From the NCBI RefSeq assembly GCF_014189855.1, contig NZ_BJFN01000006.1, positions 248,001 to 312,000 on the forward strand: a DNA stretch of 64,000 nt, read 5' to 3'. This document shows, in pieces, positions 1-64,000 of this stretch. The stretch comes from Buttiauxella sp. A111. Lineage in GTDB: Bacteria > Pseudomonadota > Gammaproteobacteria > Enterobacterales > Enterobacteriaceae. The position numbers and the translations under genes are program-made. Each line of letters starts with the position of its first letter. The stretch's first letter is position 1. The notes beneath the pieces were generated by a model. The model searched no databases and was not told where the DNA came from. It was given only the letters and a program-made list of their open reading frames with translations.

Positions 1-410
1 GTGATGAGATGCGGATGGTCCATGCGCTGGTACGCTTCGTTAATCGGGCCGACCAGGCCGGTCTGCACAGTACAAAAACGGAGGTCGGGTAGAGAGAGTT
101 GTTCGTAACTCGAGGTCGAAAGATCTAACGTTCTTCGGGCGCAGAGGTCCAGGCCACCGCCAACCAGACGTTCTCCTTTCACACACAGCAAACTTGTGGC
201 ATTGAGCCTTTCGCTCAGCCTTTCAAAATCGTTAGTGCGAAAAACCCATCCGGTGGGACTACAGCCTTTGCCGAAGCGGTGCAACGTCAGCAATTTCTCC
301 TGTGAATCGGTCAGGTTGATGGCCTGGCTAAAGCGGCTGTGCAGCCGATACTCTGCACCCTGAAGCAGAGGGGAGTTGCTGCGGGCGAGGGCCTGAATGG
401 ATAAAAGCAT
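1..410 (-). CDS. DUF2877 protein, AllH-like (partial, C-terminus off the left edge)
   Basis: An open frame on the minus strand starts at the ATG at 410 and runs off the window with no stop, giving the first 136 residues. It begins MLLSIQALARSN and contains FGKGCSPTGW and GERLVGGGLDL segments. I assign it to the DUF2877 family by its position 45 bp after a DUF1116 gene and an FdrA gene, the same trio as E. coli allF-allG-allH (fdrA-ylbE-ylbF). In E. coli these three are reported to form the oxamate carbamoyltransferase of allantoin breakdown (established knowledge, from memory). The role here is inferred from that neighbourhood. It is the last gene seen of the minus-strand operon. Confidence 0.7.
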   Translation of the reverse strand, partial: MLLSIQALARSNSPLLQGAEYRLHSRFSQAINLTDSQEKLLTLHRFGKGCSPTGWVFRTNDFERLSERLNATSLLCVKGERLVGGGLDLCARRTLDLSTSSYEQLSLPDLRFCTVQTGLVGPINEAYQRMDHPHLI

Positions 411-455
411 AGCCAGTCTCTCAGGGGTGACCATCGTCACCCCAATGGATAACAC

Positions 456-1718
456 TTATGCGGTGATATGGTGGGCCTGAGCCAGCGCTTCGAGAGCTTT
501 TTCGAAGCATGGCAAAGGTGCACGTACGGTCCCTGCGCCAACCTGACCCACTCCTGCTTCGCGGTGAGCAATCCCGGTGTTAATTAGTGGCGTAATGCCT
601 GTTTCCACCACGCGGCGGATATCGAGGCCCATACACGCGCCCTTGAAGTTCCAGCTTGGGATTTGCAGCAGCGGGTTGTGGTCGAGATAAATTTCCGTCA
701 TCTCTTCCGAGGTTTCCAGTGCGGCTTCCATTCCACCAGCACCGACAAAACGCGTCACGCCAGGTGCAGCAATCATTGCCGCACCGCCAATGCCCAGCGT
801 TTCGGTAATTGCACTGTCGCCGATGTCTGGGTTGGCATCATCCTGGCTATAGCCAGTGAAGAACAGACCCTGCGGCGTGTTCACCGGAGCGGTAAACCAG
901 CGGTCGCCCAGGCCACTGACGCGGATCCCGAAATCACGCCCGTTGCGCGTCATCGCCGTGACAATCGAGCCCGCTTTGATTTGCGCAGCAGCATCCATCA
1001 CCGCCTTGCTGTACGCCATTGCCAGGTTGAGGAAAAACTGGTCGGTGACGCTCAGGAATTGCATCACTTCTGCCAACTGAGCTTTAGGACGATCCAGTTG
1101 TACGATAAACGGTGCCAGAGTACGCATTAACAGCGCGGAAGATGCGATGTTTCGCTGGTGGAACTCGTCCCCCATGGTAATGGCCTGTGCCATTAATGCG
1201 GTCAGATCGATTCCGTTATCAATACTGGAAAGCGCTTCCTGCAACACTGGAGCAAGGGTGTCGCGCATCCAGCGCAGGCGTTTTTGCACGTCTTCACCGT
1301 AGGCACCGAAGCGCATCACTTTGCCAATACCTTCGTTGAGGTTGCAGCAGGCGTGGTTACCGTGAACAGCATTTTTCACTTCCAGCACCGGCATGTGCGC
1401 GGAGGTGATGCCGCCCATCGGGCCGACGGCGCTGACGTGATGGCAAGGGATAAACTCGATTTCGCCGCAAGCGAGCATCGCCTCGGCTTCTTCTTCGCTG
1501 CTCGCCCAACCCTCAAACAGCGTGGCTCCGAGGCAGGCGCCACGCATTGGGCCTGTCATGTCAGCCCAGGCAATAGGTGGGCCAGCGTGAAGCAGTTTTT
1601 TGCCCTGCGCTAGTTCGGGAATGGCATGGTGTGCCAGGCGAACGCCCGTCCAATGTGGGCGAGCCGCTTTAATGCGTTCGATGATTGCCGCGTTGGCTTC
1701 AGAAATAGAAGAATACAT
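456..1718 (-). CDS. allG: DUF1116 protein, AllG/YlbE-like
   Basis: A 420-residue cytoplasmic protein of the DUF1116 family, whose members almost always sit beside an FdrA gene. Recognisable stretches are GPPIAWADMTGPMRG near residues 45-60, a histidine-rich HGNHACCNLNEG stretch near 120-130, and a glycine-rich region GIGGAAMIAAPGVTRFVG near 310-330. No transmembrane segment or signal peptide is visible. It starts 13 bp after the FdrA stop and is followed 45 bp later by the DUF2877 gene, so the three are probably one transcript. In E. coli AllF, AllG and AllH together are reported to convert oxalurate and phosphate to oxamate and carbamoyl phosphate; the same role here is inference. The symbol follows E. 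coli. Confidence 0.8.
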   Translation of the reverse strand: MYSSISEANAAIIERIKAARPHWTGVRLAHHAIPELAQGKKLLHAGPPIAWADMTGPMRGACLGATLFEGWASSEEEAEAMLACGEIEFIPCHHVSAVGPMGGITSAHMPVLEVKNAVHGNHACCNLNEGIGKVMRFGAYGEDVQKRLRWMRDTLAPVLQEALSSIDNGIDLTALMAQAITMGDEFHQRNIASSALLMRTLAPFIVQLDRPKAQLAEVMQFLSVTDQFFLNLAMAYSKAVMDAAAQIKAGSIVTAMTRNGRDFGIRVSGLGDRWFTAPVNTPQGLFFTGYSQDDANPDIGDSAITETLGIGGAAMIAAPGVTRFVGAGGMEAALETSEEMTEIYLDHNPLLQIPSWNFKGACMGLDIRRVVETGITPLINTGIAHREAGVGQVGAGTVRAPLPCFEKALEALAQAHHITA

Positions 1719-1731
1719 AACCGAACCTCTT

Positions 1732-3399
1732 TTAATTTAATTGTTTTAACAGACTGGCAAGATGCGCGTTGCCACCGGCAACAGGTGCCCATTGATACTG
1801 AACAACCGGAACGCCAGTGCTTTGCAAATCCAAAGCAAAGCTGCGTAAACCGATGTTGATAACTTTTGCGCCATCCAAAAGCGCAGGGCGCGGCAGGACC
1901 GACGAGGCTGGTTTGCGCGTAATGAGATGGCACGCCAGCAGCAACGCTTCCTCCAGTGTATTCATCACTACAATGTCTGCATTAAGCAGCGCATCGGCCT
2001 GTTCGGAGCGGCACTGCGGATCTTTTTCGGTGCCGGTCAGCGTCGCAATGACCACCAAAGGATGTTGTTCGCCACGAGCGCAGCGCACTTTATTGACAGC
2101 GTCGACTACCGCCCCTGCTGGGTCGCTACAGGCGCCAAAGCCCAGCACCACATCCAGCAGTAGCACACCGACATCGGTCTTCTTGATGAGCTTTTCGATT
2201 TCGATTGAACGGGTGGTTGGGTCAATCATGGGATGCGGACGGCCCAGGGTATAGACGTCGTCCCCAAGGTCGATGATCAGATGACCGCAAGTGTTGAGCA
2301 TCACGCCGTTGTGATGGTGCGCATCTGTTTCCACCCCGAGCTGTTCGGCCAGCAGCATCGCTGCTTCGGCGGCTAGCGTCCCTCCCGCATACAGGCCAGA
2401 GATTTTAGTTCCGGCGACATCCGGTTGGTTTTGCGCCACTTCACTCACGCTTGCCAGCCTGACCGCCAGTTGTGCGGCTTCGGCAAGCGTTGAGGCCAGC
2501 CAGACGTTACCCTCATGGCGCTGTTCGATTTTTGCGCCAAGAAACAGTGCCACGACCGGTTTGGCGATAGTCTGCATCGCCGCAATCACCTTCTGGCGCA
2601 CCGCGGGGGCTGGGGGTTTAGAGACAAACGCCAGCACTTTGCTTTGCTCATCTGCCGTCAGTATTTCCAGGGCGCTAAGGGCGCTGATCCCGCCAATATC
2701 AGCACTTAAATCACGGCCACCCAAGCCGATGGCATGGCTGACTCCCTGACCATGCAGCGCGATTTGCGACGCTAGCTCCTGAATACCCGTTCCGGATGCG
2801 CCAATAATGCCGATATTGCCTTTTGGCAGGACGTTAGCAAAGGCCAGCGGCGCTCCCGCAATCATCGCCGTCCCGCAGTCCGGCCCCATCACGATCAGAC
2901 CATTTTCACGAGCCAGTTGCTTGAGTGCGATTTCGTCCGCGACCGGCACGTTATCGGAAAACATCATGACGTTTTTGCCACTGCGTAAACCCTGCTCGGC
3001 AACACCTGCCGCGTACTCACCGGCCACAGAAACCAGCAGCAGATTTGCATCAGGCAATTTATCGCAGGCACTCTGCCAACGGCGGGCTTTCGGAAGTCGT
3101 TGCCCGCTGCTTGCCGCCAGGGCAATTGCCGTCAGCTCTACATCAAGCTGTTTACTCATCAGCTCGACAATAGTCGGATTTTCAACGTGCGTGCGGACAG
3201 CCGCACAGATGTCATTTGGTGTCGCGGCAGCAAAGTCTGGGTGCCAGAACCCTGTCGCTTCCAGCAGGGATTTGTTGGCTGGGGTGCCCATCATGACCGA
3301 TACCTCATCGACATCGGCAGACTCACTCAGCTTGCGCGAGATGATCATCAGACTCACCGAGTCCTGAAAACTCCCTTTTTTAACAAACGCATAAATCAT
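1732..3399 (-). CDS. allF: FdrA family protein, AllF-like (acyl-CoA synthetase fold)
   Basis: A 555-residue protein of the FdrA family, related in fold to the succinyl-CoA synthetase alpha chain. The middle carries a Rossmann-like GPDCGTAMIAG segment (about 170-180) and a phosphate-binding-like GIIGASGTGIQELASQI segment (about 197-213), with GLGGRDLSADIGG just after. The C-terminal half holds a second nucleotide-binding-like domain with GHLIIDLGDD and LLLDVVLGFGAC. It is co-directional with the DUF1116 and DUF2877 genes and preceded by an MFS transporter gene 15 bp away. By analogy with E. coli AllF it would be part of an oxamate carbamoyltransferase, making carbamoyl phosphate that the divergent carbamate kinase could turn into ATP. 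That linkage is inference; family membership is clear. Confidence 0.85.
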   Translation of the reverse strand: MIYAFVKKGSFQDSVSLMIISRKLSESADVDEVSVMMGTPANKSLLEATGFWHPDFAAATPNDICAAVRTHVENPTIVELMSKQLDVELTAIALAASSGQRLPKARRWQSACDKLPDANLLLVSVAGEYAAGVAEQGLRSGKNVMMFSDNVPVADEIALKQLARENGLIVMGPDCGTAMIAGAPLAFANVLPKGNIGIIGASGTGIQELASQIALHGQGVSHAIGLGGRDLSADIGGISALSALEILTADEQSKVLAFVSKPPAPAVRQKVIAAMQTIAKPVVALFLGAKIEQRHEGNVWLASTLAEAAQLAVRLASVSEVAQNQPDVAGTKISGLYAGGTLAAEAAMLLAEQLGVETDAHHHNGVMLNTCGHLIIDLGDDVYTLGRPHPMIDPTTRSIEIEKLIKKTDVGVLLLDVVLGFGACSDPAGAVVDAVNKVRCARGEQHPLVVIATLTGTEKDPQCRSEQADALLNADIVVMNTLEEALLLACHLITRKPASSVLPRPALLDGAKVINIGLRSFALDLQSTGVPVVQYQWAPVAGGNAHLASLLKQLN

Positions 3400-3414
3400 G
3401 GTGATGACCTCTGG

Positions 3415-4638
3415 TTATTTCTTTTCTTTCAGGAACAGAATGCCAACCATGCCGATAGCCAGCAGGGTGGCAGAAACATAGAAACTGGATGCCAGGCTGC
3501 CGGTAACATCGCGTGCGGCACCGGCAATAATCGGGGCAAGAATCGATGAGCTCATACCAATGAAGTTGAACAGACCGAAGGCGGTGCTGTAGTTGTTTTC
3601 ATCGACGCTGTCGGCGACAAGGGCGACTAATACTGGGTCCAGCGCCAGCTTGCCGACCAGACCATAAACGCACAGTGCAACCACAACTCCCGTCATGGTC
3701 GGCATCCAGATAATCGACAGCATGCTGATGATGGCTAACGGGACGAGGATCAGGATCAGAGGCTTACGCTTGCCGAGGCGGTCAGACACGGAGGAGAAGA
3801 TCAACGCACCAGGGATGGAGATCCATGCCACAAGAGAGGAGATAAAACCGGTTTCGCTGCCCGCGATGCCGCGTTCGCTTTGTAGGTAGTAGGGCAACCA
3901 GGTGAGGATGACGAAGAAGCCAAACAGGCTGCAGAACACCATCAGATAAGTCAGCAGCAGGTTACGGTTTTTCAGCAGATCGCTGAATTTGCCCTTTTTG
4001 ATAGCCTGACCGTCCGCTGTTACGGCGCTGCGTTTTTTCTCTTTAACGAAGAACCAAATGCACAGCCCGACCAGAATTGAAGGCACCGCCATGGCGTAGA
4101 ACGGCATCCGCCAGCTATGACCCTGATCGTAAACCAGCCAGCTCGAACTCATCAGGCCGAGTGCGATACCAAATGCCATGCCGCTGTTAATGATGGCACT
4201 GCCTAATGAACGGAATTTTTTAGGGATTTGTTCCGATGAGAGACCGTACTGAGGGCCGTAATAGGTGCCTTCTCCTGCACCTGTGACTACGCGGGCAAAG
4301 AGCAAGGTGGTCCAGGTTTTGGCCCAACCGGTGACGGCAGTAAACACGCCAAATAAAAGAAAACCAGGTACGAGGATTTTTTTCTTCCCTATTTTATCGC
4401 CAAGGATCCCTGCTGGAACCTGTAATAAAGCGTAGGAAAAATAAAACACAGAGTTCAGAATGCCAAGCTGGGTACCACTTAACCCAAACTCCTTTTGTAA
4501 TTCCCCCATCACGGGATTTAATATCGTGCGGTCGGCGTACATAAATATCCAACCGAGCCAGAAAAGAAATATGGTAACCCACCACGCTGGGATACCTCTC
4601 TTTTGAGTTTCTACTGCTGTAGCCGCGGAATCAGACAT
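3415..4638 (-). CDS. MFS transporter, anion:cation symporter type
   Basis: A 407-residue inner-membrane protein with about twelve hydrophobic segments and a cytoplasmic loop rich in lysine near residues 200-215 (KEKKRS). The loop 2-3 signature is visible as GILGDKIGKKK (about 78-88) and repeated in the second half as SDRLGKRKP. The N-terminal pattern YADRTILNPVMGELQKEFGLS resembles the ExuT/GudP/tartrate branch of the major facilitator superfamily, which takes up organic anions. It is the first gene of the minus-strand operon with the FdrA, DUF1116 and DUF2877 genes, so its substrate is probably the compound they process, such as oxamate, oxalurate or a ureide. The specificity cannot be read from sequence. 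Confidence 0.85.
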   Translation of the reverse strand: MSDSAATAVETQKRGIPAWWVTIFLFWLGWIFMYADRTILNPVMGELQKEFGLSGTQLGILNSVFYFSYALLQVPAGILGDKIGKKKILVPGFLLFGVFTAVTGWAKTWTTLLFARVVTGAGEGTYYGPQYGLSSEQIPKKFRSLGSAIINSGMAFGIALGLMSSSWLVYDQGHSWRMPFYAMAVPSILVGLCIWFFVKEKKRSAVTADGQAIKKGKFSDLLKNRNLLLTYLMVFCSLFGFFVILTWLPYYLQSERGIAGSETGFISSLVAWISIPGALIFSSVSDRLGKRKPLILILVPLAIISMLSIIWMPTMTGVVVALCVYGLVGKLALDPVLVALVADSVDENNYSTAFGLFNFIGMSSSILAPIIAGAARDVTGSLASSFYVSATLLAIGMVGILFLKEKK

Positions 4639-4964
4639 ATTATTATCCTTAAATATTATGCTTGTAGTCAGGATGCTCTCAGCCAGGAGACTGAGTGGAT
4701 GCGGCTACCTTAGCGGCGTTTAGCAGGCTTTCTTTTGAGCAAAGTCACAGTTGGTTGATTGTCATAATTTTCTATCGAGTGCTTCATTTATTATTAAAAA
4801 TCTTTAAAGAATAATGTTGTTAAATTTATTTAAATAATATGTGTAAGTTTTTTCTGCTCTCTTAAAATATATTTATCTATATCCTCACTGCCACCTGCGT
4901 CACATTTTATTGTGATGACCAGATTATGTTATTGGCCATTAACGAATGAGTGGTTGAGGACGAA
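4639..4964. promoter_or_regulatory. Divergent AT-rich intergenic region, MFS operon / carbamate kinase
   Basis: These 326 bases separate two divergent transcription units and contain no convincing gene. The middle (about 4760-4880) is very AT-rich with A and T runs, typical of a divergent promoter region. A hyphenated inverted repeat lies at 4900-4915 and a purine-rich ribosome-binding site GAGGA lies at 4956-4960. I could not place individual -35 and -10 boxes with confidence. Confidence 0.5.
4900..4915. promoter_or_regulatory. Inverted repeat TCACA-N6-TGTGA, possible operator
   Basis: The sequence TCACATTTTATTGTGA has 5-base inverted arms around a 6-base centre, 49 bp before the carbamate kinase start. 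The arms are those of a CRP site but in the reversed order, so it is not a CRP site. It may be an operator for a local regulator lying outside the window; its function is inferred only from position and symmetry. Confidence 0.3.
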
Positions 4965-5870
4965 ATGAAAAAAACACTGGTGATTGCTTTAGGTGGTAAT
5001 GCGTTATTGCAGCGTGGCGAAGTTTTGTCGGCTGAAAACCAATATAAAAATATTGGCTTAGTGGCAGATGTGGTGGCAACGTTGAGTCAAGATTATCGGG
5101 TGGTGATTGTGCACGGCAATGGTCCGCAGGTGGGGCTACTTGCGTTACAAAATCTGGCCTGTGATGTGGCCCCAGCTTATCCGCTGGATATTCTGGTGGC
5201 AGAAACCCAGGGTATGGTGGGTTATATGATTGCCCAGAAACTCGGCCAGATCCCGGCTATGCCACCTGTTAGCACGTTGCTGACACGTATTGAAGTGCAT
5301 GGCGACGATCCTGCATTCAGCGTACCAGGCAAGTATATCGGCCCGGTTTATCAGCCTGACGAAGAAGCAAATCTGCGGGAGAAATATGGCTGGGAACTGA
5401 AGCGAGATGGGGGATATGTGCGGCGTGTGGTCGCCTCACCACGTCCACAACGCGTTTTGGATCTACCCGGTATCAAAGCGCTGTTGGAGCTGGATCATGT
5501 CGTGGTATGCGCAGGTGGCGGTGGGATGCCGGTTGTGAAGGTGTCTGAGGGATATTGCGGCGTGGAAGCGGTGATCGACAAAGACCTGACGGCATCACGC
5601 CTCGCAGTGGAGATAAACGCAGAACATCTGATGATCCTGACTGATGCAGACGCGGTGTATCAGGACTGGGGCACGCCGCAGGCAAAAGCCCTGCTGGACG
5701 TCACACCAAATGAATTGCGCCCGTTCGCGGCACCAGATGGTGCAATGGGGCCAAAAGCCGAAGCGGTGATCGATTTTGTAGAACAGACTGGGAATGTGGC
5801 GTGGATTGGGGCGTTGAAAGATGCGCCAGCTATTCTGGCAGGGCTTAAAGGCACGCGGGTACATCTGTAA
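4965..5870 (+). CDS. Carbamate kinase
   Basis: A 301-residue amino-acid-kinase-family enzyme that makes ATP and carbamate from carbamoyl phosphate and ADP. Family motifs are clear: ALGGNAL at the N-terminus, VIVHGNGPQVG near residues 48-58, a substrate-loop region GKYIGPVYQPDEE, CAGGGGMPVV near 186-195, and a nucleotide-binding DKDLTASRLA stretch. The start is taken as the ATG at 4965, 4 bases after GAGGA; an in-frame GTG at 4950 would add five residues but lacks a good ribosome-binding site. It is transcribed away from the FdrA/DUF1116/DUF2877 operon, matching the E. coli grouping of allK (ybcF) with allFGH rather than an arginine deiminase cluster, as no arcA or arcB is seen. It shares a convergent terminator region with ytfL. 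Confidence 0.92.
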   Translation: MKKTLVIALGGNALLQRGEVLSAENQYKNIGLVADVVATLSQDYRVVIVHGNGPQVGLLALQNLACDVAPAYPLDILVAETQGMVGYMIAQKLGQIPAMPPVSTLLTRIEVHGDDPAFSVPGKYIGPVYQPDEEANLREKYGWELKRDGGYVRRVVASPRPQRVLDLPGIKALLELDHVVVCAGGGGMPVVKVSEGYCGVEAVIDKDLTASRLAVEINAEHLMILTDADAVYQDWGTPQAKALLDVTPNELRPFAAPDGAMGPKAEAVIDFVEQTGNVAWIGALKDAPAILAGLKGTRVHL

Positions 5871-5896
5871 AAAAACACCGCCCTTATTGAGGGCGG
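5867..5896 (-). terminator. Rho-independent terminator of ytfL (convergent junction)
   Basis: A 7-base-pair GC stem, CCGCCCT (5878-5884) with AGGGCGG (5890-5896) and loop TATTG, is followed on the minus strand by a run of seven T residues (the A run at 5869-5875). It lies just past the ytfL stop and overlaps the stop of the carbamate kinase gene, so it may serve both convergent genes. Confidence 0.75.
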
Positions 5897-5904
5897 CGTC
5901 ATTA

Positions 5905-7242
5905 TTATGCGGTGGTCTGTTCTTCCGCATCCGGCTGTTTTGGCGTCAGCGGTGTCGGCTTAGTGTCGATACGCGTGACCAGCAACTGGTCGATACGGTA
6001 GTTATCAATATCCACCACCTCGAACTTATAGCCCGAGAACTTCACCGAATCAGTACGCTTCGGGATTTTGCGCAGCATAAACATCATGAAGCCGCCGATG
6101 GTTTCGTAATTTCCAGACTGCGGGAACTCGTCAATATCCAACACACGCATGACATCATCAATCGGTGTGCCGCCTTCAACCAGCCAGGAGTTTTCATCAC
6201 GAGCAACAATCTGCTCCTCCATGCCTTGGCCAACCAGGTCGCCCATCAGTGTCGTCATCACGTCGTTGAGCGTAATGATACCCACCACCAGCGCGTATTC
6301 GTTCATGATAACCGCAAAGTCTTCACCGGCAGTTTTGAAGCTTTCCAGCGCTTCAGAGAGGGTCAATGTATCCGGCACAATCAGCGCATTACGCAGATGC
6401 ACACCACTGTTGAGCGCCAGGCTTTGGTTGCCCAATACGCGGTTCAGCAGCTCTTTTGAATCAACATAGCCAACGATATGGTCGATATCGCCATTACACA
6501 CCAGGAACTTGGAGTGAGGATGCTCGGCGATTTTATTCTTCAGGCTCTGCTCATCGGTATGCAAATCAAACCAAATGATGTTTTCGCGTGACGTCATGGA
6601 CGACGGCACGGTACGCGATTCCAGCTCAAACACGTTCTCGATCAGCTCATGCTCTTGCTTACGCAGCACACCCGCCAGCGCGCCTGCTTCAAAAACGGCA
6701 TACACGTCATCAGATGTAATGTCGTCATTACGCACCATTGGGAGTTTGAAAATACGGAAAATGACGTTTGCCAACCCGTTGAAGAACCACACTAATGGAC
6801 GGAAGACAAACAGACAGAAGCGCATCGGGTTGATGATTCGCAAAGCAACAGATTCAGGCGAAATCATACCGATGCGTTTCGGAGTGAGGTCTGCAAACAA
6901 AATGAACAAGCTGGTGACCAGGGTGAAAGAGAGCATAAAGCTCAGTTGGTCAGCCATTTCTGGCGAGAAGAAACGCTCCAGAAGGACTTTAAACGCAGGG
7001 GAGAATGCCGCGTCGCCGACGATACCACCGAGAATTGCAACCGCGTTCAGGCCAATCTGCACCACGGTAAAGAACATGCCAGGACTTTCCTGCATTGTCA
7101 GCACGCGTTGCGCGTTAACGTTACCCTCATCAGCTAAAAGCTTGAGTTTAATTTTGCGGGATGCTGCCAGCGAGATCTCCGAAATAGAGAAGAACGCACT
7201 GACGGAGATAAGAAGAAGTATTAGTAAAATACTGTTTAACAT
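5905..7242 (-). CDS. paeA: YtfL/PaeA, CNNM-CBS-CorC family membrane protein
   Basis: A 445-residue inner-membrane protein of the HlyC/CorC (CNNM) family. The first ~180 residues form the DUF21 domain with three or four hydrophobic segments and the family signature FFSISEISLAASRKIKLK near residues 17-34. Two CBS repeats follow (about 200-330; VNGDIDHIVGYVDSKELL-like and NEYALVVGIITLNDVMTTLMG segments), then the C-terminal CorC/HlyC domain with GNYETIGGFMM. Length matches E. coli YtfL, which has been renamed PaeA and reported as a cadaverine/putrescine exporter (established knowledge, from memory). In E. coli this gene is next to msrA; here about 7.8 kb of accessory genes separate them. A terminator follows it. 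Confidence 0.92.
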   Translation of the reverse strand: MLNSILLILLLISVSAFFSISEISLAASRKIKLKLLADEGNVNAQRVLTMQESPGMFFTVVQIGLNAVAILGGIVGDAAFSPAFKVLLERFFSPEMADQLSFMLSFTLVTSLFILFADLTPKRIGMISPESVALRIINPMRFCLFVFRPLVWFFNGLANVIFRIFKLPMVRNDDITSDDVYAVFEAGALAGVLRKQEHELIENVFELESRTVPSSMTSRENIIWFDLHTDEQSLKNKIAEHPHSKFLVCNGDIDHIVGYVDSKELLNRVLGNQSLALNSGVHLRNALIVPDTLTLSEALESFKTAGEDFAVIMNEYALVVGIITLNDVMTTLMGDLVGQGMEEQIVARDENSWLVEGGTPIDDVMRVLDIDEFPQSGNYETIGGFMMFMLRKIPKRTDSVKFSGYKFEVVDIDNYRIDQLLVTRIDTKPTPLTPKQPDAEEQTTA

Positions 7243-7459
7243 AGTTTATCCGGCTTAGAGCCAGAGCCTCGGAAGGAAAGTTGAAAATCTAAGGGTTAAT
7301 ACGTTTTGACTGCCGGTCCGTGGAGGTTGGGCCAGCAATATCAAGGGGTAGTATAGCTTAAGGGTGTGTGAAGCTGCCAGAGGGGATAATTGGGTGGCGT
7401 GAGCGTTATTTAACCTCTCTGGATTTTAGTTCTTTTCTGAATATCCGCTTAATCCAGGC

Positions 7460-7484
7460 CGCCAGGATCATGACAATCCTGGCG
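7460..7484. terminator. Perfect 9-bp hairpin after the exported phosphorylase gene
   Basis: CGCCAGGAT (7460-7468) pairs with ATCCTGGCG (7476-7484) across a 7-base loop, just beyond the stop of the minus-strand gene at 7502. There is no T run on either strand, so it may protect the mRNA end rather than terminate intrinsically. Confidence 0.4.
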
Positions 7485-7501
7485 CGAGTCAATTTACTGT
7501 C

Positions 7502-8356
7502 TTACTTTTTATCCGCATCCAGTTTGGCAACATACGCCTTCACTACCTGATACACATAATCCTGACAGGCCAGGCCGGTTTGCGGATCGTATTTACCATC
7601 GTTGGTGATGTTATTGGATAACACGCGGATCCCGATGAACGGGATCGCAAATGCCGCTGCGGTTTGTGCGGCTGACGCGGTTTCCATCTCCTCCGCAGAG
7701 GTTTGATAGGCCGTGTGGAAATGGCTGATTCTGTCCAGTTCGCTGTTCCAGAGATCCGCCGAACCAATCACACCATCCACCACTTTACCTCGTGTGTATG
7801 TGCTTTTAACGCTGTCTGCAACCGCAAGCAACTGGGCGTCACCCGGGAATTTACGGATGGTGTGCGGGGTTTTATCTTCACCGGCACTGCCTTTAGAGGC
7901 CAACAGATCCATCGGTTTCCACTGCAGGGAATCGCTGCCTTCACCCTTCAGTTTGTGCGGGGTTTTGAACGCGCCCAGGTTTACGGAGTATTTGCCCAGC
8001 ACGATGTCATACACGTTCAACGCTGGGTCGTGGCCACCTGCCGTGCCCTGGTTAATGATTGCCACCGGATGAAACTGGGTGGCGGCAATCGCCGTGGCAG
8101 CAGCGGCGTTTGACATGCCCTTCAATGTCTCAGAAACCACCACCGGATAACCATCCACCGTGCCGCTCCAGAAACGCCAGCCGCCAATCTGCTGTTCCTT
8201 CGGGTTATCCAGGCGTTGAGCAAAATGTTCGGCTTCGATTGGCATTGCGCCCTGAACCACGATCGGCCCTTTCGGTGACGGCTGGGCCAAACTCAGGGAA
8301 GGCAGTACCAGGCAGCACGCTGACAGCGCCAGCAGACATGTTTTTTTGATGATCAT
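7502..8356 (-). CDS. Exported nucleoside phosphorylase-superfamily protein (MTA/SAH nucleosidase-like)
   Basis: A 284-residue protein with a typical Sec signal peptide (MIIKK, then a hydrophobic run, cleavage likely after SLAQ or nearby), followed by a PNP_UDP_1 fold. Fold motifs: VVQGAMPIEAEHF near residue 33, VVVSETLKGMSNAAAATAI near 72-90, INQGTAGGHDP near 101-111, and AEEMETASAA at 221-230. In bacterial Pfs enzymes the motif MEATA is followed 23 residues later by the catalytic aspartate of an ISD motif; here residue 248, at exactly that spacing from E225, is asparagine (LSNN). So it may be a periplasmic nucleosidase or phosphorylase with altered base preference, or a binding protein. It is a single gene followed by a hairpin. 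The exported location is unusual, since Pfs itself is cytoplasmic. Confidence 0.8.
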   Translation of the reverse strand: MIIKKTCLLALSACCLVLPSLSLAQPSPKGPIVVQGAMPIEAEHFAQRLDNPKEQQIGGWRFWSGTVDGYPVVVSETLKGMSNAAAATAIAATQFHPVAIINQGTAGGHDPALNVYDIVLGKYSVNLGAFKTPHKLKGEGSDSLQWKPMDLLASKGSAGEDKTPHTIRKFPGDAQLLAVADSVKSTYTRGKVVDGVIGSADLWNSELDRISHFHTAYQTSAEEMETASAAQTAAAFAIPFIGIRVLSNNITNDGKYDPQTGLACQDYVYQVVKAYVAKLDADKK

Positions 8357-8667
8357 CGGGCTATTCCTTTATACGCAAACGTTTACTTTAACCAATACGT
8401 GGCGCTGAAGGTACGTTTTTTCTGGATTGATGAACGGGTTGCGCGTTTGTTCGCCGTTCTTGCTCACGCTAGTTTTAGAACGGTCCGGCTTTTATCAACC
8501 CCGTCTGGCTCGAGGGTGGTTTTCACCGGCTGATCGACTTAGGTCTTTTCTTGAGCATCTGAAATTTATAAAATTTTGACTTAGCTCAAAACATTTTTAC
8601 CGATCAAGAGCTATTTATTTGCCGTTAAATCAACTCGTATCGATACATCAAAAAAGGAGGAATGATG
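8357..8667. promoter_or_regulatory. Divergent intergenic region with the ydfZ promoter
   Basis: About 310 bases between the exported phosphorylase gene (minus) and ydfZ (plus). The half next to ydfZ is AT-rich and holds an FNR-like site (8576-8589). The half near 8440-8540 is of average composition and shows no gene I can support. Confidence 0.5.
8576..8589 (+). promoter_or_regulatory. FNR-like site upstream of ydfZ
   Basis: TTGACTTAGCTCAA matches the FNR consensus TTGAT-N4-ATCAA at 8 of 10 defined bases with perfect arm spacing. If centred at -41.5, transcription would start near 8624, with an AT-rich TATTTA at 8612-8617 in the -10 position. E. coli ydfZ is known from memory as an FNR-activated gene, which supports the reading. 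Function here is inferred. Confidence 0.6.
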
Positions 8668-8871
8668 ATGTTGACCTATGATTGCTACCGTAACGCTATC
8701 TCAACTGGCAGCCGTGTTATGGTGTTCAATAAGGGTCTGACTGGTGTCATTAAAACCATTCACGGCGAAGGTAAATCAGCCGAACAAATTCGTCGTTCTG
8801 AATGTGTTGAAATCGAAGGTTGTGAAGGTGTGTTCTGCCCGATGGAGTTGGTCAGACTTGAACTTCACTGA
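8668..8871 (+). CDS. ydfZ: YdfZ, small selenium-associated protein
   Basis: A 67-residue protein close to E. coli YdfZ in length and pattern: TYD at the start, RNAISTGSRVMV, a GLTGVIKTI segment, EQIRRSECVEIEGCE, and a C-terminal P-x-x-L-V-R-L ending. Three in-frame ATGs occur at 8662, 8665 and 8668; the ribosome-binding site GGAGG at 8656-8660 gives proper spacing (7 bases) only to 8668, which also gives the E. coli length. YdfZ has been reported to bind selenium without being a selenocysteine protein (from memory); its role is unclear. Two cysteines flank the GCEG segment and could be the binding site (inference). An FNR-like site lies upstream and a strong terminator follows. Confidence 0.85.
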   Translation: MLTYDCYRNAISTGSRVMVFNKGLTGVIKTIHGEGKSAEQIRRSECVEIEGCEGVFCPMELVRLELH

Positions 8872-8917
8872 TAGGGCATATCGCGTCAAATTAGATAACC
8901 CTGAAAACCCATTGTTT

Positions 8918-8943
8918 AAGGCCACCTATTGGTGGCCTTTTTT
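8918..8943 (+). terminator. Rho-independent terminator of ydfZ
   Basis: AAGGCCACC (8918-8926), loop TATT, GGTGGCCTT (8931-8939) and a run of T to 8943. It sits 47 bases after ydfZ and just before the convergent ATPase stop at 8954; on the minus strand there is no T run of similar length, so it mainly serves ydfZ. Confidence 0.85.
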
Positions 8944-8953
8944 GATGGATGGC

Positions 8954-10852
8954 TTAGCCGCTCAACTTCTCCTCAAACCTTAACAATCGCCCGGCATTAC
9001 CCAATACCAGCAGCGTGCTCAGGTTATGCAATATCGCGGCAATGACGGCACCGGACGCACCCAGCCAACCAAACGCCGCTGCGGCGACAATCACCAGCGT
9101 CCAGCCCAGGCCAATCATCACGTTCATCTGCAATGTGCGTCGGCACAGACGGCTTAATCGCACGCAGGTTCCCAGGCGGCGTAAATCATCGCCAATCAAT
9201 ACGATATCTGCCGATGCCATAGCGATATCTGAGCCGCCTGCGCCCATCGCCACGCCGACGACGCCCGCTTTTAGTGCCAGTGAATCGTTGATGCCATCGC
9301 CGACCACCATGGGCCGGAAGCCATTGTCGATATGTGCGCTGACTTGCTGCAATTTATCCGCGGGAAGCGCGCCGGCGATAACGTTGTTGATGCCGACGTT
9401 TTTCGCGATGCGTTCTGCCACAGCCTGGCGGTCACCGGTCAGTAACAACTGCTGGTTCAACCCTAACTCACGCAATTCTTTCATGGCGTTGGCGGCTTCG
9501 TCACGCAAGCTATCGGCCAGTAAAATCCAGCCACGAAAACGGCCTGCCAGCACCAGGCCAACAATCGGCCCGTCATGCAGTGGCTCTTGTGGTAAATCGA
9601 CAACCTGGGTTTTTAAGAGTTCATGCCTGCCGAGAAATGCCTCACCTGCCGCCGTGGTTGCCGACACGCCCAGGCCCTGATGTTCATGCACATTTTCCAG
9701 ATGTGGCCAGGCGCTTTGCGGCGCGATATTCACCAGCGCACAACTGACGGGATGGTTACTGGTTGCGCCCAGGCTTGCCGCCAGCGCAGAGAGTGCTTCT
9801 GGCGATTCGCCTGCTTGTGGGAGCAGCGCATGCAGTTGCAGTTTGCCGTGCGTGAGCGTGCCGGTTTTGTCGATGATGACCGCATTCAGTTCGGCTAATT
9901 CTTCGAGGAATGCCGCACCGCGAATTAAAATACCGTGACGTGCAGCGACGGTCAGACCGGCAATGGAGGTTGCGGGTGCTGAAAGCACCAGCGCACACGG
10001 GCAGGCGGCAACCAGCACCGCTAACATCGCCTGCGTATTTTGCGTTAAAAACCAGGTACTGGCCGCAATCAGTAACACCAGTAGCAGGTATCGCGCCGCG
10101 TGGCGTTCCAGTAAACGGGTGATTGGCGGGCTGGCCTGCTCGGCGCTTTGCATTAATGCCACAACTCGCCCAAGGGTTGAGGTTTCCCCGGTACGCGTGA
10201 CTTCAATGCGCAACCGCCCATCAAGATTTATCGCCCCGCCATAAACATTCATCCCGGCTTTTACTTCCTGCGGAACGGATTCTCCCGTTATGGGGGCTGT
10301 GTCGAGGCTGGCCTGGCCGTCCAGCACGCGCCCGTCGGCAGGCAATCTGTCACCCGCACGCACTTCCACAATATCGCCCGCTACCAGTTCATGGTTATCG
10401 ACCTCATGCAGATTGCCGTTTGCATCGAAGCGCCGTGCCCGGCTGCGGGTCAGTTTGCTCAATGATTCAATGGCTTCTTGCGAGCCAATCACGCTGCGTT
10501 CTTCGAGGATATGGCCGACGATCATAATCAGCGGTAACAACGCGGCGGTGAGCAAATCTCCGGTTGCCCACGAGCCAATCAGAGCCAGCGCCACCAGTTG
10601 ATCGGTAATGCCGTGCAAACTTGGATAACGCAGGCTGTAAAAGGCGTGGCGCAATACCGGGATGGCGACCATCAGCGAAGCGCTGCCCAATATGATATCG
10701 GCCACGGCAAGTTGATCGGGCGCCAGGACTCGCCACAGCAAACCCAAAATGAGCGTGCCACCGGCGGTCAACGCCAGGATGAGCTGGCGGGCTACCTGCC
10801 GCTGTTCTTGATGCGACAGCGCACCACCGGGATTCACAGAATGGGTGCTCAT
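8954..10852 (-). CDS. P1B-type metal-transporting ATPase (HmtA-like)
   Basis: A 632-residue P-type ATPase. Core motifs: TGES actuator motif (DTAPITGESVPQ, about 190-200), transmembrane metal site CPC in AACPCALVLSAPATS, phosphorylation site DKTGTLT, nucleotide-domain HP motif in TSNHPVS, and hinge GDGINDS. There is no N-terminal heavy-metal-associated domain; the protein starts with a short polar tail before the first membrane helices. The last helices read HNLSTLLVLGNAGRLL, resembling the HEGxT element of the cobalt/zinc P1B-4 group rather than the DxG of ZntA. It is the last gene of a four-gene operon, overlapping the upstream SPFH gene by 4 bp. Pseudomonas aeruginosa HmtA, reported as a zinc/copper importer beside HflK/HflC-like genes, is the nearest precedent I recall. 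Zinc uptake is inferred from the Zur-like box upstream. Confidence 0.88.
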   Translation of the reverse strand: MSTHSVNPGGALSHQEQRQVARQLILALTAGGTLILGLLWRVLAPDQLAVADIILGSASLMVAIPVLRHAFYSLRYPSLHGITDQLVALALIGSWATGDLLTAALLPLIMIVGHILEERSVIGSQEAIESLSKLTRSRARRFDANGNLHEVDNHELVAGDIVEVRAGDRLPADGRVLDGQASLDTAPITGESVPQEVKAGMNVYGGAINLDGRLRIEVTRTGETSTLGRVVALMQSAEQASPPITRLLERHAARYLLLVLLIAASTWFLTQNTQAMLAVLVAACPCALVLSAPATSIAGLTVAARHGILIRGAAFLEELAELNAVIIDKTGTLTHGKLQLHALLPQAGESPEALSALAASLGATSNHPVSCALVNIAPQSAWPHLENVHEHQGLGVSATTAAGEAFLGRHELLKTQVVDLPQEPLHDGPIVGLVLAGRFRGWILLADSLRDEAANAMKELRELGLNQQLLLTGDRQAVAERIAKNVGINNVIAGALPADKLQQVSAHIDNGFRPMVVGDGINDSLALKAGVVGVAMGAGGSDIAMASADIVLIGDDLRRLGTCVRLSRLCRRTLQMNVMIGLGWTLVIVAAAAFGWLGASGAVIAAILHNLSTLLVLGNAGRLLRFEEKLSG

Positions 10853-11901
10853 GGTTTAGAAGGTTCCTTTTGCCCGGCCGCTTGCAGGATCATGTTCGCA
10901 TCATCCTGCGGGGCGACGGTGATGACGGATGCAGCCTGCGCGAGAATCGCCGCAATGCGTTCGCGGTACACTCGCGCTAATAAATCTGGGTCGTTTGGAC
11001 TCCTGGCCAGCCGGTTCACCATCGCCGTATCGGACTGGGCTTTTGCCACGTTTTCTCGCGCCTGCGCTTGTGCTGTCTGGCGTAACTGATCCGCAAGCTG
11101 CGTGGATTTCTGTCGAATTACAGACGCATCGGTATTCGCGGTCGCAATAGCTTGCGATGCCTGCTGGCTGGCGGTTAACACCGCATTGAAGGCGGTGACG
11201 GTAGGAGTAGGCAGCGTGGATTGCACCGTCACGCGCTCAAGTGTGATACCCAGCGAACTGCCCGATTGCGTCAGGCGTTGCAGGTTCTGTTCGATGTTGT
11301 GCTGCACATCGACCCGCAGGCGTTCGCGCTGTTGAGCAACATTCAAATCGCTGCTAACCATTTCCGGGCGCGCAACCAGGATCGTATCCAGATCCCTTGA
11401 TGCACACACGGCAATGGCTGCGCGCTGAACCAGACGGTCGAGTGCCGGAATCACGTGTTCACCCTGCAACACATAATCCATTGGCGAAATGACGCGATAA
11501 AACACGCTGATATCCAGTTGCACCACCGCCGTATCACCCGTGAGCAGATAACCTGAACCGGCCAGCGCATCGCTGCTGCTGTCGCCGCGAGCATCCGCAT
11601 GCTGTGCGTCGGTCGAACGCAAAAGCGCCGTAACGTGATGTTCGATAACGCGGTCTGGAGCAGGCACCATCACCACATCGTCAATGGGCTTCGGCCAGGT
11701 TAGCAACAAACCCGGCTCGGCCACGCGCTGCTCAGCGCCAAAATGCAGCACCACCGCGCGGCTGTCGGCGGGGATTTGGCGAATGTTAGAGAACAACCAC
11801 GACGCAGCCGCCAGCAGCGTCAGCCCATACAACGCGTAAAAAGCGAGGCGTATCGACTGCGTCCACGGGCCAACCGACTTTTTGGTCTGGATATCACTCA
11901 T
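10849..11901 (-). CDS. SPFH-domain membrane protein, HflK-like (third of operon)
   Basis: A 350-residue protein with a short cytoplasmic N-terminus, one transmembrane segment (about residues 15-37), and a SPFH/band-7 domain (about 40-230; GYLLTGDTAVVQLDISVFYRV is typical of HflK). An alanine/glutamine-rich helical region follows (about 230-300), probably coiled coil. The start is set at the ATG at 11901, which overlaps the previous gene by 8 bp; an earlier in-frame ATG at 11952 would lie deep in that gene. It overlaps the ATPase gene by 4 bp. HflK/HflC proteins form large membrane cages that control FtsH protease; here the partner is more likely the adjacent ATPase. Its exact role is unknown. 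Confidence 0.82.
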   Translation of the reverse strand: MSDIQTKKSVGPWTQSIRLAFYALYGLTLLAAASWLFSNIRQIPADSRAVVLHFGAEQRVAEPGLLLTWPKPIDDVVMVPAPDRVIEHHVTALLRSTDAQHADARGDSSSDALAGSGYLLTGDTAVVQLDISVFYRVISPMDYVLQGEHVIPALDRLVQRAAIAVCASRDLDTILVARPEMVSSDLNVAQQRERLRVDVQHNIEQNLQRLTQSGSSLGITLERVTVQSTLPTPTVTAFNAVLTASQQASQAIATANTDASVIRQKSTQLADQLRQTAQAQARENVAKAQSDTAMVNRLARSPNDPDLLARVYRERIAAILAQAASVITVAPQDDANMILQAAGQKEPSKP

Positions 11902-12877
11902 GGGTTTTATCCAGTTTCGGTCCTTCGACCAGCAGGCGGAACGGTGCGGCATCGGTGCGTAATACCAGACGGGTACTGGAATTCACCACACCACTCAGTG
12001 CATCAAGCTGGCGTAACAGGCGATAAAGCTGCGGCGAGCTGGCGTAGGCTTTGCCATAAATTTCTGCCGCCTGTGCCTGAGACTGCGCTTCGATGTCAGC
12101 GGCCTGAACCTGTGCCTGCGCTTCCACAATACGTGCGTCACGTTCTGCCGCAGAGCGGATTTCTGCTGCCGCGCGCTTCCCTTCAGCGGTGCGTTCGGTG
12201 GCAATGGTTTCGCGCTCGGCACGCATTCTATCGACCGTGGCGTTGAGCGTCACCGCCGGTAGCGTCAGGCGTTCGGTGCCAACTTGCACCAGCCGAATCC
12301 CATAACTTTCCAGCAGCGGCTGGCTGATTTGCGCCTGCAAATGGGATTCAAACTGGTTGAGTTGCACGTGCTGGCTGTCGGTATTCACCAGTTGCGAGAG
12401 GGTAAATCCGCTGGCGGTGGTTTCCAGCGCTGAACCTAAATAGGCACGGATTTGCCGTGCTGCTTCGTCCGGCTGGTTTTGCACTGCACGCATAAAACGC
12501 TGTACATGTTCCGGCGTGTTATCGACCTGCCAGACGGCAAAAGACTGCACGATAATCCGCAGGCCATCGCGCGTGCCAACATCCTGTAAGCCGCTCGACG
12601 TGGTGCGTAGACGCAAATCCACGGCGGTGGACATTTCAAACGGTGCGGGCAATCGCCAGGCAAGGCCAGGGTCGAGTAACACGCGCACCGGATTGCCAAA
12701 GCGGGTGATGATCAGTGATTCACCAGAGCGCACCTGCACAAGACTTGCCGCCGCGACCAGCAAAACAACCAGCAATCCCGCGCCCGCAATGCGTTTCCAT
12801 GCTCCCTTTTTCTGAGTGTCCGAAGCAGAATGAGGGTTGTGTTGGCAACCACAACCATGATGATGTGAATGGCTCAA
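11894..12877 (-). CDS. SPFH-domain protein, HflC-like, with His/Cys-rich N-terminus
   Basis: A 327-residue HflC-like protein. I place the start at the TTG at 12877, eight bases after AGGAG and overlapping the previous stop as TTGA; the longer frame beginning at 13042 reads through the upstream gene. The first residues are then MSHSHHHGCGCQHNPH, a dense cluster of histidine and cysteine typical of metal binding and not a feature of HflC. A transmembrane segment follows (about 28-48), then the SPFH domain (RSGESLIITRFGNPVRVLLDPGLAWRLP style opening), and an alanine/glutamate-rich helical tail with repeated AQ pairs. The gene is translationally coupled to both neighbours. The metal-binding tail fits a zinc-handling role (inference). 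Confidence 0.82.
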   Translation of the reverse strand: MSHSHHHGCGCQHNPHSASDTQKKGAWKRIAGAGLLVVLLVAAASLVQVRSGESLIITRFGNPVRVLLDPGLAWRLPAPFEMSTAVDLRLRTTSSGLQDVGTRDGLRIIVQSFAVWQVDNTPEHVQRFMRAVQNQPDEAARQIRAYLGSALETTASGFTLSQLVNTDSQHVQLNQFESHLQAQISQPLLESYGIRLVQVGTERLTLPAVTLNATVDRMRAERETIATERTAEGKRAAAEIRSAAERDARIVEAQAQVQAADIEAQSQAQAAEIYGKAYASSPQLYRLLRQLDALSGVVNSSTRLVLRTDAAPFRLLVEGPKLDKTHE

Positions 12878-14838
12878 CGGGAAAGCTCCTGTGTCGGTTT
12901 TGATGGCGCATCGCGCCTTGTGGCATCGTTCAAAGAGGGAAATTCGCGCAGGTCGATAGTGGGTGGTGAGCCCGCGCCGATGCGGTGGTCGATAATCAGC
13001 AACGGGCTGTGGCCGAGTGTCTGGCGTAGCTGGCTGTACCATAATTCATCGACAAACACCTGCCCCGACTGCGCCACTGCCTGTTTTTGTGCGGCGAAAC
13101 GCACCGCCGTGGACTGTGCTTTGCTGGTCACCTCGGTGGCATTCATGAGTGCCTGATTTTGGCGGCTGGTCGCGGTGGTTTGGGCGCTGGCAGCCAGTTC
13201 AGCGGCATGTCCACGTTCGCGGGATATCAGCGCCTGAGCCGAAATTTGCGCCGCCTGCACACCATGGAAAGCATCAGCTGCGCCTGCCGGAGGATGGATG
13301 GCTTCGACCACGGTTGAGAGCAGTTCGACGCCTGAATGCAGGTTATCGAGTTTTTGCTGCACCGCTTGCTTAATCTGGTTGGCTAAGGCGTTGCGTTGGT
13401 CACCCAATAGCTGCTCAAGCGTCTGAGAGGAAAACTGATGTACCAGCACCTGATTCGCGGTGCTGCGAATCAATTCCTGGAGATTGGTGCTGTGATACGT
13501 CGCCGCCAGCGCGGCGTTGTCGCTCATGCCAATGCGCCACATAAACCGCACATCGCTATTAATGATTTGCAGACTCTGTTGGCTACCGCTTTGGCTGGCA
13601 ATAATCTGCGCTTTATCAAAACTGTGGATAGCATCCCACAGGCGATCGGCACTTTGCGGCGCCTCGCCTTCCGCGCTTGCTAAAGGCTCTGTTGCACTAT
13701 CGGGGTCTTCGCCTGCAGCTAACTCGTGTACCTGACCATTTTCCGTGAGTATCACTTGTCCGAACGGCCACGGTAGCCCGTAATGCAGGCCGGATGACAA
13801 CACTTTTACGGGATTACCAAAGCGTTCATAAATCCCACGCTGGGTGGCTGAAACTTGCTGCATCCCGGTCAACAGCCAACCACAAAGCAGCATCAACGCC
13901 AGCATGGGTAAGAATGCGCGTTTCAGAACGGTGAAAGCCCATAACTGGCGTAAATCAATTCCGAAGTGTTGATGTAGCTCATGCTGCAAAAAGAGTAACG
14001 GGCGTGGAGGCCAGACAAGCTGCGCGGCCAGTTGGCTCTGAGCGAGGAATGCAGGCTCGCACCCTTCTTCATTTGGCGGTGTGAACAGTGAAAACAGCCC
14101 GCGCAGCAGGAACTCAAACGCCACCAGAATGAGCAGAATGGCAAGGAGATTGACCAGCAATGGGATATTGGCTGTAGGGAAAATGAGAGTTGGCAAAGAG
14201 AGAAATTGCACCGCCAGAGTCAGGCGTAGTAACGGCGCAATCAATTTTGCTTCAGGCCAGGCTTCGTCTGCGGTGGCGGCCAGGTGGCGTTCAGCCACTA
14301 ACGTGGCAAACATCGCTGCCGCAAGGATCCCGACTGCAACCCAGCGCAGGTTGCCTTCATCGAGCGCAAGGTAGTTAGCGGATACTCCCGCTTGCGTGAC
14401 AAACAGGGCAAACAGCGCCATTGACCCAAGCCAAACGCCATCGCTCTTGAGCAATACATTGATGCGGCTGAAGTTGATGGGAATAAGCGCCCAAAGGCGT
14501 TGGTAAATCGTCGGCGGTAATTCGGCTTCGACTTCCGCTTCAGGTTTTAGCCGTGGCGAGAACTTCGCAGCCCGCCACTGGCAAATTCGCTGTGCATTAA
14601 ATAAAGAGGTCGCGAGCAAAATCAGGGCAGCGGCATTGCTGGTTAAAAACGTTGGCCAGCGGGAAGATGGCTCGAAAATACTGGCAATCAGCGCCACCAC
14701 CATCATCAGGAAAATCACGGCGCTTAAGCCAAAAACTAATCTTGCGGTAAGCATGGCCTGCGCGGGAGCCAGGGCGTAACGAGCCTGAGAGCAAAACGGT
14801 GAACGTTCCGTAGGTTCAGTCAATTGGATGGGCTGCAT
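12874..14838 (-). CDS. Large HflK-like SPFH protein with N-terminal membrane domain
   Basis: A 654-residue protein, first of the operon. The N-terminal half has about six hydrophobic segments (for example near 30-52, 65-80, 132-150, 165-180, 205-245), then a further membrane segment near 312-330 leading into a SPFH domain (VSATQRGIYERFGNPVKVLSSGLHYGLPWPFG-type opening at about 335-365) and a helical alanine-rich tail. Genuine HflK is about 420 residues with a single transmembrane helix, so this is an extended relative. It starts 49 bp downstream of a Zur-like box and is coupled to the following HflC-like gene by a TTGA overlap. It could scaffold or gate the P-type ATPase encoded at the end of the operon; that is inference. 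Confidence 0.82.
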   Translation of the reverse strand: MQPIQLTEPTERSPFCSQARYALAPAQAMLTARLVFGLSAVIFLMMVVALIASIFEPSSRWPTFLTSNAAALILLATSLFNAQRICQWRAAKFSPRLKPEAEVEAELPPTIYQRLWALIPINFSRINVLLKSDGVWLGSMALFALFVTQAGVSANYLALDEGNLRWVAVGILAAAMFATLVAERHLAATADEAWPEAKLIAPLLRLTLAVQFLSLPTLIFPTANIPLLVNLLAILLILVAFEFLLRGLFSLFTPPNEEGCEPAFLAQSQLAAQLVWPPRPLLFLQHELHQHFGIDLRQLWAFTVLKRAFLPMLALMLLCGWLLTGMQQVSATQRGIYERFGNPVKVLSSGLHYGLPWPFGQVILTENGQVHELAAGEDPDSATEPLASAEGEAPQSADRLWDAIHSFDKAQIIASQSGSQQSLQIINSDVRFMWRIGMSDNAALAATYHSTNLQELIRSTANQVLVHQFSSQTLEQLLGDQRNALANQIKQAVQQKLDNLHSGVELLSTVVEAIHPPAGAADAFHGVQAAQISAQALISRERGHAAELAASAQTTATSRQNQALMNATEVTSKAQSTAVRFAAQKQAVAQSGQVFVDELWYSQLRQTLGHSPLLIIDHRIGAGSPPTIDLREFPSLNDATRRDAPSKPTQELSR

Positions 14839-14886
14839 GGAGTCATTATTGTCAGGCGCAGGACGGCTACGTCATTGCGGTTTAAT

Positions 14887-14916
14887 TGTTACCATATAAC
14901 ATATCATGATTGTCAA
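14887..14916 (-). promoter_or_regulatory. Zur-like box and promoter of the SPFH/ATPase operon
   Basis: TGTTACCATATAACA at 14887-14901 matches the enterobacterial Zur core TGTTATA-N-TATAACA at 12 of 14 positions. On the minus strand a consensus -35 TTGACA lies at 14911-14916; the box covers the space where the -10 (17 bases on, a weak GGTAAC) would be, the usual layout for repression. It is 49 bp upstream of the first gene. Zur represses zinc-uptake genes when zinc is plentiful (established), so the operon would be induced by zinc starvation (inference). Confidence 0.65.
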
Positions 14917-15035
14917 TTAACCGTAAACGAAGCGCGGGTAACCGTTTGTACAAACGCAGTCAGCGGGGGAGTCGGGGGGAGGCGATACGCTAAAAGCGGA
15001 TAGCCATCAAAGCTATCCGCTCGAAAGGGAATTGA

Positions 15036-15674
15036 TTAGTTCTGCGGCGGCAAACAAACGCCAATGCCACCAATGCCGCAGTATCCATACGGATTTTTAT
15101 GCAGATATTGCTGGTGGTCGTCTTCGGCATAATAGAACGGACCCGCATTGGCGATTTCCGTGGTCACCTTACGGTCATCTCCGGCGAGAGCCATCGCCTC
15201 CTGGAAGCGTTCGAAGCTGGCACGAGCGGCGCTATCTTGCTCTGGCGTCAGCGGATAAATCGCGGAACGATATTGCGTGCCGACATCTCCGCCCTGGCGC
15301 ATGCCCTGAGCCGGATCGTGATTTTCCCAGAACACATGCAGCAATTGTTCGTAACTCACCACTTGCGGATCGTAAACCACACGCACGGCCTCGGTGTGCC
15401 CGGTCATGCCGCTGCACACTTCGCGGTAGGTCGGATTGGGTGTAAAGCCGCCAGCGTAACCTGCGGCGGTGCTGTAAACCCCAGGTATCCGCCAGAACAG
15501 TCGTTCAACGCCCCAGAAACAACCCATCGCAAAATAAGCGGTTTCCATCCCATCTGGTACATTTGTCATTGAATGTTCGTTAACCGCATGCAACGTGGCG
15601 ATCGGCATCGGGGTGTTGCGGCCAGGCAACGCTTCTGACTGGGTCACGGGATGGGTTTTCTCAAATAATTTCAT
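15036..15674 (-). CDS. msrA: Peptide methionine sulfoxide reductase MsrA
   Basis: A 212-residue MsrA, the length of the E. coli enzyme, which reduces methionine S-sulfoxide in proteins using thioredoxin. The catalytic cysteine is C52 in GCFWG; recycling cysteines lie near the C-terminus in [11 protein letters not shown]. Other conserved segments are [31 protein letters not shown] and [21 protein letters not shown]. The long N-terminal extension before GCFWG matches the E. coli type. It is divergent from tamA as in E. coli, but the gene on its other side is the accessory metal operon rather than ytfL. Confidence 0.97.
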
Positions 15675-15813
15675 CAGTCATGCTCTCCCGATATCGGCAA
15701 AATTTAACAACAACCGTCGCGCGGTTGTAACGAGGCGTGTTATTGCGGACAATAACCACGCATTATCAGACTACAGTACATATAAGAAATATTTGGGTTA
15801 TTGTGCAGTTTTC

Positions 15814-15835
15814 AACCCCAATTGTTGGGGTTTTG
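15814..15835 (+). terminator. Hairpin in the tamA leader
   Basis: AACCCCAA (15814-15821), loop TTG, TTGGGGTT (15825-15832), then TTG. It resembles an intrinsic terminator but lies 66 bases upstream of tamA in the msrA-tamA divergent region, so it could act as an attenuator or be a remnant. No function is proven. Confidence 0.35.
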
Positions 15836-15900
15836 TTAAGCCTAAGGGCGGCGATAACGTTTCCTTCCAGGGGTGGGAACAAGGATATTCAGGAGAAAAC

Positions 15901-17634
15901 GTGCCACAAATCCGTATTATTTGCTCGGCCTGTTTGTGCCTGGTAAGCACGTGGGCGGGAGCTGCCAATGTGCGTTTACAGGTTGATGGGTTAAGCGGCG
16001 AGCTACAAAAAAACGTTCGTGCTCAACTTTCAACGATTCAGGGTGATGAAGTCACGCCGGACAGGCGTTTTCGCGCGCGCGTGGATGATGCCATCCGTAA
16101 TGGTTTGAAAGCGCTCGGGTATTATGAGCCGACCATTGAGTTCGACCTGCGGCCACCACCGGCCAAAGGGCGTCAGGTTTTGATAGCCAAAGTCGATCCA
16201 GGCCCGCCTGTGCTGATTGGCGGCACCGAGGTCATCCTGCGCGGCGGCGCGCGCGATGATAAAGACTACATCGCGTTATTGGGCGAACGCCCGAAGATCG
16301 GCACTGTTCTTAATCACCACGATTACGACAGCTTCAAAAAAGATCTTTCCAGCATCGCGCTGCGAAAGGGCTATTTCGACAGTGAATTCCTCAAAAGCCA
16401 ACTCGGGGTTTCCCTTGAGCGTCACCAGGCGTTCTGGGACATCGATTACAACAGCGGTGAGCGATACCGTTTTGGTGCGGTGACCTTCGAAGGTTCACAA
16501 ATTAATGAAGATTATCTGCAAAATCTGGTGCCTTTTAAGACGGGTGATTATTACCAGTCGAGTGATTTGGCAGAGTTAAACCGCCGCTTATCGGCAACGG
16601 GCTGGTTTAATTCGGTCGTTGTGGCACCGGATTTTGATAAATCTCGCAAAACCAAGGTGTTGCCATTAACGGGCGTTGTTTCACCGAGAACTGAAAATAC
16701 GATTGAAACAGGTGTGGGCTATTCCACGGACGTTGGGCCGCGCGTAAAAGCGTCGTGGAAAAAACCGTGGATGAACTCTTACGGCCACAGCCTGACCAGC
16801 AGTATCAGCCTTTCAGCACCCGAACAGATTATTGATTTCAGCTACAAAGTCCCGCTGCTTAAAAATCCACTGGAACAATATTATCTGGTGCAGGGTGGCT
16901 TTAAAGCGACTGACCTGAACGATACCAAATCCGACTCCAGCACGCTTGCGGTCTCCCGATACTGGGATTTATCCAGCGGCTGGCAACATGCCATAAACCT
17001 GCGCTGGAGCCTCGACCACTTTACTCAGGCAGACGTCACCAACACCACGATGCTGCTTTATCCGGGTCTGAGCCTCAACCGTACCCGTTCGCGTGGGGGG
17101 TTGATGCCAACCTGGGGGGATTCACAACGCTACTCGGTTGATGTTTCCGACACCATGTGGGGGTCAGATGTCGACTTTGCCGTCATTCAGGCACAACAGG
17201 TCTGGATCCGAACGTTGCAGGAAAAACACCGCTTCGTGGTGCGCGGCAATGTGGGCTGGATTGAAACCAACGACTTCGACAAAGTGCCACCAGACTTGCG
17301 TTTCTTCGCCGGTGGCGACCGCAGTATTCGTGGTTACTCCTATAAATCTGTCTCACCGGAAAACGACAAAGGCGAGCTAACGGGTGCATCCAAAATGATC
17401 ACCGGTTCACTGGAATACCAGTACAACGTTACGGGTAAATGGTGGGGAGCCGTGTTTGTTGACTCGGGCGAAGCGGTCAATGATTTCAAACAGAGCAACT
17501 TTAAAACTGGCGCAGGTCTGGGTGTGCGCTGGCAGTCACCTGTCGGGCCAATAAAGCTCGATCTTGCCGTTCCTGTGGCTGATAAAGATGAGCACGGTTT
17601 ACAGTTTTACATCGGTTTGGGGCCTGAACTATGA
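15901..17634 (+). CDS. tamA: TamA, outer-membrane component of the translocation and assembly module
   Basis: A 577-residue Omp85-family protein closely matching E. coli TamA. It starts at a GTG at 15901, five bases after AGGAG; the frame is open upstream to 15595 but that part has no signal sequence. The N-terminus is a signal peptide ([15 protein letters not shown], cleavage near GAANVR). Three POTRA domains follow to about residue 265, then the sixteen-strand barrel with the conserved GGDRSIRGY segment and a C-terminal strand ending in L (YIGLGPEL). With TamB it helps insert certain outer-membrane proteins and autotransporters, and TamB-type proteins carry phospholipids across the periplasm. 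The stop overlaps tamB by 4 bp. Confidence 0.97.
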
Positions 17635-20600
17635 GTCGTTGGAAGAAGATAAGCCTCGCGGTGTTGTTTTTTGTTGTGCTGCTGATAGGTGCAGTCGGTT
17701 TCCTGGTGGGCACGACGAGCGGTCTGCACGTCTTATTTAATGCCGCTAACCGTTGGGTGCCGGGGCTGGATATTGCGAGCGTAACAGGGGGGTGGCGCAA
17801 CCTGAGTATCAAAGGTTTGCGATACCAACAGCCGGGCGTCAATGTGACTGCTGGTGAAATTAATCTCGCGGTAAAACTCGGTTGCCTGCGCGACAGCAGC
17901 CTGTGCGTGAATAATCTCTCGCTCAAAGATATCGACGTCGTGGTCGACACCAAGAAAATGCCGCCATCGGCACCGGTGCAGGAGGAGGACACGGGTCCGT
18001 TAAATCTCACCACGCCGTACCCCATCACGCTGAGCCGTGTGGCGCTCAACAACGTCAATATCAAGATTGATAACACCACCGTTTCGGTGATGGAATTTAC
18101 CTCGGGTCTGAACTGGCAAGAACGCAACCTGACAGTGACGCCGACAAATCTTGAAGGGTTACTGATTGCGCTGCCGAAGGTTGCCAAAGTCGCCAAAGAA
18201 GAGGTGGTCGAGCCGAAAATCCAGAACCCGCAACCGGAAGAATTACCGCTGGGCGAAACACTCAAACAGTTGTTTGAACATCCTGTTTTGCCAGAAATGA
18301 CCGATGTGCATCTGCCGCTAAACCTGAATATTCAGGAGTTTCGTGGCTCGCAGTTGCGCCTCACCGGTGATACCGATTTGCTGGTCAGCAGCCTGTTGCT
18401 GAAAGTCAGCAGCGTCGACGGTTTGCTTAAACTGGATGCGCTGGATGTCGATTCAAACCAGGGGCTGGTCAACGCCACGGGTAGCGCGGAGCTACGTGAT
18501 AAATGGCCGGTGGATCTCACCTTAAACACCACGCTCAACATCGATCCGATTAAAGGCGAAAAGGTGAAGATGAAGATCGGTGGGGAACTGCGAGATGTGC
18601 TGAAAGTCGGCATGAATCTTTCAGGCCCGGTCGACATGGAACTCACCGCACATACCCAGCTTGCCGAGGCCGGTTTGCCGCTTAATCTGGAAGTGGTCAG
18701 CAAACAGCTTTACTGGCCGTTTACCGGGAAAAAAGAGTTCCAGGCAGACAACCTGAAACTGAAATTTAGCGGGAAGATGACCGACTATACGCTGTCATTG
18801 CGCACCGCTGTGAAAGGCGAACAGCTTCCGCCAGCCGTCATCACGCTTGACGGCAAAGGCAACGAGCAACAGCTTAAACTCGACAAGCTCCGGGTTAGCG
18901 CTTTGCAGGGTAACACCGACCTGAAAGCGGTTCTCGACTGGAGCAAAGCGATTAGCTGGCGCGGTGAGTTGACACTCGACGGCATCAACACTGCGAAGGA
19001 ATTCCCGGAATGGCCTGCGAAGCTTGATGGCCTGGTGAAAACCAGCGGCAGTTTGTACGGCGGGACCTGGCAGGTGGATGTGTCAGAGCTGAAGCTTGCC
19101 GGTAACGTCAAAAATAACAAAGTGAATGTCGCCGGGAAACTTAACGGCAACAGCTACATGCAGTGGAAAATCCCCGGTGTGCATGTCGAACTGGGTCGCA
19201 ACAGCGCAGATATTAAAGGCGAGCTGGGTGCGAAAGATTTGGAGCTGGATGCCCACATTGACGCCCCGAGCCTGGACAACGCATTACCAGGACTTGGCGG
19301 TACGGCAAAAGGTCTTATCAAAGTGCGTGGCGACGTGAAAGCGCCGCAATTACTGGCGGATGTCACGGCGAATAATCTGCGCTGGCAAGAGCTGTCCATT
19401 GCACGCGTTTTGCTGAAAGGGGATGTGAAATCTACCGATCAAATCTCCGGCAATCTGGATCTGCGCGTTGAGCAAATTGCCCAACCTGGCGTCACCATCA
19501 ACCTGGTGACTCTCGCGGCAAAAGGTTCTGAAAAGCAGCATCAGTTGCAATTGCGTATCCAGGGCGAGCCGGTGTCCGGGCAACTGGATTTGAGCGGCAG
19601 TTTTGATCGGGCAGAAGAACGCTGGCGCGGCAATCTCAGTAACACGCGCTTTGAAACACCGGTTGGCCCGTGGTCGCTCAATCGCGCTATGGCGCTGGAT
19701 TACCGCAATAAAGAGCAGAAGATTAATATCGGCGCGCATTGTTGGACCAACCCGAATGCCGAGCTTTGCGTACCACAACCGATTGATGCTGGCGCAAAAG
19801 GTCGTGCGGTCGTTAACCTGAATCGCTTTGATCTCGCGATGCTCAAACCGTTTATGCCGGAAGATACGCAAGCCGTGGGCACTTTCACGGGCCGCGCGGA
19901 TGTGAGCTGGGATAGTGAATCTAAGGGGCTGCCGCAAGGTACTGTCACGCTGCAAGGTAGCGGTGTGAAAGTCACCCAAATGGTTAACGACAGTCCACTG
20001 CGGGTGGCGTTTGATACGTTGAATCTGAATGCGCAACTGAAGAATAACCAGGCGCAACTTGGCTGGTTGATTCGCGTCGCGCAAAACGGCCAGTTCGACG
20101 GCCAGGTCCAAATTACCGATCCTCAAGGTCGTCGTAATCTGGGCGGTAATGTGAATATGCGTAACTTTGATTTGGCTATCGCTAACTCAATTTTCTCACG
20201 CGGGGAAAAAGCCGCCGGGAAGCTCAACGCTAACTTACGCCTGGCGGGTAACGCAGAGCGACCGCAACTGTTTGGGCAAATGCAACTTAACGGCATCGAT
20301 GTTGATGGTAACTTTATGCCGTTTGATATGCAGCCAAGCCAGATTGCCATGAACTTTAACGGCATGAACTCAACGCTTGCTGGTACGGTGCGCACCAAAC
20401 AAGGGGATATTGCTCTGAGCGGTGACGCGGACTGGACGCAAATCGACAACTGGCGTGCGCGTGTGGCGGCGAAAGGCAATAAGGTGCGCATTACGGTGCC
20501 ACCGATGGTGCGCCTCGACGTTTCGCCAGATATTGAGTTTGTGGCGACGCCGAGTCTGTTCACGCTGGATGGTCGTGTCGATATTCCGTGGGCGCGTATC

Positions 20601-21407
20601 GTGGTACATGACGTGCCTGAAAGCTCGGTCGGGGTTTCCAGTGACGAAGTGATGCTGGATAAAAACCTGAAGCCAATTAAACCTCAAAGCGCGGGGATCC
20701 CAATCAACAGTAATCTGATTATCCACGTCGGCGATAACGTGCGCCTGAATGCATTTGGTTTGAAAGCACGTTTGAACGGCGATTTGAAAATGGTTCAGGA
20801 TAAACAGGGGTTGGGTCTTAACGGGCAGATCAACATTCCGGAAGGGCGATTCCACGCTTACGGACAGGATCTGATCGTTCGCAAAGGCATACTGTTGTTC
20901 TCGGGTCCACCGGACCAACCGTTGCTCAACATCGAGGCGATTCGTAATCCAGATTCGACGGAAGACGACGTTATTGCCGGTGTTCGTGTCACAGGAACGG
21001 CTGATGAGCCAAAAGCTGAAATATTTTCTGATCCGGCTATGCCACAGCAAGAAGCCTTGTCCTACCTGCTTCGCGGGCAAGGTTTAGACACTTCTGGCGA
21101 CGATGGTAACGCAATGACATCAATGCTTGTTGGCTTGGGGGTTGCACAAAGTGGCCAGGTTGTGGGTAAAATCGGCGAGACGTTTGGCGTAAGCAACCTG
21201 GCGCTGGACACCGCAGGGGTGGGGGACTCTTCCCAGGTGGTGGTCAGTGGCTATGTACTGCCAGGTCTCCAGGTAAAATATGGCGTGGGTATTTTTGACT
21301 CGTTAGCGACACTCACACTGCGCTATCGCCTGATGCCTAAGTTGTATCTGGAAGCGGTGTCTGGTATCGACCAGGCACTTGATCTGCTTTATCAGTTTGA
21401 GTTTTAG
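17631..21407 (+). CDS. tamB: TamB, inner-membrane-anchored AsmA-like bridging protein
   Basis: A 1258-residue protein, the E. coli TamB length. One signal-anchor helix (about residues 7-28) is followed by a very long periplasmic region of repeated beta-strand segments of the AsmA/Vps13-like type, and the conserved TamB C-terminal domain (DUF490; [35 protein letters not shown], and a final strand ending DLLYQFEF). The start ATG overlaps the tamA stop (ATGA), so the two are translationally coupled. It spans the periplasm to contact TamA and is thought to provide a hydrophobic groove for phospholipid transport (established for the family). Nothing is unusual here. Confidence 0.97.
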
Positions 21408-21409
21408 CA

Positions 21410-21754
21410 ATGCGAATATTTGTTTACGGCAGTTTACGACGCAAGCAAGGTAATAGTCACTGGATGACCAACGCCCAGTGGCTTGGGGAGCATCATGTCG
21501 AAAATTACGCTTTATACAGCCTCGGCCATTATCCGGGCGTCGTTCCGGGTGAAGGCGCGGTGGTGGGTGAAGTGTATCGCATTGATGCTTCTACTCTTTC
21601 TGAATTGGATGCGTTGCGCACCAAAGGCGGCGAATATAAACGCCAACTGATTCAGACCCCCTATGGCAGTGCGTGGATGTATGTCTACCAGCGGCCAGTC
21701 GATGGGCTAACCCGCATTGAAAGCGGGAACTGGTTGGATAAAGACCAGTATTAA
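21410..21754 (+). CDS. ytfP: YtfP, gamma-glutamylcyclotransferase-fold protein
   Basis: A 114-residue cytoplasmic protein of the GGCT-like (AIG2/BtrG) family. The family opening VYGSLRRKQGN near residue 5-15 and the segment GEVYRIDASTLSELDALR, which carries the conserved acidic residue, are present. The E. coli length is 113. It starts two bases after the tamB stop and probably ends the tamA-tamB-ytfP operon. The biochemical substrate of YtfP is not established. Confidence 0.93.
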   Translation: MRIFVYGSLRRKQGNSHWMTNAQWLGEHHVENYALYSLGHYPGVVPGEGAVVGEVYRIDASTLSELDALRTKGGEYKRQLIQTPYGSAWMYVYQRPVDGLTRIESGNWLDKDQY

Positions 21755-21804
21755 CATGCTTTCAACGGCCACTCATTCGGGTGGCCGTCTCTATTGCGAA
21801 ACAT

Positions 21805-21834
21805 AAAAAAACACCGCCAGTTGGCGGTGTTTTC
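21805..21834. terminator. Bidirectional terminator between ytfP and ppa
   Basis: ACACCGCCA (21811-21819) and TGGCGGTGT (21822-21830) form a strong stem with A residues before and T residues after, so it can stop both convergent genes. A second hairpin, ACGGCCAC (21765-21772) with GTGGCCGT (21781-21788), lies directly after ytfP. Confidence 0.85.
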
Positions 21835-21857
21835 ACAAGCATTCAGCAACGTAAGAA

Positions 21858-22385
21858 TTACTTCTTAGCACGCTCGAAGGAAGCAATGATTTCAGCTTTA
21901 GCCGCTTCTGCATTGTCCCAACCTTCAACTTTAACCCATTTGCCTTTCTCGAGAGCTTTGTACTGCTCGAAGAAGTGGGAGATCTGCGCTTTCAGCAGTT
22001 CTGGCAGGTCGTTCACATCTTTAATGTGATCGTATTCTTTGCTCAGTTTGGTGTGCGGAACCGCAACCAGTTTGGCATCTTCGCCCGCTTCGTCGGTCAT
22101 TTTCAGCACGCCAACTGGACGGCAGCGAATCACAGAACCTGGTTGCAGTGGGTACGGAGTTGGGACCAGAACGTCAACCGGGTCACCGTCTAAAGACAGG
22201 GTGTGGTTGATGTAACCGTAGTTGCACGGATAGAACATTGCGGTGGACATGAAACGGTCAACGAACAGCGCGCCGGTGTCTTTATCAATTTCATACTTGA
22301 TAGGGTCAGCGTTTGCTGGGATTTCGATAACAACGTAGATGTCTTCTGGCAGATCTTTGCCCGCAGGGACGTTGAGTAAGCTCAT
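21858..22385 (-). CDS. ppa: Inorganic pyrophosphatase
   Basis: A 175-residue family I soluble pyrophosphatase that hydrolyses pyrophosphate to phosphate with Mg2+. The signature DGDPVDVLV (about residues 66-74) carries the catalytic aspartates; [25 protein letters not shown] and the later [13 protein letters not shown] segment add further metal and substrate ligands. Length matches E. coli Ppa. It is a single-gene unit, convergent with ytfP and divergent from ytfQ, as in E. coli except that the chpSB toxin-antitoxin pair is absent. Confidence 0.97.
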
Positions 22386-22540
22386 GTCTTTTTTCCTTTA
22401 AACTGGTGTCATTCAAGTGCCCGGTATTATAGCGGAATAGCACAGAATGTCTTTTCCTCTTTTCTTAGTCTGTTCCCTGGTTTTAAAGCCCTGCGGCAAC
22501 GCGAATATCCATAAACATAGCCGTATTCTTTATAAAAATT

Positions 22541-22620
22541 TGTAAGCGGTTACAAGCATGTAGATGACTTGTTTGAATTGTGATGTAACTCATTCTGTTA
22601 ACCCATACGTCGTCTATAGT
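22541..22620 (+). promoter_or_regulatory. ytfQ promoter: GalR-type operator, CRP-like site and -10
   Basis: TGTAAGCGGTTACA at 22541-22554 is a perfect-arm LacI/GalR-family operator (GalR consensus GTGTAANCGNTTACAC). TGTGATGTAACTCATT at 22579-22594 matches CRP at 8 of 10 key bases. A -10 TATAGT lies at 22615-22620, which puts the CRP site near -41 and the operator near -80. From memory, GalR has been reported to bind at ytfQ in E. coli. Control of galactofuranose uptake by galactose and glucose status is the natural reading (inference). Confidence 0.65.
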
Positions 22621-22671
22621 TTTTCCCGAAGGCCAGGTATTAACCAACAATAACCCTACGAGGATGTACCT

Positions 22672-23628
22672 ATGTGGAAGCGCTTACTTTTGGTCTCTGC
22701 TGTCTCCGCAGCTATGTCGTCTATGGCGATTGCTGCTCCGTTAACCGTCGGATTTTCGCAGGTAGGATCTGAATCCGGCTGGCGCGCAGCAGAAACGTCA
22801 GTTGCGAAGAGCGAAGCTCAGAAACGTGGAATCACGCTGAAAATCGCTGATGGTCAACAAAAACAAGAAAACCAGATTAAAGCGGTACGTTCGTTTATCG
22901 CTCAGGGCGTTGACGCTATCTTTATCGCGCCAATCGTCGCCACGGGTTGGGAGCCTGTATTACAAGAAGCAAAAGAGGCAAAAATCCCGGTATTCCTGCT
23001 GGACCGTAATATCGATGTCAAAGACAAATCGCTGTACATGACGGTGGTGACGGCCAACAACGTGCTGGAAGGTCAGTTGATTGGTGAGTGGCTGCTAAAA
23101 GAGCTCAACGGCAAGCCGTGTAACGTGGTTGAACTGCAAGGCACCGTGGGTGCGAGCGTGGCAATCGACCGTAAGAAAGGTTTTGCTGACGCCATCTCTA
23201 AAGCGTCCAACGTGAAAATTATTCGTTCCCAGTCCGGCGACTTTACCCGCAGTAAAGGTAAAGAGGTCATGGAAAGCTTTATCAAAGCTGAGAACAACGG
23301 CAAAAACATCTGCATGGTTTACGCACATAACGATGACATGGTGATCGGTGCGATTCAGGCGATTAAAGAAGCGGGCCTGAAACCGGGCAAAGACATCCTG
23401 ACCGGCTCCATCGACGGTGTGCCAGATATCTACAAAGCGATGATTGATGGTGAAGCGAACGCAAGCGTTGAGCTGACACCGAACATGGCAGGCCCGGCGT
23501 TTGACGCACTCGAGAAGTTCAAGAAAGACGGCACCATGCCGGAAAAAGTGACGATCACCAAGTCCACGCTGTATCTCCCGGATACGGCGAAAGAAGAGCT
23601 CGAGAAGAAGAAATCGATGGGTTACTAA
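22672..23628 (+). CDS. ytfQ: YtfQ, galactofuranose-binding periplasmic protein
   Basis: A 318-residue substrate-binding protein with a clear signal peptide (MWKRLLLVSAVSAAM, cleavage after AIA-A) and a type I periplasmic-binding fold. VGFSQVGSESGWRAAETSVAKSEA-type opening, IAQGVDAIFIAPIV, VFLLDRNIDV and YAHNDDMVIGAIQAIKEAG are diagnostic of the sugar-binding LacI/RbsB group and match E. coli YtfQ, which binds the furanose form of galactose. It is the first gene of the transporter operon. The next gene is separated by a 139-bp palindromic repeat, which would favour higher expression of this soluble component than of the membrane components. Confidence 0.95.
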   Translation: MWKRLLLVSAVSAAMSSMAIAAPLTVGFSQVGSESGWRAAETSVAKSEAQKRGITLKIADGQQKQENQIKAVRSFIAQGVDAIFIAPIVATGWEPVLQEAKEAKIPVFLLDRNIDVKDKSLYMTVVTANNVLEGQLIGEWLLKELNGKPCNVVELQGTVGASVAIDRKKGFADAISKASNVKIIRSQSGDFTRSKGKEVMESFIKAENNGKNICMVYAHNDDMVIGAIQAIKEAGLKPGKDILTGSIDGVPDIYKAMIDGEANASVELTPNMAGPAFDALEKFKKDGTMPEKVTITKSTLYLPDTAKEELEKKKSMGY

Positions 23629-23637
23629 GTAATACCA

Positions 23638-23776
23638 CCCTCACCCTAACCCTCTCCCAAAGGGAGAGGGGATGATTCTGTGTTCTCCCTCTCCTTTGGG
23701 AGAGGGTCGGGGTGAGGGGATTGAGTGCGGTTTTTGCTTTTCCCCCTCTCCTTTGGGAGAGGGCTGGGGTGAGGGT
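23638..23776. repeat. GC-rich palindromic intergenic repeat, one and a half units
   Basis: A stem arm CCCTCACCCTAACCC then a CTCTCCC/GGGAGAG hairpin (about 23638-23671) is followed by two inverted arms ending GGGGTGAGGG (23684-23719 and 23742-23776). The same family occurs at 28939, 31588 and 59433. Here it lies inside the operon between ytfQ and ytfR and its last bases act as the ytfR ribosome-binding site. Confidence 0.85.
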
Positions 23777-23779
23777 CAT

Positions 23780-25285
23780 ATGGCGAACACAAACAACAAC
23801 CAGGAAATTCTGCGCACGGAAGGCTTATCAAAACATTTCCCAGGGGTCAAAGCGCTCGACAAAGTCGACTTCAGCCTTAAACGCGGCGAAATCATGGCGT
23901 TATTGGGCGAAAACGGCGCGGGCAAATCTACGCTTATCAAAGCCCTTACCGGCGTTTATCAACGTGATAGCGGCAATATTTACCTCGAGGGTGAACTGAT
24001 TTCACCGAAAAATACCGCTCATGCCCAGCAGCTTGGCATCGGCACCGTTTATCAGGAAGTTAACCTGCTGCCGAACATGTCGGTGGCAGACAATCTGTTT
24101 ATTGGCCGCGAGCCACGTCGCTTTGGGTTTTTACAACGCAAAGAGATGGAAAAGCGCGCCACCCGTCTGATGGAATCCTACGGTTTTTCGCTGGATGTTG
24201 CCGAACCGCTGAACCGTTATTCGGTGGCGATGCAGCAGATCGTGGCGATTTGCCGGGCCATTGATCTATCGGCCAAAGTGTTGATCCTCGACGAACCGAC
24301 CGCCAGTCTCGATACCAAAGAGGTCGAAATGCTTTTTACCCTGATGCGCCAGTTGCGCGATCAGGGTGTGAGTCTGATCTTCGTCACGCACTTCCTCGAT
24401 CAAGTTTATGAAGTCACTGACAGGATCACCGTTCTGCGCAATGGCGCGTTTGTTGGTACGCGGACAACAGCCGATCTGCCGCAGATCGAACTGGTCAAAA
24501 TGATGCTGGGGCGCGAGCTGGAAACGAACGCCCTGAACCGCGCAGGCCGCACATTGCTAAGCGATAAACCGGTCGCCGCGTTTAAAGACTTCGGTAAAAA
24601 AGGGGTGATCAACCCGTTCGATCTCGACGTTCGCCCTGGTGAGATCGTCGGTCTTGCCGGGCTGCTGGGATCGGGCCGTACCGAAACTGCCGAAGTGATA
24701 TTTGGGATCAAGCCCGCAGACAGCGGCAACGCGTGGATCAAAGGCAAACCGCAGTCGTTGCGCTCACCGCATAAAGCCTCGTCGCTGGGGATTGGATTCT
24801 GCCCGGAAGACAGGAAAACCGATGGGATCATTGCCGCCGCTTCGGTGCGCGAAAATATTATCCTCGCCTTGCAGGCCCAGCGTGGCTGGCTGCGGCCGAT
24901 ACCGAAACGTGAGCAGTACCAGATTGCCGAACGGTTTATCCGCCAACTGGGGATCCGCACACCGAGCCCCGATCAGCCGATTGAATTTCTCTCTGGCGGC
25001 AATCAACAAAAAGTCCTGCTGTCGCGCTGGTTGCTGACCAAACCCCAATTCCTGATCCTCGATGAACCTACGCGCGGGATCGACGTTGGCGCGCACGCCG
25101 AAATTATCCGTTTGATCGAAACGCTCTGTGCCGATGGCCTGGCGCTGCTGGTGATCTCGTCTGAACTCGAAGAACTGGTGGGTTATGCGGACAGGGTGAT
25201 CATCATGCGTGACAGGCAGCAGGTGGCGGAGATCCCACTGGCTGAGCTTTCTGTATCGGCAATTATGAATGCCATTGCGGCATAA
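23780..25285 (+). CDS. ytfR: YtfR, galactofuranose ABC transporter ATP-binding protein
   Basis: A 501-residue double ATPase of the sugar-importer type. The first cassette has Walker A GENGAGKST (about residues 42-50) and Walker B VLILDEPTASLD; its signature motif is degenerate (RYSVAMQQ). The second cassette has a degenerate Walker A (GLLGSGRTE), a normal signature LSGGNQQK and Walker B LILDEPTRGID, the usual pattern for RbsA/MglA proteins. The start at 23780 gives the E. coli length; the frame is open upstream only because it reads through the palindromic repeat. The ribosome-binding site GTGAGGG belongs to that repeat. Confidence 0.95.
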   Translation: MANTNNNQEILRTEGLSKHFPGVKALDKVDFSLKRGEIMALLGENGAGKSTLIKALTGVYQRDSGNIYLEGELISPKNTAHAQQLGIGTVYQEVNLLPNMSVADNLFIGREPRRFGFLQRKEMEKRATRLMESYGFSLDVAEPLNRYSVAMQQIVAICRAIDLSAKVLILDEPTASLDTKEVEMLFTLMRQLRDQGVSLIFVTHFLDQVYEVTDRITVLRNGAFVGTRTTADLPQIELVKMMLGRELETNALNRAGRTLLSDKPVAAFKDFGKKGVINPFDLDVRPGEIVGLAGLLGSGRTETAEVIFGIKPADSGNAWIKGKPQSLRSPHKASSLGIGFCPEDRKTDGIIAAASVRENIILALQAQRGWLRPIPKREQYQIAERFIRQLGIRTPSPDQPIEFLSGGNQQKVLLSRWLLTKPQFLILDEPTRGIDVGAHAEIIRLIETLCADGLALLVISSELEELVGYADRVIIMRDRQQVAEIPLAELSVSAIMNAIAA

Positions 25286-25295
25286 GGAGTTAAAC

Positions 25296-26327
25296 GTGAT
25301 GCCTCGTTCATTGCCGCAGACGGAAGTCGATAAGCCAAAGCGGAGTTTCCGCTGGCCGCCAGGCATTCCGCAGTTGGTGGCGCTGGTGCTGGTCCTGTTG
25401 GTTGATAGCCTGGTCGCCAACCATTTTTTCGATATCGTGGTGCAAAACGGGCGGCTGTTTGGCAGCCCGATAGACATTCTTAACCGTGCGGCCCCTGTCG
25501 CATTATTAGCGATTGGTATGACGCTGGTGATCGCGACAGGCGGTATCGATCTTTCCGTGGGCGCAGTGATGGCGATTGCAGGTGCTACGGCGGCGACGCT
25601 GACCGTTGATGGGCACAGCCTGACGGTGGTGATCCTGTCTGCACTGGGCGTCGGGATTCTGGCGGGCTTGTGGAACGGGATTCTGGTGGCGATCCTCAAG
25701 ATTCAGCCGTTTGTTGCCACGCTTATCCTGATGGTAGCCGGACGCGGGGTCGCGCAACTGATTACCGCCGGGCAGATCGTTACCTTTAACTCGCCAAACC
25801 TTTCGTATCTCGGCAGCGGTTCGCTGTTCTTCTTCCCGACGCCGGTGATAATCGTGCTGGCAACGCTGCTGATCTTCTGGCTGTTTACCCGCAAAACGGC
25901 ACTGGGTCTGTTTATCGAATCTGTCGGGATCAACATTCGTGCGGCCAAAAATGCCGGGGTGAATACGCGCACGGTCGTCATGCTCACTTATATGCTCAGT
26001 GGCCTGTGCGCGGCGATTGCCGGGATTATTGTGGCTGCCGATATTCGTGGTGCCGATGCCAATAACGCCGGGCTGTGGCTGGAGCTGGACGCGATTTTGG
26101 CGGTGGTCATCGGTGGCGGCTCGCTGATGGGCGGGCGTTTTAATATCGCGCTCTCCGTGATTGGCGCGCTGATTATTCAGGGGATGAACACTGGCATTCT
26201 GCTTTCGGGTTTCCCACCTGAGCTTAACCAGGTGGTGAAAGCCGTGGTGGTGATGTGCGTGCTGATCGTTCAGTCACCGCGTTTTATTGCTCTGCTCAAA
26301 GGACTCCGTCGCCATGATCAAACGTAA
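25296..26327 (+). CDS. ytfT: YtfT, galactofuranose ABC transporter permease
   Basis: A 343-residue permease of the AraH/RbsC family with eight to ten membrane segments. The family signature is GIDLSVGAVMAIAGA near residue 87-100, with ILKIQPFVATLILMVAGRG and GGGSLMGGRFN further on. GTG at 25296 follows AAGGAG by six bases and gives the E. coli-like MMP start; ATG at 25299 is nearly as likely. It begins 10 bases after ytfR and overlaps yjfF by 14 bp. It forms the membrane channel with YjfF. Confidence 0.95.
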   Translation: MMPRSLPQTEVDKPKRSFRWPPGIPQLVALVLVLLVDSLVANHFFDIVVQNGRLFGSPIDILNRAAPVALLAIGMTLVIATGGIDLSVGAVMAIAGATAATLTVDGHSLTVVILSALGVGILAGLWNGILVAILKIQPFVATLILMVAGRGVAQLITAGQIVTFNSPNLSYLGSGSLFFFPTPVIIVLATLLIFWLFTRKTALGLFIESVGINIRAAKNAGVNTRTVVMLTYMLSGLCAAIAGIIVAADIRGADANNAGLWLELDAILAVVIGGGSLMGGRFNIALSVIGALIIQGMNTGILLSGFPPELNQVVKAVVVMCVLIVQSPRFIALLKGLRRHDQT

Positions 26328-27315
26328 CTTACCGTTGATGATTACCCTGGCGGTGTTTGTGCTGGGGTATCTGTATTGTCTGACGCAATTCCCCGGTTTT
26401 GCGTCCACGCGGGTGATTTGCAACATTTTGACCGATAACGCGTTTCTCGGAATTATTGCTGTCGGCATGACCTTTGTGATTCTGTCCGGCGGCATCGATC
26501 TTTCCGTCGGTTCGGTGATCGCTTTTACCGGGGTATTCCTGGCGAAAGCGATTGGCTTCTGGGGATTATCGCCGCTCGTTGCTTTCCCGCTGGTCCTGGT
26601 GATGGGCTGTGCATTTGGCGCGTTTATGGGGCTGCTTATTGATGGGCTGAAAATCCCCGCCTTTATCATTACGCTCGCCGGAATGTTCTTCCTGCGCGGA
26701 GTCAGTTACCTGGTGTCGGAAGAGTCAATTCCCATTGATCACCCGATTTATGACACGCTTTCAAACCTCGCCTGGCGTATTCCCGGCGGCGGGCGTTTGA
26801 GCGCCATGGGCTTGCTGATGTTAGCCGTCGTCGTCATTGGCATTTTCCTTGCGCACCGTACTCGTTTTGGCAATCAGGTATACGCCATTGGCGGCAATGC
26901 CACGTCAGCAAACCTGATGGGGATTTCAACGCGCAGCACCACCGTCCGTATTTATATGCTCTCGACTGGCCTTGCTACTCTCGCTGGAATTGTTTTTTCG
27001 CTTTATACCTCTGCGGGTTATGCGCTGGCGGGTATGGGGGTGGAGCTGGATGCGATTGCCTCGGTGGTGATTGGCGGCACGCTGTTAAGTGGCGGCGTCG
27101 GAACCGTTCTCGGCACGCTGTTTGGTGTGGCGATTCAGGGGCTGATTCAGACGTATATCAACTTTGACGGCACGCTCAGTTCCTGGTGGACGAAAATCGC
27201 CATCGGCATTTTACTGTTCATTTTCATTGCCCTACAACGCGGTCTGACCGTGCTATGGGAAAACCGCCAAAGTTCGCCGGTGAAGCGGATTAATGTTCGG
27301 CCAGGGCAAAGCTAA
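26314..27315 (+). CDS. yjfF: YjfF, second permease of the galactofuranose ABC transporter
   Basis: A 333-residue RbsC/AraH-type permease, nearly identical in pattern to E. coli YjfF. Signature GGIDLSVGSVIAFTG near residues 58-72, LKIPAFIITLAGMFFLRG, and GGTLLSGGVGTVLGTLFG are visible, along with eight or more membrane helices. The start ATG at 26314 lies within the last 14 bp of ytfT. The transporter therefore uses two different permeases, as in E. coli. A FliA-type promoter begins directly after its stop. Confidence 0.95.
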   Translation: MIKRNLPLMITLAVFVLGYLYCLTQFPGFASTRVICNILTDNAFLGIIAVGMTFVILSGGIDLSVGSVIAFTGVFLAKAIGFWGLSPLVAFPLVLVMGCAFGAFMGLLIDGLKIPAFIITLAGMFFLRGVSYLVSEESIPIDHPIYDTLSNLAWRIPGGGRLSAMGLLMLAVVVIGIFLAHRTRFGNQVYAIGGNATSANLMGISTRSTTVRIYMLSTGLATLAGIVFSLYTSAGYALAGMGVELDAIASVVIGGTLLSGGVGTVLGTLFGVAIQGLIQTYINFDGTLSSWWTKIAIGILLFIFIALQRGLTVLWENRQSSPVKRINVRPGQS

Positions 27316-27316
27316 C

Positions 27317-27343
27317 TAAATATTTTCTGAGGGCGGTCGATAA
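27317..27343 (+). promoter_or_regulatory. FliA (sigma-28) type promoter of the chemoreceptor gene
   Basis: TAAA at 27317-27320, a 15-base spacer, then GTCGATAA at 27336-27343. The flagellar sigma factor consensus is TAAA-N15-GCCGATAA, so seven of eight -10 bases and all -35 core bases match with exact spacing. The receptor gene starts 33 bp further on. Confidence 0.75.
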
Positions 27344-27375
27344 CTAATCAATCGTACTGCCACCGGGAAAAGAGC

Positions 27376-28929
27376 ATGTTGAGAAATTTGTCTATTCGCA
27401 CGGGGCTGCTGACGTTACTGGCAGTCATGACCTTTCTATTGTTATTTGTCAGCGGTATGGGCATTTACGCGCTGCAACAAAGTTCTGTTTCACTCCAGAA
27501 TATCAATCGCTTACAGGGCGAACAGATGGTGCGCTTGTCGGACGGCTATATCTCTTTGTTGCGTGCGCGCAACGGGGCGGGGCAGGCGGTTCGGCAGATG
27601 GAGATTGGTTTGCTGGAAGATGCGACCAAATCCACCGACTATGTCACCAGTGATGTGAATGCAGCGCAACAGCAGTTAAAAGACTTTATCGACAGCGGTG
27701 TCGGTGATGAAGAGGGCAATCGCCTGATCCAGAATTTAGCGCAAACCTATGCAGAATACGTCTCTAAAGGCATCAACCCGATGCTGGCTGCCCTCACCAA
27801 ACAAAGCCCCGATGATTATTACGATTTGCTCGAACACACTCTGATTCCGTTGTCGCAGAAGTTTGATACTGACGTGGAGATTTTCAAACAATGGGGCGAG
27901 CAGCGCGGCAACAGCGAAGTTGAAGCGGTGCAACGGCACAAAACCATCGTCCTGACGCTTATCATTATTGCTGCATTGCTCACCGCCGGAATTATCGTGC
28001 TGGTGTGGCTGGCGCTGCGTCATTTGCTGCTTAAACCGCTTAACCAGTCGATTGAACAACTGGAGTTTGTCGCTAAAGGCGATTTAACCCAGACATTGCC
28101 ACCTGCGGGCAATAACGAGTTCGGTCGCCTGGCGGCGGCCATTACCGTGATGCGTGATTCCCTGATGGAATCCGTAAGCCGCGTACGTGACGCCAGTTCG
28201 CAAATTGATACCGGCAGCCGGGAATTGGCCGCGGGTAACCTCAATCTTTCCCAGCGCACTGAATCAACCGCAACGTCGCTCGAACAAACTGCCGCCAGCA
28301 TGGAGCAGATTACCGCGACGGTTAAACAGAATGCCGACAACGCGGAGCAGGCGCACAAGTTAGCAAAAGACGTTTCTGATATCGCCGATCGCGGCAGCGA
28401 AATGGTGTGCTACGTCATTGAAAAAATGCAGGATATCTCCAGTAGCTCAGGCCGCATCGCAGATATTCTGAGCGTGATTGACGGTATCGCCTTCCAGACC
28501 AATATTCTGGCGCTGAATGCTTCGGTGGAAGCAGCGCGAGCGGGTGAGCAAGGTCGTGGGTTTGCGGTGGTGGCGGGTGAAGTTCGCACGCTCGCCAGCC
28601 GCAGCGCTGATGCAGCAAAAGAGATCCGCTCGCTTATTTCAGATTCACAAAATCACGTTGGCGAAGGTCGCGAACTGGCGCAGCAAGCGGGTGAAACAAT
28701 GGATGAGATTGCGGAAGAAGTGATGCGCATGACCCGACTGGTGCGTGAAATCGCCAGTGCGTCAAATGAACAAAGCCACGGTATCGAGCAGGTGAATATC
28801 GCGGTCAGCCAGATGGATGAAGCGGCGCAGCAGAATGCGGCGTTGGTTCACGAGTCTACAGCGGCGACCCGTTCACTGGAGGAGCAGTCGCAGCAGCTTG
28901 TGGCGGCAATGGCGACGTTTAGGTGTTAA
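27376..28929 (+). CDS. Methyl-accepting chemotaxis protein
   Basis: A 517-residue transmembrane chemoreceptor. It has a first membrane helix (about 10-32), a periplasmic four-helix-bundle ligand domain of the Tar type (about 33-190), a second helix (about 193-215), a HAMP domain (about 216-268), and a methyl-accepting signalling domain. The signalling hairpin tip reads IDGIAFQTNILALNASVEAARAGEQGRGF, the universal CheA/CheW contact. The C-terminus ends ATFRC with no NWETF-type tail, so it would depend on other receptors for efficient adaptation. It sits after the galactofuranose transporter genes with its own FliA-type promoter, suggesting that it senses a sugar, perhaps through YtfQ (inference). 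E. coli has no receptor at this site. Confidence 0.93.
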   Translation: MLRNLSIRTGLLTLLAVMTFLLLFVSGMGIYALQQSSVSLQNINRLQGEQMVRLSDGYISLLRARNGAGQAVRQMEIGLLEDATKSTDYVTSDVNAAQQQLKDFIDSGVGDEEGNRLIQNLAQTYAEYVSKGINPMLAALTKQSPDDYYDLLEHTLIPLSQKFDTDVEIFKQWGEQRGNSEVEAVQRHKTIVLTLIIIAALLTAGIIVLVWLALRHLLLKPLNQSIEQLEFVAKGDLTQTLPPAGNNEFGRLAAAITVMRDSLMESVSRVRDASSQIDTGSRELAAGNLNLSQRTESTATSLEQTAASMEQITATVKQNADNAEQAHKLAKDVSDIADRGSEMVCYVIEKMQDISSSSGRIADILSVIDGIAFQTNILALNASVEAARAGEQGRGFAVVAGEVRTLASRSADAAKEIRSLISDSQNHVGEGRELAQQAGETMDEIAEEVMRMTRLVREIASASNEQSHGIEQVNIAVSQMDEAAQQNAALVHESTAATRSLEEQSQQLVAAMATFRC

Positions 28930-28938
28930 TTTTTTTTG

Positions 28939-29019
28939 CCCTCACCCTAACCCTCTCCCCCAGGAGAGGGAACAGTATGGTTTTCTCCCTCTCCTGGGGG
29001 AGAGGGCCGGGGTGAGGGC
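28939..29019. repeat. GC-rich palindromic intergenic repeat, complete unit
   Basis: CCCTCACCCTAACCC and its inverse GGGGTGAGGG frame two short hairpins (CTCTCCC with GGAGAGG). It fills the convergent gap between the chemoreceptor gene and fbp and can fold on both strands, so it probably ends both transcripts or protects their 3' ends. A run of eight T precedes it (28930-28937). Confidence 0.85.
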
Positions 29020-29025
29020 GGGGCC

Positions 29026-30024
29026 TTAAGCGTCCGGGAACTCACGAATAAAGCGTTCTACATCATCAACCATATGCTCATTACCGACAAAGAACGGACG
29101 GCGCTGGTGCAGGGTTTCAGGGATGATATCCAGAATACGTTCTTTACCGTCACTCGCTTTACCGCCAGCTTGCTCAGCCAGGAATGCCATCGGATTACCT
29201 TCATACAGCAAACGCAGTTTCCCTTCCGGGTGGCTTGCGGTGCTTGGATAGAGGTAAATCCCGCCTTTGAGCAGGTTACGGTGGAAGTCTGCCACCAGAG
29301 AGCCGATGTAGCGCGAGGTATAAGGGCGCTGCGTGTTGGCGTCTTCTTCCTGACAGAACTTAATGTATTTCTTCACCCCAGTAGGGAAACGGATGTAGTT
29401 CCCTTCGTTGATGGAGTAGGTGTTTCCTTTGTCCGGGAAGCGCATACGTTCCTGGCATAGGCAGAACACGCCCAGTGACGGATCGTAAGTGAAGGCATGC
29501 ACACCACAACCGGTGGTATAAACCAACATGGTTGAGGAGCCGTAAACCACATAACCTGCTGCCACTTGCTTGTTACCAGGCTGGAGGAAATCGGCTTCGG
29601 TGACTGGCGTACCTACCGGAGTGATACGGCGATAGATTGAGAAAATCGTACCCACTGACACGTTGACGTCGATGTTTGAGGAGCCATCAAGTGGGTCCAT
29701 CAGTACCACGTACTTGGCATGTTCCGCGCCTTCGAAAACAACAATGTCATCTTCTTCTTCGGAAGCCACACCCGCCACAATCCCTCGGGCTTTCAGTGCT
29801 GCTTTCAGTTTTTCGTTTGCGAACAGGTCAAGTTTTTGCTGCACTTCGCCCTGGATGTTTTCAGCTCCGCTGGCACCTAAAATATCCACCAGACCCGCTT
29901 TGTTGATGTCGCGGTGGATGATTTTTGCGCCGAGCTTTATTGCCGACAACAATGCAGTCAGTTCACCGGTAGCGTGCGAGAACTCATGCTGCTTTTCGAC
30001 AATAAATTCACCTAACGTTTTCAT
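29026..30024 (-). CDS. fbp: Fructose-1,6-bisphosphatase class 1
   Basis: A 332-residue enzyme of gluconeogenesis, hydrolysing fructose 1,6-bisphosphate to fructose 6-phosphate. Metal-site motifs are ASEEED (about residue 90) and [22 protein letters not shown] (about 112-135); the substrate region includes the conserved [19 protein letters not shown] and [15 protein letters not shown] near the C-terminus. Length matches E. coli Fbp. It is divergent from mpl, as in E. coli. Confidence 0.97.
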
Positions 30025-30197
30025 AATACTTTCCCTGCATCTTATGTTGGATAAAGCGTCTGCAACAATCCTAACAAAGATTCAAATAGTCGCGTACAGG
30101 TGAATCGCGCCAGCAAAATACGGAATTAACTTAAATGCGATTTGCCAGCACCCAACATGCGGTTAGAATATGCGCCAAATAATGAAAGGATAGATTT

Positions 30198-31568
30198 ATG
30201 CGCATTCATATTCTGGGTATTTGCGGCACCTTCATGGGTGGCCTGGCAATGCTGGCCCGTTCCCTCGGCCATGAAGTTACGGGCTCGGACGCCAACGTAT
30301 ACCCACCGATGAGCACTCTGCTACAAGAGCAGGGGATTGATTTAATTCAAGGTTACGACGCAAGCCAACTCGATCCTCAGCCGGATTTGGTGATCATTGG
30401 CAACGCCATGACGCGCGGTAATCCTTGTGTTGAAGCGGTGCTCGAGAAAAACATCCCTTACATGTCAGGCCCGCAGTGGCTGCACGACTTCGTGCTACGC
30501 GACCGTTGGGTGATTGCGGTTGCGGGAACGCACGGCAAAACGACGACGGCAGGAATGGCGACCTGGATTCTGGAAGCCTGCGGCTACAAACCTGGTTTCG
30601 TGATTGGCGGAGTACCGGGTAATTTCGACGTTTCTGCGCGTCTGGGTGAAAGCTCATTCTTCGTGATTGAAGCCGATGAATACGACTGTGCGTTCTTCGA
30701 CAAGCGTTCCAAATTCGTGCATTACTGCCCGCGCACGTTGATCCTCAATAATCTTGAGTTCGATCACGCGGACATTTTTGACGACCTGAAAGCGATTCAG
30801 AAACAGTTCCACCATCTGGTGCGTATCGTGCCGGGGCAGGGGAAAATCATCTGGCCTGAAAACGACGCCAATATTAAGCAAACGCTGGCGATGGGTTGCT
30901 GGAGCGAGCAAGAGCTGGTGGGCGAACAAGGCCACTGGCAGGCGAAGAAACTCAATCCTGATGCTTCTCACTGGGAAGTGTATCTGGATGGTGAACGCGT
31001 CGGTGAAGTGCACTGGCAGCTAGTGGGCGAACACAACATGCATAACGGGCTGATGGCGATTGCCGCTGCGCGCCATGTGGGTGTGACGCCTGCTGATGCG
31101 GCGAAAGCGTTGGACAGTTTCGTGAACGCGCGTCGCCGCCTTGAATTGCGCGGTGAAGCGAACGGCGTAACGGTGTATGACGATTTTGCTCACCATCCAA
31201 CGGCGATTCTGGCAACGCTTGCTGCGCTGCGTGGCAAAGTGGGCGGAACCGCGCGTATTTTGGCCGTGCTTGAGCCGCGCTCTAACACCATGAAAATGGG
31301 CCTCAGCAAAGACGATCTCGCCCCTTCTTTAGGCCGTGCAGATGAAGTCTTTTTACTCCAGCCGCCGCATATTCCCTGGCAGGTAGTGGAAGTGGCAGAA
31401 GCCTGTATTCAGCCTGCGCACTGGAGTGCGGATGTCGACACGCTGGTGGATTTGGTGATGAAAACCGCGCAGCCGGGTGACCACATTCTGGTGATGAGTA
31501 ACGGTGGTTTCGGTGGTATTCATCAGAAGTTGCTGGATGCGCTGGCGAAGAAAGCCGAGAACCAGTAA
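30198..31568 (+). CDS. mpl: Mpl, murein peptide ligase
   Basis: A 456-residue Mur ligase that joins the recycled tripeptide L-Ala-gamma-D-Glu-meso-Dap to UDP-N-acetylmuramic acid. Motifs: N-terminal IHILGICGTFMGGLAMLA (nucleotide-sugar binding), ATP-binding GTHGKTTTAGMATWILE (about residue 110-127), EADEYDCAFFDKRSKF, HNMHNGLMAIAAA and the C-terminal YDDFAHHPTAI. The E. coli protein is 457 residues. A single gene between fbp (divergent) and darP (convergent). Confidence 0.97.
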   Translation: MRIHILGICGTFMGGLAMLARSLGHEVTGSDANVYPPMSTLLQEQGIDLIQGYDASQLDPQPDLVIIGNAMTRGNPCVEAVLEKNIPYMSGPQWLHDFVLRDRWVIAVAGTHGKTTTAGMATWILEACGYKPGFVIGGVPGNFDVSARLGESSFFVIEADEYDCAFFDKRSKFVHYCPRTLILNNLEFDHADIFDDLKAIQKQFHHLVRIVPGQGKIIWPENDANIKQTLAMGCWSEQELVGEQGHWQAKKLNPDASHWEVYLDGERVGEVHWQLVGEHNMHNGLMAIAAARHVGVTPADAAKALDSFVNARRRLELRGEANGVTVYDDFAHHPTAILATLAALRGKVGGTARILAVLEPRSNTMKMGLSKDDLAPSLGRADEVFLLQPPHIPWQVVEVAEACIQPAHWSADVDTLVDLVMKTAQPGDHILVMSNGGFGGIHQKLLDALAKKAENQ

Positions 31569-31587
31569 TAGGGTGAAGGTGAAACAA

Positions 31588-31680
31588 CCCTCACCCTAAC
31601 CCTCTCCCTGAGGGAGAGGGGATAGCCCGGTGCCAGGTTTTCTCCTTCTCCTTGGGGGAGAAGGCCGGGATGAGGGGGGG
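31588..31680. repeat. GC-rich palindromic intergenic repeat, complete unit
   Basis: CCCTCACCCTAACCC with a CTCTCCCTGAGGGAGAG hairpin, then a CTTCTCC/GGAGAAGG hairpin and a GATGAGGGG end. It fills the convergent gap between mpl and darP. The right half differs slightly from the 28939 copy, so the copies have diverged. Confidence 0.85.
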
Positions 31681-31681
31681 G

Positions 31682-32233
31682 TTAGGCCTGGGCTTCGGCC
31701 AGCTCACGCAGATAAGAGAAAATCTGGCGGTAAGATTTTGGCGGCTTGTTGGCTGCCTTCTCTTTTTGAGCGTTACGGATCAGTACGCGCAGTTGCTGGC
31801 GATCGGCATCCGGGTAAAGTCTCAGGACTTCACTCATTGCGTCATCACCTTCTTCAACCAAACGATCGCGCAATGCTTCCAGTTTATGGAACAGCGCAAC
31901 TTGTTGGTTGTGACGGTTTTTCAGTTTATCGAGCGCCTGACGGATAGGATCCATGTCACGCGAACGCATCATTTTACCAATCAACTGAACCTGACGGCGA
32001 CGGCCTTCTTTTTTGATTTTCTGCGCTAATTCAATCGCTGCACGCAAATCGTCATCAAGAGGGATCTTGTCGAGCGCGTTCTTGCCCAACTCCATCAGTT
32101 CCATACCCAGGCGTTTTAATTCCTCGGCATCACGTTTAATTTCGCTTTTACTGACCCAGATAATCTCATCATCTTCGTCTTCATTTTCGTTATCTGGTAC
32201 GTCGTCGAGCCAGTCATCGGGCTGCTTAGTCAT
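31682..32233 (-). CDS. darP: DarP (YjgA), 50S ribosome assembly factor
   Basis: A 183-residue highly charged, helical protein matching E. coli YjgA in length, recently named DarP for its role in late 50S subunit maturation (from memory). The start is the ATG at 32233, giving [23 protein letters not shown]; upstream codons in the same frame add a non-conserved extension. Conserved stretches are [31 protein letters not shown] and the C-terminal [12 protein letters not shown]. It is divergent from tldE. Confidence 0.95.
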
Positions 32234-32331
32234 ATTAGGCTCCTTAAAAAAAGTGGCTAATTCTACCAGTAAAGCCTGTTCACTGCGAAATTGTTCTGTT
32301 CCTGTTAGACTTAAATCACTCACCTTACATT

Positions 32332-33684
32332 ATGGCAGTAGCGATGAAAGTAAACACGCAAGTAGCACAACAACGTCAGGTTCTGGAACACGCAGTATCT
32401 CAGGCGCTGGAACTGGCCTCCGCTCAGTCCGATGGCGCAGAAGTTGCCGTCAGTAAAACCACTGGTATCAGCGTCAGCACGCGATACGGTGAGGTGGAAA
32501 ATGTCGAATTTAACAGCGATGGTGCGTTAGGCATCACCGTCTATCATCAAAACCGTAAAGGCAGTGCCTCCACCACCGATCTCAGCCCGGATGCCGTGGC
32601 GCGTACCGTGCAGGCTGCTTTGGATATCGCCCGCTACACGTCGCCAGATCCGTTCGCGGGTGTGGCTGATAAAGAATTACTGGCTTTTGACGCGCCAGAT
32701 TTAGATCTTTTCCACCCCACTGAAATGGACGCCGACCGCGCCATTGAGCTGGCCGCGCGTGCTGAAAACGCGTCACTGAACGTCGATAAGCGCATCAACA
32801 ATACCGAAGGCGGCAGCTTTAATAGCCACTACGGCATTAAAGTGTTCGGCAACAGTAACGGCATGCTGCAAAGCTATTGCTCGACTCGCCACTCGCTTTC
32901 AAGCTGTGTGATTGCAGAAGTGAACGGCGAGATGGAACGTGATTACGCGTACACCATTGGCCGTGCGATGGAAGACCTGGATAGCCCGGAATCCGTTGGC
33001 ATTGAGTGCGCTCGCCGCACGCTGGCACGTCTGTCTCCGCGTAAATTGTCTACCATGAAAGCACCGGTTATTTTTGCTGCCGAAGCAGCAACCGGCCTGT
33101 TCGGGCATTTGGTTGGCGCGATTGCTGGTGGCTCGGTTTACCGTAAATCGACTTTCCTGCTTGATTCGCTCGGGAAGCAAATCCTGCCGGAATGGCTGAC
33201 GATTGAAGAACACCCGCATCTGCTCAAAGGCCTGGCATCCACGCCGTTTGATAGTGAAGGGGTTCGCACAGAGCGCCGCGACATTATTAAAGACGGCATC
33301 CTGCAACAATGGCTGCTGACCAACTATTCTGCCCGCAAACTGGGCCTGAAAAGCACCGGCCATGCGGGTGGCATCCATAACTGGCGAATCGAAGGGCGCG
33401 GCCTGGATTTCGACGGTATGCTAAAAGAGATGGGCACGGGTCTGGTGGTCACTGAATTGATGGGCCAGGGCGTAAGCGGCATCACCGGCGACTATTCGCG
33501 TGGTGCGTCTGGTTTCTGGGTTGAGAATGGCGAAATCCAGTATCCGGTGAGTGAAATTACCATCGCCGGAAATTTAAAAGATATGTGGCGAGAAATTGTC
33601 ACAGTAGGCAGTGATATTGAGAAGCGCAGTAACATTCAGTGTGGTTCAGTGTTGTTGCCAGAAATGAAAATTGCTGGCCAGTAA
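32332..33684 (+). CDS. tldE: TldE (PmbA), metalloprotease subunit
   Basis: A 450-residue TldD/TldE-family protein, nearly identical in layout to E. coli PmbA. With TldD it forms a zinc protease that processes microcin B17 precursor and degrades the CcdA antitoxin; TldE is the non-catalytic partner. [46 protein letters not shown] and [22 protein letters not shown] are family hallmarks. The start at 32332 matches E. coli (MAVAMKV versus MALAMKV). It is divergent from darP and followed by an ERIC-type remnant. Confidence 0.96.
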
Positions 33685-33685
33685 A

Positions 33686-33753
33686 AACCCTTCATACTTC
33701 AAGTTGTGGGGGGTTGGCTACACTTACCCACAACTCGAATTATTTAGGGTTAA
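33686..33753. repeat. Short ERIC-type element (internally deleted)
   Basis: The left end CTTCATACTTCAAGTTG and the right end CAACTCGAATTATTTAGGG are the two termini of the enterobacterial ERIC repeat, but the ~60-base centre is missing, giving a 68-base palindromic remnant. It lies between tldE and cybC. Confidence 0.7.
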
Positions 33754-33780
33754 TACTAACTATTTTTAAAGGGTGATTTA

Positions 33781-34167
33781 ATGCGTAAGCAACTGATTGC
33801 AATGTTGGCAGTATCGACCGTGTTATTTTCCGCAACGAGCATGGCAAAAGAAGTCGCCGATGATATGGACGCGATTGCGGAGAACTACAAAACCGTGATG
33901 AGCACCGATAGCGCGGCAGAACTAAAAACCTCGCTCAACAATATGCGTACTGCAGCACTGGATGCGCAAAAAGGCACACCCACTAAACTTGAAAACAAAG
34001 CGCCCGACAGCGCGGAGTTGAAAGACTATCGCCACGGTCTGGATTTGCTGGTGGGGCAAATTGATGGTGCGCTGAAACTTGCCAACGAAGGTAAAGTGAA
34101 AGAAGCACAGGCGGCAGCAGAAGATTTTAAAACCACTCGCAATGCCTACCATAAGAAGTATCGCTAA
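33781..34167 (+). CDS. cybC: Cytochrome b562
   Basis: A 128-residue periplasmic four-helix haem protein. The signal peptide ([22 protein letters not shown]) is followed by a 106-residue mature chain. The two haem ligands are conserved: methionine at mature position 7 (KEVADDM) and histidine in the last turn (NAYHKKYR). Strong identity to E. coli b562 is visible in [18 protein letters not shown] and [26 protein letters not shown]. The signal is intact, unlike E. coli K-12 strains where the gene has been described as a pseudogene. In E. coli the next genes are nrdG-nrdD; here they are missing and accessory DNA begins. Confidence 0.95.
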
Positions 34168-34230
34168 GGTAATACTGATCAACCCTAAGGGTATATAAGT
34201 TATTTTATTATTTATAAGGACATCCGATTC

Positions 34231-34818
34231 ATGAAACCGATTCGTACCATTGCCAAAGGTGCCGCAACTGTTTCGCTACTCGCGTTCAGTGTTTTCTCTG
34301 CAAATGCCACACTTCTGCCTGTAGCGGGTGATCTCCAGGCCGATCACTTTTCCGCGAAAGTGGTTTCAGTTGATCAAAAAAACCATGTCGTAGTACTGGA
34401 AGGTGAGCAAGGCAATAAAGTTTCGCTCAATGTTCCTGAAGAAGCCGGTACTCTGGCAAATCTGAAAGCGGGCGACACTGTTGATACCACCGTGACTCGC
34501 TCCGTTGCCGTTGCATTTGATACCGATGTTGATAAAGCCGCACCGACTGCTTCATCAACCAAAGGCATGGAAAAAGCGACCAAAGATAGCCCAGAGCACG
34601 AAGCTTTCCGCCAGGTTAACGTTCAGCTCAAAATTAAACACATTGATGTGAAAAAGAACGAAGTGACTTTTGTCGGTCCTAAAGGGCAGGAGAAAGTGAT
34701 TACGGTTGAAGATCCTGAGGTTCAGGCTCGCTTGAAAGACCTTAAAGTTAATCAGAGCGTGCGTGTGACTTACACCGACTCAATTCAAATCACCGCACAT
34801 CCAGCCGCTAAATCGTAA
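34231..34818 (+). CDS. Exported protein with two internal repeats, unknown function
   Basis: A 195-residue protein I do not recognise. It has a clear signal peptide (MKPIRTIAKGAATVSLLAFSVFSANA). The mature part carries two similar ~50-residue units: one near 45-95 (VVSVDQKNHVVVLEG, LANLKAGDTVDTTVTRSV) and one near 135-188 (IKHIDVKKNEVTFVG, LKDLKVNQSVRVTYTDSI), both with the order V-x-D-x-K, V-x-x-x-G-x-x-G, LK-x6-V-x4-T-x-S. This suggests a duplicated small beta-barrel domain. A lysine-rich linker lies between them. It stands alone between cybC and the mdc operon with a hairpin after it. Periplasmic location is inferred. Confidence 0.8.
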   Translation: MKPIRTIAKGAATVSLLAFSVFSANATLLPVAGDLQADHFSAKVVSVDQKNHVVVLEGEQGNKVSLNVPEEAGTLANLKAGDTVDTTVTRSVAVAFDTDVDKAAPTASSTKGMEKATKDSPEHEAFRQVNVQLKIKHIDVKKNEVTFVGPKGQEKVITVEDPEVQARLKDLKVNQSVRVTYTDSIQITAHPAAKS

Positions 34819-34833
34819 TAGCGCTTGCGTCAG

Positions 34834-34862
34834 CCCCTCTTTCTGTCTGTGGGAAAGAGGGG
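34834..34862 (+). terminator. Hairpin after the exported repeat protein
   Basis: CCCCTCTTTC (34834-34843) pairs with GAAAGAGGGG (34853-34862) across a 9-base loop. The T run of a classical terminator is absent, so termination efficiency is uncertain. Confidence 0.5.
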
Positions 34863-35050
34863 TACCAATAAAAATCCCCTGCGACAAAACCCTCCTTACC
34901 GCTATCTACCCCTGTCACAAAACTCAATATCCATTGTTACTCTAAGGCTAATGATTAGTCCCTGAGCTTAATTGATGGTCTAACCAGTCAGGCGCACAAT
35001 TTAACCAGACTAAAGCAAATCAGAATGATGCGCTGAATCAGGAGGTTAAA

Positions 35051-36706
35051 ATGACGGCTTACCAAAAGCCAGCACGAGTCTGGAACACACGTCGCATCGA
35101 GAAACAGCGTCGTATGGCTTCCACCAACGTGCAGGGCAAGGTGCTTCCAACCGAAGGCCTTGTCGATATGCTGGAAAAACTGATCGCTCCCGGCGATCGT
35201 GTGGTGCTTGAAGGCAATAACCAAAAACAGGCGGATTTCCTTTCCCGCATGTTGGCCGAAGTGAGTCCATCTAAAGTTCACGACCTGCATATGATCATGC
35301 CGAGCGTCGGTCGCAGCGAACACCTTGATATTTTTGAAAAAGGTATTGCCCGCAAGCTCGATTTCTCCTTCTCTGGCACCCAAAGCCTGCGTATCTCGCA
35401 GCTGCTTGAAGACGGTCAGTTAGAGATTGGTGCAATTCATACCTACATCGAACTCTATTCCCGCTTGTATGTGGATCTGGTTCCAAACGTGGCATTAATT
35501 GCCGGTTTTAAAGCCGACCGCAAAGGCAACCTGTATACCGGTGCCAGCACTGAAGATACCCCAGCGTTAGTCGAAGCGGCTGCCTTCCACGACGGCATTG
35601 TGATCGCCCAGGTTAACGAACTGGTAGACGACGAATGTGACCTGCCGCGTGTTGATATTCCGGGCTCGTGGGTTGATTACGTGGTTGTTGCCGATAAACC
35701 GTTCTTTATCGAGCCGCTGTTTACCCGCGATCCGCGCCTGATTAAGCAAGAACACATTCTGATGGCGATGATGGCGATTAAAGGCATCTACGCGGAACAT
35801 CAGGTGCAATCGCTCAACCACGGCATCGGTTTTAACACCGCCGCCATCGAACTGCTGCTGCCAACCTACGGCGAACAGCTCGGACTGAAAGGCAAAATCT
35901 GTAAACACTGGACGCTAAACCCGCACCCAACCTTGATTCCTGCCATTGAAAGCGGCTGGGTTGAAACTGTGCACTGCTTCGGCGGTGAACTGGGTATGGA
36001 AGAGTACGTTCGTGCTCGTCCGGATGTGTTCTTTACCGGTGCCGATGGTTCGATGCGTTCGAACCGTGCGTTCTGCCAGCTGGCAGGCCAGTACGCGGTG
36101 GATATGTTTATCGGTTCCACCTTGCAGGTTGACGGTTACGCCAACTCCTCAACGGTCACTCGTGGTCGTCTGTCCGGTTTCGGCGGTGCGCCAAATATGG
36201 GCCACGATCCACACGGTCGCCGCCACGCGACAGCCGCCTGGCTTGCGATGCAGGCTCAGCCCGATCTGATGCAACGTGGCCGCAAGCTGGTTGTGCAAAT
36301 GGTTGAAACCTTCCAGGCCGGCGTTAAACCCACGTTTGTTGAAAAACTCGATGCCGTTGACGTAGCGAAAGCCTCCGCAATGCCACTGGCTCCGGTGATG
36401 ATTTACGGCGACGACGTGACCCACGTACTGACCGAAGAAGGCATCGCCTATCTGTATCGCGCTGAAAGCCTTGAAGAACGCCGTGCGATGGTGGCTTCTG
36501 TTGCGGGGATCACAGATATCGGTCTGGGCGTTGATGCGAAACGCGTTGCCGCACTTCGCCAAAGCGGAAAAGTGGTCTTCCCGGAAGACATGGGCATTCG
36601 TCGTACCGACGCCACCCGTTCACTGCTGGCAGCCAGCAGCGTAGCGGATTTAGTGGAATGGTCTGGCGGTCTTTATAACCCACCTGCGAAATTCCGGAGC
36701 TGGTAA
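35051..36706 (+). CDS. mdcA: Malonate decarboxylase alpha subunit MdcA
   Basis: A 551-residue subunit that exchanges acetyl for malonyl on the acyl-carrier subunit (acetyl-ACP:malonate ACP transferase). It belongs to the CoA-transferase-like family; typical segments are WNTRRIEKQRRM at the N-terminus, GDRVVLEGNNQKQADFL, VDLVPNVALIAGFKADRKGNLYTG, and SGFGGAPNMGHDPHGRRHAT near residue 375-395. The ribosome-binding site AGGAGG precedes the ATG at 35051. It opens an eight-gene operon and overlaps mdcB by one base. A small palindrome, CTAATGATTAG (34948-34958), lies about 95 bp upstream and could be an MdcR site (weak inference). Confidence 0.96.
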   Translation: MTAYQKPARVWNTRRIEKQRRMASTNVQGKVLPTEGLVDMLEKLIAPGDRVVLEGNNQKQADFLSRMLAEVSPSKVHDLHMIMPSVGRSEHLDIFEKGIARKLDFSFSGTQSLRISQLLEDGQLEIGAIHTYIELYSRLYVDLVPNVALIAGFKADRKGNLYTGASTEDTPALVEAAAFHDGIVIAQVNELVDDECDLPRVDIPGSWVDYVVVADKPFFIEPLFTRDPRLIKQEHILMAMMAIKGIYAEHQVQSLNHGIGFNTAAIELLLPTYGEQLGLKGKICKHWTLNPHPTLIPAIESGWVETVHCFGGELGMEEYVRARPDVFFTGADGSMRSNRAFCQLAGQYAVDMFIGSTLQVDGYANSSTVTRGRLSGFGGAPNMGHDPHGRRHATAAWLAMQAQPDLMQRGRKLVVQMVETFQAGVKPTFVEKLDAVDVAKASAMPLAPVMIYGDDVTHVLTEEGIAYLYRAESLEERRAMVASVAGITDIGLGVDAKRVAALRQSGKVVFPEDMGIRRTDATRSLLAASSVADLVEWSGGLYNPPAKFRSW

Positions 36707-37575
36707 TGAAACTACAGCCACAGATGGGTGTTGAGGGCGGGGCGCTTTGGCTTGCACGGGTTGCCACCCAAAGCTTGATCGAAGAAGTACGCCTGAGTCC
36801 GAAACCCGGTCTGGTGGACAGCCGGGGAAACGGGGCTCATCACGATCTGACCCTGGACCTGATGGAGCGCTCAGCGCACAGCCTTTCCCCGACGTTTCAT
36901 GCTCTTGCGTTACAAAGCTGGCAGCGTCCGGCAGATATCGCACTGCGTCAACTGGTTGGCCGTTTAGGCCGCGAAGGCGAAGTGCAGATGATGCTGGCGA
37001 CCGGCGGAGTGAACACTCACCGGGGCGCTATCTGGGCGCTCGGATTACTGGTGAGTGCCGCCGCGATGCACGGATTAGAAGGCAGTAGTTCAGACATTGC
37101 AGCAACTGCCGCAAAACTGGCCAGCCTGCCGGACAGCTCAGCACCAAAAGTTTTCAGCAAGGGGTTGCTCGCCACACGGCGTTATCGCGTTCACGGCGCT
37201 CGCGAAGAAGCGCAGCTTGGCTTCCCGCACATCATGAATCTTGCGTTGCCGCAACTGCGCCGTAGCCGTCAGTCTGGTGCAACCGAACAGCAGGCTCGGT
37301 TGGATGCGCTGATGGCCATCATGACCTCGCTTAGCGACACCTGCGTGCTTTCACGCGCTGGGCTGGAAGGCCTGGAAGTGATGCAAAACGGTGCGCGTAG
37401 CGTGCTGGTGGCAGGCGGCACGGCAACCGTCGAAGGCCGCGCGGCTTTAGCCTGGCTTGATAAGCACATGCTGGCACTTAACGCCTCACCGGGCGGAGCC
37501 GCCGATTTGCTGGCGGCCACGCTGCTGATGGACAGCATCGCGATTGATACAACCCCGCTTCACACACTTATTTAA
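36706..37575 (+). CDS. mdcB: Triphosphoribosyl-dephospho-CoA synthase MdcB
   Basis: A 289-residue CitG-family enzyme that makes the precursor of the prosthetic group, 2'-(5''-triphosphoribosyl)-3'-dephospho-CoA, from ATP and dephospho-CoA. Family segments include EVRLSPKPGLVDSRGNGAHHDLTLDLM (about residues 25-50), TGGVNTHRGAIWALGLL (about 103-120) and LSDTCVLSRAGLEGLEVMQ. The start ATG overlaps the mdcA stop by one base. MdcG then transfers its product to MdcC. Confidence 0.95.
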   Translation: MKLQPQMGVEGGALWLARVATQSLIEEVRLSPKPGLVDSRGNGAHHDLTLDLMERSAHSLSPTFHALALQSWQRPADIALRQLVGRLGREGEVQMMLATGGVNTHRGAIWALGLLVSAAAMHGLEGSSSDIAATAAKLASLPDSSAPKVFSKGLLATRRYRVHGAREEAQLGFPHIMNLALPQLRRSRQSGATEQQARLDALMAIMTSLSDTCVLSRAGLEGLEVMQNGARSVLVAGGTATVEGRAALAWLDKHMLALNASPGGAADLLAATLLMDSIAIDTTPLHTLI

Positions 37576-37584
37576 GAGGGTGTT

Positions 37585-37884
37585 ATGGAACACATTACGT
37601 TGTCATTTCCGGCAACTCGCACCGTTAGCGGCAAAGCGCTGGCGGGTGTAGTTGGCTCCGGTGATATGGAAGTTCTGTTTACGGCGACTCAGGGTGAAAC
37701 CCTGACTATCAACATCACGACGTCCGTAGATAACAGCGAACAACGCTGGCAGTCCCTGTTTGAGCGCATCGGCGCGTTAGCCAGCCTTCCTGCCGGGCAG
37801 ATGCAGATCCACGATTTTGGCGCGACGCCAGGTGTGGCCCGTATTCGTATCGAACAAGTTTTTGAAGAGGTTGCCCATGCGTAA
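37585..37884 (+). CDS. mdcC: Malonate decarboxylase acyl carrier protein MdcC (delta subunit)
   Basis: A 99-residue acyl carrier protein that holds the phosphoribosyl-dephospho-CoA arm on which malonyl is decarboxylated. The attachment serine is S25 in GVVGSGDMEVL, the same position as in Klebsiella MdcC (from memory). It is unlike fatty-acid ACP, carrying no DSL motif. A good ribosome-binding site (GAGGG) precedes the ATG, and it overlaps mdcD by 8 bp. Confidence 0.94.
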   Translation: MEHITLSFPATRTVSGKALAGVVGSGDMEVLFTATQGETLTINITTSVDNSEQRWQSLFERIGALASLPAGQMQIHDFGATPGVARIRIEQVFEEVAHA

Positions 37885-38710
37885 CGACAGCAGCTTTATC
37901 GAACTCAAAGCGCGTGAACGTGCGCGCCTGTTGCTGGATGACGGCAGCTTCCGCGAACTGCTCGACCCGTTCGAAGGCATTGTTTCACCGTGGTTAGAAG
38001 CCCAGGGCATCGTGGTGCAATCTGACGACGGCATGGTGGTTGCCAAAGGCACCATTAACGGCGGCCCGGCGGTCGTCATTGCCATCGAAGGTGCTTTCCA
38101 GGGCGGCAGCATGGGCGAAGTGTCCGGCGCGAAAATGGCCGCGGCCCTTGAACTGGCAGCAGAAGATAACCGCAACGGCATCCCGACTCAGGCCGTTTTG
38201 TGCCTCGAAACCGGCGGTGTGCGTTTGCAGGAAGCGAACCTTGGCCTCGCGGCAATTGCCGATATTCACGCCGCCATCGTTGATCTTCGCCGTTACACGC
38301 CGGTTATCGGTGTGGTGGCGGGAACCGTGGGGTGCTTCGGCGGGATGTCCATCGCGGCGGCACTTTGCAGTTACTTAATCGTGACGCGTGAAGCTCGCCT
38401 GGGCCTGAACGGTCCGCAGGTTATCGAACAGGAAGCGGGGATTGATGAATACGACTCCCGTAACCGTCCGTTTATCTGGAGCATGACCGGTGGCGAAGTG
38501 CGCTACCAGAGTGGTTTTGTTGAAGCGCTGGTGGGTGATGGCGTAAACGCGATCAAACAAGCGGTTAACGCGGCTATCGGCAAAGGGGTTCCTGCTCAAC
38601 ATCGTACTGATAACTACGCAGAGTTTCTGGAACGCCTGAACAATTTCGACACACGCAAACAAGCCGATGCCGAACAGATTAAACAGCTTTTTGGGGAGAA
38701 ACGCGCATGA
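37877..38710 (+). CDS. mdcD: Malonate decarboxylase beta subunit MdcD
   Basis: A 277-residue subunit of the carboxyltransferase-fold decarboxylase that releases CO2 from malonyl-ACP. The start is the ATG at 37877 within the end of mdcC (MRNDSSFIELKARERARLLLD); an earlier in-frame ATG at 37817 is inside mdcC. Features include the acetyl-CoA-carboxylase-like EGAFQGGSMGEVSGAKMAAALELA and GVVAGTVGCFGGMSIAAALC segments with oxyanion-type glycines. It overlaps mdcE by 4 bp. Confidence 0.95.
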   Translation: MRNDSSFIELKARERARLLLDDGSFRELLDPFEGIVSPWLEAQGIVVQSDDGMVVAKGTINGGPAVVIAIEGAFQGGSMGEVSGAKMAAALELAAEDNRNGIPTQAVLCLETGGVRLQEANLGLAAIADIHAAIVDLRRYTPVIGVVAGTVGCFGGMSIAAALCSYLIVTREARLGLNGPQVIEQEAGIDEYDSRNRPFIWSMTGGEVRYQSGFVEALVGDGVNAIKQAVNAAIGKGVPAQHRTDNYAEFLERLNNFDTRKQADAEQIKQLFGEKRA

Positions 38711-39507
38711 GCCAGAAACTGAATCGCGCCGCCATTTGGTTGGACAAACTGACAGCCAGCGCCCCGCGCATGGCCGGATTGTGTGCTTCGGTACAAGTTG
38801 CCGACGGTGTTGTTGACGGCAAAGCCGCACGCTTTATCGCGGTTGTGCCGGATGAAAACAACCATTATCCACGCGCAGCGGGTGGGGAAGTTGGCCTGCT
38901 TGAAGGCTGGACACTGGCGAAAGTCATCAGCGAAACCATCGCCGAAGATGCTGAAAAGACAGAAAAACGCGCCATTGTGGCGGTGATCGATGTACCGAGC
39001 CAGGCTTATGGCCGTCGTGAAGAAGCGTTTGGTATCCACCAGGCTTTGGCGGGGGCAGCGGCGGCTTACGCCAATGCGCGTCTGGCTGGCCATCCGGTTA
39101 TCGGCCTGATTGTCGGCAAAGCGATGTCCGGAGCCTTCCTGGCGCATGGCTACCAGGCTAACCGCTTGATCGCGTTCAACGATTCTGGCGTGATGATCCA
39201 CGCGATGGGCAAAGAGTCTGCAGCGCGTATCACGCTGCGTACTGTCGAAGCGCTGGAAAAACTGGCCGCGACCATCCCACCGATGGCTTACGACATCAGC
39301 AACTACGAAACTCTGGGCCTGTTATCCGCACTGCTCGATATTGCGAACCCGCAAGCGCCGCAAAGCGAAGACATGGAAAAAGTGAATGCCGCGCTGGTCA
39401 CCGCAGTACGTGAAGCTCGTACCGATAACACTCTGAAAAGCCGGTTGAATGCGGAAAACCGCCGCAGCTCGGCTCTGGTTCGCGAGCGTATGCGGGCAAT
39501 CTGGTAA
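38707..39507 (+). CDS. mdcE: Malonate decarboxylase gamma subunit MdcE
   Basis: A 266-residue partner of MdcD with the same carboxyltransferase fold. Recognised by IDVPSQAYGRREEAFGIHQALAG (about 96-120), PVIGLIVGKAMSGAFLAHGYQANRL and AMGKESAARITLRTVE. MdcD and MdcE form the decarboxylase core. The ATG overlaps the mdcD stop. A gap of 133 bases with a GGGCAC/GTGCCC hairpin (39548-39566) separates it from mdcF. Confidence 0.94.
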   Translation: MSQKLNRAAIWLDKLTASAPRMAGLCASVQVADGVVDGKAARFIAVVPDENNHYPRAAGGEVGLLEGWTLAKVISETIAEDAEKTEKRAIVAVIDVPSQAYGRREEAFGIHQALAGAAAAYANARLAGHPVIGLIVGKAMSGAFLAHGYQANRLIAFNDSGVMIHAMGKESAARITLRTVEALEKLAATIPPMAYDISNYETLGLLSALLDIANPQAPQSEDMEKVNAALVTAVREARTDNTLKSRLNAENRRSSALVRERMRAIW

Positions 39508-39640
39508 ACATCGTTTTAAAAAGACAGACCTGCCAGACGACCCGATGGGCACGATCGTTGTGCCCAATAAAAAATAGCCGTCTGAAAATAAAAACTATCG
39601 CGCTCGTGCCAGATTTCTTTTTTTAACTACAGGTGAAGTT

Positions 39641-40600
39641 ATGACTTACGTGATTGTTCATGCTCTTGCACCCATTTTTGTCATCATGCTACTCGGCTTT
39701 TTCGCCGGCAAAGCAAAGATGGTCGATAACAAAAATGTTTCCCTGCTCAATATCTTTGTAATGGATTTTGCACTTCCTGCTGCGTTGTTTAGCGCGACGG
39801 TTCAGACTCCGTGGGCCGGTATCGTCAAACAGTCGCCAATGAGTGTGGTGCTGGTTCTGGCGATGTGGATCACCTACGCCGCTATCTACTTTATGGCGAC
39901 TAAAGTCTTCAAAAAATCTCCGCAGGATGCGGCGGTACTGACGTTAACCGTAGCGCTGCCAAACTATGCGGCTCTTGGTTTGCCTATTCTGGGAAGCGTA
40001 TTGGGTGAAGGCCCAGCCACGTCATTGTCTGTTGCGGTATCTATCGCTTGCGGTTCCGTACTGATGACTCCGTTCTGCCTGATGATTCTCGAACGTGAAA
40101 AAGCCCGTGCGGCTGGCGAAGCGGCAGGCTCTACGCTTGCGATGCTGCCGGTTCTGATGTGGCGTTCGCTGAAAAAACCTATCGTCTGGGGTCCGCTGCT
40201 GGGTGTGGTGCTGTCGGCTATTGGCATCAAAATGCCTGACTTGCTGCTGTCGTCTATCAAGCCGTTGGGTTTGTCTGCCACCGCAGCCGCGCTGTTCCTG
40301 ACCGGTGTTATCCTTTCTGCCCGTAAGCTGAAAATTAACACTGTGGTGTGCGTGGCAACCGTTACCAAACTGCTGATTCAGCCGTTCATTGCCTGGGGCA
40401 TCGTGCTGGCGCTGGGTCTGAGTGGTCCGATTGCGATCACCGCGATTCTGATGATCGCGCTGTCTGCTGGTTTCTTCGGCGTAGTATTCGGCAACCGTTT
40501 CGGCGTGCAATCACCGGATGCAGAAGCCGTCTTGCTGTTGAGCTCTGTGCTCTCTATCCTGTCGTTACCGCTGTTTATCTCTTTGACTTCAGGAATGTAA
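39641..40600 (+). CDS. mdcF: Malonate transporter MdcF, AEC family
   Basis: A 319-residue inner-membrane protein with about ten hydrophobic segments in two halves, of the auxin efflux carrier family. The N-terminal VHALAPIFVIMLLGFFAGKAK and ALPNYAALGLPILGSVLGEGP segments are typical. By position between mdcE and mdcG it is the presumed malonate importer, as proposed for Klebsiella; direct transport evidence for the family is limited. It is followed three bases later by mdcG. Confidence 0.92.
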   Translation: MTYVIVHALAPIFVIMLLGFFAGKAKMVDNKNVSLLNIFVMDFALPAALFSATVQTPWAGIVKQSPMSVVLVLAMWITYAAIYFMATKVFKKSPQDAAVLTLTVALPNYAALGLPILGSVLGEGPATSLSVAVSIACGSVLMTPFCLMILEREKARAAGEAAGSTLAMLPVLMWRSLKKPIVWGPLLGVVLSAIGIKMPDLLLSSIKPLGLSATAAALFLTGVILSARKLKINTVVCVATVTKLLIQPFIAWGIVLALGLSGPIAITAILMIALSAGFFGVVFGNRFGVQSPDAEAVLLLSSVLSILSLPLFISLTSGM

Positions 40601-40603
40601 ATC

Positions 40604-41218
40604 ATGAACGCACCGCGCCCACACGACTTACTCTGGCTTACCGAAAGCGCAGCACTTGAAGGTGTGAGTGAGGAGTGGGTGGCAAGCCAGTGGCGGCTCG
40701 TGCTACCGGTAGTGGTGCGACGTGATGTCAACCATGAAGGGCGCATTCCAGTGGGTGTTCGTGGAATGCGCCGTGACCAGCGGGCGGCAGGATGGGTGAA
40801 AGCCGCGAAAATCAAACGCGTAATTTCCCCTGAATCCTTGGCTTCCCGCGATCTGTTAATCAACTCTCCGTTTGTTTCTATGCCACCGGTTCAGGGCGCA
40901 ATTCAGCTCGCACTGCGTGAGTGGCCCTGGATTTGGGGCATTACGGGCAGCGTGGGTTACGCGCTGTCGACCGAAGTTCCGGTGCTGCATGCTGATAGCG
41001 ATCTCGACCTGATTATTCGTTGCCCGGAGCGCGTTGAACGCGAGGCATTGCTGGAATGGCAGCAGGTCGCCGGGCAGTTGTTATGTCGCGCTGATACGCA
41101 AATTGAAATGCCGTACGGCGCTTTTGCGCTCAATGAATGGCTGCGTGATGGGCGTGTTTTGCTGAAAACCAACAGCGGGCCACAACTTGTCACTGATCCA
41201 TGGGCGTTTAAGGGCTAA
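40604..41218 (+). CDS. mdcG: Phosphoribosyl-dephospho-CoA transferase MdcG
   Basis: A 204-residue enzyme that attaches the prosthetic group to the MdcC acyl carrier protein (holo-ACP synthase, CitX-like role). The nucleotidyltransferase-type acidic motif DSDLDLIIR (about residues 127-135) and GSVGYALSTEVPVLHADS just before it are visible. The N-terminal PRPHDLLWL and VRRDVNHEGRIPVGVRG stretches are characteristic. It sits between mdcF and mdcH with 2-3 base gaps. Confidence 0.93.
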   Translation: MNAPRPHDLLWLTESAALEGVSEEWVASQWRLVLPVVVRRDVNHEGRIPVGVRGMRRDQRAAGWVKAAKIKRVISPESLASRDLLINSPFVSMPPVQGAIQLALREWPWIWGITGSVGYALSTEVPVLHADSDLDLIIRCPERVEREALLEWQQVAGQLLCRADTQIEMPYGAFALNEWLRDGRVLLKTNSGPQLVTDPWAFKG

Positions 41219-41220
41219 AC

Positions 41221-42129
41221 ATGAAAATTCTGTTCACTTTCCCCGGGCAGGGAACCCAACGTGCTGGCATGTTGCAACAGTTACCGCAGAATGGCGGTAT
41301 TTTGTCACGTGTTCGTGCCGTTTTGGGCGATGAAACGGATTCGCTCGATACGCCAGACGCGCTGAAACACACCCGCGCGGTTCAGCTTTGTTTGTTGATT
41401 GCAGGCGTTGCGGCAGCAATTGAACTTGAGCGTCATGATGTTGTGCCGGATATGGTCTGCGGTTTGTCCATCGGCGCATTTCCCGCAGCGGTTGTCGCGG
41501 GGGCTTTAAGCTTTGAAGACGCGCTGCGCTTAGTCGCACTGCGTGGCGATTTAATGGAACAGGCTTACCCGCAAGGCTATGGTTTAACAGCGATTACCGG
41601 CTTGCAGTTAAGTCAGGTGGAAGCGCTGGTGAAAGGCAGCGGAACGTACATCGCCAATATCAACGCCGAGCAGCAAATCGTGATCGCCGGGCGTGACGAA
41701 GCGATGGCAAACGTCGCGCAACAGGCGTTGGCAACTGGAGCGCAAAAGGTAAAACAGCTGGCGGTCAGCGTGCCGTCGCACTGCGAGTTACTGCGCGAAC
41801 CGGCTTTAAAACTGCAACAGGCATTTAGCGAAGTCACGCTAACGCGCCCTAACTGCACGTATCTTAGCGGCAGCACCGCGCGCGTGGCCTGGCAGCCGGA
41901 GCACATTGCCGAAGATTTGGCGCTGAATATGTCGCGTACGGTTCGCTGGCGTGATGCGATGATTGCCGCCAATGAACGCGATGTGCGTCTGGCAATCGAA
42001 ATGCCGCCAGGTAGCGTATTGACGGGCCTGACGCGTCAGGCATTCCGCGAAGGCGACATGCTATGCGCCGAACAAAATAGCATCACGCTGATTAAGCGCC
42101 TGGCCGAGCGCGTTAAAGCGGCTCGTTAG
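41221..42129 (+). CDS. mdcH: Malonyl-CoA:ACP transacylase MdcH
   Basis: A 302-residue FabD-like enzyme that loads malonyl from malonyl-CoA onto the carrier, giving the first turnover of the decarboxylase. It opens with FTFPGQGTQRAGML and carries the nucleophile serine S83 in CGLSIGAFPAAV, the arginine-containing SFEDALRLVALRG and the histidine in SVPSHCELL. The 3' end overlaps the convergent mdcR gene by 17 bp, so transcription of the two could interfere. Confidence 0.94.
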   Translation: MKILFTFPGQGTQRAGMLQQLPQNGGILSRVRAVLGDETDSLDTPDALKHTRAVQLCLLIAGVAAAIELERHDVVPDMVCGLSIGAFPAAVVAGALSFEDALRLVALRGDLMEQAYPQGYGLTAITGLQLSQVEALVKGSGTYIANINAEQQIVIAGRDEAMANVAQQALATGAQKVKQLAVSVPSHCELLREPALKLQQAFSEVTLTRPNCTYLSGSTARVAWQPEHIAEDLALNMSRTVRWRDAMIAANERDVRLAIEMPPGSVLTGLTRQAFREGDMLCAEQNSITLIKRLAERVKAAR

Positions 42130-43051
42130 GCGTATCGCTAAACGAACGGGCGTACATGCGCCCTTCGGCGGCGAGTGCCAATAAGTTCGGGTCGAGTTCG
42201 CGGCTACGGGCAAACACTATCGCGATGGACTGTTGCATTTGATACGGTTCGGCGAGCTTCAGTAGTTGCACGGAATTTTCATACACTTTCTTCATGCGCC
42301 CCGGCATTAGCGACAATCCCACTCCCGCCTGTACCAGACTGAGCATGGAGAAAATATCGTTCACTCGCGTGACAATTTCTGGCTCAAAACCGGCGATATG
42401 AAAGGCCTCCTGAAAACCTTTGTAAGTCGCAAACCCTTCGGCTAACGAAACAAACTTCTCATCAGAATAATCACGCAAATCTGCCAGCGTGCTGTTATCA
42501 AGCGGGAATGAGGAGGAGGCGGCGAGGAAGATATCGTCGTGAAAAAGCGGCAGCACTTCCAGGCGGTTACGGTCGATTTCACTTTCGGAGATAGAGATAA
42601 GAATGGCATCCAGCACGCCGTCTTCAAGCATATTGAGCAGCGTTTGGTTGGAACCCATGGTGAGATCCATTTCCAGTTCCGGGCGACGCAGTTTCATCCC
42701 CATTATCAGGCGTGGGACGGTTTCGAGCGTCAATGAGTAGAGCGTGCCGATACGCAGTCGGCCTTGCCCAACCCCTGCAGCCTGGCGGGTTTCTGTAATA
42801 CCCCGTGCCATCAGTTCTACCACTTCTTTGCTGTGTTCAAGCAGCGTTAATGCCGCGGGCAGCGGCACCAGATTGCGACCTTTATGGATAAATAATGGGC
42901 AGCGAACACCTTCTTCAAGGGTATGCAATGCGCGATGGACGCTGACACCGCTGATCCCAAGCGCCTCAGCAGTACGGGCGATGTTTCCCTTTTCCATAAA
43001 AGACATGAATATTTCAAGCTTACGGAAGGTAATTTCTGCGTCTATTTTCAT
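42113..43051 (-). CDS. mdcR: LysR-family regulator MdcR
   Basis: A 312-residue LysR-type regulator with an N-terminal winged helix-turn-helix (FRKLEIFMSFMEKGNIARTAEALGISGVSVHRALHTLEE, about residues 9-47) and a C-terminal substrate-binding fold. It is convergent with mdcH and divergent from the TRAP transporter, so it can in principle reach both the mdc operon and the TRAP operon. The ligand is presumably malonate (inference). No DNA site is proven. Confidence 0.92.
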   Translation of the reverse strand: MKIDAEITFRKLEIFMSFMEKGNIARTAEALGISGVSVHRALHTLEEGVRCPLFIHKGRNLVPLPAALTLLEHSKEVVELMARGITETRQAAGVGQGRLRIGTLYSLTLETVPRLIMGMKLRRPELEMDLTMGSNQTLLNMLEDGVLDAILISISESEIDRNRLEVLPLFHDDIFLAASSSFPLDNSTLADLRDYSDEKFVSLAEGFATYKGFQEAFHIAGFEPEIVTRVNDIFSMLSLVQAGVGLSLMPGRMKKVYENSVQLLKLAEPYQMQQSIAIVFARSRELDPNLLALAAEGRMYARSFSDTPNEPL

Positions 43052-43228
43052 TGATTGCCCGAATGCCTGGCTCTACATATTTTCTATAAAGTATCCTAAA
43101 ACCACACTTTCTTCACTGACTCATCCCCGCCTTGTTGTTTTTCAATACAAAAATCGCCTGTTTTTTGCGCTAAATGGGGCGTGATTTTGCGATCTTAATT
43201 ACAAAATGAATCAAAATTTCTTTTTTAG

Positions 43229-43303
43229 TGAAATATAGTTTCAATATCCAATCATTCAGTGAGTAAATACCTCCGAATTGAACTAGTTCCGCAATGAAAC
43301 TAT
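43229..43303. promoter_or_regulatory. Candidate LysR-type operators between mdcR and the TRAP genes
   Basis: TGAAATATAGTTTCA at 43229-43243 has 5-base inverted arms around TATAG, and its right part ATAGTTTCA recurs inverted as TGAAACTAT at 43295-43303, 52 bases further on. Paired half-sites in a divergent LysR promoter region are expected for an MdcR target. This is a reading of symmetry only. Confidence 0.35.
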
Positions 43304-43324
43304 GGATAATAGGGAGTATTAGGG

Positions 43325-44338
43325 ATGCTGCATTTGAAAGATGTTATGCCAAAAATTTCGCTCGTTGCTACCGCTGTTGCCGCAACGATTTTGCTGAGTG
43401 GATGTGGCGAGGACGCTGCTCCATCAGGCACTGTTATGTTGAAAACCGCATTTAACCAATCTGAAAATAACCCACAATACAAAGCGTTAATCTCCTTCAG
43501 CGATAAACTGGAAGCGGCAACGAATGGCCGATACAAACTCGAAATCCACCCTAACGAACTGTTAGGCGATCAACGCGCTTCACTGGAACTGGTTCAATCT
43601 GGTGCGATTCAAATGGCGGTAGTAGCGAACCCACTGGTCGAAAACTTCAATAAGAACTTCTCGGTTCTGGCGATGCCGTATGTCTACGACAACCCTGAGC
43701 ACCAGCGCAAAGTGTTCACTTCTGGTGTGCTGGATAGCCTGTTTGCGTCCACGAAAGGTACGGGTTTTGAAGTGATAACCGCATATACCGCAGGCGCGCG
43801 TAGCGTTTACACCAAAGGTGCTGCAGTCACCAGCCCGGCAGACATGAACGGTAAAAAAATCCGTGTCATGCAGTCTGACACGATGATCAAAATGCTCAGT
43901 TGCATGGGGGGGACGGGCGTACCAATGGGCCAGGGTGAAGTTTATTCCGCTATTCAGCAAGGTGTTCTGGATGGCGCTGAAAACAACGAAATTACCTACG
44001 CTGACCTCAAGCAATACGAAGTGGCTCCCTATTTCTCTAATACCCGTCACGTGATGGTGGCTGACCTGTTAGTCGCAAACGAAACCTTCCTTGCCAAAAT
44101 GGACGAAAGCGACCGCGAATTGTTCCGCAAATTAGCCAAAGAGAGTACTCAGACTCAATTCGAGCTTTGGGATAAAGCGCTTGATGGCGCTCGTCAGACC
44201 GCGAAAGACAATGGTGCAACCTTTACCGAAGTGGATATCAAGCCATTCCAGGAGCGTTGCAAACCCTTGCAGGCTGCGATGTTGACCACCCCTGAACAAA
44301 AAGCGTTATACGAAAAAATCCGTGAGTTGGCCAAGTAA
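43325..44338 (+). CDS. TRAP transporter substrate-binding protein (DctP type), predicted lipoprotein
   Basis: A 337-residue TRAP binding protein. The N-terminus has a hydrophobic stretch ending in a lipobox LLSGC (cysteine at about residue 27), so it is predicted to be a lipoprotein rather than the usual free periplasmic protein. The DctP core shows LGDQRASLELVQSGAIQMAV, the conserved arginine region AYTAGARSVYT-GK and a helix GQGEVYSAIQQGVLDGAENN. ATG at 43325 has the better ribosome-binding context; an alternative at 43346 is seven residues shorter. It opens a three-gene TRAP operon divergent from mdcR. Malonate or a related dicarboxylate is a plausible substrate (inference). Confidence 0.9.
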   Translation: MLHLKDVMPKISLVATAVAATILLSGCGEDAAPSGTVMLKTAFNQSENNPQYKALISFSDKLEAATNGRYKLEIHPNELLGDQRASLELVQSGAIQMAVVANPLVENFNKNFSVLAMPYVYDNPEHQRKVFTSGVLDSLFASTKGTGFEVITAYTAGARSVYTKGAAVTSPADMNGKKIRVMQSDTMIKMLSCMGGTGVPMGQGEVYSAIQQGVLDGAENNEITYADLKQYEVAPYFSNTRHVMVADLLVANETFLAKMDESDRELFRKLAKESTQTQFELWDKALDGARQTAKDNGATFTEVDIKPFQERCKPLQAAMLTTPEQKALYEKIRELAK

Positions 44339-44385
44339 TCAGGCTTAGAAGTTAGGGGGCAGGAATGCCCCCCGTGGAGATAAAA

Positions 44386-44928
44386 ATGAAAGCTGCTCAA
44401 TCTGCTCCTTCAATTGCCGTGCCCAAATCGGGTTTTTATTCGCAGGTCACGCGAGTCAAACTGGCCGTTGATAAAGTGGCGTCCTCTCTGTGTATTCTGA
44501 TTGTAGGTTTAATGACTTTGCTGGTGACCTGGCAGGTTGCTTCCCGTTACTTATTGAATAGCCCAAGTGCGGTCAGCGAAGTGCTGGCGCGCTATTTGTT
44601 TATCTGGCTGGTACTGATTGGTGGGGCCTATGTTTTTGGTCTGCGTGAGCATATGGCGATTACGTTTATGCGCGATAAAATGCCACGTAACTTACGTATT
44701 TCAATGGAAATCTTGGGTGAGCTTGCCACTTCTGTCTTTGCATTTTTGGTTCTGACAATCGGTGGTTACATCGGTATGAGCCGCCAGATGGCACAGCTTG
44801 ATTCCGCGTTACAAATTCCTATCGGCATTATCTACATTGCGATCCCGTTAAGCGGTGCAATGACGCTGTTCTACTGCCTGTATAACCAATATGGGCTGTT
44901 CAGAAAGTTTTCTTCAAAACAAGATTGA
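44386..44928 (+). CDS. TRAP transporter small permease (DctQ type)
   Basis: A 180-residue membrane protein with four hydrophobic segments, the DctQ pattern (QVASRYLLNSPSAVSEVLARYLFIWLVLIGGAYVFGLREHMAI). The start is the ATG at 44386 after GGAGATAAA; the upstream in-frame ATG at 44365 has a poorly spaced ribosome-binding site. It lies 47 bases after the binding-protein gene and 12 before the large permease. Confidence 0.92.
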   Translation: MKAAQSAPSIAVPKSGFYSQVTRVKLAVDKVASSLCILIVGLMTLLVTWQVASRYLLNSPSAVSEVLARYLFIWLVLIGGAYVFGLREHMAITFMRDKMPRNLRISMEILGELATSVFAFLVLTIGGYIGMSRQMAQLDSALQIPIGIIYIAIPLSGAMTLFYCLYNQYGLFRKFSSKQD

Positions 44929-44940
44929 TTAGGTGTCGAC

Positions 44941-46248
44941 ATGGATATAGCCATTATTGTTGCTCTGGTAATGTTTTGCGGCGTGTTTATTTTGCTGATG
45001 GCGGGAACGCCAATTAGTATCAGTATTGGGATTTCATCCTTTGCTGCGATGTGTCTTATTTTACCTTTCGATGGTGCCATTCTCACATCCGCGCAGCGTG
45101 TGTTTGTTGGCCTGGACTCCTTTGCATTATTAGCCATCCCCTTCTTTATTCTGGCCGGTAATTTAATGAACAATGGCGGGATAGCCATTCGTTTAATTAA
45201 CTGCGCAAAAATGATCAGTAATTTCCTGCCGGGCCCATTAGCGCAGACCAACGTGGTCGCCAACATGCTATTTGGTTCCATCAGTGGATCAGGCGTGGCA
45301 TCTGCGGCAGCCGTCGGCGGCATCATGTCGCCCATTCAGAAAAAAGAGCAGTACGATCCTGCGTTTAGTGCCGCGGTTAACATTGCCTCTGCGCCAACGG
45401 GAATGCTTATTCCACCGAGCAACTCACTGATTGTTTATGCAACGGTGGCGGGCAGTGTTTCTATTTCCGCGCTGTTTATGGCCGGTTATATCCCAGGTAT
45501 CCTGTGGGGTTTAGGCGTGATGTTGGTGGCGGGCTTTATTGCTAAACGCCGTGGTTATGTTGCGGATCGCTCGGCGAATAAAGGCCAGACGCTTCGTATT
45601 CTGTTTGATGCCGTACCAAGCCTGATGATGATTGTCGTGGTTATCGGCGGTATTCTCGGTGGCGTATTTACCGCAACGGAAGCCTCAGCCATTGCGGTGG
45701 TTTATTCCCTGGTGCTGGGCATTATTTATCGCAATATTAAAGTAGAAGATTTGCCGCAGATATTCCTCGCGACGGCGAAAATGACCGCTATCGTTATTTT
45801 CATGCTGGCTGCGTCGTCTATTATGTCGTGGGTGATGGCATTTACTAAAATCCCGGCACTGATTGCCTCCGGTTTACTTTCTGCAACCGATAGCTTTATA
45901 GTCATTCTGCTCATAATGAATGTGGTATTGCTGCTGGTAGGGACCTTTATGGACCCAACGCCTGCGGTGTTAATTTTCACCCCAATCTTCCTGCCAATCT
46001 GCATGCAGTTCGGTATGGACCCGGTGCAGTTTGGCATCATGATGGTGTTTAACTTGTCACTCGGCACGATTACGCCGCCGGTGGGGCCAATCTTATTTAC
46101 CGGCTGTAAAGTGGGGGATATTAAGATTGAGCGGGTGATCAAACCGCTGTTGCCATTCTTCGCGGTGATTGCGGTGGTTCTGATGCTGGTGACGTATTTA
46201 CCGGCTATCTCCATGGCGTTGCCACAGAGTATGGGTCTGGTGAAATAA
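44941..46248 (+). CDS. TRAP transporter large permease (DctM type)
   Basis: A 435-residue membrane protein with about twelve hydrophobic segments, the channel subunit. DctM hallmarks are GTPISISIGISSF, SISGSGVASAAAVGGIM near residues 115-131 and LGTITPPVGPILF near 377-389. The operon ends in a strong terminator. Uptake is Na+- or H+-driven (family knowledge). Confidence 0.93.
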   Translation: MDIAIIVALVMFCGVFILLMAGTPISISIGISSFAAMCLILPFDGAILTSAQRVFVGLDSFALLAIPFFILAGNLMNNGGIAIRLINCAKMISNFLPGPLAQTNVVANMLFGSISGSGVASAAAVGGIMSPIQKKEQYDPAFSAAVNIASAPTGMLIPPSNSLIVYATVAGSVSISALFMAGYIPGILWGLGVMLVAGFIAKRRGYVADRSANKGQTLRILFDAVPSLMMIVVVIGGILGGVFTATEASAIAVVYSLVLGIIYRNIKVEDLPQIFLATAKMTAIVIFMLAASSIMSWVMAFTKIPALIASGLLSATDSFIVILLIMNVVLLLVGTFMDPTPAVLIFTPIFLPICMQFGMDPVQFGIMMVFNLSLGTITPPVGPILFTGCKVGDIKIERVIKPLLPFFAVIAVVLMLVTYLPAISMALPQSMGLVK

Positions 46249-46254
46249 AGAAAA

Positions 46255-46283
46255 ACGAGCGAGGTATCCCTCGCTCGTTTTTT
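46255..46283 (+). terminator. Rho-independent terminator of the TRAP operon
   Basis: ACGAGCGAGG (46255-46264), loop TATC, CCTCGCTCGT (46269-46278), then six T. A run of A precedes it, so it also works on the minus strand for the autotransporter gene that ends at 46321. Confidence 0.9.
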
Positions 46284-46320
46284 CAGGTTGCTTACAGCAT
46301 TTGGATGCCGCTTACTTCGG

Positions 46321-49300
46321 TCAGAAGCTGTACTTCACCCCAACCATAGCGGACGAATCGCTGTAACCTTTATCGCCCACCTGAACACCCACGTTGCCCC
46401 ACAGATTCAGATGTGGATTCAACTGGCCCTCAACACCAGTTTTGATTTCCCCGATATTGCGCGCACCGCTTTGATAAACACTGGCACCGTCCATCCGTGT
46501 GCCAAAGTCATTGGTGTTGTGGATCCAGTTAGCTTCTACGAAAGGCTGGAAGATGCGGTTTTTACCGTCATCAATTTTGCTGTGTCCTTTCAGGTAGGTA
46601 CGCACACCCAGACGAGTCTGGATATTACCGTCACCTCCACCGCTGACACGGGTTCCGTTGCTTTCACGTTGGTCGTCTGCCTTGACACCCATCCAGATTG
46701 CCTGTGCCTGAGGCTGGATAAACCATTCATTCGTAGAACCCTGGCTACCAATAAACTCACCCAGTTTGTGGGTGTAGCCTAGTTCCAACGAGGCGGTTAC
46801 ACCGCTTGATTTATAGGACTCGCCCTGGATGTTCTGACCTTTCACATGGTTGTTAAACCAGCCGTATTGTGCCCAGCTGTCCAGGTAAGTGCCCTGATGT
46901 GTTTCGTCATTTTCATACCATGTGGCGTAAAGACCCGCGCTGTAACCATCCACCGAACCTTCAGAGTGATATCCGGTGATATTGGAGTGGCTATTACTGC
47001 GGTTGTTACCGTAACCGGCCATTGCCCCCAGATGCCAGCGTTGCAGACCGTCGTTGCTCCACTGTGCGAGATCGCCACCCAGTTGCACGACATAGCGATT
47101 GCTTTGGGTGCTGATCTGTCCGCTGCTATCTTTCCAGCGGTTATGCCCACCCACCTGACGTAACCACAGGCTGGTGACTTTCTTCTTGCCGGTAAGCGCG
47201 TCGGTATACTGTGTTTCACCCAGACGGTCATGCAGTCGGGTAACAAACATGGTATTGGCTGCCGCGAGGTTGGCGGTATAACTGGCAGATTCAGGGCGAA
47301 CGGTCGGTTTGCCTTGATTATCCGGTTCAGGGTTAGGTTCTGGCGTTGGTGGAGTTTCCGGATCTTCCGGGTCGACAGGACCTACCGGAGGCTCTGGCGG
47401 TACAATGATGTCAGGTGGCGTTGGTGGCTCCGTTGTATCCAGGCTTGTCAGGAACCAGTCGGACCCTTTTTTCACCAGGCTGTAATCATAAGCGCCAGCA
47501 ACAATACGCCCTGATTTAGTGAAAGTACCGTCTGACTGACCGTTCACTTCCACAACGCGGATCCCTTCAACGGTGCTGGCTCCGCCACCACCGGCATTGT
47601 TGATCTGCATGAAGGTGTTGCCGCTGGTATTGCCGTTGACCACGAGCTTATCGGTTACCGAAGTGTCATCACCCAGAACCGTGTTCATCTGCAATGTCCC
47701 GTCCTGGCCATTCCAGTTATTAACGGTCAGCGTGTGACCGCTGGTCATTGGCAATGTGGACGGCGCTGCATAACGGATGGTCCCGGCGAGGTTAACGTCA
47801 CCGGTCAGGGAATCCGCCGTCATGTTCCAGGAACTGGTTTTATCGATGTTCACATCCGTTGGGTCAATCCAGCCAGTCAGGTTTGCACCGTTTTGCAGAG
47901 ACAACGTCGTGTTGTCTTTGCCAATGATATTACTGACCAGTTGTGCGCCGCCGTTTGTGCCATCCAGCACTAACTCACCGCCGTCGATATGGGTGTCGCC
48001 CGTCCAGGCTGTTTTGCCGGTCAGCGTCAGAGAACCGTCGCCAGCCTTGGTCAGGCTACCTTTGGCTGTGCCATCGATAATATCGCCGTCATAGCTGGAA
48101 TCATCTGCGGCCGTTGCATTATTAGCGGTCAGCGTTGCACCGTTAAGTTGGACTTCACCACCGGTCCCACCCAGTCGGTTCACCCACTGGTTATTCCCGT
48201 TCAGGTCAAATACACCGCCATTGATGTTCACCGCTTTACTGCTGGCAATACTGTCAACGATGTCGGTACGCAATGTGCCTGCGTTGACCACCGTTTCGCC
48301 AGTGTAGCTATTAGCGGATTGTAAAGCTGTGGTGCCCGCGCCTTGCTGAGTGAGCGTGCCCGTACCGGAAATAACGCCACCGAGAGTGGTTTCCGCTGGG
48401 TTGTTGATAACAAACGCGCTGTTATTGGTAATATCGCCCACGAGTGAGCCCGCAGTACTACCATCGCCAAGTTGCAAGGTGCCACCGCTGATGGTCGTTC
48501 CACCGGTGTAGATGTTTGCGCCAGTCAGCACGGTGGTGCCATTTAAGTTTGTCACTGAACCCTGGCCCGTCACGATGGGGGAGAAAAGGTAATTTCCCGA
48601 CGTGTCAGAGTGGTTAAAGACCAGGGCAGTCGTGTCGTTCAGTAAGTTAACTTTGGCCGTTTCCAGAATTCCCGGTGCAGCTGCAGGCTCCCCGTCTTTC
48701 GCGCCGATATAAATCGTACTGGCGTCACCCGCGACATTAATGGCTTTTCCTGCCACCACACGGCCCCCATCGGCAACCGTCAGGGTTCCCGTACTTGAAG
48801 CGATGTTGGAATCTTTAGAGGTATAGCCGATGGTGAGGGTGCGGTTTGACCCAATATCCCATGTTGAGCCCGTCCCACTGACAAGAGCGTGGCCGACAGA
48901 CCCGTCTTCAGTTGCAATTCCGCCGCCGGCGCTGTTGACTGTGCCGCCTGAGGTAATGTTCATAACGCCTGAGCCGTGGCGACCCACATGTAATGGACCA
49001 TCAGTAATCGTCCAGTTTGAATCGTTGCCACTGACGTTTACTGTACCGCTGGCCCCGTGGCTATCGCCAACATAAGAGGCTGATGTAGAAGTCACTTTGC
49101 CTGCGTTGCTGATGTTAAGCGCCCCGGTGCCGTTAGTTCCGACGGTGATTCCCGAGCTTTGATCCGCATTAACAAATAAGTGTGAATCGGCACCGTCGAC
49201 GTTAACGACGCCATTGCTACCGTTGTTTTGCCCGATATTAATAAACATGGCGTACGCTTCGCCGCCGTTCTTAATATCCAGCGTGCCATCGCCCCCGCCG

Positions 49301-49641
49301 CCCACTGCCGTGGTGCCACGGCCAGACGGGTCGTTTGAGGTGGTGACGCTGTCGTACCAGGTGCCACCATCAATAGTCAGCGTCCCTTTATCACCACGGC
49401 CATAACCCAGGACTGAACCCGTATCAAAGGCGGGATCTTGTCCTGAAACGACTGACTCGTTTTGTTTAATGGTGAGAGAGCCGGTTCCGCCGTTACCGAT
49501 ATATAAGGCTGTGGGGTCTGAAGGCAGGTCTGCAACCCTGTGCGAGTCATTGATCGTTTCGGCACGTGCAGTGGTACACAGCGAGGCGACAATAAATAAA
49601 CCTAGTCCTTCGCGGGATACCGCTTTATAAATATATTTCAT
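46321..49641 (-). CDS. Pertactin-type autotransporter (type Va secretion)
   Basis: A 1106-residue surface protein. The start at 49641 gives MKYIYKAVSREGLGLFIVASLCTTARA, an extended signal peptide; the longer frame from 49701 only adds a polar stretch. The passenger (about 30-700) is built from short repeats rich in glycine, asparagine and threonine (GNGGTGSLTI, GTGALNIS, and autotransporter strand repeats like GANIYTGGTTISGGTLQLG) expected to form a beta-helix. A pertactin-like segment (LDTTEPPTPPD) and a proline-rich linker precede the C-terminal 12-strand barrel, which ends YSDSSAMVGVKYSF with the terminal phenylalanine. It is probably an adhesin; no protease motif is seen. TamA may help its assembly (inference). 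Confidence 0.9.
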   Translation of the reverse strand: MKYIYKAVSREGLGLFIVASLCTTARAETINDSHRVADLPSDPTALYIGNGGTGSLTIKQNESVVSGQDPAFDTGSVLGYGRGDKGTLTIDGGTWYDSVTTSNDPSGRGTTAVGGGGDGTLDIKNGGEAYAMFINIGQNNGSNGVVNVDGADSHLFVNADQSSGITVGTNGTGALNISNAGKVTSTSASYVGDSHGASGTVNVSGNDSNWTITDGPLHVGRHGSGVMNITSGGTVNSAGGGIATEDGSVGHALVSGTGSTWDIGSNRTLTIGYTSKDSNIASSTGTLTVADGGRVVAGKAINVAGDASTIYIGAKDGEPAAAPGILETAKVNLLNDTTALVFNHSDTSGNYLFSPIVTGQGSVTNLNGTTVLTGANIYTGGTTISGGTLQLGDGSTAGSLVGDITNNSAFVINNPAETTLGGVISGTGTLTQQGAGTTALQSANSYTGETVVNAGTLRTDIVDSIASSKAVNINGGVFDLNGNNQWVNRLGGTGGEVQLNGATLTANNATAADDSSYDGDIIDGTAKGSLTKAGDGSLTLTGKTAWTGDTHIDGGELVLDGTNGGAQLVSNIIGKDNTTLSLQNGANLTGWIDPTDVNIDKTSSWNMTADSLTGDVNLAGTIRYAAPSTLPMTSGHTLTVNNWNGQDGTLQMNTVLGDDTSVTDKLVVNGNTSGNTFMQINNAGGGGASTVEGIRVVEVNGQSDGTFTKSGRIVAGAYDYSLVKKGSDWFLTSLDTTEPPTPPDIIVPPEPPVGPVDPEDPETPPTPEPNPEPDNQGKPTVRPESASYTANLAAANTMFVTRLHDRLGETQYTDALTGKKKVTSLWLRQVGGHNRWKDSSGQISTQSNRYVVQLGGDLAQWSNDGLQRWHLGAMAGYGNNRSNSHSNITGYHSEGSVDGYSAGLYATWYENDETHQGTYLDSWAQYGWFNNHVKGQNIQGESYKSSGVTASLELGYTHKLGEFIGSQGSTNEWFIQPQAQAIWMGVKADDQRESNGTRVSGGGDGNIQTRLGVRTYLKGHSKIDDGKNRIFQPFVEANWIHNTNDFGTRMDGASVYQSGARNIGEIKTGVEGQLNPHLNLWGNVGVQVGDKGYSDSSAMVGVKYSF

Positions 49642-50510
49642 ACGTTTTATTATCTCGGAGCCTATTATTATCGTACTAATTATCTGGGGATCCATTCCCA
49701 TGATATTGGTAACGGCAAATTCATTATCTGGTTATATGAAGACGAACAGGAGCAAGCATCCAATGATGCAGTCTGCCTATTTTCCATACAACTCGTTGCC
49801 CGCTAATATATCATTTCTGGCAAAGTGGGTGAGATGGGGTGATTATTATTAATGACCACTAAGTGTAATCATTAAATTGCACATATAAAAACAGAGTGAA
49901 TTTTTATCTATTAGCATCTATGTCTTCAAAAGAAACGCTATAAAAAGCCACAAAATTATTTAATGGTGTTTTTGATTTAATTAATTGATTTTAAATGTTT
50001 TTATTGCTTTGTGGTGCGTGTGTTTATAAGAGGTTTTATGACGAATTATGAAACCGTTTTTCTTACAAGTATTGAATGCATCTTAATTAATTACGCGACA
50101 ATAAGTGGAATCAATTATTTACACAATTGGAGTCGTGTTTCCTGATAATTATTTAATTAAAGTGTTCTGATTTTTCCAGTTAATAACCGTTTTGAAAAAC
50201 ATTAGTTTTAGTGTGGTATGATTAATTAACTAAAATAATTAGTCGATGAAATAGACAAAACGATTATTATTGTCGTTTATTTGGGCAGTTAAAGTCGGAC
50301 TGGTTATTTAATCATCCTTTGCTTGCCTGATATTCAAGAATTGATTCTCATTTAACCCTTTACAGCAATGTCGCATTGCGAACCGCGCTGATCCCTTTTC
50401 TCACCATCCACCTGTTATAAGTCTTTCCAATATTTTCTCAAAAACAGCCCTCACATCACAATTTTGCTCAAAAAATATCACTGTGACTGATGAGTATTTC
50501 CTCATTAATC

Positions 50511-50526
50511 CGTGAGTGTTATCACA
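50511..50526 (+). promoter_or_regulatory. CRP-like site 1
   Basis: CGTGAGTGTTATCACA matches TGTGA-N6-TCACA at nine of ten bases. It lies 51 bp upstream of a second CRP-like site, close to five helical turns, on the same face of the DNA. Confidence 0.55.
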
Positions 50527-50561
50527 TTAAACTGGCGATTTATCATGAATCGGCCACTTTT

Positions 50562-50577
50562 TGTGAGACATATCACT
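50562..50577 (+). promoter_or_regulatory. CRP-like site 2
   Basis: TGTGAGACATATCACT matches TGTGA-N6-TCACA at nine of ten bases. With a possible -10 TACAAA at 50620-50625, it would be centred near -62, the class I CRP position. Confidence 0.6.
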
Positions 50578-50590
50578 ATTGAAGCCACGA

Positions 50591-50610
50591 TTTCCACTTC
50601 GAAGTGGAAA
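50591..50610. promoter_or_regulatory. Perfect 20-bp palindrome, candidate operator
   Basis: TTTCCACTTCGAAGTGGAAA reads the same on both strands. It overlaps where the -35 of the predicted promoter would lie and is 68 bp before the first gene. It is a good candidate site for the regulator encoded at 57515 or for a repressor; it could also fold as an RNA hairpin if transcription starts further upstream. Confidence 0.5.
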
Positions 50611-50677
50611 ACAACTCGCTACAAAGCTTTAACACCTCCCGATACCTTAAAAGCCTAATAGCGAAGAGGTACGTAGT

Positions 50678-51013
50678 GTGAATAGCGGAGCGGTAATGGT
50701 TAATGAAGCCGGGAGTACCGAGGTTACACAGCTTACAGAACGGGTGCTGGCGTTTATCTATACGCTGCTCAACAACAGAAACATCACGCCCAATGCGGTG
50801 CAAGAACAGATGCTGACTTCCCATGTTCGTGCCATGGCGCATCGGTCACTGACCGGCGAACCGTTGCCAGAAGTTGAAGAGAGTCTGTTTGAGGAAATCT
50901 CTGCTGACTCGCTGGATATGGCGAAAGCAGTGGTGGGACAGTTTGGCAATTTACCGGTTGAAGAAGCGTGGTTGTTGTCAGTGCATTTTGAAGTCGCGAA
51001 AGACAATCTTTGA
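50678..51013 (+). CDS. Stand-alone PRD-domain protein (EF_0829/YhfY-like)
   Basis: A 111-residue protein consisting of one PTS regulation domain and no DNA-binding part. It reads QMLTSHVRAMAHRSLTGEPLP with histidines at 49 and 55 and a third at 103 (LSVHFEVAK), the pattern of phosphorylatable PRD histidines. The GTG at 50678 follows AGAGG; an ATG at 50696 behind GGAG would give a 105-residue form and is equally likely. E. coli YhfY is a similar lone PRD protein in an operon with PLP enzymes and an unusual membrane protein. It probably senses PTS phosphorylation and modulates a partner (inference). It is the first gene of the cluster. Confidence 0.8.
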   Translation: MNSGAVMVNEAGSTEVTQLTERVLAFIYTLLNNRNITPNAVQEQMLTSHVRAMAHRSLTGEPLPEVEESLFEEISADSLDMAKAVVGQFGNLPVEEAWLLSVHFEVAKDNL

Positions 51014-51030
51014 ATAATCAGGAGATAACA

Positions 51031-51393
51031 ATGGAACAAATTACCGTAGTAATTGGCGACCGCCTGGGTAAAGGCCAGAAAGTGGCTGCAGGGATTGAAA
51101 AAGCGGGTGGCCGGGCAGTGGTTATTCCTGGTGTTGCCGCTGATATGAAACTGGGCGACGTGATGAAAGCAGAAAATGCCACCTTTGGTATTTCATTCTG
51201 CGGTAGCGGTGGTGCGGGTGCCATTACCGCGCAGACCAAACACGGCTACAAAGCCAAGTACGGCATGCGTTCAGTGGAAGAAGGCGTTACCGCAATCAAT
51301 GAAGGCAACAATGTACTGGGCTTCGGCTTTATGGATAAAGAAGAGTTGGGCGAGCGCCTGGTTCTGGCCTGGGCCAAGAAGCACGGTAAGTGA
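51031..51393 (+). CDS. Glycine-rich small protein, EF_0830 family (DUF2620-like)
   Basis: A 120-residue soluble protein of the family first named from Enterococcus EF_0830 (from memory); function unknown. Its centre has one cysteine, C57, in the motif SFCGSGGAGAITAQ, preceded by a Rossmann-like first strand (ITVVIGDRLGKGQK). E. coli YhfU (DUF2620) has a comparable cysteine followed by a glycine/alanine run. The motif is loosely like the phospho-cysteine loop of PTS EIIB proteins, but there the cysteine is near the N-terminus. It ends with TGA overlapping the GTG of the next gene. Role in transport is suggested only by the neighbours. Confidence 0.75.
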   Translation: MEQITVVIGDRLGKGQKVAAGIEKAGGRAVVIPGVAADMKLGDVMKAENATFGISFCGSGGAGAITAQTKHGYKAKYGMRSVEEGVTAINEGNNVLGFGFMDKEELGERLVLAWAKKHGK

Positions 51394-51692
51394 GTATGAA
51401 AGAACACTTCTCAGAAACGGTGAGAGTGAAAGGGCGTGGCGATACTAAAGCCAAAGCCTTTGCTGACGCCCTGAATCATGTTCAGGGCTCGGTTATGAAA
51501 TCGTCTCCCCATATTTTACTGCGTATTGAGCCACAGGATGTGCAGGTCATTCAGGCGCGAGTCCAGGTAAAGAAAGAGGCATTTTTGTTCTTCTTTCTCA
51601 AGCGCGAAAAGCAAATGTTCAGCGTGGAGTTGGATGTTAGCGTCAATGTTACCGCCATCAATATGGACAAAGTGGACTTTATTACATCCTAG
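51390..51692 (+). CDS. DUF4312 family protein (EF_0831 type)
   Basis: A 100-residue soluble protein of unknown function that I assign to DUF4312. It has an alpha-beta pattern: FSETVRVKGRGDTKAKAFADALNHVQ, then a basic-hydrophobic segment (VKKEAFLFFFLKREKQMFSVELDV) that could lie on a membrane surface. The GTG at 51390 overlaps the previous stop as GTGA; an ATG two codons later is possible. Members are always found with the EF_0830 type and DUF4311/DUF4310 genes (from memory). An ERIC repeat begins directly at its stop codon. Confidence 0.75.
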   Translation: MSMKEHFSETVRVKGRGDTKAKAFADALNHVQGSVMKSSPHILLRIEPQDVQVIQARVQVKKEAFLFFFLKREKQMFSVELDVSVNVTAINMDKVDFITS

Positions 51693-51814
51693 CCCGTCAT
51701 CCTTCGAGCCGCAGGTGCGTTGTCTGCACTCGCTTACCCCAGTCACTTACTTAAGTAAGCTCCCGGGGATAAACGAGCTTGTCGCCTTCCTGCAACTCAA
51801 ATGATTTAGGGCAT
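51693..51814. repeat. ERIC element inside the operon
   Basis: About 122 bases matching the enterobacterial repetitive intergenic consensus: the left end CCCGTCATCCTTCGAGC, the centre CCCAGTCACTTACTTAAGTA with CTCCCGGGGATA, and the right end GCCTTCCTGCAACTC with TTTAGGGCATAC. It separates the DUF4312 and DUF4311 genes and can form a long hairpin in the transcript. Confidence 0.9.
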
Positions 51815-51848
51815 ACATATCAATGTAAGAAGGAAGAAGGACAGACTG

Positions 51849-52625
51849 ATGTTCTTAATAATACTAATAAAATCACTCATAATCGGGGGGCTCGTCGGCG
51901 TAGGTGTTGGCGCCGGGGCTGCACGTATGTTTCACGCGCCAACCACTCAAGGTATGGGTGCTTTTCGTACATTAGGTGAACTTAACTCCTGCGAAGGAGA
52001 TCCCGCTTCACACTTCTCATTCGGATTAGGCTTCTTCTTCAACGCCTGGGCATCTTCAGTTGCGGCGGGTGCTTTTACTCAGGACGTTGACCATCGCATT
52101 ATCCCAAACTGGGGTGCTGCCGCGTTGATGGTGAAAAACCGCAACGTCGCTGAAACCCTGCATGACCCGAAAAAAATGGCAATCGCGTGCGGCCTCATCG
52201 GCATGATTGTGGTCGCTTTCCTTAACTCCACCGCTTCTGCCGTTCCAGCAGCATTACAGGTCACGGCGGTAAAAGTCCTTGTTCCTGCGGCTAACTTGCT
52301 GGTTAACACCGTGATGCCGGTTATTTTCTGGCTGGCGGCGATTGATGCAGGTAAGAAATCAGGCTTCTGGGCCACGATTTTCGGTGGCTGCGCGCAATTG
52401 ATTATGGGCAACGCCGTTCCGGGCCTGGTACTGGGTATCCTGATTGGTAAAGGCGTGGAAGAGAGCGGTTGGAACCACGTCACCAAAGTGATGATGGCTG
52501 CGATTGTGGCGCTGTTTGTGCTGAGCGGATTCTTCCGTGGCTTCGATATGAAGATGATTGAATCCTTCCATCTGACCGTGCCGAACTGGCTCGATCTGAT
52601 CCACAGCTCGCTCAGCGGCAAATAA
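51849..52625 (+). CDS. DUF4311 membrane protein (EF_0832 type)
   Basis: A 258-residue inner-membrane protein with about six to seven hydrophobic segments. Recognisable parts: glycine-rich first helix GGLVGVGVGAGAARMF, GELNSCEGDPASHFSFGLGFFFNAWASSV (about 45-73), and AIDAGKKSGFWATIFGGCAQLIMGNAVPG. I assign it to DUF4311. Its polar loop with NSCEGDPASH may form part of a substrate path. With the following DUF4310 protein it totals about 470 residues, close to single-chain YhfT of E. coli, so the pair may be two halves of one transporter (inference). ERIC lies just upstream; the ribosome-binding site AAGGA precedes the ATG. Confidence 0.78.
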   Translation: MFLIILIKSLIIGGLVGVGVGAGAARMFHAPTTQGMGAFRTLGELNSCEGDPASHFSFGLGFFFNAWASSVAAGAFTQDVDHRIIPNWGAAALMVKNRNVAETLHDPKKMAIACGLIGMIVVAFLNSTASAVPAALQVTAVKVLVPAANLLVNTVMPVIFWLAAIDAGKKSGFWATIFGGCAQLIMGNAVPGLVLGILIGKGVEESGWNHVTKVMMAAIVALFVLSGFFRGFDMKMIESFHLTVPNWLDLIHSSLSGK

Positions 52626-52638
52626 CAGGAGCCTCGAC

Positions 52639-53280
52639 ATGGAACAAAATAAAGGTTTTTGGTATGCCGACTGGTCGTTCCCGATCTTCGTTGGCCTGCT
52701 TTCATCCGGCGTGTTCGCCGGAACGCACATGTACTACCTGTACGGCATCGGCGCATTTAACGAAGTGGCCTTCGTGGCCATGCTGAAAGCGGGCATCGAC
52801 ACCGGTGTTTACGGCGCGGTGGCAGCGTTCGGCGCAAGCTTCCTGTTCGCCCGTATCATCGAAGGTTCACTGGTCGGGATCCTGGATATCGGCGGTGCGA
52901 TTCAAACCGGTGTCGGGCTGGGTGTTCCGGCGTTACTGCTGGGTGCAGGTATTATTTTCCCGGTAGCGAACTTCGCAGCATCGCTGGCGACGGGGTTGGT
53001 GATTGGCCTGGCCATTGGCTACCTGATCATTCTGGCGCGTAAATTCACTATCAACCAGAGCGATTCGACGTACGGCGCTGACGTGATGATGGGCGCGGGT
53101 AACGCTTCCGGTCGCTTCCTTGGGCCGTTGATCATCCTGAGCGCGATGACCGCTTCTATCCCGATTGGTATTGGCTCCCTGATTGGTTCGCTGCTGTTTT
53201 ACCTGTGGAACAAACCGATTACGGGTGGCGCAATTCTGGGTGCGATGATCCTTGGGGCATTCTTCCCGATCGCTTTATAG
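52639..53280 (+). CDS. DUF4310 membrane protein (EF_0833 type)
   Basis: A 213-residue membrane protein with about six hydrophobic segments (for example ATGLVIGLAIGYLIILARKF). It opens NKGFWYADWSFPIFVGLLSSGVFAGTHMYYLYGIGAFNEVAFVAMLKAG and contains GGAIQTGVGLGVPALLLGAG. I assign it to DUF4310. It begins 13 bp after DUF4311 with a clear AGGAG site. It is presumed to be the second integral subunit of the uptake system. Confidence 0.78.
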   Translation: MEQNKGFWYADWSFPIFVGLLSSGVFAGTHMYYLYGIGAFNEVAFVAMLKAGIDTGVYGAVAAFGASFLFARIIEGSLVGILDIGGAIQTGVGLGVPALLLGAGIIFPVANFAASLATGLVIGLAIGYLIILARKFTINQSDSTYGADVMMGAGNASGRFLGPLIILSAMTASIPIGIGSLIGSLLFYLWNKPITGGAILGAMILGAFFPIAL

Positions 53281-53293
53281 ACAGGAGAAAACC

Positions 53294-54427
53294 ATGTTCG
53301 ACTTGATCCTGCGCCAGGCTCGCCTGGTGGACGATACGGTTATCGACATCGCGCTCAAGGGCGGCAAAATTGCCGCACTGGGCGAGGTTATCGGCGATGC
53401 ACATGAAGAGCGGCAACTGAACGGCGAGTTCTACGTCAGCGCGGGCTGGATTGATTCTCACGTTCACTGCTACCAAAAATCCCCTATTTATCATGATGAA
53501 CCCGATAGCATCGGCATTCATACAGGGGTGACGACAGTTATTGACGCCGGAAGTACCGGTGCTGACGATATTGACGAGTTTTACGCGCTGACGCGCAAAG
53601 CCGCGACGGACGTTTATGCATTGCTGAACATCTCCCGCGTGGGGCTTATTGCGCAAAACGAACTGTCGGATATGGCGAATATCGACAAAGTTGCCGTGCG
53701 CGATGCCGTGCAACGGCACCCGGGTTTTATCGTCGGTATCAAAGCGCGCATGAGCAGTAGCGTCGTCGGTGCCAACGGCATTAAACCGCTGGAGCGAGCG
53801 AAAGAAATCCAGCGTGAAAATGGCGATTTGCCGTTGATGGTTCACATTGGTAATAACCCGCCTGATCTCGATGAAATTGCCGATTTACTGACGAGTGGAG
53901 ACATTATTACCCACTGCTATAACGGCAAGCCCAACCGCATCCTGACACCTGCGGGTGAACTGCGGGCTTCGATTTCTAAAGCGATTGCGCGGGGTGTGCG
54001 CCTCGATGTGGGTCACGGCACGGCAAGCTTTAGCTTTGAGGTGGCGAAAATCGCTATCAGCAAAGGCATTTTGCCGCACACCATCAGCTCCGATATTTAT
54101 TGTCGCAACCGCATTAACGGCCCGGTGCATAGCCTCGGGATGGTGATGTCTAAATTCCTTTCTATTGGCATGTCTGTTCCGCAAGTTATTGATTGTGTTA
54201 CCGCTCATGCCGCCGAAGACCTGCGCCTTGCAAACAAAGGGCGTTTGTCTGTGGGTCTGGATGGCGACTTAACTATTTTTGCCTTACGCCGCCAGCCGAC
54301 GGTATTTACCGACTCAGAAAGTCAGACTCTCCAGGGCGAACAGTTACTGGTTGCACTCGCTGCGGTTCGTGCCGGGAAGTGGTTTGCTACCGAACAAGGA
54401 AAAGAAGAACATGCCTTCCATCTATGA
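53294..54427 (+). CDS. Amidohydrolase-superfamily deacylase (EF_0837 type)
   Basis: A 377-residue metal-dependent amidohydrolase. The metal site HxH is DSHVHCY near residue 55-61; a lysine in GIKARMSSSVVG (about 150) is in the place of the bridging lysine, and later histidines are in VHIGN, ITHCYNG and DVGHGT. The ATG at 53294 follows AGGAGAAAA; upstream in-frame codons are inside DUF4310. It belongs to a family seen beside the DUF4310-4312 set and DgaE/DgaF-like enzymes. It probably removes an acyl group or opens a ring on the substrate before DgaE acts (inference). It overlaps the next gene by 17 bp. Confidence 0.85.
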   Translation: MFDLILRQARLVDDTVIDIALKGGKIAALGEVIGDAHEERQLNGEFYVSAGWIDSHVHCYQKSPIYHDEPDSIGIHTGVTTVIDAGSTGADDIDEFYALTRKAATDVYALLNISRVGLIAQNELSDMANIDKVAVRDAVQRHPGFIVGIKARMSSSVVGANGIKPLERAKEIQRENGDLPLMVHIGNNPPDLDEIADLLTSGDIITHCYNGKPNRILTPAGELRASISKAIARGVRLDVGHGTASFSFEVAKIAISKGILPHTISSDIYCRNRINGPVHSLGMVMSKFLSIGMSVPQVIDCVTAHAAEDLRLANKGRLSVGLDGDLTIFALRRQPTVFTDSESQTLQGEQLLVALAAVRAGKWFATEQGKEEHAFHL

Positions 54428-55529
54428 AAAATACAATTTAAAACAAGTCATTAACGCATCTGGCCGCATGACAGCGCTGGGCGTTTCTACTCCGCGTGCT
54501 GAAGTGGTTGAAGCCGTTGCCACCGGCATGAATCATTACTTTGAAATGAAAGACCTGGTGAACAAAACTGGGGAATACATCGCAAAATTGCTCGATGTTG
54601 AAGCGGCGACCGTGGTGTCTTGCGCCTCAGCGGGTATCGCTCAATCTGTGGCGGCGGTGTTAGTCAAAGATAACGCCTGGCTGATTGAAAATCTGCATGG
54701 TACACCGCTTGAAAACAACGAAATTGTGCTGCCAAAAGGCCACAACGTGAACTTCGGCGCGCCAGTCAGCACCATGGTTTATCTCGGCGGCGGTAAACCG
54801 GTTGAAGCCGGTTACGCCAACGAATGCTCTGCCGATCAACTGGCTGCGGCTATTTCCCCACGCACTGCCGCCATTTTGTATATCAAATCGCACCACTCGG
54901 TTCAGAAAAGTATGCTCAGCGTTGAGCAGGCAGCCGTCGTGGCGCGCAAACATAACCTGCCATTAATTGTTGATGCGGCGGCGGAAGAAGATTTGCAATG
55001 TTACTACCGTGCCGGTGCGGATCTGGTGATTTACAGCGGTGGTAAAGCGATTGAAGGGCCAACCAGCGGCCTGGTGATTGGCAAAGAGCAGTATGTCGAG
55101 TGGGTGAAGTTGCAAACCAACGGCATTGGCCGTGCCATGAAAGTCGGCAAAGAAGGCATTCTTGGTCTGACGTGCGCCATCGAGCACTATTTGACGGCAG
55201 CAAAAGAAACGGGTGCTCAAATGTCGGAAAAAATGACGCCGTTTATCGATAACCTCAATACCCTTGATGGGATCAGCGCCCGCGTGGTGTGGGATGCCGC
55301 TGGCCGCGACATCGCCCGCACTGAAATCAAGTTCGACGAAGCGGTGATTGGTACCAGCACGGTGGAATTAGTGAGTGCGCTCAAACAAGGTGAATACGCG
55401 ATTTTCTTCCGTGGCTACAAGGCTAACGAAGGGATTATTGAAGCCGATGTGCGCAGCGTGAGCCCACAACAGCTAGAGATTATCTATCACTGCATTAAAG
55501 CATTGGTCAGCAAGGAGAAACAGGCATGA
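54411..55529 (+). CDS. DgaE-like PLP enzyme (D-glucosaminate-6-phosphate ammonia-lyase family)
   Basis: A 372-residue PLP-dependent enzyme of the SelA-like fold I group. The PLP lysine is K212 in IYSGGKAIEGPTSG and the cofactor aspartate is D198 in LIVDAAAEED. The start ATG at 54411 overlaps the amidohydrolase gene; the earlier in-frame ATG at 54279 lies inside it. In Salmonella DgaE converts D-glucosaminate 6-phosphate to 2-keto-3-deoxygluconate 6-phosphate and ammonia (established). Here no EII-type PTS transporter is next to it, so the natural substrate may differ. It is coupled to dgaF by a 4-bp overlap. Confidence 0.85.
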   Translation: MPSIYEKYNLKQVINASGRMTALGVSTPRAEVVEAVATGMNHYFEMKDLVNKTGEYIAKLLDVEAATVVSCASAGIAQSVAAVLVKDNAWLIENLHGTPLENNEIVLPKGHNVNFGAPVSTMVYLGGGKPVEAGYANECSADQLAAAISPRTAAILYIKSHHSVQKSMLSVEQAAVVARKHNLPLIVDAAAEEDLQCYYRAGADLVIYSGGKAIEGPTSGLVIGKEQYVEWVKLQTNGIGRAMKVGKEGILGLTCAIEHYLTAAKETGAQMSEKMTPFIDNLNTLDGISARVVWDAAGRDIARTEIKFDEAVIGTSTVELVSALKQGEYAIFFRGYKANEGIIEADVRSVSPQQLEIIYHCIKALVSKEKQA

Positions 55530-56266
55530 AATTGACCCCGAACTTTTATCGTGACCGTGTCTGCCTGAACGTGCTGGCGGGCTCGAAAGAGAACGCGAAA
55601 GAGATTTATCAGGCGGCAGAAGGTCATGTGCTGGTCGGTGTGCTTTCCAAAAACTACCCGGACGTTGCCAGTGCCGTAGCCGATATGCGCGAGTATGCGG
55701 CGTTGATTGAAAATGCCCTTTCTGTGGGCCTGGGTGCGGGTGACCCGAACCAGTCAGCCATGGTCAGTGAAATCTCCCGCCAGGTGCAGCCGCAACATGT
55801 CAATCAGGTGTTTACCGGCGTGGCGACATCGCGAACACTGCTTGGGCAAAGCGAAAGCGTGGTCAACGGCCTGGTTTCGCCAACCGGAAGAGTAGGCTGG
55901 GTAAAAATCTCTACAGGCCCGCTGAGTTCTGGCGCACCGGATGGGGTTGTACCTGTCGAAACGGCGATTAGCATGTTGAAAGATATGGGTGGCAGCTCCA
56001 TCAAATACTTCCCGATGGGCGGGCTTGAGTGCCGTGAAGAGTTTGAAGCGGTTGCACGTGCTTGTGCGAAACACGATTTCTGGCTCGAACCGACCGGTGG
56101 CATCGATCTCGACAACTACGAAGAGATCCTCAAGATTGCTCTGGACGCGGGCGTGAGCAAAATCATTCCGCATATTTACAGCTCGATTATTGATAAAGCC
56201 AGCGGTAACACCCGTCCGGAAGATGTGCGTACGCTACTGGAAATGACGAAGAAGTTGGTGGGCTAA
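55526..56266 (+). CDS. DgaF-like aldolase (KDPG aldolase type)
   Basis: A 246-residue class I aldolase with the Schiff-base lysine K160 in GGSSIKYFPMGG and LEPTGGIDLDNYEEIL further on. By analogy with Salmonella DgaF it cleaves 2-keto-3-deoxy-6-phosphogluconate to pyruvate and glyceraldehyde 3-phosphate. It overlaps dgaE-like by ATGA and is followed by an 81-base gap with a TAAGGTGGATGCGC / GCATCCACCTTT hairpin (about 56289-56322), which may act as a terminator or processing site. Confidence 0.85.
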   Translation: MKLTPNFYRDRVCLNVLAGSKENAKEIYQAAEGHVLVGVLSKNYPDVASAVADMREYAALIENALSVGLGAGDPNQSAMVSEISRQVQPQHVNQVFTGVATSRTLLGQSESVVNGLVSPTGRVGWVKISTGPLSSGAPDGVVPVETAISMLKDMGGSSIKYFPMGGLECREEFEAVARACAKHDFWLEPTGGIDLDNYEEILKIALDAGVSKIIPHIYSSIIDKASGNTRPEDVRTLLEMTKKLVG

Positions 56267-56347
56267 TCCCAAAAGCGGCTTAATGATCGTAAGGTGGATG
56301 CGCTCAACGGCATCCACCTTTTAAGCCACTATTCAAAGGAACCTCCA

Positions 56348-57466
56348 ATGTCTGTAATACACAATCCAGGGATGGCAGACCCTCAATTTGCCTGGGTTGG
56401 AACCTACTCTCCCAATGGCGAAGGGATTTATCGCTTTCAGGTTGATGCGAAAACCGGTGCGCTGAGCCACAAAACATTAGTCTGCGAATGGCCAAATGCC
56501 GCGCAACTGACGATCGCTCGCGATGGCAAAACGCTGTATGCGGCCAGTGAAGTGGAAAAGGGCGTTGTTGCCGCTTTACGTGTGGGTGACGACGGGAGCC
56601 TGAAAAAGCTTAACCAGGTTTCATCAGGTGGTGCGGGGCCGGTTTATCTGTCTCTGACGCCTGACGAGCGTTATCTGCTGGTGGCTAATTACACCAGTGG
56701 CTCCGTTGCAATATTGCCGGTGCAAGCGGATGGTAGTCTCGGTGACGCCACTGATATCCAGCAAGATTCTGGCCCTGCGGGGGCGAAAAAACCTGAAGCT
56801 GCCGTAGAAGGCAGTTTTGCCGTAAGCGGGCATAGTGGCCCACACGCCCATATGATCAGTACCGATCCCAGCGGGAAATTTGTCTTTACTACCGATCTTG
56901 GCCTCGACAGGATTTATCAATATGACTTTGATGATGAAAGCGGGAAGCTGACGCCTAACGATCCTCCGTTTATTGCCGCCTCCTCAAAAGGTGCCGGGCC
57001 ACGCCATTTTGTGTTTACGCCAAAAGGTGATGGCTTATGGTTAATCAATGAAGAGGCTTCTACGCTGACTCACTATCAGCTGGATGCAAGCAAAGGGACA
57101 TTGACGGAAGGTGAAAGTATTTCTACTCTGCCCGAAGGCTTCAAAGGCACTAACTTCGCATCGGGTCTGGTGCTAAGCCTGGATGGAAAGCAGCTGTATG
57201 TCGCTAATCGTCTGCATAACAGTATCGGGCACTTTACTGTTGCAGAGAACGGCAAGCTGGTTCATCAAGACAATGTCTGGACGCGCGGTGATTATCCGAG
57301 GATGTTAACCCTCGACCCTACGGGAGCGTATCTGTACGTCATGAATCAGCGCAGTGACAACATCACTCGCTTTAGTGTGGCGCCGGCAGGTGGAAAACTG
57401 ACTTTTGTTGAGGATTACTGTGCGGTAGGAAACCCGTCACAGATGGTTCTGCAACCGATAAAGTAG
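56348..57466 (+). CDS. Lactonase-family beta-propeller protein (6-phosphogluconolactonase-like)
   Basis: A 372-residue protein of the 7-bladed YbhE/Pgl family. The opening FAWVGTYSPNGEGIYRFQVDAKTGALSH is typical, with SGGAGPVYLSLTPDERYLLVANYTSGSVAI and SGHSGPHAHMISTDPSGKFVFTTDLGLDRIYQY as diagnostic blocks. ATG at 56348 follows AAAGGAACCTCC. No signal peptide is seen. Fold family members hydrolyse sugar lactones; here it might open an aldonolactone or aminoaldonolactone that feeds DgaE (inference). It is 81 bp after the aldolase gene, probably the same unit. Confidence 0.85.
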   Translation: MSVIHNPGMADPQFAWVGTYSPNGEGIYRFQVDAKTGALSHKTLVCEWPNAAQLTIARDGKTLYAASEVEKGVVAALRVGDDGSLKKLNQVSSGGAGPVYLSLTPDERYLLVANYTSGSVAILPVQADGSLGDATDIQQDSGPAGAKKPEAAVEGSFAVSGHSGPHAHMISTDPSGKFVFTTDLGLDRIYQYDFDDESGKLTPNDPPFIAASSKGAGPRHFVFTPKGDGLWLINEEASTLTHYQLDASKGTLTEGESISTLPEGFKGTNFASGLVLSLDGKQLYVANRLHNSIGHFTVAENGKLVHQDNVWTRGDYPRMLTLDPTGAYLYVMNQRSDNITRFSVAPAGGKLTFVEDYCAVGNPSQMVLQPIK

Positions 57467-57514
57467 TGGCTGTAACGGGTGCTAATCCCTCCCGACTAAC
57501 GAAAGGAAACGGCA

Positions 57515-59425
57515 GTGAGATTCCCCAACCAACGTCTGGCTCAGTTGTTTGAGATGCTACAAAACGAGACGCTGCCCCAGGATGAACTGGCGCGGCGTTT
57601 AGCTGTTTCTACGCGCACGGTGCGTACGGATATCACGGCTTTAAATGCATTAATGGCTGATCACGGCGCGCAATTTGTTCTGAATCGCGGTGCAGGCTAC
57701 CAGCTCAACATCACCGATAAGGCGCTCTACCAGGCGCTTCAACAGCAGCCTTCGCGCCAATTGCGTATCCCACGTAGCTCGCCTGAGCGGGTGCATTATC
57801 TGGTGGTGCGCTTTCTCACCTCCGCATTCTCTTTAAAACTCGAAGATCTGGCAGAAGAGTGGTTTGTTAGCCGCGCGACGTTGCAAAGTGACATGGCAGA
57901 AGTGCGCGAGTGGCTCGCTCGCTACAATCTGACCATTGAAACGCGCCCGCGCCACGGCATGAAGTTGTTTGGCAGCGAAATGTCGGTGCGCGCTTGCCTG
58001 ACCGAACTGCTCTGGCAACTGACGCAGGAAGACAGTGACAACCCACTGCTGACCGAAGAAACACTTAATGCAGGCGTGCCGGAGCAACTGGCGGCTGAAC
58101 TGCATAGTTGCTTCACACGCTGCCGTATCCGCCTGACTGACGAAGGGGAACAGTTTATACGCTTGTACTGTGCTGTCGCGGTTCGACGTATCAGCGAAGG
58201 CTACCCGCTGCCAGATTTCAGCGCCGACAATGTCGACGAAGCCGTACGTGAAGCCGCACGGCAAATCACTGGGCTGTTACAGACGCTGGCTGGCAAACCG
58301 CTTTCGGAAGCGGAAGAACAATGGTTGCAAGTGCACATCGCTTCACGCCAGGTACAAGAAGTGGCACCGAGTGCCATTAGCGCCGACGATGACGAAGCGC
58401 TGGTGAACTATATTCTGAGTTTCATCAACAACAACTATAACTACAACCTGCTGACAGATAAGCAGTTACATGCTGATTTACTGACGCATATTAAAACCAT
58501 GATAACCCGCGTGCGTTATCAGATTAACATCCCCAATCCTCTGCTGGACAATATCAAGCAGCACTATCCGATGGCGTATGACATGACGCTTGCCGCGGTG
58601 TCGAGTTGGGGCAAATACACGCCTTTTGTCATCAGTGAAAACGAAATTGGTTTCCTGGTGCTGCATATCGGTGTCGGGCTGGAACGCCACTACAACATTG
58701 GTTATCAACGTAACCCGCGTGTGCTGTTGGTTTGCGATACCGGGAATTCCACGGTGCGCATGATTCAGGCGATGTTGCTGCGTAAATATCCGCAGATAGA
58801 GGTCAGACGTATTATTTCGCTGCGCGACTACGAACAGCTCGACAGCGTTGAGGAAGATTTTGTTATCTCCACCGCCAGAGTCACAGACAAAGCGAAGCCT
58901 ACCGTGGTGGTGGCACCGTTCCCGACCGAGTATCAACTCGAACAGTTAGGCAAACTGGTGCTGGTGGATCGTACTCGTCCCTATATGCTGGAAAAATTCT
59001 TTGATGCCAGCCATTTCCGCGTCATTGACGAGCCCATGTCGCAGCAGGAGTTGTTCAGCACGCTATGCCAACAGCTTGAGCAAGAAGGGTTTGTCGGTGA
59101 GGACTTTTATCCGTCGGTGGTGGAGCGTGAGGCGATTGTCAGCACCGTGCTGGGCGAAGGCATTGCGCTTCCGCACTCATTGGGACTGATGGCAAATAAA
59201 ACCGTGGTTTATACCGTGCTTGCACCTCAGGGTATCAATTGGGGCGATGACACGGCGCATGTCATCTTCTTGCTGGCAATCAGCAAAAGCGAGTATGAAG
59301 AGGCGATGGCGATTTACGATTTGTTTGTCACTTTCCTGCGCGAAAGGGCAATGCCGAGGCTGCGAGACAGTAAAGATTTTGACGAGTTTAAAGCCGTGGC
59401 GATGGATTGCTTGAGTCGGTTTTGA
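57515..59425 (+). CDS. PTS-regulated transcriptional activator (PRD-EIIB-EIIA, MtlR/LicR type)
   Basis: A 636-residue regulator. The N-terminus is a DeoR/BglG-like helix-turn-helix (LPQDELARRLAVSTRTVRTDITALNAL, about 20-46). Two PRD domains follow (about 180-390), then an EIIB-like domain with the cysteine motif VLLVCDTGNSTVRM near residue 405, and a C-terminal EIIA-type domain with the active-site histidine in ALPHSLGLM. It starts at a GTG behind GAAAGGAAA. DNA-binding activators of this kind read the phosphorylation state of the PTS. No sigma-54 AAA domain is present, unlike DgaR. It is the likely regulator of the operon at 50678-57466 (inference), perhaps binding the palindrome at 50591. 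Confidence 0.88.
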   Translation: MRFPNQRLAQLFEMLQNETLPQDELARRLAVSTRTVRTDITALNALMADHGAQFVLNRGAGYQLNITDKALYQALQQQPSRQLRIPRSSPERVHYLVVRFLTSAFSLKLEDLAEEWFVSRATLQSDMAEVREWLARYNLTIETRPRHGMKLFGSEMSVRACLTELLWQLTQEDSDNPLLTEETLNAGVPEQLAAELHSCFTRCRIRLTDEGEQFIRLYCAVAVRRISEGYPLPDFSADNVDEAVREAARQITGLLQTLAGKPLSEAEEQWLQVHIASRQVQEVAPSAISADDDEALVNYILSFINNNYNYNLLTDKQLHADLLTHIKTMITRVRYQINIPNPLLDNIKQHYPMAYDMTLAAVSSWGKYTPFVISENEIGFLVLHIGVGLERHYNIGYQRNPRVLLVCDTGNSTVRMIQAMLLRKYPQIEVRRIISLRDYEQLDSVEEDFVISTARVTDKAKPTVVVAPFPTEYQLEQLGKLVLVDRTRPYMLEKFFDASHFRVIDEPMSQQELFSTLCQQLEQEGFVGEDFYPSVVEREAIVSTVLGEGIALPHSLGLMANKTVVYTVLAPQGINWGDDTAHVIFLLAISKSEYEEAMAIYDLFVTFLRERAMPRLRDSKDFDEFKAVAMDCLSRF

Positions 59426-59432
59426 TGGGAGT

Positions 59433-59611
59433 CCCCCCTCATCCCGACCTTCTCCCTGAGGGAGAAGGAGAAGTCAGATGATCCCCTTTCCCTGAGGAAG
59501 AAGAAGAAGTCAGATGATCCCCTTTCCCTGAAGAGGAAGGAGAAAAGAACGCCATCTGAAGGAGAAGGAGACTAAGTCCCCTCTCCTGGGGAAGAGGGTT
59601 AGGGTGAGGGG
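59433..59611. repeat. Palindromic intergenic repeat, expanded and degenerate copy
   Basis: The left arm (CCCCTCATCCCGACC with CTTCTCC/GGAGAAGG) and the right arm (CTCTCCTGGGG to GGGTGAGGGG) match the family at 23638, 28939 and 31588. The middle has a 36-base tandem duplication: GAAGTCAGATGATCCCC starts at 59470 and again at 59506. It fills the convergent gap between the regulator and dolP. Confidence 0.8.
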
Positions 59612-59616
59612 AAAAA

Positions 59617-60192
59617 TTATTTCAGAATAGTAAACGCAGTCGTCACATGTTTTACGTCACTGACCCGGCTGGCAATATCTGCCGCTGCTTTAGCTTCCCG
59701 TTCTGTCACCAGACCCAGTAAGAAGACTTCGCTATTCTCGGTAGTGACTTTCACACTGGTCGATTTTACCTGGTCGCTTGCCAGCAATTGCGAGCGTACT
59801 TTGGTGGTAATCCAGGTATCTGACGACGCCGTACCTAAGCCAATCGGTGCCATGATACGGATTTCGTTGTACACCTCGGTGGTGCCATCAACGCCCAACG
59901 CAATTTGTTTGGCTCGTGAAGCGAGTTCAGTATTTGGTGCCTGGCCGACAAGCAGGACTTTTCCCTGATAAGCCGAGACGTTGATACGTGCGTCTTTCTT
60001 GATTTGTGCGTCTTTAGACAATGCGCTGCTTACGCGCAATTCCAGAGTACCATCGTCAACCTGAGTACCGACTGAGCGAGGATCTGTCGCGGTTTTAGTG
60101 GCGACAGCGGCGGTACCCACTACTGCGGCAGCAACACAACCTTGTAGAAGTAACGCAGTAAAAAGGACTGCAAGTGGCTTTAATGCCTTCAT
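59617..60192 (-). CDS. dolP: DolP (YraP), outer-membrane lipoprotein with two BON domains
   Basis: A 191-residue lipoprotein (lipobox LLLQGC, cysteine 19) with two BON domains, about residues 45-115 and 120-190; it matches E. coli DolP in length. It binds anionic phospholipid and helps maintain outer-membrane integrity and amidase activation (established). It is the last of the rsmI-divergent operon lpoA-yraN-diaA-dolP and starts 9 bases after diaA. Confidence 0.95.
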   Translation of the reverse strand: MKALKPLAVLFTALLLQGCVAAAVVGTAAVATKTATDPRSVGTQVDDGTLELRVSSALSKDAQIKKDARINVSAYQGKVLLVGQAPNTELASRAKQIALGVDGTTEVYNEIRIMAPIGLGTASSDTWITTKVRSQLLASDQVKSTSVKVTTENSEVFLLGLVTEREAKAAADIASRVSDVKHVTTAFTILK

Positions 60193-60201
60193 TTGTACTC
60201 C

Positions 60202-60792
60202 TTAAACGTCCTGGTGTGGGAATAACGTATTATCAATCAGATCGCACAGGCAGTTTACCGTCAGCATATGCATTTCCTGAATGCGTGCGCTGCGGTGAGA
60301 AGGGATGCGGATTTCAACATCCTGCGGCCCTAATAAGCCGGCCAATTCCCCGCCGTCATAGCCAGTTAATGCAACGATAGTCATGTCACGTGTCACGGCA
60401 GCTTCTACCGCTTTGACAATATCACGACTGTTACCACGGGTCGAAATCGCGAGCAAAACATCACCGGTATGGCCGAGCGCACGTACTTGTTTAGCGTACA
60501 CTTCTTCGTGTAAACGATCGTTTGCGATCGCGGTTAAGACCACATTATCGGCATTAAGTGCAATGGCAGGTAAACTCGGGCGCTCAGTTTCAAAGCGGTT
60601 GATCATGCTGGCAGCAAAATGCTGGGCGTTAGCCGCAGAAGTGCCGTTGCCGCAGCACAGAATTTTATTGCCATTGAGCAGTGACTGAACCAGTGTCATT
60701 GCTGCACGGGAGATAGCATCTGGCAACGCTTCAGCGGCGGCAATCTGAGTTTGAATACTTTCCGTGAAGCAGACTTTGATTCTTTCGAGCAC
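60202..60792 (-). CDS. diaA: DiaA, DnaA-initiator associating protein
   Basis: A 196-residue SIS-domain protein that forms tetramers and promotes DnaA assembly at oriC. The sugar-isomerase-like loop [21 protein letters not shown] (about 49-69) and [17 protein letters not shown] (about 116-132) are conserved; E. coli DiaA has the same length. It lies 19 bases after yraN. Confidence 0.96.
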
Positions 60793-60811
60793 GTTTATTT
60801 ACCTGGTTACT

Positions 60812-61207
60812 TTAAACATCTGCGGTGAACGCGTTGGTTAACCACTCTATTTCATTGCCGGTGAAGGCTAACACATCGAAACGGCAATCCACAGTATCAA
60901 AACTTCCTGATGTGCGTGCTAGCCAATACTGAGCGACATGTAACAATTTTTGTTGCTTGCGGCGCGTGACGCTGGCAGCAGCACCACCAAAGAGGTCGGA
61001 GCGCCGGTATCGTACTTCTACAAAGACGATAACGGCACCGTGTTGCATGATGAGGTCGATTTCGCCACCGCGTGCATGAACATTGGCAGCAATAAAGCGC
61101 AGTCCTTTACGTTCAAGAAAGCGGCGCGCGCTCAACTCGTGGTGCGCGCCAGCTTGTTGACGGGTCAGGAGGCTGGAACGATTTGACCCCGACTGAATTG
61201 CAGCCAA
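60812..61207 (-). CDS. yraN: YraN, UPF0102 family endonuclease-like protein
   Basis: A 131-residue protein of the UPF0102 family with a restriction-endonuclease-like fold: [23 protein letters not shown] (E-D metal residues) and VFVEVRYRR (the E-x-R/K element). Length equals E. coli YraN. The 5' end overlaps the lpoA stop by 43 bp, as in E. coli. Function is unknown; a role in DNA processing is suspected for the family. Confidence 0.93.
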
Positions 61208-63240
61208 TTTAACTTCCTGTTAATGACGCAATCTGGATTTGCAGACAGCGTACCGGTGTTGCCATTCACCTGATAACCAGGAACCTGGCGGATTTGAGAG
61301 AAGTGATTTGCCAGTGACCATGCATCCACACCCATCGCATACAGACGCGCCAGCGAGTAGTCGTTATGCACACTCCCCAACGCTTGTTGCATCAACGATG
61401 GATTGTTGCCCGCAAGCATCGGGATTTCACTGAACTGCAAACCGTCCATTTCCAGACGGAAATCTGGACCGTTCACGCCCTGAGAGCTGCGCGAGCTGGC
61501 ATACAGCTGTGCTGCGCTACGGCTACCGGTACGCATGGCGATCATCGGTTTGATCAGAGCGACTTCATCCGGCGTTGCCACAATATAAGCGGCGTCTACG
61601 CCACCGGACGTACCTGCGGTAATTTGTGCATCAGTCGGTGGTGGTGGGATAGTCAGCCCGCCGATGGTCACACCCGCTGGTTGAGCGGAGGCTGGCGTTA
61701 CCGGAGTTCCGCTTAACGCGATACCTGAACCGCTGTTAATCCCTTGTTTGAGTTCGGCAATGGAACCGAATTTTTGTTGCAGCACCGTGCTGCCACCCAG
61801 CTTCAGCCATTCATCGGCAAAGGCTTTGGTCACGCGATCGCCCAGTGTGCTACGCGGCACCAGTAACAGCGGTGCACGGTGGCCCTGTTGCCAGATATGG
61901 CCTGCTGCATCACGGGCTTCATCTTCTGGCGACAGTGCGAAGTAGCAGATATTGGCACGGTTCTGTACGTTTTCCGGCTGGTTCAACGCCAGGATATTCA
62001 GTGGCGAAGTCGTGGTGGCTAACTGGTCAACATTGTTTTTAAGCAATGGGCCGACGACTATCGTTGCACCATCTTGCTGGGCTTGAGCCAGTATCTGCGC
62101 CAGTGGCTGCGTGGTGGTATCGTAGACTTTGATTTCAGCGGATGGATTCGCCGGGGCTGCTGCCGCTGCCTGCACTTGTGGCGCAGGTTGCGCCGCTGGA
62201 GCAGGTTGTACAGGAGTCTCCGTAGGCTGTTGGGTTAAATCATCAACCGAGGCGGCTGACGGGCTTGCCACCATGTTGGGATCGACTGGCTGTGGCAGAG
62301 CTGCTTGTGTGGTATCACCAGGTTGCGCATTGGCATCCGCTGGCTGCGCTGGTGCCGTCGTTTGTGAAACCGGTGCGGAACCCATGTTTTTCGCTGCTTC
62401 AAAACCCTGCTGAATGGTGCGACCAAAAACCGCGGCCTGGCCGCTTAATGGCAGCAGCAGGGCAATTTTGTTAGTCGACGCGGGTTTGTAATTCTGCATA
62501 TTGCTTAACTGCGTCGGCAGTGTTTTCGCACCCGGATTCTGCGGATAGCGCGTTTGCCAGTCTTTAATACCGGCTTTGAGCATTTCAGGATCGTTACGGT
62601 TGTCGTTCCAGACGCGTTGCAGATCCAGCCAACCTTGCAGTGTGTTTTCGTCGGCATTGATAACCAGAGACTTCATCTGCTCGGCCGTCATCAGCGATAA
62701 CGCCTGCCAGGTACCATCAATATTTTTTTGATGCGCAGGGCCGGTCAACATTGGCTCTTGCGCGATGTATGCGCGCAGCAGTTCAATCGACGGGTGATTC
62801 TGGCTTGCGTCGATAACCGCCTGGTAATAGCGCGCCTGCTGATTTTTGTTAAGCGCAGCAACATTGATTTTGCTCAGACGCGCGTTGGCATCGGCATAAT
62901 CTTTCTGAACGACTTTCACTTCGGCTGCCAGCAGTGCCTGTTCGCGGCGTTGCGTCTCGTCCATCTCTTTCGGTAGCTGATTGTAGAGATCAACGGCTTG
63001 CTGGGTTTTGCCTTCTTTTAACAGCGCATGAATGGCGAGTAATTGCCAGGTGGTCTTGCTATCATCAGTGCTTTGCTGCATTTGTTGCAGGTAATACGCC
63101 GAATTAGCAGTGGCTTCGCCCTGCATATGCGCATTCGACTGGTCTGGTGCTTTAGTAGTACAGCCGGCAAAAAATAGCGCGGCCAGCACAACAGGCAGAC
63201 AACGCCCGGCTTTAGAACGAATAAATTTAGACGGTACCAT
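61165..63240 (-). CDS. lpoA: LpoA, outer-membrane activator of PBP1A
   Basis: A 691-residue lipoprotein with a lipobox LFFAGC (cysteine about 27). The N-terminal half is a TPR-like helical domain (about 30-260), then a low-complexity linker rich in alanine, proline and glutamine (about 290-375), then a periplasmic-binding-type domain. The linker makes it slightly longer than E. coli LpoA. It activates the glycan polymerase PBP1A from the outer membrane (established). It is divergent from rsmI with 62 bases between. Confidence 0.95.
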
Positions 63241-63302
63241 TCTGTATCCAGTGTAATTTTTATCTCAGTGTTCAATATTAAATCGGCAATACGGATGAAA
63301 CA

Positions 63303-64000
63303 ATGAAACAACTCGAAACGGCGGCTATTTCTGCCAGCACGCTCTACATCGTTCCGACACCCATCGGTAACCTCGGCGATATCACACAGCGGGCGTTATC
63401 CGTGTTGCAAAGCGTTGACCTGATTGCCGCTGAAGATACTCGCCATACAGGATTACTGCTGCAACATTTCGCCATTAATGCGCGATTGTTCGCATTGCAC
63501 GATCATAACGAGCAACAAAAATCAGAAACCTTGCTGGCTAAGCTTCAGGAAGGGCAAAGCATTGCGTTAGTTTCTGATGCAGGAACGCCATTAATTAACG
63601 ATCCTGGTTACCATCTGGTGCGCACATGCCGCGAAGCGGGTATCCGCGTCGTGCCGCTGCCCGGCCCTTGTGCTGCTATTGCGGCATTAAGTGCTGCCGG
63701 TTTACCTTCCGATCGCTTCTGCTACGAAGGTTTCTTGCCTGCTAAATCGAAAGGCCGCCGCGATGCGCTTAAGGCCATTGAGCAAGAACCTCGCACGCTG
63801 ATCTTCTATGAGTCCACGCATCGCCTGCTCGATAGTTTAGACGATATCTGCGCTGTGCTTGGTGAATCACGCTATGTGGTGCTGGCTCGCGAGCTAACGA
63901 AGACCTGGGAATCGATTCACGGCGCCCCGATTGGTGAGTTGGCGGCATGGGTGAAAGAAGACGAAAACCGCCGCAAAGGTGAAATGGTCCTGATTGTCGA
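63303..64000 (+). CDS. rsmI: RsmI, 16S rRNA C1402 2'-O-methyltransferase (partial, 3' end off the window)
   Basis: The first 232 codons are present of a family of about 286. Motifs: [19 protein letters not shown] (about 14-32), [35 protein letters not shown] (about 87-106), [18 protein letters not shown] and [12 protein letters not shown], all typical of the tetrapyrrole-methylase-like RsmI family. It transfers a methyl group from S-adenosylmethionine to C1402 of 16S rRNA. It is divergent from lpoA, as in E. coli. Confidence 0.96.

Follow-up and report, generated by a model that had tools for sequence, protein, structure and literature searches.

Gene organization of the cassette

The window, the whole 64,000-nucleotide stretch of Buttiauxella sp. 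A111 DNA that was analysed, contains four co-directional genes on its minus strand between 14838 and 8954. As shown by the open reading frame list and profile search, three of them encode SPFH/Band_7 proteins and one encodes a heavy-metal P-type ATPase (Table 1). SPFH protein 1 has about six membrane-like stretches in a hydrophobic N-terminal half, and its SPFH domain spans residues 328-545 (Pfam, hydropathy). The named loci matched by this protein, nine in number, all belong to Buttiauxella (78-83% identity). In SPFH protein 2, an N-terminal tail, (M)SHSHHHGCGCQHNPHS, precedes the single membrane helix found by hydropathy.

Table 1. Positions of the cassette genes and upstream elements in the window.
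Feature	Position	Strand	Description and evidence
Likely promoter	14898..14927	-	TTTACG (14927-14922), 18 bases, TATGTT (14903-14898); putative promoter from alignment
Zur-like box TGTTATATGGTAACA	14887..14901	-	12/14 core positions against TGTTATANTATAACA; 48 bases 5' of ATG
SPFH protein 1	12874..14838	-	654 aa; Pfam Band_7, hydropathy
SPFH protein 2, HflC-like	11894..12877	-	327 aa, TTG start; Band_7 and HflC matches, homologue comparison
SPFH protein 3, HflK-like	10849..11901	-	350 aa counted from the likely ATG at 11901
Probable HmtA-type P1B ATPase	8954..10852	-	632 aa, CPC; profile, alignment, structure-sequence matches

The second gene most likely starts at TTG 12877, with a 4-base overlap with the stop of the first gene. 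This start was preferred over an ATG lying 169 bases inside the first gene because the extended frame is broken by stops in several Buttiauxella homologues. The longest open reading frame of the third gene begins at 11952; from our reading of the sequence, translation probably starts at 11901, which would overlap the second gene by 8 bases. The pump gene overlaps the third by 4 bases. Open reading frames, domains and overlaps thus bear out, at this place, the tightly overlapping four-gene operon of three SPFH proteins and a P1B ATPase that had been proposed in an earlier note on this DNA. Downstream of the pump gene, also on the minus strand, a phosphorylase-superfamily protein with a signal-like N-terminus is encoded (window 7502-8356), with no sign of belonging to the cassette.

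Relation to the hmtA locus of Pseudomonas aeruginosa

In the hmtA locus of P. aeruginosa (PA2434-PA2439), a P1B ATPase gene is likewise accompanied by three SPFH genes, one of the HflK family, one of the HflC family and a third. Two features of that locus were looked for in the window and both are present, a P1B gene behind three SPFH genes and a predicted Zur box upstream of the first of these. Strain PAO1 has, by locus numbers, the further genes PA2436 and PA2434, whereas the window cassette consists of four genes with none between them. Judged by gene arrangement, the cassette is likely of the HmtA-locus kind. The link to HmtA made in the earlier note fits by the same arrangement, that of P. 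aeruginosa being taken from papers. Since the cassette matches this locus, the kind of system is already known. In strain PA14 the SPFH genes of the locus are named paFlo5-7 in the text available of PMC13086221. In the literature searched, the cassette was not found beyond the cited Pseudomonas papers, the Enterobacteriaceae included, and HmtA and Hfl proteins were absent from the main text of papers on Zur regulons and Paracoccus.

Promoter and Zur-like box

A TTTACG-18-TATGTT promoter candidate is present in all ten aligned Buttiauxella, and its -10 element TATGTT overlaps the Zur-like box. The sequence TTGACA, formerly read as a consensus -35, occurs in the window strain only and is missing at that place in the nine other aligned Buttiauxella; that reading was not upheld, and the conserved pair takes its place. 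A palindrome, TTTGTACAAA, lies 5' of the promoter at window 14954-14945. Its core TGTACAA is kept in 10/10 Buttiauxella, and it is possibly the site of a second regulator.

The box was scored against TGTTATANTATAACA, which we take to be the Zur core consensus. The 15-base, 12/14 box reported by the earlier note was recovered at its place before the ATG, but it is not a rare sequence: genome-wide, 12 sites reach this score or a higher one, versus 14 for a reversed control pattern. A 12/14 match is therefore no evidence by itself, and such matches, no commoner than control matches, would fit a chance AT-rich palindrome in an operon controlled by other means. The box is credible because of its position before the operon and its conservation. 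Sites scoring 12-13/14 were found in nine further Buttiauxella, and sites scoring 13/14 in a second genus. In an alignment of ten Buttiauxella with two loci of the second genus, mean column identity is 52%, but within the box 12 of 15 columns do not vary. The distance from box to aligned start ranges from 28 to 63 bases across the ten Buttiauxella.

A score of at least 11/14 before the operon was found in 24 of 39 loci, including 10/10 Buttiauxella, and a score of at least 10 in 31 of 39; duplicates L036 and L037 are dropped from these counts, L078, L079, L080 and L081 were left unscored, and loci of the same genus are non-independent. When 200 bases before the start were scored by script in 35 loci, 18 reached at least 11/14, scores attained by 0 to 2.3% of shuffles of the same stretch. 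Seven more loci (L024-L027, L033, L070 and L071) scored 10/14, which was equalled by 1.3 to 14% of shuffles, so these boxes are weak singly and near chance. The script missed a box in 10 of the 35 loci. Two of these, L066 and L068, nonetheless carry an 11/14 box and were missed because a false upstream ATG was taken. Outside the script scoring, L002, L004, L007 and L039 scored 12, 12, 13 and 13 of 14; the scores of these four loci and of L066 and L068 are given without shuffle control. No box above 9/14 was present in 8 of the 39 loci (9 in L021, L022, L028, L032, L041, L042 and L073; 8 in L043). The promoter of L034 contains two Zur-like palindromes, scoring 13 and 12 of 14, at 172 and 99 bases upstream of the first ATG.

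That 15 of 39 loci score 10 or fewer of 14 would again suit a box arisen by chance. However, the site recurs in every Buttiauxella aligned, its columns hold across two genera, and it is also found in other genera with differing flanks. On this conservation a chance origin was rejected, and we regard it as highly improbable.

Three one-mismatch Zur-like sites exist in the genome, one of them between znuA and znuCB. The site at G000:C2:122620-122634 (L045) precedes a second ABC-3-type metal transporter operon. The palindrome at G000:C3:486273-486287 (L046) lies some 290 bases upstream of a 2OG-Fe(II) dioxygenase open reading frame, the sole neighbour scanned, and has no clear partner.

Probable zinc-starvation control

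Two FUR-family matches were found in the genome, one of which aligns with the full length of E. coli Zur (4mtd; 171 residues, 315.9 bits). In P. aeruginosa, the promoter of the first gene of the hmtA locus is Zur-bound and the locus is induced by zinc starvation, and the window shares a conserved predicted box at that place. Expression of the five genes tabulated for PA2434-PA2439 rose 5.6 to 14.4-fold when znuA was mutated, and a weak putative Zur site (E 0.11) was given for them, in the portion of PMC4542158 available. Zur of P. aeruginosa shifted the promoter of PA2439, the first gene, only with zinc (PMC8531726, available text). The abundance of HmtA and of the SPFH proteins rose upon zinc depletion, a change called significant for PA2438 and PA2439 (PMC11761036, in part). 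N-acetylcysteine slightly raised PA2437-PA2439, among zinc genes (PMC9431628, excerpt), and HmtA is listed as a Zur-regulated uptake system in the passages available of PMC8456098.

Other reports count against zinc control. The mRNA of hmtA was low and did not drop upon zinc addition (PMC8531726), and p values for HmtA itself in the zinc-depletion proteomics were 0.052 and 0.121 (PMC11761036). A review, in its accessible sections, excepts hmtA from Zur binding (PMC10393844), contrary to the first-gene result of PMC8531726. Taken together, the conserved box, the E. coli-type Zur and the P. aeruginosa counterpart support the Zur control and zinc-starvation role claimed earlier. A zinc-starvation role of the cassette is well supported, with Zur binding at the window box as a prediction from sequence.

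Class and transport direction of the pump

The CPC motif is kept in 29/29 cassette pumps aligned, which represent 29 of the 39 loci. The transport-site residues of ZntA are, as we presume for their numbers and role, K693 and D714. The corresponding positions are T and H in all 29 cassette pumps, and the window pump reads LGWT and LHNLST there; the ZntA-like pump of the same genome keeps K and D. Among the P1B-2 features tested in the window pump, CPC is thus present and the K and D are absent. No N-terminal metal-binding domain was found in the pump by Pfam search. The nearest solved structures were 7qbz (259 bits) and 4umv (250 bits), which we take to be sCoaT, a cadmium-type ATPase of class P1B-4, and ZntA of class P1B-2. 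With ZntA (4umv) the pump shares the P1B match and CPC but differs at the K and D positions. Its H..ST region is like that of 7qbz (LHNLST aligns with HEGST), although 7qbz has SPC where the pump has CPC and HEGST where the pump has HNLST. Substitution by T and H, together with the structure matches, indicates that the pump departs from the typical P1B-2 exporter, notwithstanding its acceptance by the general model TIGR01512. The genome also encodes ZntA- and CopA-like pumps of its own.

Most P1B ATPases export, and by this family rule the cassette pump might work outward as well. It could load a periplasmic zinc enzyme during starvation or remove a competing cytosolic metal, and the His-rich tails described below would then be cytosolic loading sites, a role that His/Cys-rich cytosolic tails fit equally. 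P1B copper import is treated as rare in the part available of PMC9147137, and that of PMC3781045 describes HmtA in one place as a low-affinity permease and in another as an efflux system. The review PMC10393844 reports that HmtA over-expression made cells hypersensitive to zinc and copper and raised their intracellular metal, and calls for more analysis to confirm import. The raised intracellular zinc and copper argue against an outward pump, as do the missing lysine and aspartate of ZntA in every pump compared, and uptake suits Zur control better. We consider outward transport unlikely. Import of metal by the window pump is likely but unproven; it is drawn from the HmtA over-expression phenotype, the sequence being silent on direction.

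SPFH proteins and their His-rich tails

Proteins 1, 2 and 3 scored 69.6, 95.6 and 92.3 against NCBIfam equivalog cut-offs of 159.4 (HflK), 134.4 (HflC) and 159.4 (HflK), respectively, each falling below its cut-off. They resemble the HflK/HflC cage around FtsH (7vhp, 7wi3, 9cz1) in the SPFH domain and sequence match, and in the one membrane helix of proteins 2 and 3. The cassette differs from that cage in its scores below the family cut-offs, in having three partners, in the hydrophobic N-terminal half of protein 1 and in its tie to a pump. A cage of SPFH proteins around the pump is a plausible hypothesis by homology to HflK/HflC. AlphaFold2 modelling of the first SPFH protein from ten Buttiauxella sequences gave a mean pLDDT of 38, too low to lend a cage structural support.

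In 29 of 39 loci, the first 40 residues of the HflC-like protein include at least 4 His, with starts as chosen by script. In the 10 loci whose HflC-like protein is tail-less (L021, L022, L029-L035 and L041), the pump N-terminus is His-rich instead. Nine of these 10 pumps show at least 3 His by script; the tail of the L022 pump, visible in the pump alignment, was missed because a later start was chosen there. Six of the 29 loci (L028, L042, L043, L066, L070 and L073) have tails on both proteins. The tail of the HflC-like protein is placed in the cytosol, where it probably lies, by the known topology of HflC and by basic residues ahead of the first helix. It may bind zinc.

It is also conceivable that the SPFH trio is a version of HflKC for zinc starvation, which works on the zinc protease FtsH and serves the neighbouring pump only indirectly. 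The closest matches of the trio among solved structures are HflK and HflC from the FtsH complex, and a link to FtsH is mentioned in the available portion of a 2025 proteomics paper (PMC11761036). Against this, SPFH and pump genes stand together at every locus read and in the same 10 plasmids, the pump has a tail where the SPFH protein is without one, and the genome already encodes a standard HflC elsewhere. An action on FtsH is therefore rather doubtful in our view.

For the preferred reading, a cage that holds the pump, no report of an SPFH-pump interaction was found in the literature searched, nor a reported role for the SPFH proteins beside HmtA. A PA14 mutant deleted for all three SPFH genes formed about 20% less biofilm and, according to the discussion, was attenuated in virulence towards larvae (PMC13086221). 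The main text of that paper, as far as available, has no HmtA and no P-type, names zinc once (about FtsH) and reports no zinc test of the deletion (PMC13086221).

Distribution and mobility

Within the family, 25 of 392 genomes, spread over 9 of 154 genera, carry a pump of at least 60% identity. The matches listed below these reach at most 37% identity, a range that includes ZntA and CopA. Among 398 genomes of the phylum, 11 had a match: three in the genus of the window, seven in one family of the same class (68-71% identity) and one outside the class. A class-wide draw of 369 genomes contained no copy besides that of the window (1/369), a figure that speaks to patchiness only. In a search of 72,556 plasmids, the pump was found in 10, and a relative of the first SPFH gene in the same 10.

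The four genes were in order in 36/36 distinct loci from genome assemblies, some on short contigs that could be plasmids, and in 5/5 annotated plasmid loci (of the 10 plasmids, 2 lacked annotation and 3 were not fetched). Twenty flanking open reading frames from 11 loci were compared; those with a family hit vary between genera, and a link to fixed neighbour genes was thus unsupported. Inter-locus distances of 23 loci agree across the four proteins with r 0.92 to 0.95, shared descent being uncontrolled in this comparison. We take the cassette to move as one unit. For P. aeruginosa, it has already been proposed that the three SPFH genes spread by horizontal transfer (PMC13086221, in the text available). 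One cassette (L041, NZ_CP142847.1) is carried by a Klebsiella aerogenes plasmid that was typed as conjugative, with a Tn3-family transposase nearby. The Paraburkholderia copy has genes for a GTP-binding protein and a zinc ABC transporter within a few kb, and a copper chaperone gene adjoins it, so that copper may also be a substrate.

Proposed mechanism and significance

Our main reading, to which we give a probability of roughly 60%, is that the window carries a cassette of HmtA type that Zur represses and zinc starvation induces, in which the pump imports, an SPFH ring or cage holds the pump and a His-rich tail catches zinc. When zinc is plentiful, Zn-Zur would occupy the box over the -10 element and block transcription. 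As zinc falls, the three SPFH proteins and the pump would be made together. The pump would most likely bring periplasmic Zn2+, and perhaps copper too, into the cytosol and back up ZnuABC, while the three SPFH proteins would most likely assemble into a mixed ring or cage in the membrane and hold the pump. A cytosolic His-rich tail, on the HflC-like protein or on the pump, could catch zinc upon release. Gene content, conservation of the box, linkage, transport-site substitutions and tails were observed in the loci compared; induction and Zur binding are reported in P. aeruginosa and would apply here by analogy; direction, cage and tail function we infer.

A more specific proposal would tie reversal of an inward P1B pump to the lost lysine-aspartate pair of ZntA, and would set this pump in a dedicated three-protein SPFH cage with zinc-trapping cytosolic His-rich tails, as a mobile scaffolded metal importer. 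We regard this full combination as speculative and improbable as a whole.

True import by any P1B ATPase is disputed. The cassette is a small transferable unit outside Pseudomonas, and its T and H positions and its tails make the question of direction testable. It also gives a reason to try existing SPFH deletion strains under zinc starvation.
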